DNA of 18,853 nt. It comes from Magnetospirillum sp. (GTDB lineage: Bacteria > Pseudomonadota > Alphaproteobacteria > Rhodospirillales > Magnetospirillaceae). Of the stretch, positions 1-18,853 are shown one piece after another. Both the position numbers and the translations under genes were made by a program. Position 1 is the first letter of the stretch. Every line of letters begins with the position of its first letter. Below the pieces are notes generated by a model. That model did no database searches. It was not told where the DNA came from and was given only the letters and a program-made list of their open reading frames with translations. The stretch covers positions 1 to 18,853 of the forward strand of contig JAIWOG010000301.1 in assembly GCA_020217035.1 (NCBI GenBank). Reading direction: 5' to 3'.

Positions 1-112
1 GGATGGGGCTAGGCGCGACCGCGCCGCGCGGCTTATGCCGCGGAAGGCGTCCTGCCGAAGGCGGGTTTCTCCCGCAAGTGTTTCGGAGAAACACGCCCGC
101 CGCGTGAGGGCG

Positions 113-135
113 CCGGTGATCGGGACGATCACCGG
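113..135 (-). terminator. Hairpin downstream of the cation transporter gene
   Basis: A perfect 10-bp inverted repeat with a three-base GGA loop lies ten bases past the stop codon of the minus-strand transporter gene. No T-run follows it on the minus strand, so it is either a weak terminator or an RNA 3'-end stabiliser. A second inverted repeat (arms 65-72 and 85-92, GTTTCTCC/GGAGAAAC) lies further downstream. I see no gene in bases 1-144. Confidence 0.35.
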
Positions 136-144
136 GATCAAGAA

Positions 145-1062
145 TCACGGGCGGTCGGTGAAGCCGGGATGGGCTTCACGGATACCGGCTGGGTCCTGGT
201 GGATGATCACCTCGCAATGGGGGAAGGCCCGCTCGATGGCTTTCTCCACGTGGTCGGCGATGGCGTGGGCGCGCACCAACGGCAATTGCGGGTCCAGTTC
301 CAGATGCATCTGGACGAAGCCCAACTGCCCCGACATGCGGGTGCGCAAATCGTGCAGGTCGCGCACCTCGGGATGCGCCTTCGCGATCTCGACGATTTTC
401 TGCCGGTCTTCGTCCGCCATCTCGCGGTCCATCAGCATGTCCAACGATCCGGTGGCGATGCCCCAGGCGTTCCACAGCAGGAACAGCGCGATGGCGATGG
501 CGAAGATGGGGTCCAGGAAGGTCCAGCCCAACAACATGCCCGCCGACAGCGACACGATGACGCTGCCGTTGATCAGCACGTCGCCGCTGTAATGCAGTTG
601 GTCGGCGGCGATGGCCACCGACTTGGCGCGGCTCAGCACGTATTTCTGGAATCCCACCAGGGCCAGGGTCATGACGATGGAAAACACCATGACGCCGATG
701 CCGACCAGACCTTGGCTGACGGGTTCGGGCTGGAACAGGCGTTTGACCGATTCCACCAGCAGCAACACCCCCGATCCCAGGATGAAGGCGGCTTGGCCCA
801 AACCGGCCAGGGGCTCGGCCTTGCCGTGGCCAAAACGGTGTTCGGTGTCGGCGGGGGTCAAGGCGTGGCGCACCGCCCACAGATTGACCAGGGACGCGGC
901 GGCGTCGAGCGTCGAATCGATCAGGGTGGACAAGATGGCCACCGATCCGGTCATCGCCCAGGCGGCCAGCTTGGCGACGATCAGGATCGACGCCGTGGCC
1001 ACCGAGGCGTAGGTGGCCTGTCGCATCAGCCTTTCGTTCTCGGCGGGCGGGGTCTTGGTCAT
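145..1062 (-). CDS. Cation diffusion facilitator (FieF/YiiP-like metal efflux pump)
   Basis: This is a 305-residue inner-membrane protein of the CDF family, which exports divalent metals such as Zn2+, Fe2+ or Mn2+ in exchange for protons. The transport-site residues match the YiiP pattern: D49 and D53 in helix 2 (IDSTLD) and H157 and D161 in helix 5 (HYSGD). The [11 protein letters not shown] segment at 75-85, typical of the family, is also present. The hydrophobic N-terminal part is followed by a cytoplasmic domain from about residue 210 with conserved His residues. The start codon overlaps the pdxH stop as ATGA, so the two genes are probably co-transcribed and translationally coupled. The D-D-H-D site suggests Zn or Fe, but the substrate cannot be fixed from sequence. 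Magnetosome MamB/MamM proteins belong to the same family, but nothing around this gene suggests a magnetosome role. Confidence 0.93.
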
Positions 1063-1646
1063 GGGAACAGGTGCTGGGGCACCCAGTCGTCGCCATCCCG
1101 CCCATAGGCGAAGCGGTCATGCAGGCGGAAGGGACGGTCGTGCCAGAATTCCATGGCGCGGGGGACGACGCGGAAGCCCGACCAATGGGGTGGACGGGGA
1201 ATGTCGCCCAGGCCGAACTTGGCGGTGAACTCGGCGACGCGCCGTTCCAACTCGAAACGCCCTTCCAGCGGACGCGATTGCAGCGACGCCCAGGCGCCGA
1301 TCTGGCTGATTCGCGGTCGGCTGGCGAAATAGCTGTCGGCCTCGGCGTCGGTGACCGGCTGGACCGCGCCTTCCACCCGGATCTGCCGCTTCAGGCTTTT
1401 CCAGTGGAACAGCAGGGCGACGTTGGGATTGCCCGCCATGTCCCGGCTCTTGCGGCTTTCCAGGTTGGTGTAGAAGACGAAGCCGCTTTCGTCCCAGCCC
1501 TTCAGCAGCACCATGCGGGTGGACGGCCGGCCCTGGTCGTCCACCGTGGAAAGCGCCATGGCGTTGGGGTCGTTGGGTTCGCTTTTCTCGGCCTCGGCCA
1601 TCCACTTGGCGAACAGGGAATAGGGATTGGGTTCCAGGGCGGACAT
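1059..1646 (-). CDS. pdxH: Pyridoxamine 5'-phosphate oxidase
   Basis: PdxH is an FMN-dependent oxidase that converts pyridoxine or pyridoxamine 5'-phosphate to pyridoxal 5'-phosphate, the last step of vitamin B6 synthesis and salvage. The 195-residue length fits the family. Recognisable blocks are [18 protein letters not shown] (FMN binding, about residues 44-61), [16 protein letters not shown] (about 78-93), [13 protein letters not shown] and the C-terminal [13 protein letters not shown], which is a PdxH signature. The chosen start gives [12 protein letters not shown], which leads directly into the usual N-terminal region. It is the promoter-proximal gene of a two-gene unit with the metal transporter, and is divergent from the lipoprotein gene across a gap of about 116 bases. 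No promoter could be identified with confidence in that gap. Confidence 0.96.
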
Positions 1647-1762
1647 GGCTTTCCTTCGCTTTGTCCCGGGCGTCAGGCGACGAATGTACTCAGAAGCCTG
1701 CCCAAAAACAGCCCCAATTGCGTGTCAATTTGGTAAGGCTCTCATCCTGGGAAGACATGACC

Positions 1763-2239
1763 ATGACCAATTTCGTTCTCAAGGCCGTCTCGGCTTTCGT
1801 CATCGTCGGCACCATGGCCGCGTGTTCCAACGATACCGGCCCCAAGCAGACCGGCGGCACCATCCTGGGCGGCATCGGCGGCGCGGTGGCCGGCGCCCAG
1901 TTCGGCAAGGGCAAGGGCAACCTGGCGATGACCGCCCTGGGCACCCTGCTGGGGGCCTATGTGGGTTCGGAGGTGGGCAAGAGCCTGGACCGCGCCGACC
2001 AGCAATACGCCATGCAGGCGGAAAACCGGGCGCACGCGGCGCCGGTGGGGCAGACCATCAGTTGGAACAATCCCGATAGCGGCAATTCCGGCACCTACAC
2101 CCCGGTGCGCGACGGCCGCGACCAGTCGGGCAATTACTGTCGCGAATACCAGACCACGGTGAACATCGGCGGCCAAAGCGAGCAAGCCTATGGAACCGCC
2201 TGCCGGCAGCCGGACGGATCGTGGAAGGTGGTGAAGTAG
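1763..2239 (+). CDS. Glycine-zipper outer-membrane lipoprotein (17-kDa surface antigen type)
   Basis: This is a predicted lipoprotein of 158 residues. The N-terminus (MTNFVLKAVSAFVIVG) is a signal peptide followed by MAAC, an acceptable lipobox, which places the protein in the outer membrane. A Gly-rich segment (GGTILGGIGGAVAGAQFG, then LLGAYVGSEVG) forms the two-helix glycine zipper found in Rickettsia 17-kDa antigen and SlyB-like proteins. The C-terminal domain has two conserved-looking Cys residues (YCREYQ and ACRQPDGSW), as in surface antigens of the COG4520 type. I chose the ATG at 1763 because GGGAAG at 1749-1754 is well spaced for it; an in-frame ATG at 1757 lies too close. A longer reading frame from 1661 is open but would bury the signal peptide. 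The role is probably envelope structure; no specific function can be assigned. Confidence 0.9.
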   Translation: MTNFVLKAVSAFVIVGTMAACSNDTGPKQTGGTILGGIGGAVAGAQFGKGKGNLAMTALGTLLGAYVGSEVGKSLDRADQQYAMQAENRAHAAPVGQTISWNNPDSGNSGTYTPVRDGRDQSGNYCREYQTTVNIGGQSEQAYGTACRQPDGSWKVVK

Positions 2240-2259
2240 AAACCATTTTCTGGCAGAAC

Positions 2260-2290
2260 AAAGGGGCGGAGCGTTGGTCCGCCCCTTTTT
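2260..2290 (+). terminator. Rho-independent terminator after the lipoprotein gene
   Basis: An 11-bp stem, AAAGGGGCGGA paired with TCCGCCCCTTT, encloses a seven-base loop and runs directly into a T5 tract. It starts 20 bases after the lipoprotein stop and ends 22 bases before the DnaJ-like gene. It therefore ends the lipoprotein transcript and isolates the next gene. Confidence 0.93.
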
Positions 2291-2311
2291 CGTTGCCTGA
2301 GGATATAATCG

Positions 2312-3241
2312 GTGAAGGATCCCTATGTGGTGTTGGGCGTGGCGAAGACCGCCACCGATGACGAGCTCAAGAAGGCTTACCGCAAGTTGGCGCGCAGCCT
2401 GCACCCCGACGTCAATCCCGACGACAAGAAGGCCGAGGAACGATTCAAGGAAGTCACCGCCGCCTATGACTTCCTGTCCGACGCGGAAAAACGCCGGCAA
2501 TACGACAATGGCGAGATCGACGCGACGGGCGCCGCCAAACGCCGGTCCTGGCATTCCGCCGGGGGCGGGGCGGGGGGCTTTCGTGGCGCCCGCTCGGGCT
2601 TTTCCTCGGGCGGCTTTTCCTTCGGCGACGACGTGGACGACATCTTGTCGGAAATGATGCGGCGCAAGGAAAAGGGCCGCAGCCAAGGACCGCAAGGGGC
2701 ATCCAAGGCTGGACGCGGCACCAAGGGGGAAGACGCCCACCATGCGCTGACCGTGACCTTCCTGGAAGCCGCCCTGGGGGCCACCAAGCGGGTCACCCTG
2801 GTCTCGGGCAAGTCCTTGGACGTGAAGATCCCGGTGGGCACGGTGGACGGCCAGTCGCTGCGCCTGAAGGGCCAAGGATATCCCAGTTTCCTGGGCGATC
2901 ATGACGGCGACGCCTATATCGACCTGAAGGTCGAGCCCCACCCCTATTTCACCCGCCGCGACAAGGATGTGCTGCTGGATTTGCCGGTCTCGGTGCAAGA
3001 AGCGGTGCTGGGGGGCAAGGTGCCGGTGCCCACCGTGCACGGCAAGGTGATGCTGACCCTGCCGCCCGGCTCCAACACCGGCACGGTGATGCGGCTGAAG
3101 GGCAAGGGCATCGACGGCGGCGACCAGATGGTCACCCTGAAGGTGGTGCTGCCCGAAGGCGACGCCGAATTCGCCAAGCTGGTGGAAAAGTGGGGGGCAC
3201 GAAACGGTTACGACCCCAGGGCCAAGCTGGGCATGACGTGA
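2312..3241 (+). CDS. DnaJ-class co-chaperone (CbpA-like, no zinc finger)
   Basis: This 309-residue Hsp40 protein stimulates DnaK ATPase and delivers clients. The J domain spans about residues 3-67 with the essential HPD at 31-33. It is followed by a Gly/Ser/Phe-rich linker (about 80-105) and two C-terminal substrate-binding beta domains (about 145-300). The CxxCxGxG zinc modules of true DnaJ are absent, so this is the type II or CbpA class. The start is GTG at 2312 with TGAGGA at 2298-2303 as the ribosome site, giving [10 protein letters not shown], the normal start of a J domain. It sits between the terminator and the sigma-factor operon. Seven Ts at 3255-3261 follow the gene but no hairpin precedes them. 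Confidence 0.93.
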
Positions 3242-3270
3242 TCAGGCGGGCGAGTTTTTTTCGTCTGCGG

Positions 3271-3300
3271 TGATCCAAGGCGATCCTTGCTGCGTAACAA
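3271..3300 (+). promoter_or_regulatory. RpoE/ChrR-type promoter P1 (autoregulatory)
   Basis: TGATCC (3271-3276) is followed by exactly 18 bases and TAACAA (3295-3300). This matches the -35 and -10 arrangement known for the ChrR-controlled RpoE of Rhodobacter sphaeroides (TGATCC with an 18-bp spacer). It drives the unit containing rpoE and chrR, implying positive autoregulation. The same pattern occurs twice more in this window (4771-4800 and, inverted, 13372-13401). Confidence 0.88.
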
Positions 3301-3330
3301 GCAACAACGATCTTGACCCGAGGTGACGAC

Positions 3331-3525
3331 ATGGCTTCCTTTCGCCCTTCCACATCCCTTTCCGTCAGTCCGTCCCAGCTCAGCGAGTTGTCGGCGATCA
3401 TGCGAGCCTTGGCTCATGAACGCAAAGGCGCCGCTTCGGCATTGCGTCTGATGGCGGAACAGTATGAAATCACCGCCACCGGCGGGGCGATGGTCGAGGC
3501 CATGCGTCAAGGCTGCCGGGGCTGA
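3331..3525 (+). CDS. Small protein of unknown function heading the rpoE-chrR operon
   Basis: This 64-codon ORF lies between promoter P1 and rpoE. ATG at 3331 has a GAGG ribosome site at 3320-3323 with seven-base spacing; an in-frame TTG at 3313 is a poorer start. The product (starting MASFRPSTSL, ending AMRQGCRG) has a Ser-rich N-terminus and then mostly helical sequence (LSELSAIMRALAHERKGAA). There is no signal peptide or membrane segment and one Cys near the C-terminus. I do not recognise a family. The good ribosome site and the position as first gene of an autoregulated stress operon argue that it is translated, and the gap to rpoE is 24 bases. It could instead be a leader ORF affecting rpoE translation. 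Confidence 0.65.
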   Translation: MASFRPSTSLSVSPSQLSELSAIMRALAHERKGAASALRLMAEQYEITATGGAMVEAMRQGCRG

Positions 3526-3549
3526 CAGGCACCAAGGACGGGGGGCGGG

Positions 3550-4122
3550 GTGAAGGACGCGGCATCGACGGCAGACGCTGGCGTCCTGACCGAGTGGCTG
3601 GTGAAAGTCGGCCGCGACCGCGACCGCCAGTGCTTCGCCGCCTTGTTCCAGCATTACGCGCCGCGTCTGAAGACCTATCTGCGCAAGCTGGGATGCGACG
3701 ACGCCCTGGCCGAGGACGTGGTTCAGGAAGCCATGCTGGCGGTGTGGCGGAAAGCGGAAAGCTTCGATCCGTCCAAGGCTGCGGCCAGCACGTGGATATT
3801 CACCGTCGCCCGCAACCTGCGTGTCGACCGGTTGCGGCGGGAAACGCGGATCGAATTTGACCCGGACGACCCGCTGTTGGTCCAAGACGAACCCGCTGGC
3901 GCCGACGACCAACTGGCCCGGCGTCAGTCCGACGACCAATTGCGTCAGGCGTTGCACGATTTGCCCGGAGATCAGGCGACGGTGGTCGAGATGTCGTTTT
4001 ACCAGGAATGCCCGCATACCGAGATCGCCGACCGATTGGGCATTCCCTTGGGAACCGTGAAGTCGCGTTTGCGTTTGGCCATGAGCCGTCTGCGTTCGGC
4101 ATTAGGAGACGATGTCAGATGA
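3550..4122 (+). CDS. rpoE: ECF sigma factor RpoE, ChrR-controlled (ECF11-like)
   Basis: This 190-residue extracytoplasmic-function sigma factor would direct RNA polymerase to TGATCC-N18 promoters. Region 2 runs from about residue 28 to 98 (FAALFQHYAPRLKTYLRK, AEDVVQEAMLAVWRKA, STWIFTVARNLRVDRLRR). Region 4 follows a short linker from about 130 (LRQALHDLPGDQATVVEM, then the helix-turn-helix HTEIADRLGIPLGTVKSRLR). The start is GTG at 3550 with AAGGA at 3534-3538 upstream. The stop codon overlaps the ATG of chrR (ATGA), so sigma and anti-sigma are translationally coupled. In Rhodobacter the orthologous pair mounts the singlet-oxygen response; here the family assignment rests on the partner ChrR and the three matching promoters. 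Confidence 0.96.
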   Translation: MKDAASTADAGVLTEWLVKVGRDRDRQCFAALFQHYAPRLKTYLRKLGCDDALAEDVVQEAMLAVWRKAESFDPSKAAASTWIFTVARNLRVDRLRRETRIEFDPDDPLLVQDEPAGADDQLARRQSDDQLRQALHDLPGDQATVVEMSFYQECPHTEIADRLGIPLGTVKSRLRLAMSRLRSALGDDVR

Positions 4123-4769
4123 GCGCCCGTTTCCACCCCACCGACGACCTGTTGCTGGCTTATGCCGCAGGATCGCTGGATCAGGCCATGTCGCTGCTGG
4201 TGGCCAGCCACCTGACCCTGTGCCCGCGCTGCCGGGCCGAGGTCAGCCGGGCCGAGGCCCTGGGCGGCGCCCTGTTGGACGAACAGCCGCCCAGCGGCTC
4301 GCTCGACCATCTGCTTGACGCGTTGCTTTGCCGTCTGGACGATCCCGAACCCATCGTCACCCGTCCGGCGCCCATCGCCCGCCCAGGCTCGATCCTGCCG
4401 CGCCCCCTGCAACAGGCCGTCGGCGGCGACCTGGACGGCCTGCGTTGGAAGCGCCTGGGCCAAGGGTTGGAACAAGCCCTGGTCCTGCAATCCGGCCGGT
4501 CGCGGGCGCGGCTTTACCGTATCGCCCCTGGCCTGCGCATTCCCGAACATGGCCATGACGGCACCGAGCTGACCCTGGTGCTGCAAGGTGGCTTCAGCGA
4601 TGTGAACGGCCATTACCTGCCCGGCGACATCGCCACCGCCGACGAAGACGTGGTCCACCGCCCCACCGCAGACGAGACCGTCCCGTGCATCTGTCTGGCG
4701 GTCACCGACGCGCCGCTGCGGCTGACCGGGTTGGTCGGCCGGCTGGTGTCGCCGTTCTTGAATCTTTAG
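4119..4769 (+). CDS. chrR: Zinc-dependent anti-sigma factor ChrR
   Basis: This 216-residue cytoplasmic anti-sigma factor holds RpoE inactive until singlet oxygen or a related oxidant triggers release. The N-terminal zinc anti-sigma domain shows H6, H31, C35 and C38 (HLTLCPRC), the same residues and numbering known for R. sphaeroides ChrR. The C-terminal cupin domain has H144, H146 and E150 (EHGHDGTE) and H180 (VVHRP), the second metal site needed for signal sensing. The CIC pair at 190-192 also matches the known protein. The start at 4119 overlaps the rpoE stop; upstream in-frame codons lie inside rpoE. The -35 element of promoter P2 begins one base after its stop codon, leaving no room for a terminator. 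Confidence 0.96.
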   Translation: MSARFHPTDDLLLAYAAGSLDQAMSLLVASHLTLCPRCRAEVSRAEALGGALLDEQPPSGSLDHLLDALLCRLDDPEPIVTRPAPIARPGSILPRPLQQAVGGDLDGLRWKRLGQGLEQALVLQSGRSRARLYRIAPGLRIPEHGHDGTELTLVLQGGFSDVNGHYLPGDIATADEDVVHRPTADETVPCICLAVTDAPLRLTGLVGRLVSPFLNL

Positions 4770-4770
4770 G

Positions 4771-4800
4771 TGATCCGATTACCGTTGCGCTGCGTACACA
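4771..4800 (+). promoter_or_regulatory. RpoE/ChrR-type promoter P2
   Basis: TGATCC (4771-4776), an 18-base spacer and TACACA (4795-4800) lie between the chrR stop and the DUF6134-like gene. The bases around the -10 (CTGCGTACACAG) resemble those of P1 (CTGCGTAACAAG). The -10 differs from P1 and P3 at its centre, so it may be weaker. It should make the downstream three genes members of the same regulon, in addition to read-through from P1. Confidence 0.8.
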
Positions 4801-4828
4801 GGGGGTGTGACGTCCCTGGAGTGCTTCC

Positions 4829-5431
4829 ATGCCCCGCTTGTTGCTGTGCGCTGTCTTGATGGTCCTGGCATTTCCCGCCTGGGCCAGCCAGGGCGCCCAT
4901 TTCGCCGTGCTGCGCGACGGCAGCCCCATCGGCCACCACCGCGTCGAGGTCCAGCACCACGGCGACGAAACCCGCGTCACCGTGTCCATCGCCCTGGACG
5001 TGTCTTTCGGCTTCCTGCCGCTTTACAGCTATCGTCACCAATCCACCGAGATTTGGCGCGGTGACCGGCTGGTCCGGCTGGACAGCCGCACCGACGACGA
5101 CGGCGAGCGCATGACGGTGACCGCCGTCGCCAGCGAATCCGGCCTGCAGGTGGACGGACCGGAAGGCCGCCGCCTGCTTCCCGCCGACACCGTGCCCACC
5201 AGCTATTGGAACCCCGCCCTGGTGGCTCAGCGGCCGCTGATGGACAGCCAGAACGGCCGCCTTCTGGACATCGACCGGGTGCCGGTGTCCGCCGGGCGTT
5301 GGCGGCTGGAAGGCGAGTTGAACCTGGACATCGCCTATGGGCCGGGTGGGCGGTGGTCGGGCCTGTGGTTCCGCCACAAGGGGTCCGATTTCGCCTATCA
5401 GCCAGTCCCATCCAGCACGGCTTCCCCATGA
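4829..5431 (+). CDS. Exported DUF6134-like protein
   Basis: This 200-residue protein has a clear Sec signal peptide (MPRLLLCAVLMVLAFPAWA, cleavage after about residue 19), so it is predicted to be periplasmic. The mature part begins with FAVLRDGSPIGHHRVEV, a pattern I associate with the DUF6134 family of alphaproteobacteria; the remainder looks beta-rich. No catalytic motif is visible and no function is known. ATG at 4829 has GGAG at 4818-4821. It is the first gene after promoter P2, and its stop overlaps the SDR start (ATGA). The family call is from memory of the pattern and is less secure than the gene call. Confidence 0.82.
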   Translation: MPRLLLCAVLMVLAFPAWASQGAHFAVLRDGSPIGHHRVEVQHHGDETRVTVSIALDVSFGFLPLYSYRHQSTEIWRGDRLVRLDSRTDDDGERMTVTAVASESGLQVDGPEGRRLLPADTVPTSYWNPALVAQRPLMDSQNGRLLDIDRVPVSAGRWRLEGELNLDIAYGPGGRWSGLWFRHKGSDFAYQPVPSSTASP

Positions 5432-6162
5432 GCCGCCGGGTCTGGATCACCGGCGGCGGATCGGGGATCGGCGCCGCCCTGGCCCGCCGGCTGGCCGCCG
5501 ATGGCGACCGGGTGGTGGTCAGTGGCCGCCGCCCGGCCCCCTTGCAGCAATTGGTCGCCGAGTGTCCGGGGCGGGTCGAGGCCCTGCCGCTGGACGTCGC
5601 CGACCGCGACGGGGTGCAGCGGGCGGTGGAAACCCTGGGGCCGCTGGACATGGCGGTGCTGGCCGCCGGCGACCACCATCCCACCCCCGCCGGCGACTTC
5701 CGGGCCGAGACGGTCCGTCATCTGGTCGAGGTCAACCTGATGGGGGTGGTCCATTGCGTCGAGGCGCTGCTGCCCGCCATGCTGGAGCGCCGCCACGGCC
5801 ATCTGGTGCTGGTCGCCTCGGTGGCGGGCTATCGCGGTCTGCCGACAGCGGCCGGCTATTCCGCCAGCAAGGCAGCGGTCATCGCCCTGGCCGAATCGCT
5901 GCGCCTGGATCTGGCGGACAGCGGAGTGCGGGTCACCCTGGTCAATCCCGGCTTCGTCGACACGCCGCTGACTAGGCGCAACAACTTCCCCATGCCCGAC
6001 ATCATCACCGCCCAGGCCGCCGCCGCCGCCATGGTCAAGGGACTGGAAGGCGACGCCTTCGAAATCGCCTTCCCGCGCCGCTTCGCGTGCCTGATGAAGC
6101 TGCTGCGGCTGTTGCCCGATTCCGTCTATTTCCCCCTGATCCGCAAGGTGACCGGATGCTGA
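5428..6162 (+). CDS. Short-chain dehydrogenase/reductase (SDR)
   Basis: This 244-residue NAD(P)-dependent oxidoreductase of the classical SDR family has the cofactor motif TGGGSGIG at 8-15 and an asparagine at N103. The catalytic S131, Y144 and K148 (YSASK) are correctly spaced, and NPGFVDTPL follows the active site. The arginines in SGRR (32-35) after the second strand favour NADP(H). The C-terminal part (FPRRFACLMKLLRLLPDSVYFPLI) is hydrophobic and typical of SDRs acting near membranes or on lipids. The start at 5428 overlaps the preceding stop; in-frame upstream codons lie inside the DUF6134-like gene. The substrate is unknown. SDRs recur in ChrR regulons, where modified lipid or aldehyde products are plausible substrates. 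Confidence 0.93.
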   Translation: MSRRVWITGGGSGIGAALARRLAADGDRVVVSGRRPAPLQQLVAECPGRVEALPLDVADRDGVQRAVETLGPLDMAVLAAGDHHPTPAGDFRAETVRHLVEVNLMGVVHCVEALLPAMLERRHGHLVLVASVAGYRGLPTAAGYSASKAAVIALAESLRLDLADSGVRVTLVNPGFVDTPLTRRNNFPMPDIITAQAAAAAMVKGLEGDAFEIAFPRRFACLMKLLRLLPDSVYFPLIRKVTGC

Positions 6163-6572
6163 ACCCATGGGCCGATTTCTGGCAGGACCTGACCCCCGAC
6201 AGCGTTGGCCGGGTCAGGGCGTTGTGTGTTCCCGACATCCGTTTCATCGATCCCTTCAACGATCTGATGGGCGTCGAGGCGCTGGAACGCCTGCTGACCC
6301 ACATGTTCGCCACCCTGGAAGCACCGCGCTTCGTCGTCACCGACCGCGCCATGGGCAGCCAGGCCGGTTATTTGCGCTGGGACTTCACCGCATGCCTGCG
6401 CGGGCGCGATGTCAGCTTGACCGGCATGAGCGAGGTGGGCTTCGCCCCCTGTGGCCGCGTCGCCCTGCACCGCGACCATTGGGATGCCGGCGCCCAGGTT
6501 TACGGCCGGGTGCCGGTATTGGGGGCACTGGTGCGGCTGGTCAGCCGGCGCCTGGCGTTGCCCCCGGCTTGA
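6156..6572 (+). CDS. NTF2/SnoaL-like fold protein
   Basis: This 138-residue protein resembles the SnoaL-like/NTF2 superfamily, small cone-shaped domains used as hydrolases, isomerases or binding proteins. Features include the N-terminal MLNPWADFWQDLTPDSVGRV, the RFIDPFNDLMGVEALERLL block after the first strand, and WDF in a central strand. Catalytic residues cannot be assigned. The ATG at 6156 overlaps the SDR gene by seven bases; an upstream in-frame ATG at 6087 lies deep inside the SDR gene and is rejected. The 3' end overlaps the convergent DUF3833 gene by 32 bases. SnoaL-like genes often accompany SDR and Cfa-like genes in ChrR-linked clusters (recalled, not tested here). Confidence 0.85.
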   Translation: MLNPWADFWQDLTPDSVGRVRALCVPDIRFIDPFNDLMGVEALERLLTHMFATLEAPRFVVTDRAMGSQAGYLRWDFTACLRGRDVSLTGMSEVGFAPCGRVALHRDHWDAGAQVYGRVPVLGALVRLVSRRLALPPA

Positions 6573-7089
6573 CGAAGAACAGGGTCACCTGGCCCAGTTC
6601 GATTCCCCACTTGCTGACGCGGGCGCGGTTGATCATCACATGATCCGCCTGCAGGAACATCCAGTCGTCGAAGGCCACCCGCCAAGAACCGTCGCCCACC
6701 TTCAAATCCATGACATAGCGCCAGTTCAGGGCGTTGCCGGCGGATTGCCCTTGGGCGGTGCCGACCACGTCGCCGGCTTGGCCGGCATAGCGCCCGTCGG
6801 CCAGCTTGTCGATGGTCCAGGTGCGGCGCTCGGTCTCGCCGTCGTCATAGCGGAAGAACTCGTCCAGCACCAAGGTGCGGCCGTCCCAGGTGCCGGCGAT
6901 GTCGACGGTGAACTGGCGGCGGACGGTGCCGAAGCGGTCCTCGAACAGGCCATAGGCCTTGGTGCGGCCGGCGAAATAGTCTTCCAGCACCAGGGGGGGC
7001 TGGCCTTGGGCGAAATCGGCGGGTTTCATGGTCGTGCATCCGGTCAGGAACAGCAGGGCGGACAGGGTGACGGCAAGCAAGCGGGTCAT
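6541..7089 (-). CDS. DUF3833 lipoprotein
   Basis: This 182-residue protein has a lipoprotein signal peptide (MTRLLAVTLSALLFLTGC, lipobox LTGC with the lipidated Cys at 18). The mature sequence shows the DUF3833 pattern: LEDYFAGRTKAYGLFEDRFG, then RQFTVDIAGTW, LDEFFRYDDGETERRTW, a WRYVMDLKV strand and a final WGIELGQVTLFF. The fold is probably a lipocalin-like barrel, which would suit binding of a lipid, but this is inference. It is the last gene of the eight-gene minus-strand unit, and its start overlaps the transporter stop (ATGA). Its 3' end overlaps the convergent NTF2-like gene, with no terminator between them. Confidence 0.9.
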   Translation of the reverse strand: MTRLLAVTLSALLFLTGCTTMKPADFAQGQPPLVLEDYFAGRTKAYGLFEDRFGTVRRQFTVDIAGTWDGRTLVLDEFFRYDDGETERRTWTIDKLADGRYAGQAGDVVGTAQGQSAGNALNWRYVMDLKVGDGSWRVAFDDWMFLQADHVMINRARVSKWGIELGQVTLFFVKPGATPGAG

Positions 7090-8372
7090 GGCGAGGTCTC
7101 CGACATCAGGGCGATGCGCCGACGCAATTCCAACTGGCGGGCGTGGTCCAGGGGGAAGCGGCGGATCATCGCCGCCGCCCCCAGCTTCAGCGCCACCGGC
7201 AGGCCGGCATAAAGCAATGGCAAAGCCAGCGGCGCCTGGCCCGATCCGGGGACGAAGCCGGCCATGTCCAGCAACGGAAAGGCCACGCCGACCGACAGTG
7301 CCAGGGCCAGCTTGGCGGCCAGGCTCCACAGCGCCACGTAAAGCCCGGCCTGGGCCTTGCCGCCGGCGGCCTGGTGTTCGTCGGTGACGTCGGCCAGCAT
7401 GGAGGCCGGCAACGCCAGGTCGGCGCCCAGGCCGAAGCCGGTCAGCAGGCAAAGGACGGCGAAGACCGGCCAGTCGCCCGATCCCAGGGCCAAGGCCGGC
7501 AGGAAGGCCAAGGCGGTGAAGGTCAGCGATGCCGCCCAGGCCCGGTGCTTGCCCCAGCGCCGGGCGAGCGCCAGCCACGGCGCCACCGAGATCACGGCGG
7601 CTGACAGGTACAGCACCAACAGCAGGCCGGCCATGTCGGGCCGTCCCAGCCGGTCGCCGACGTAAAGCAGGAACAAGGTGGCGGGCAAGGCATTGGCCAT
7701 GGCGTTGACGCTTTGCGCCGCCAGCAGCCGGTGGAACGGCCGGTTGGCCAGAAGCGGCGCCCAGGTGGTGGAATCGGCCCGGACCACACGCGGCATTTCC
7801 GGCACCACCAGCAGGGCGGCGGCCACCGACAGCGCCAGCAGCAGCATGAAGGGTGGGAACAGCCCGGACAGGGTGTCGCCCTGCTCCCAAGCCAGCAGCG
7901 CCGGCAGGGCGATGGCGGCGACGACGCCGACCAGGGCGAAAGCCTCGCGCCAGCCGGCGATCCTGCTGCGCTGGTGGTAGTCGGCGCTCAGCTCGGTCCC
8001 CCAGGACTGATAGGCGATCAGCGCCAGGGTCAGGCCCAGATGGAACAGCCCGGACCACCAGGCCAGATACAGCGGGCCTGCACCATCGGCGGGAAGGAAC
8101 AGGTGCCAACCCGAAACCGCCAGCAGCGGCAGGCTGGCGGCCAGCCACAGCTTGCGGCGCTGGCGGTGGTGATCGCTGAGATAACCCAGCAAGGGGTCGG
8201 CGAAGGCGTCGAACAGCCGTGCCGCCAAAAGCGCCAGGCCGGTGGCCGCCAGCCCCAGTCCCATCTGTTCGGCGTAGAAGGTGGGCAAATGAACGTGAAC
8301 CGGGATTCCCAAAGCCGCCAACGGCAAGGCCGGCAGGCCGTAGGCGGCCAGATGGCGGCGATCGGGGATCAT
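7086..8372 (-). CDS. MFS transporter, GPH (sodium:galactoside symporter-like) family
   Basis: This 428-residue polytopic inner-membrane protein has about twelve hydrophobic segments. The loop after helix 2, FDAFADPLLGYLSDHHRQRR (residues 54-73), carries the D-x3-D-x7-D pattern (D55, D59, D67) typical of the glycoside-pentoside-hexuronide family. That family label says little about substrate here, because its neighbours act on lipids and oxidants. Related transporters occur in ChrR regulons and in Cfa/FAD-oxidase clusters, so lipid or cofactor movement is a reasonable guess. The start at 8372 overlaps the Cfa stop (ATGA). The reading frame stays open far upstream, but that part is the antisense of cfa. 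Confidence 0.92.
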   Translation of the reverse strand: MIPDRRHLAAYGLPALPLAALGIPVHVHLPTFYAEQMGLGLAATGLALLAARLFDAFADPLLGYLSDHHRQRRKLWLAASLPLLAVSGWHLFLPADGAGPLYLAWWSGLFHLGLTLALIAYQSWGTELSADYHQRSRIAGWREAFALVGVVAAIALPALLAWEQGDTLSGLFPPFMLLLALSVAAALLVVPEMPRVVRADSTTWAPLLANRPFHRLLAAQSVNAMANALPATLFLLYVGDRLGRPDMAGLLLVLYLSAAVISVAPWLALARRWGKHRAWAASLTFTALAFLPALALGSGDWPVFAVLCLLTGFGLGADLALPASMLADVTDEHQAAGGKAQAGLYVALWSLAAKLALALSVGVAFPLLDMAGFVPGSGQAPLALPLLYAGLPVALKLGAAAMIRRFPLDHARQLELRRRIALMSETSP

Positions 8373-9586
8373 GACCGTTGCAGCACCAGATGGCGCACGT
8401 CGATGGCCCCGGTGCGGAACCCGGCCCGGCAATAGGCCATGTAGAATTCCCACAGGCGGCGGAAGCGGGTGTCGAAGCCCAAGGGTTGCAGGCCGGGCCA
8501 GGCTTCCACGAAGGACTGGTGCCACAGCGCCAGGGTGCGGTCGTAATCGGCGCCGAAGCAGCGGGTTGTCGACAGGTTCAGCCCAGCCTGACGGGCTTGG
8601 CGCTCCAACGCCCCCGGGCTGGGCAGCATGCCGCCGGGGAAGACGTGGCGCTGAATGAAGTCGCAGCCGGCGCGATAGGCTTCGAAGCGGTCGTCGGCGA
8701 TGGTGATGGCCTGCAACCCAGCCTTGCCGCCCGGCTTCAGGCGGTCGTGCAGGGTGGCGAAATAGGTCGGCCACCAGCGTTCGCCCACCGCCTCGATCAT
8801 CTCGATCGAGACGACGCGGTCGAACTGGCCCTGGACGTCGCGGTAATCCTGCAAGCGGATCTCGACCTTGTCGGCCAACCCGGAATCGGCCATGCGCTGG
8901 CTGGCCCAGCCATGTTGTTCCCGCGACAGGGTCAGGCCGACCACCTGGGCGCCGTAATCGCGGGCGGCGATCTCGGCGAAGCCGCCCCAGCCGCAGCCGA
9001 TCTCCAGCACCCGCATGCCCGGCCGCAAGCCGATGTCGTCGGCCAGCGCCCGGTACTTGCGGGTTTGCGCTGCTTCCAGGCTGTCGTCCCGGCCGTTGAA
9101 CAGGGCCGAGGAATAGGTCATGCCCCGATCCAGCCACGGCGCGTAGAAAGCGTTGCCCAGGTCGTAATGGGCGGCGATGTTGCGCCGGCTGCCGGATTTG
9201 GAATTGTCGCGGCGTCGGTGCCACAGGCGCAGGCCCAGGCGCACCAGCGGATGGCCGTCCAGCGCCTGGCCGTGGGCCCGGTCGTTGAGGTCGCCCAGTT
9301 CCAACAGCGCGGTCAGGTCGGGGCTTTCCCAGTCGCCGTCCATGAAGGCTTCGCCCAATCCCACGGCGCCGCCGCTCAGCAGGCGGCGCACCATGCGCGG
9401 GCGGACCACCCTGAGCGCGGCCTGCGGCCCCGGCTCGGCGCCGTCCAGGCGGTGCGTGCGCCCGGACGGCAGGGTCAGGTCCAGCCGACCATGGCGCAGA
9501 CGCTGGCGCAGCAGGGCCAGCATGACCGTTTCGGACAATCGGGCGGAACCGGTCAACACCGGCAGCAGCAGGGCTTGGGCCGTCAT
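8369..9586 (-). CDS. Cfa-like SAM-dependent fatty acyl methyltransferase
   Basis: This 405-residue protein belongs to the cyclopropane fatty acid synthase superfamily, which methylates double bonds of unsaturated phospholipid acyl chains. Landmarks are the N-terminal lipid-binding domain (about 1-130), HYDLGNAFYAPWLD (140-153), the SAM loop VLEIGCGWGGFAEIAA (193-208), SIEMIEAVGERWWPTYF (260-276) and DFIQRHVFPGGMLPS (309-323). Compared with E. coli Cfa, the bicarbonate ligands C139 and H266 align by eye with S160 and Q292, while the glutamate is kept as E265. That fits methyltransferases making branched or methylene products, such as those of methylated or furan fatty acid pathways, rather than a true cyclopropane synthase. 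It overlaps the DUF1365 gene upstream and the transporter gene downstream by four bases each. Product specificity is inference. Confidence 0.94.
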   Translation of the reverse strand: MTAQALLLPVLTGSARLSETVMLALLRQRLRHGRLDLTLPSGRTHRLDGAEPGPQAALRVVRPRMVRRLLSGGAVGLGEAFMDGDWESPDLTALLELGDLNDRAHGQALDGHPLVRLGLRLWHRRRDNSKSGSRRNIAAHYDLGNAFYAPWLDRGMTYSSALFNGRDDSLEAAQTRKYRALADDIGLRPGMRVLEIGCGWGGFAEIAARDYGAQVVGLTLSREQHGWASQRMADSGLADKVEIRLQDYRDVQGQFDRVVSIEMIEAVGERWWPTYFATLHDRLKPGGKAGLQAITIADDRFEAYRAGCDFIQRHVFPGGMLPSPGALERQARQAGLNLSTTRCFGADYDRTLALWHQSFVEAWPGLQPLGFDTRFRRLWEFYMAYCRAGFRTGAIDVRHLVLQRS

Positions 9587-10368
9587 CGTGCATTCCCTTG
9601 TTGGCAGACGGAAACGGGGGTGGCGGGCGGTTCGGGCTTGTGGAAGAAGGGCGCCCCCTTGATCCACAAGCGCAACGCCTCGTAATGGATGCCGCCGACG
9701 ATCTTGACCGGCAGCAGCGGATAACGCAGGGCGGCGGCCAGCAGGGCGCCATCGGTCAACTCGCGCCGCCGCCCCACGTGGCTGGCCACCAGGATGGTGC
9801 GGCCGTCCTCGGCGGCGGTCTCGCGGATGGTCTGGGCGAAGCGCTCGCCCGGCGGCTTGACGGCGAAGCGGTAGGTGCCGCCCAGGCCGATGAAGGGCGA
9901 GACGTGGAAGCATTTCTCGGCCTGGTGGGTCAGGGTGCGGCCGCCATCGTCGCCGTCGACCGCCACCAGATAGCCGTGGCGTTCGCCGAAGGTGTTGTGG
10001 ACCTCGTACAGGATGGCGGCCAGGGCGCCGTCGGCACGGTGGCAGAACCAGGTGGTCAGCGGGGTGAAGCCCATGCCCAGGACCCGCGGGAACAGATGCA
10101 CCCGCACCGGCCCGTCGGCGTGGATGCCGTGGGCGGCCAGTTGGCGGCCGATCCACGCCTTGGGATCGCCGCCGTCGCCCAGGTCGCGGTCGTGGACCGA
10201 GAACAAATTGGCGCGGTTGCGGGACAGCAGGCGCAGTCCCAGGTCGGCCGCCTCGTCCAAATCCACCAGCAACGACATCACGTCATAGGTGAAGCGATGC
10301 CCCACCGGGTCGAGGCGGTGGTGCATGACCTGACCGCGATACAGGCAGGACGCGGCCATGGCGGTCAT
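9583..10368 (-). CDS. DUF1365 protein
   Basis: This 261-residue protein of the DUF1365 family is a conserved companion of Cfa-like methyltransferases and FAD amine oxidases in many bacteria. Characteristic stretches are LYRGQVMHHRLDPVGHRFTYDVMSLLVDLDE near the N-terminus, FTPLTTWFCHRADG, YEVHNTFGERHGYLV and HVSPFIGLGGTYRF, followed by a hydrophobic C-terminal segment (LPVKIVGGIHYEALRLWIKG). No catalytic site is known. The conserved His and Tyr residues and the invariable context suggest a role in making or handling the modified acyl product. I chose the ATG at 10368 because it overlaps the stop of the FAD gene (ATGA); an in-frame ATG at 10359 is also possible. Confidence 0.93.
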   Translation of the reverse strand: MTAMAASCLYRGQVMHHRLDPVGHRFTYDVMSLLVDLDEAADLGLRLLSRNRANLFSVHDRDLGDGGDPKAWIGRQLAAHGIHADGPVRVHLFPRVLGMGFTPLTTWFCHRADGALAAILYEVHNTFGERHGYLVAVDGDDGGRTLTHQAEKCFHVSPFIGLGGTYRFAVKPPGERFAQTIRETAAEDGRTILVASHVGRRRELTDGALLAAALRYPLLPVKIVGGIHYEALRLWIKGAPFFHKPEPPATPVSVCQQGNAR

Positions 10369-11663
10369 TCCGCCGCCATGGCTTGCGGGCAGCCCATGGA
10401 CTCGGCCACCGCCAAGCCCGAACTGAAGGCGTCCTCGTGGAAGCCATAGCCGAAATAAGAACCGCAGAACCAGGTGCGGTTGACGCCTTGCAAGGACGGC
10501 AGGCGCTTTTGCGCGTTCATGGCGGCGCCGTCGAAAACCGGGTGGTGATAGGTGATCTGGCGGTGGACCAGGGCCGGGTCCGGTTGGGTGATCGGGTTCA
10601 AGGTGACGAACAGCGGCAGGTCGGCGGGCAGGTTCTGAAGGCGGTTCATCCAATAGGTGACGCACAATTGGCGGGCGCCGTCGTCGCCGCCCTTGCCCAG
10701 ATAGTTCCACGCCGCCCACACCCGCCGGCGTTGGGGCATCAGCGCCTTGTCGGAATGCAGCACCGCCAGGTTCTCCTGATAGCCGAAGGCCCCCAGCACC
10801 GCCTGTTCTTGCGGCGACGGGTCGGCCAGCAGGGAAAGGGCCTCGTCGGCGTGGGCGCCGATGACCACGTCGTCGAATATCTGCGAACCGCGGGCGGTGG
10901 TCACCACCACGCCGTCGGGGCGGCGGGTGACGGCCCGCACCCCTTCGTTCAGGCGGATGGGGCCGGTCAGTTGGGCGGTGATGCGGCTGACATATTCGCG
11001 GCTGCCGCCGCTGACCGTGCGCCAGCGCGGCCGGTCGGTCAACTGCAACAGGCCGTGATTGGCGCAAAAGCGCACGAAACTGGCGGCGGGGAAGGCCAGC
11101 ATGGTGGAACTGGGCGCCGACCAGATGGCGGCGGCCATGGGCAGCAGGTGGTCGTCGACGAAGGCTTGCCCATAGCCGCCCCGGCGCAGGTATTGGCCCA
11201 GGCTGAGATCGGGGTCGGGATCGTCCAACAGGCGCGGCGCCTCACGGTAGAAACGCAGGATGTCGGCCACCATGCCCCAGAAACGCGGGCGGACCAGGTT
11301 GCGGTACTGGCCGAACAGGCCGGCCAGGTCGCCGCCGGAATATTCCATCCGGCCGCCATCCAGGGACACCGCGAAGGACATGTCGGTGGCCTGGGTGGGC
11401 ACCTGCAATTGGTCGAACATGCGGATCAGGTTAGGATAATTACGTTCGTTGTAGACGATGAAGCCGGTGTCCACCGCCACCACGCCGCCATCGGGGCGGT
11501 GCACCTCGACGGTGTTGGCGTGGCCGCCCAGATGGGCGTTCTTCTCGAAGATGGTCACCTGGTGGTGGCGGCTCAGCCTCCAGGCGGCGCCCAGGGCGGC
11601 GGCGCCGCTGCCGATGACGGCGATGCGGCGGCGACCGGGGCGCAAGGGGGAGATGTGGGTCAT
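10365..11663 (-). CDS. FAD-dependent amine-oxidase-type oxidoreductase
   Basis: This 432-residue flavoprotein is of the NAD(P)-binding Rossmann/amine oxidase class, which includes desaturases and cyclases of lipids. The dinucleotide fold is at the N-terminus (RRIAVIGSGAAALGAAWRL), with an acidic ribose ligand in VTIFEKNAHLGGHANT. The usual GxGxxG reads GSGAAA, so the third Gly is Ala. A C-terminal FAD block is WFCGSYFGYGFHEDAFSSG. It is always seen beside DUF1365 and Cfa-like genes in this cluster type. In R. sphaeroides, oxidative steps on methylated acyl chains are part of furan fatty acid synthesis, which makes a desaturase-like role plausible. The start at 11663 lies 28 bases after folE with AGGA nearby. 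Confidence 0.94.
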   Translation of the reverse strand: MTHISPLRPGRRRIAVIGSGAAALGAAWRLSRHHQVTIFEKNAHLGGHANTVEVHRPDGGVVAVDTGFIVYNERNYPNLIRMFDQLQVPTQATDMSFAVSLDGGRMEYSGGDLAGLFGQYRNLVRPRFWGMVADILRFYREAPRLLDDPDPDLSLGQYLRRGGYGQAFVDDHLLPMAAAIWSAPSSTMLAFPAASFVRFCANHGLLQLTDRPRWRTVSGGSREYVSRITAQLTGPIRLNEGVRAVTRRPDGVVVTTARGSQIFDDVVIGAHADEALSLLADPSPQEQAVLGAFGYQENLAVLHSDKALMPQRRRVWAAWNYLGKGGDDGARQLCVTYWMNRLQNLPADLPLFVTLNPITQPDPALVHRQITYHHPVFDGAAMNAQKRLPSLQGVNRTWFCGSYFGYGFHEDAFSSGLAVAESMGCPQAMAAE

Positions 11664-11691
11664 GATGAGTTCCTGGAGGCGGCTGCGGGGA

Positions 11692-12303
11692 TCAGCGGAT
11701 CAGCGACATGAATTCCTTGCGCGTCGTCGGGTCGTCGCGGAACACGCCCAGCATGCGGCTGGTCACCATGGTGACACCGGGCTTGTGGACACCGCGGGTG
11801 GTCATGCATTGGTGGGCGGCCTCGACGATCACCGCGACACCTTTGGGCTGCAACACCTCGTTGATGGTGTTGGCGACCTGAGCGGTCAACTTTTCCTGGA
11901 TCTGCAGGCGCTTGGCGAAGACTTCGACGACGCGGGCCAACTTGCTGATGCCCACCACCCGGCGATCGGGCAGATAGGCGACGTGACACTTGCCGACGAT
12001 GGGCACCATGTGGTGCTCGCAATGGCTTTCCAAGGTGATGTCGCGCAGGATCACCATTTCGTCGTAGCCGTCGGTTTCCTCGAAGGTGCGGGCCAGCATT
12101 TCGACCGGATCCTGGTCGTAGCCGGCGAAGAATTCCTCGTACGACCGCACCACCCGGTCCGGCGTGCCCAGCAGCCCCTCGCGGTCGGGGTCGTCGCCGG
12201 CCCAGCGGATCAGGGTGCGCACGGCCAGTTCGGCCTCGGTGCGGCTGGGACGGCCGGAAATCTGGCAAGCGGCGGGCACGATAATGCCGGGGGTGGCGTT
12301 CAT
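11692..12303 (-). CDS. folE: GTP cyclohydrolase I
   Basis: This 203-residue enzyme converts GTP to 7,8-dihydroneopterin triphosphate, the first step of folate and pterin synthesis. Zinc ligands of type I enzymes are present: C95 and H98 in [10 protein letters not shown] and C166 in HQCMTTRG. The substrate and allosteric blocks [19 protein letters not shown] and [11 protein letters not shown] are intact. Length and start ([10 protein letters not shown], with GGAGAA five bases upstream of the ATG) are normal. It lies inside the stress operon between DUF3429 and the FAD oxidoreductase. A second, housekeeping folE elsewhere is therefore likely, and this copy may supply pterin or folate chromophore (for example for photolyases) under oxidative stress. 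That last point is inference. Confidence 0.96.
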
Positions 12304-12326
12304 GGGCGTTCTCCGGTGGGGGGATT

Positions 12327-12782
12327 TCAGAAGATGACGGGAAGGCTGGCGGCCAGGCTGGCGCAGACCACCAGGGTCAGGCGGTCGCGCATGTGGCCGT
12401 ACCAATCGGGCAGCAGGCCGGCTTGAACGGCGCGGCGGTCGCCGTACCAGGCCAGGACGAAGCCAAGGATCAGCAGCGGCATGGTCCAGGTAATCGGCAG
12501 CAAGGTGGCGAACCAGCCCAGCAACGACGGGGTCACCGCCCAGATCAGCCACAGGCTGCCCAGCGGATCCTCGGCCGGGGCGGTGATGACGCGCCCCCAA
12601 TGCACGGCGCCGATGAAGGACAAGATGGTGGCGGCGTAGATGGCGGTGGCGTCCAGCGCGTGGGCGCGCAATTCGGGAAACGGCGGCCAGGTCAGCAAGA
12701 TGCCGGCGACGAAGGGGATCAACCCCAGATAGGACAGGGCACGGGCGGTGCCGTCGCCGTGACGCAGCGAGAAGTCGTGCAT
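12327..12782 (-). CDS. DUF3429 membrane protein
   Basis: This 151-residue inner-membrane protein has four to five predicted helices, among them [30 protein letters not shown] and [12 protein letters not shown]. The segments SYLGLIPF and [12 protein letters not shown] are the hallmark of DUF3429, whose function is unknown. It begins three bases after the glutathione peroxidase stop and ends 23 bases before the folE start codon, so it is firmly inside the operon. Its membrane location next to a periplasmic peroxidase and lipid-modifying enzymes suggests a membrane-protection role, but the sequence shows no active site. Confidence 0.9.
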
Positions 12783-12785
12783 GGC

Positions 12786-13352
12786 TTATTTCTCCGCCAA
12801 GGCTTGGTCGATGGCGTGGCGCAAGCGGGTCGCGTCGGGACCGGTGGTGCTGGCGAACCAGTCCACCAGCCGGCCGTCGCGGCCGATCAGCAATTTGTGG
12901 AAGTTCCAGCGCGGCACCCCGACGGCGCCGGTCTGGGCGGCGGCCCAGCGATAAAGCGGATGCGCCGCTTCGCCGGTCACCGCCTGCTTTTCCAAAAGCG
13001 GGAAGTCGACGCCGTAATTGACCTGGCAGAACTCCTGAACCTGGGCGTTGCTGCCCGGCTCCTGGGCACCGAAATCGTTGGACGGCACCCCCAGCACCAC
13101 CAGGCCGCGCGGCTGGTATTCCCGCCACAACGCCTGCAATCCCTGATATTGGCCGGTGAAGCCGCAGCGCGAGGCGGTGTTGACCACCAGCACCACGTGG
13201 CCCAGGAACAGGTCGGCGGAATGCGTGCCGCCGTCGATGGCGGGCAGGGGCAGGACCCGCCAGTCCAACCGGGCCGCGTCGGCCTGGGCCGCCGGCGTCA
13301 GGGACAAAAGGGCCGCCACGGCACCGATCACGGTTTTCAGCATTTGCGGCAT
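12786..13352 (-). CDS. Periplasmic glutathione peroxidase (Cys type)
   Basis: This 188-residue peroxidase of the GPx family reduces hydroperoxides, including lipid hydroperoxides. The catalytic set is the peroxidatic C63 ([13 protein letters not shown]), Q98 (FGAQEPG), W149 and N150 ([11 protein letters not shown]). C109 in [14 protein letters not shown] is a good candidate resolving Cys, as in thioredoxin-dependent GPx enzymes. A signal peptide (cleavage near residue 24, after PAAQA) predicts a periplasmic location. It is the first gene of the eight-gene unit; ATG at 13352 has AGGAG seven bases upstream and lies 19 bases past the -10 of promoter P3. Peroxidase at the head of a singlet-oxygen operon fits removal of lipid peroxides. 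Confidence 0.95.
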
Positions 13353-13371
13353 GTCGTTTCTCCTTTGCCCC

Positions 13372-13401
13372 TTGTTACGGCGCCTGGGAAGAAACGGATC
13401 A
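13372..13401 (-). promoter_or_regulatory. RpoE/ChrR-type promoter P3
   Basis: On the minus strand TGATCC (13401-13396) is separated by exactly 18 bases from TAACAA (13377-13372), identical in both hexamers and spacing to promoter P1. The expected transcription start is near 13365, giving a very short leader before the peroxidase ATG. It should control all eight genes down to the DUF3833 lipoprotein. Confidence 0.88.
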
Positions 13402-13472
13402 CTGGACCATGTGGATTTTTCCTCTGGTCGCAGGGGAGAGGCATGCCAACGCCTTTGTGTGGCCCTGAGGGA

Positions 13473-13584
13473 GGTCGCGTCCCCCCGAGATTGTGGCCGC
13501 CTGGGGATGACGTCTCCGGGCGCTACGCGCCCTACGTCGTCATCCCCAGGCAAACACAGCTACACCACTCGGGGGGAAGTGACC
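13473..13584. repeat. Nested three-tier palindrome (REP/MITE-like element)
   Basis: Three inverted repeats share one centre. The inner hairpin is GGGCGC-TAC-GCGCCC (13518-13532). The middle arms are a perfect 14 bp (13499-13512 and 13538-13551, GCCTGGGGATGACG and its complement). The outer arms are CCCCCCGAG (13481-13489) and CTCGGGGGG (13568-13576), extended imperfectly to 13473 and 13584. The CGTCATCCCC core resembles dispersed intergenic palindromes seen in many proteobacteria. It sits between two divergent transcription units. Confidence 0.75.
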
Positions 13585-13652
13585 ATATCGGGGGCGGGCG
13601 GGGCATGACGTGCATTTTGTCCAGCAGCGATCACGCTCTCGCGCATAGGTCT

Positions 13653-13678
13653 AAATTCCTTGAATTTCTCTCTATAGA
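13653..13678 (+). promoter_or_regulatory. Putative promoter/operator of the effector gene
   Basis: AAATTC-CTT-GAATTT (13653-13667) is a perfect 6-bp inverted repeat in an AT-rich patch, followed by TATAGA (13673-13678), a possible -10. No good -35 is visible at the usual distance, which is common for activated or repressed promoters. The palindrome would overlap the polymerase site and could bind a dimeric regulator. Confidence 0.35.
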
Positions 13679-13701
13679 TGTGTATCTTGCGAATCATGCA
13701 C

Positions 13702-13723
13702 GGGTGGCCCTTCGGGGCCGCCC
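13702..13723 (+). promoter_or_regulatory. Leader hairpin with UUCG loop before the effector gene
   Basis: GGGTGGCCC and GGGCCGCCC pair over nine positions (one G-U in RNA) around a TTCG loop closed by C-G, an especially stable tetraloop. It ends 28 bases before the ATG at 13752 and is followed by only three Ts. It may act as an attenuator or a 5' stabiliser, or be a terminator-like relic. Confidence 0.5.
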
Positions 13724-13751
13724 CTTTCTCGACCCGCGGAAAGAACAAAAC

Positions 13752-15452
13752 ATGACCATTTTGCCGATCTATCCCCGCCAACGCCGTCCCGGCTTTCCGT
13801 TCCAGGATGATTTCTTCACCCTGGGCGCACCCGTCGGCCCCGATCAGCCCAACCGGCGCGAAGACGTGATCCGGGTGGAAACCATTCTGGGCAATACCGG
13901 CCACCATGATCTTTCGCGTACCGACGGCCCGGTGGGCTATTGGGGCCAGCGTCAGGAACAGGCGGTGAAGGATTGGCAAAGCCAGAACGGGCTGAAGGTG
14001 GATGGTCTGTTGAAACCGGGCGGCCCCACCATCACCAGCCTGAAACAGGCGGCGGGCGGCCTGTTGGGCGGTTTCACACCCCCCAGCCCGGACGAGGTGG
14101 ACCAGCACCAATCGCAACGCATGCAGGGCGAGCCGGGCATCCTGAACACCCGCCCGGCGCGGCTGTCCTTCCCCCGGCCCGAGCAGCCCTTGGACTTGGA
14201 CGAGCAAAGCCAGGCATTCAACGCCGACAGCGCCCGCGCTTTGACCCGCAGCAGCGTCAACGGCGACATCCCGCGCATCTATGGCGATTTCGCCAAACAG
14301 GCGGGGCCGGACGCGCACGCCACCTTGATGGATCTGGCCGAACAGATGGACGCGCAGGTCGGGCGCGACCGCACCGACCAAGTGATGCACGGCATCGTCA
14401 GCCAGCTTCCGCCCGATCAGGCCAAGGCTTTGCTGGGCGGCACCATGCCCGCCGTCCGCCCCTTGGGCGTGCGTAGCGCCGATCTGCCCGACGACAGCGC
14501 CGTGCCGTTGTTCCGGGCGGCGGCTGCCGCACCGGCGGGCAATCCGCCGTCATCGCCGAGTGAAAGTGGACCTGCGAAGGCAGAACCGGAAACTCCGCCC
14601 ACGCCCACGCCCACGCCCACGTCTCCGGCACCGACGACGGAAGCGCCACCGCCGCCGTCCCAGCCCTCGGCCCCCGCGTCGCCGGTCGATGCAAAGCCCG
14701 AGCAGACTACCGGGGCGCCGCGACCGCAAACCGATACCGAGCAATTGTTCGGGATGCCTTTGCCAAATGACGAAGATGTCCGTCAGCAGACGCGCCAAAC
14801 CCTGGAAAATGCCAGTGGGCTCGGCAAATTTTTCGGCCAAGACAAGGCCGCCGCCCTGCTGGATCACTATCTTGACGGCGATGGCTCGCCGGTCACCTTG
14901 GACAAAGAGTGGGTGCGTGGCCATGAACCGGTCAAGCAGGCGGAGCAACGAGTCCAGGGGCATTTCGAGAACTGGCTGACAGGCAAGGGCCCTGCGGACC
15001 GCACGCTTAACTCTATCGCCGATCATATTCCCAAGGACGGTGAGACCCGTGAGATCAATGGCTTGACGTGGCAAGCTGTCGCTGACAGTAACCCAGCAAA
15101 AGTCTGGGACGAACGCAACAACGCCCTGGGGGCGGTGACCGTCAACGGAATTGGCAATTTGAAACTGGAACGCCAGGGTGACGAGGTAATCATCACCGGC
15201 ACCGTTCAACAAAATGCCACGGACAGATATGATTTCGGGAAGGGGAGAAAAGGTGCGGATGGTTGGCTGCCGCAAGGCATTGCAGGCGGCAATCCTGGTT
15301 TGCGCCGCCAGGATATCGTCGCCTTGGAAGAACGTGGTCAGGTTAAGCCGTTTGATATCCAAAGCGATAGCTGGGAAAAGCAAGTGGTCGGGCGTTTGCA
15401 ATTGGATGCCCAGGGGCGCATTATCGGTTCGCAATTCGAGTGGCGGGAGTGA
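13752..15452 (+). CDS. Peptidoglycan-binding-domain protein with colicin-M-like C-terminal motif
   Basis: This 566-residue protein appears modular. Residues about 37-100 resemble a peptidoglycan-binding domain (EDVIRVETILGNTG, then YWGQRQEQAVKDWQSQNGLK and VDGLLKPGGPT). A helical region (about 145-230) follows, then a linker rich in Pro, Ala and Thr (about 255-325) and a distinct C-terminal part (about 330-566). There, GNLKLERQGDEVIITG precedes DRYDF (491-495), resembling the G-x-L...G-x-V...DxYDF block around D226, Y228 and D229 of colicin M. The His-Arg pair that follows in colicin M is not conserved (GKGRK here), so lipid-II phosphodiesterase activity is only a hypothesis. No signal peptide is visible. 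GGAAAG at 13738-13743 is the ribosome site. A membrane-anchored ORF follows 23 bases later, as an immunity gene would. Confidence 0.85.
   Translation: MTILPIYPRQRRPGFPFQDDFFTLGAPVGPDQPNRREDVIRVETILGNTGHHDLSRTDGPVGYWGQRQEQAVKDWQSQNGLKVDGLLKPGGPTITSLKQAAGGLLGGFTPPSPDEVDQHQSQRMQGEPGILNTRPARLSFPRPEQPLDLDEQSQAFNADSARALTRSSVNGDIPRIYGDFAKQAGPDAHATLMDLAEQMDAQVGRDRTDQVMHGIVSQLPPDQAKALLGGTMPAVRPLGVRSADLPDDSAVPLFRAAAAAPAGNPPSSPSESGPAKAEPETPPTPTPTPTSPAPTTEAPPPPSQPSAPASPVDAKPEQTTGAPRPQTDTEQLFGMPLPNDEDVRQQTRQTLENASGLGKFFGQDKAAALLDHYLDGDGSPVTLDKEWVRGHEPVKQAEQRVQGHFENWLTGKGPADRTLNSIADHIPKDGETREINGLTWQAVADSNPAKVWDERNNALGAVTVNGIGNLKLERQGDEVIITGTVQQNATDRYDFGKGRKGADGWLPQGIAGGNPGLRRQDIVALEERGQVKPFDIQSDSWEKQVVGRLQLDAQGRIIGSQFEWRE
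14598..14621 (+). repeat. Hexanucleotide repeat encoding Pro-Thr linker
   Basis: CCCACG is repeated four times in tandem inside the linker of the 566-residue protein, encoding alternating Pro and Thr. The unit length keeps the frame, so slippage would change linker length without disrupting the gene. Confidence 0.85.
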
Positions 15453-15475
15453 TGGCTACACGTTAGGATTGCCCG

Positions 15476-16087
15476 ATGAAACGCCCGCGCCGTCTTACTC
15501 TTATCCTGCTGCTCGCGGCTCTGCTGGTTCCTGCCGGCGTGGCTTGGTTGGCTTGGTACAATTGGAACATCCGTAACACTTGGGTGCGCTTGTACCCGGT
15601 CTGTCGCGATGGTGGGTCATATCTCGATCTGGTCGAGCCGATGACGCCCCAGGCCAACCAGATGTTCATGGAATGGGCGACGATGACCTCGCCGCATCAT
15701 CGGGCGGACTTTGCGGCCAAGGTCACCGGATATATTCGCGCCAAGGATGGGAAGGTCTTTGCCCAGCTGTGGTACCAGACATTGGCGGGAATGGAGAACC
15801 GCCAGTTGCTCTGGTACATGAGTAGCGATTTGGCTAAGGTGTTGGGGCGGCCCGCCCCTATTATCTGGGGCAATTGCCGAGATTTTGTGGACATGGCCAC
15901 CATCTCGCGGCGGCAGGATTATGTGTACCGTAACCGTCTATCGGAAAACGCCGAAGCGTTTTGGACCTTCCTGTCCTTTGGTGTCGATCGCGAACGTTTT
16001 GGCGAATACAGCTGGGTCGGAAAATTGTTGTTGCCCTATGCCATCGATCCGGTGCTTGAGGATAATGAACCGCCGTTGCCCCGGTGA
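15476..16087 (+). CDS. Membrane-anchored protein of unknown function, candidate immunity protein
   Basis: This 203-residue protein has positively charged residues (MKRPRR) then one hydrophobic helix (LTLILLLAALLVPAGVAWLAW, about 7-27). This predicts an N-terminal anchor with the remainder in the periplasm. The soluble part is rich in aromatic residues and has two Cys (VCRDGG and GNCRDF). I do not recognise a family. AGGA at 15465-15468 is well spaced from the ATG. It starts 23 bases after the colicin-M-like gene. The known colicin M immunity protein is also a periplasmic domain on one N-terminal helix, though much shorter. Immunity function is inferred from position and topology only; an accessory envelope factor is equally possible. 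Confidence 0.75.
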   Translation: MKRPRRLTLILLLAALLVPAGVAWLAWYNWNIRNTWVRLYPVCRDGGSYLDLVEPMTPQANQMFMEWATMTSPHHRADFAAKVTGYIRAKDGKVFAQLWYQTLAGMENRQLLWYMSSDLAKVLGRPAPIIWGNCRDFVDMATISRRQDYVYRNRLSENAEAFWTFLSFGVDRERFGEYSWVGKLLLPYAIDPVLEDNEPPLPR

Positions 16088-16174
16088 TTGTCCCGGTCTG
16101 AGAGCGCGGTCATTCTTTTCAAAGTGCGCCAACAGGATGCAAACTCCAAATCCTCATTACCTATGAGGCATCTG

Positions 16175-16359
16175 ATGGCTCCCCACTGGCGAATTGCCGC
16201 CATTTCTCCGTTGCTCGCTCTCCTCTTGCCGGCCTCAGCTTTGGCCGAGCCGAACTGCGACACAAATCAATTCACCTCAGTTGCCGCAGCCTTCCAGAAG
16301 GGGGGGGTGTCCGGGGGAAAGGGGGGCGGGCTTATTTCCATAATGGAGGTGATGGCTGG
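16175..16359 (+). pseudogene. Signal-peptide half of a frameshifted lysozyme-like gene
   Basis: ATG at 16175, with GAGG at 16165-16168, begins a good Sec signal peptide (APHWRIAAISPLLALLLPAS, then ALA, with EPNCDTN following). The frame continues through FTSVAAAFQKGG into G-rich sequence and then gives unlikely protein, ending at 16480. The lysozyme-like domain continues in a different frame, and that frame is open across the same region (AYFHNGGDGWVRDH just after the G runs). One extra G in the eight-G run would join the two. This could be a genuine mutation, a phase-variable switch or a sequencing error; an in-frame ATG at 16163 is an alternative start. Confidence 0.65.
16300..16326 (+). 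repeat. Cluster of G homopolymer runs at the frameshift
   Basis: Runs of eight (16300-16307), five (16313-16317) and six (16321-16326) Gs lie within 27 bases, exactly where the signal peptide and catalytic parts of the lysozyme-like gene go out of frame. Such runs are prone to polymerase slippage. Confidence 0.9.
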
Positions 16360-16941
16360 GTGCGCGACCATGCGACCACGATCAAGGTTACGGCTCGTCG
16401 TCACGGTATTCCGCCCGAAGTATTGGCCGGCATTGTTCATACCGAAACGGGTGGAATGCCTGATGTCATGGACGACATAGGAAACGTCGTTCGCTCGGGT
16501 TCCAGTAAACTTCCTGATACGATTCGATCTCAGATTGATCAGCGTCTCGTGGGCGACCCGTCAAATATTAGTGCCGGGGATGTGTCCATCCAACTTCGGC
16601 ATGTTGCCAGGTTGGAAGGCCTTGATCCCGATAAGATGACCATGACAGACCGCGCCAATCTCATTGATCGCCTGCAAAGCGACAAGGCCTATGCACTTGA
16701 CATGGCTGCGCGTTATGCGAAGCAAACATTGCAGCAAGCCTATCCCGGCTATAAGGGGGGGCCGCTGAATGATCGCCAAGTCATGACATTAGGGTACGGC
16801 TATAACATGGGCTATCCCAATGCAGCGATTGACCCTGAAAATCCCAATCCGGCTGGCATCGATTTGAAGGGGGGCAAAAAATCCAGTTATGGTCCCGACC
16901 TTCAACGCAAGTTGCAGCGTATGCGTGAGCTTCTGAAATAG
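16360..16941 (+). CDS. Lysozyme/lytic-transglycosylase-like catalytic region
   Basis: This 193-residue reading frame starts at GTG 16360, but it is probably the C-terminal part of a longer secreted enzyme. HGIPPEVLAGIVHTETGG (15-32) resembles the active-site segment of SLT and phage-type lysozymes, with E29 as candidate catalytic acid. LNDRQVMTLGYGYNMGYPN near residues 137-155 looks like a second wall-binding segment. I could not place it in a named glycoside hydrolase family. The expected substrate is peptidoglycan. No convincing ribosome site precedes the GTG, which supports the frameshift reading. The stop codon lies inside the ribosome site of the next gene, so the two are coupled. The last 30 or so codons are duplicated downstream at 17271-17369. 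Confidence 0.75.
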   Translation: MRDHATTIKVTARRHGIPPEVLAGIVHTETGGMPDVMDDIGNVVRSGSSKLPDTIRSQIDQRLVGDPSNISAGDVSIQLRHVARLEGLDPDKMTMTDRANLIDRLQSDKAYALDMAARYAKQTLQQAYPGYKGGPLNDRQVMTLGYGYNMGYPNAAIDPENPNPAGIDLKGGKKSSYGPDLQRKLQRMRELLK

Positions 16942-17004
16942 GAGGGCCAAATGCGGCGTTTGTGGATATGGTTTCTGTCAGTTTGGGGGATTGGCCATTG
17001 GCTG
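16843..17004 (+). repeat. Direct repeat, copy A (lysozyme 3' end plus membrane-gene 5' end)
   Basis: These 162 bases recur 428 bases downstream with about nine differences counted by eye. The copy spans the last 30 or so codons of the lysozyme-like gene, its ribosome-site region and the first codons of the membrane protein gene. Confidence 0.92.
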
Positions 17005-17265
17005 CTGGCTTATACGTGTATCGACGTGATCCCATCTGAATTAGGTGAGTGCCGCGATGGATGGGCGGCCGGCATATTTGCTTTGCTGTTCATCAGTATG
17101 TTGCTGGGGGGAGTCGGAGGGTTGTTTGTCCCAGGCAGGCGTTGGCTGTTTGCTGCCGTGTTCACACTTCCACTCATAGTCGTCGTCAGTTATGGGCGCT
17201 ATGAGGAAAATCGTGCTTTTCCAGAGACTTCTGGTCCAGGTAGTCGCGCATACGCATGCCCCTGA
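16951..17265 (+). CDS. Small three-helix membrane protein, candidate immunity protein
   Basis: This 104-residue protein has three hydrophobic stretches (about 4-22, 41-60 and 66-82) separated by a short loop with two Cys (C23, C34) and a basic turn (PGRRW). I recognise no family. AGGAGG at 16940-16945 is a strong ribosome site and overlaps the lysozyme stop. The tight coupling to a wall-degrading enzyme and the presence of a duplicated, divergent copy fit an immunity protein for a periplasm-acting toxin. A holin in a lysis cassette is the main alternative, and the duplication with a toxin fragment favours the immunity reading. Confidence 0.78.
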   Translation: MRRLWIWFLSVWGIGHWLLAYTCIDVIPSELGECRDGWAAGIFALLFISMLLGGVGGLFVPGRRWLFAAVFTLPLIVVVSYGRYEENRAFPETSGPGSRAYACP

Positions 17266-17270
17266 AAAGC

Positions 17271-17369
17271 CCCAATCCGGTTGGCATCGATTTGAAGGGG
17301 GGCAAAAAATCCAGTTATGGTCCCGACCTTCAACGCAAGTTGCAGCGTATGCGTGAGCTTCTGGAATAG
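17271..17369 (+). pseudogene. Orphan C-terminal fragment of the lysozyme-like gene
   Basis: This piece encodes PNPVGIDLKGGKKSSYGP and then DLQRKLQRMRELLE plus a stop, nearly identical to the end of the full gene. It lacks any start and catalytic part. It begins directly after the stop of the first membrane-protein gene and precedes the second copy, the layout expected from cassette duplication. It is the first part of repeat copy B (17271-17432). Confidence 0.88.
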
Positions 17370-17378
17370 GGGGGCCAA

Positions 17379-17693
17379 ATGCGGCGTTTGTGGATATGGT
17401 TTCTGTCCGTCTGGGTGATCGCTCATTGGCTGGCAGCATCCATTTTTTTGGATATTTAAATATCATCACTTGGGCAATGTCGAGATGATGGGCCTGCAGG
17501 CATGTTGGGGGTGTTGCTGATCAGCATGTTGTTTGGGGGGGCTGGGGGGCTATTCGTTCGTGGGCGGCGTGTTGTGTTTGCATCATTGTTTTTTGTGCCC
17601 GTCATAATCTTCATCAGCTTCACGAGCTATATGGGCAACAAAATCACCCCAGAGGCACATGATCCTGGTCGTCGGGAACTCTCGTGCCCTTGA
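17379..17693 (+). pseudogene. Second membrane-protein copy with an in-frame stop codon
   Basis: From ATG 17379 the frame matches the upstream 104-residue membrane protein codon for codon with no insertion or deletion, ending at a TGA at the same codon (105). Conserved stretches include MRRLWIWFLSVW, LISML and GGLFV near the second helix, and the ending in CP. A single TAA at 17457-17459 replaces codon 27. A restart at ATG 17502 would give a 63-residue protein with the last two helices. The remainder is divergent from copy one while the reading frame is kept, suggesting it diverged under selection before being broken. It is most likely a recent nonsense pseudogene. Confidence 0.82.
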
Positions 17694-18197
17694 GGGAGAG
17701 TGATGCGCATCCAGTTATGCCCGAATGGCCTCTTGGCGTGAAAGCTCCGTCACTCGAATTCTCATGGCTATAGATAGGACCGATCCGAGAAAGAGCCCGG
17801 TCCTGTTGGAATTATGATTTCAGGCGCTGAAGATAATCAGGTGGGCATGTGTTTCCCGCCAATTTTTTGATTTCACAGAGGAAATTCTGTCTGCCAGAAG
17901 ACGATCCCGTCCCGCATAAAGCTAGCCCTGTCTCAGCTAAAGGTGTGAAATCTCACCTAAAGCCAGAACCGACAGTGTCGGTTTCAGGCCTGAAGCGGAC
18001 TGAATGATTGGGCTGTCGATCCTGTTACTCACTATGGGCCGAACTACGGACTTTCCTTAAGACGCATGGATCGAGGTTTACGTATTTTAGGCCGGACAGA
18101 TTTTCTACGGCAGGTCAATGCGAACCGCCGGTAATATGGGCGCGATTTCCAAATGCATGTAACTCGGCCCTGACACGTGTTCTATGGCAGCGCGCAA
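17694..18197. other. Non-coding stretch with palindromes, no gene seen
   Basis: No reading frame here has a credible start, ribosome site and composition. Visible structure includes an inverted repeat AGGACCG/CGGTCCT (17776-17804, loop of 15, no T-run) and TTCAG-GCG-CTGAA near 17820. A group of palindromes lies at 17941-17994. The motif ATCCAGTTATG at 17709 echoes the lysozyme 3' repeat and may be a decayed third copy. Confidence 0.6.
17941..17994. repeat. Three adjacent palindromes
   Basis: AGGTGTGA-AA-TCTCACCT (17941-17958, one mismatch) is followed by AACCGACA-G-TGTCGGTT (17967-17983, perfect) and TTCAGGCCTGAA (17983-17994, perfect, sharing one base with the second). They could be operators or a recombination or replication-related site; no adjoining gene explains them. 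Confidence 0.7.
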
Positions 18198-18762
18198 CTA
18201 ATGAGATGGCGCCAAAGCGAGCGCAGGTTCACCCGTGAACGGGAGAAACAAGTGTGCGACGCGAATTGTGCCGTGTGCAGGGGCGAGACACTCGGGGCGA
18301 CGGTGCTCCGTATCGAAATGAGCTGCGTTTGGAAACATATCGGACGGCAGCTGTAACCAGGCCCCGTTGCCACACTGACACATATTTAGAGCCACTGTGT
18401 TCCCCAAAGTCTGAAGAGTATCAAGCAAAGGTCCGACGATGTCAGTTTCGGGCGCCACAAGTATGCCGACCATTACCGCCACAGCCTCACGGCGACTGTA
18501 AGACCCTGTGACGAACCGCTGGAGCCCATTTTCTCCAATATAATGGGCGCGAGACCTGGACGAGGCATTTAGTTTCTTGAATTCGAAGACAAGGCACATG
18601 CTTCGCTTGTCGTCGTTCCAAGCATAAATAATATCCGTCCGCCTTTCTTCGGTTATTTCGCCGGTCTCGAAATCAACTTCATTCTCTACGCCTTCCGCCC
18701 CCCAGTAACCCAAGAGGCCGTACCTGCGTGCGGTAACTCGCTGAACATAACTACGTAGGACC
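18198..18762 (-). pseudogene. PD-(D/E)xK nuclease-like protein, 5'-truncated by an IS
   Basis: The frame reads from the window's right side to a TAG at 18198. Visible motifs are TDIIYAW followed by LVFEFKK: an aspartate, a hydrophobic strand and ExK, the core of PD-(D/E)xK nucleases (D49, E66, K68 when counted from the TTG at 18779). A Gln-containing helix (GLQRF) and the strand AVMVGILVA follow. The ending FDTEHRR, then VAHLFLPF, looks like a natural C-terminus. The first five or six codons of the open frame lie within insertion-sequence DNA, so the true N-terminus is missing. A restriction or other DNA-defence role is possible but unproven. Composition is lower in GC than the window's left half. 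Confidence 0.7.
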
Positions 18763-18853
18763 TGACCTGTTCCCCGCAAATGTCCCCACTCTGAGGTAGA
18801 GTCCGTTCCATCAGGGAGACGGACTAATGAAGCGCAGCAGGTTCACGGAAGAG
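18763..18853 (+). mobile_element. IS3-family insertion sequence, left end (partial)
   Basis: TGACCTGTTCCCCGC at 18763 looks like the terminal inverted repeat of IS3-family elements. It is followed by a short leader and the start of a transposase orfA, and the element runs off the window. It interrupts the nuclease-like gene. The exact end and any target-site duplication cannot be verified without the right end. Confidence 0.75.
18827..18853 (+). CDS. IS3-family transposase orfA, N-terminal fragment
   Basis: Only nine codons are visible, reading MKRSRFTEE. This is the very characteristic start of orfA proteins (helix-turn-helix DNA-binding subunit) in IS3-family elements. GGGAGA at 18813-18818 is a suitable ribosome site. 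The rest lies beyond the window. Confidence 0.8.

Follow-up and report, generated by a model that had tools for sequence, protein, structure and literature searches.

A probable effector–immunity pair with a divergent colicin M-like tip in Magnetospirillum

Organization of the locus

The window analysed here is an 18,853-nucleotide stretch of a Magnetospirillum sp. genome (contig JAIWOG010000301.1), and all features described below lie on its forward strand. Positions 13752..15452 hold an open frame for a 566-residue protein (P0001) with the layout of a polymorphic effector: a PG_binding_1-type N-terminal part (N-part), a proline-rich linker and a tip that resembles colicin M (ColM). The N-part comprises residues 1 to about 258–259 (13752..14530), and its end is set by the point where DNA homology to loci with other tips stops. 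Pfam places a PG_binding_1 match (PF01471) at residues 36–86, with E = 4e-6 and a score of 27.4 bits where 23 is the cut-off, which confirms the PG-binding-like domain that a preliminary description had proposed at the N-terminus. The low-complexity linker of that description is the proline-rich stretch at about residues 260–325 of the translation (14531..14738), and it is kept in the related protein P0020. The tip comprises residues 330–566 (14739..15449) and is classed as a divergent colicin M-like domain from AlphaFold, VIA-align, Foldseek and hhalign. PG_binding_1 is the only Pfam match above cut-off in P0001; the tip has no family in Pfam or NCBIfam, and the DUF4157 tag of eCIS cargo is absent from the protein. 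No signal peptide is seen, as had been stated, when the N-terminus is read by eye only. A full-length relative is on record, a 565-residue protein from a Magnetospirillum sp. MAG with 91% identity to P0001. Upstream of the effector, at 13492–13558, there is an imperfect inverted repeat with 32-nt arms that are 78% complementary and separated by a 3-nt loop.

The effector stop codon is followed after 23 bases by a second frame of 203 residues (15476..16087), so both frames exist as described earlier. To that account we add that the N-part is a common module and that recombination has left further debris of this system downstream. The first piece of debris (16123..16358) is what is left of the 5′ part of a gene found elsewhere behind GH108-tipped effectors, with 97% DNA identity over 237 bases to loci L040/L041, where the intact counterpart is a full 241-residue frame after the GH108 effector. 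This remnant runs into an orphan tip without an N-part (16351..16941), which is 96.4% identical over 196 residues to the C-terminus of P0020. The orphan tip has no Pfam family; it holds the motif VHTETGG and is lytic-enzyme-like by eye only. Next comes a 104-residue frame (16951..17265), hydrophobic by eye and a possible immunity gene of the orphan tip. Pfam gives it no family over cut-off, and the searched loci hold no homologue of it at E ≤ 1e-3. A partial second copy of 167 nt (17266..17432), covering the end of the orphan tip and the start of the next gene, is a 93% direct repeat of 16838–17004.

The tip has a predicted colicin M fold

AlphaFold models of the tip reached a pLDDT of 83.9 (first model) and 87.1 (second model). 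ColM-family entries (11 entries from five proteins) top the VIA-align ranking for both models, albeit with low TM-scores. With the second, better model, syringacin M is rank 1 in Foldseek (probability 0.99, E = 1.5e-3), but ColM is absent among the 50 matches listed for the first model. The likeness to colicin M that had been suggested earlier thus stands in VIA-align with both models and in Foldseek with the second one only. An insertion after DxYD and, in the model, an extra C-terminal strand set the tip apart from ColM.

For profile comparison, the colicin M reference was read from pSMS35_130 and aligned with five plasmid relatives. In hhalign, an alignment of 16 tips scored 34.7 against this ColM alignment (P = 3.2e-4). 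None of 400 column shuffles reached this score (mean 13.7, sd 2.4, maximum 24.2), and the controls stayed at 20.7 (reversed tip), 19.7 (reversed ColM) and 16.7 (N-part family). A more divergent alignment of ten tips scored 32.0, a value obtained without shuffles. The extended tip/ColM alignment is collinear through the domain. The HYLDGDG motif of the tip (14865..14885), whose L, G and G are invariant in the 16 sequences, pairs with HYLWGNG of colicin M. The DRYDF motif (15222..15236) pairs with DKYDF (D226-x-Y228-D229-F). The spacings equal those of colicin M (nine from L to G and eight from G to G), and both aspartates of D-x-Y-D are invariant over the 16 tips, with the tyrosine nearly so. 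The strand motif noticed at the outset is real: it consists of L-G, a G-x-L at some distance, another G, and DRYDF. The invariant Asp pair and the profile match above all 400 shuffles place it beyond chance.

The Pfam side of the profile check did not agree. The ColM family model PF14859 had no match at E ≤ 5 in eight members of the tip family. It was also silent throughout 398 sampled genomes of the phylum, controls included, so the genome scan is uninformative. Searching PDB sequences with the tip profile gave two matches, neither of them convincing (E = 0.22 and 0.4), and the viral structure library gave none at E ≤ 0.001. Prediction and profile comparison show the tip to be a remote ColM homologue that shares the fold of ColM and its core motifs, HYLxGxG and DxYD.

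The downstream partner

The 203-residue protein has one hydrophobic segment by hydropathy (residues 7–25), in agreement with the single N-terminal helix noted before. A homologue of it lies 3′ of the tip in all seven close loci (the window, L043, L044, L062, L063, L064 and L065), which supports the proposed toxin–immunity pairing. Identity falls to 29–33%, and the match in L065 spans 98 residues only. The seven are the close loci with fetched DNA; P0004–P0007 and P0009–P0011 carry close tips as well but lie outside this set. Also left out of the count are a Streptomyces locus (L067, a 43-residue match), L060/L061, which are the same loci as L044/L043, and L066, where the tip is 25% identical and the next gene is different. 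In L066, the frame after this distant ColM-like tip (about 2967–3593) resembles by eye the DUF6973 tip of L056 and is possibly an orphan module.

Cys43 and Cys134 are invariant in seven aligned partner homologues, a set that includes the C48 paralogue and leaves out L043; two conserved cysteines are likewise reported for the BmiB/PmiB immunity proteins (PMC5821083). The C48 paralogue is 86% identical to the partner and lies on contig C48 of the same genome, approximately 0.6 kb downstream of an effector whose tip is different.

A hydropathy script found at least one membrane-like segment in 10 of 14 downstream proteins. The segment is single and N-terminal in those of the window, L062, L064, L081, L082 and L091, signal-like in L089, and one of several in L084, L088 and L090. 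At the starts used, no such segment was seen by hydropathy in the downstream proteins of L065, L080, L083 and L086. This set leaves out the close homologues of L043, L044 and L063, as well as L066, L087 (a doubtful 92-residue frame) and L085, where no frame was found downstream of the tip. ColM immunity proteins are described as single-anchored or polytopic, some with two conserved cysteines (PMC5821083). Membrane-like segments of this kind fit a toxin whose site of action is the periplasmic side of the inner membrane. Judged from sequence, the 203-residue protein is the likely immunity protein of the tip.

The N-part is a recurring module with exchangeable tips

Relatives of the N-part occur in 18 of 55 genomes of the family at E ≤ 1e-3, the window's own genome counted, and 13 of these are found at E ≤ 1e-12. 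The identity is 95–97% at five other places and 58–71% at further ones. A second protein of the same genome is 88% identical over P0001 residues 1–299 and divergent afterwards, and P0020 has the N-part and linker of P0001 (86% over P0001 residues 1–358) with a different tip. We compared the window with the 12 fetched loci in which a long match to the N-part is joined to another tip. In nine, DNA homology stops at 14514–14538 (near residue 258); the other three are broken, shortened or joined in another way, and there it stops earlier (14031–14349). A protein search with an alignment of ten such proteins yielded 40 at E ≤ 1e-6 within the best 8000 candidates, including three with the window's tip (P0003, P0004 and P0005) and a probable outsider (P0054). 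The N-part, a PG_binding_1-type domain plus spacer, is a recurring module joined to exchangeable tips, 58–97% identical across genomes. It is probably a trafficking or delivery module.

Twenty such proteins were run on Pfam, and ten of them also on NCBIfam. Five tips could be named: GH108 with PG_binding_3 (L040), YkuD (L058, in which the Tlde1 model stays under its cut-off), DUF6973 (L056) and BPSL0067 (L019 and L030). We take BPSL0067 to be an amidase-type family. A further protein, P0027, is listed with M23 in the N-part search. Four of the five named tips are of the wall-enzyme type, in line with the wall-targeting class proposed for the effector, and this dominance holds only among the nameable tips since 15 of the 20 are nameless.

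Classical polymorphic toxins (CDI, Rhs, MafB) combine an N-part that recurs with C-terminal tips that vary, and they have adjacent immunity genes and orphan modules. The effectors described here are alike in all of these. The N-part recurs with variable tips, and orphan modules are seen in the tip at 16351–16941 and in the C48 partner paralogue, which occurs without the window's tip. The remnant, the orphan tip, the direct repeat and the C48 paralogue mark the locus as one of a polymorphic toxin. Unlike the N-parts of CDI, Rhs and MafB, the N-part here shows only PG_binding_1 to Pfam.

Proposed action and the missing His-Arg

We consider it quite probable that the two genes form an effector–immunity pair of the polymorphic antibacterial toxin class, in which the ColM-like tip would attack a lipid-linked wall precursor and the partner would block the tip. 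The 566-residue effector would reach the periplasm of a rival Gram-negative cell, where the PG-binding domain may help to keep it close to the wall. On the outer face of the inner membrane, the tip would then attack lipid II or a similar precursor linked to undecaprenyl-pyrophosphate, which would bring wall synthesis to a halt. The chemistry would be carried out by the Asp pair of D-x-Y-D, with another residue, possibly the Gln or His four positions before the motif, standing in for the His-Arg of ColM. In the producer, the 203-residue protein would be anchored in the inner membrane with a periplasmic domain, perhaps with a disulfide, and would bind and block the tip. If this is correct, lipid II-directed toxins extend to the Alphaproteobacteria, the family offers a natural test of which ColM residues catalysis requires, and magnetotactic bacteria possess a weapon system without a recognised secretion machine.

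The ColM motif is given as DXYDX5HR (PMC5821083). The absence of His-Arg after DRYDF, pointed out in the preliminary description, extends to the family: none of 21 tips has it at the ColM spacing (+6/+7 of the motif). One tip, that of P0016, has His-Arg immediately after the motif. With His-Arg missing, the tip is not filed as a canonical ColM member and is treated as a divergent ColM-like branch. This loss raises the alternative that the tip keeps the ColM fold without the phosphatase activity and does harm by binding lipid II or the membrane. Degenerate motifs are known in other ColM domains, and a pectocin M1 mutant lyses cells without degrading lipid II (PMC5821083). However, the Asp pair is conserved without exception in the 16 aligned tips, [DE]-x-[YF]-D-[FYW] is found in 21 of 22 tips, and in 20 of 22 the first residue is D, giving D-x-[YF]-D. 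Such conservation suggests selection on catalysis, and we regard an inactive tip as unlikely.

The surroundings of the motif are unlike ColM. An LPQG-containing insertion follows DRYDF, and the position four residues ahead of the motif holds Gln in all seven close tips, and in 12 of the 14 distant tips it holds His. It is our guess that this residue takes over the role of the lost His. The same differences could point to a hydrolase of ColM fold whose lipid-linked substrate is a different one, for instance undecaprenyl-pyrophosphate or an O-antigen carrier intermediate. We find this rather improbable, as the peptidoglycan-enzyme type accounts for most of the nameable tips carried by this N-part or its relatives.

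Spread and delivery

Of 385 genomes sampled from the class, 11 have the tip family at E ≤ 1e-3, the window's own included; they belong to 11 of 277 genera. In L080, L081 and L083, PG-binding-like repeats are seen by eye ahead of the tip. There was one weak match (Nonomuraea) among 72,556 plasmid records. DUF4157 is typical of eCIS cargo, and P0015, a 393-residue protein, carries a relative of the tip behind this domain (PF13699), which suggests that P0015 is a ColM-like cargo of another delivery system.

We searched for one marker per secretion system in assemblies of which many are drafts. Among the 13 strong carriers (N-part at E ≤ 1e-12), VipB is present in two (G023 and G028) and absent from the window's own genome, and VirB4 is present in four (G023, G025, G028 and G041). 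Counting all 18 carriers at E ≤ 1e-3, VipB occurs in 2, VirB4 in 5 and neither in 13. Phage-sheath models match one of three carriers outside the genus. The presence of a T6SS (VipB), a T4SS (VirB4) or, in the genus only, a phage-type sheath does not track the N-part.

It could still be argued that P0001 is an ordinary T6SS, T4SS or eCIS effector with an incidental PG_binding_1 part. ColM-like T6SS effectors are known (DUF3289; PMC11148199), the T6SS effector BtpeA resembles the tip by structure, and P0015 provides a related tip behind DUF4157. Nevertheless, both VipB and VirB4 are missing in 9 of the 13 strong carriers, the window's own genome among them, and phage-sheath models match 4 of 10 carriers in the genus. 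With draft assemblies and one marker per system, this absence argues against T6SS and T4SS routes without excluding these or others, and we give such an effector a low probability. A housekeeping or phage-type peptidoglycan-binding hydrolase that serves lysis or remodelling and has no relation to the gene downstream is very improbable: relatives do carry the name peptidoglycan-binding protein, and endolysins also show the GH108 and PG_binding_3 pairing, but the recurring N-part exchanges its tips, the partner travels with the tip, orphan modules are present, and the tip has no match at E ≤ 1e-3 in 50,697 phage records.

No secretion part was seen among the ten neighbour genes run on Pfam (four loci; 47 genes were predicted at five loci). 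These ten are an M24 peptidase, SfsA, a histidine kinase, Sel1 repeats, a TonB-dependent receptor, a periplasmic binding protein, two DMSO-reductase-type genes and two without a family. In L055 (9323–11359), a TonB-dependent receptor gene adjoins the effector.

For the antibacterial effector proposed above, we tentatively suggest that the PG_binding_1-type N-part may mark an unrecognised delivery route, independent of T6SS and T4SS, mainly for wall-targeting effectors of Magnetospirillaceae and other Alphaproteobacteria. Its ColM-like tips may be a further branch that hydrolyses lipid-linked precursors without His-Arg.

Relation to known toxins

The tip shares with the ColM family (PF14859: colicin M, pectocins M1/M2, PaeM and syringacin M) the predicted fold, the collinear HYLxGxG and DxYD motifs, and an adjoining partner with an N-terminal membrane-like segment. 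It differs in that it lacks His-Arg and a Pfam match, has the insertion after DxYD and, in the model, the extra C-terminal strand, rides on a PG_binding_1 N-part, and comes from an alphaproteobacterial host.

ColM-type effectors beyond bacteriocins are already known. DUF3289 is a T6SS-linked ColM homologue with DUF943 as its immunity protein (PMC11148199), and the pair described here is likewise a putative ColM-type wall toxin with a separate, probable immunity gene. The one DUF3289 protein that we compared has HFYHGNG at the place of HYLDGDG. DUF3289 was considered as the nearest relative and set aside, since the profile score with this one sequence was not significant (15.6, P = 0.2). It also differs in its T6SS linkage, as most carriers here lack VipB. 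The C-terminal domain of BtpeA from Bacteroides fragilis (PDB 9jdi) resembles the tip in VIA-align with 10% identity; it differs in being a T6SS effector by the title of its entry. A literature search by name found no relevant paper on BtpeA. TelC, a T7SS lipid II phosphatase (lipocone), is similar in its reported substrate, lipid II, and in acting outside the cytoplasm (PMC12419801). Its fold differs from that of ColM (PMC5821083), and TelC does not appear by name among the VIA-align matches listed for the two tip models.

PG-binding domains are described as possible adhesion aids in polymorphic toxins in PMC3482391, in which, within the sections drawn on here, Magnetospirillum goes unmentioned. 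Our literature searches, the looser of which was judged by titles and abstract starts, found no paper on such a combination. What is new is a divergent ColM-like branch in the Alphaproteobacteria, placed on an exchangeable PG_binding_1 N-part, in carriers without the usual injection-machine markers.

Other effector loci

In L049, L051 and L054, the N-part match is split across frames or interrupted by stops, and these are probably broken effector genes. In L046 (G027:C180), a 262-residue frame after the effector is followed by what seems to be a second similar copy, seen in overlapping frames only. Seven effector genes (in L041, L050, L055, L058 and L064) have a GC3 of 0.68–0.76, against 0.8–0.95 in many, though not all, of their neighbours. 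This lower GC3 fits horizontal gain.
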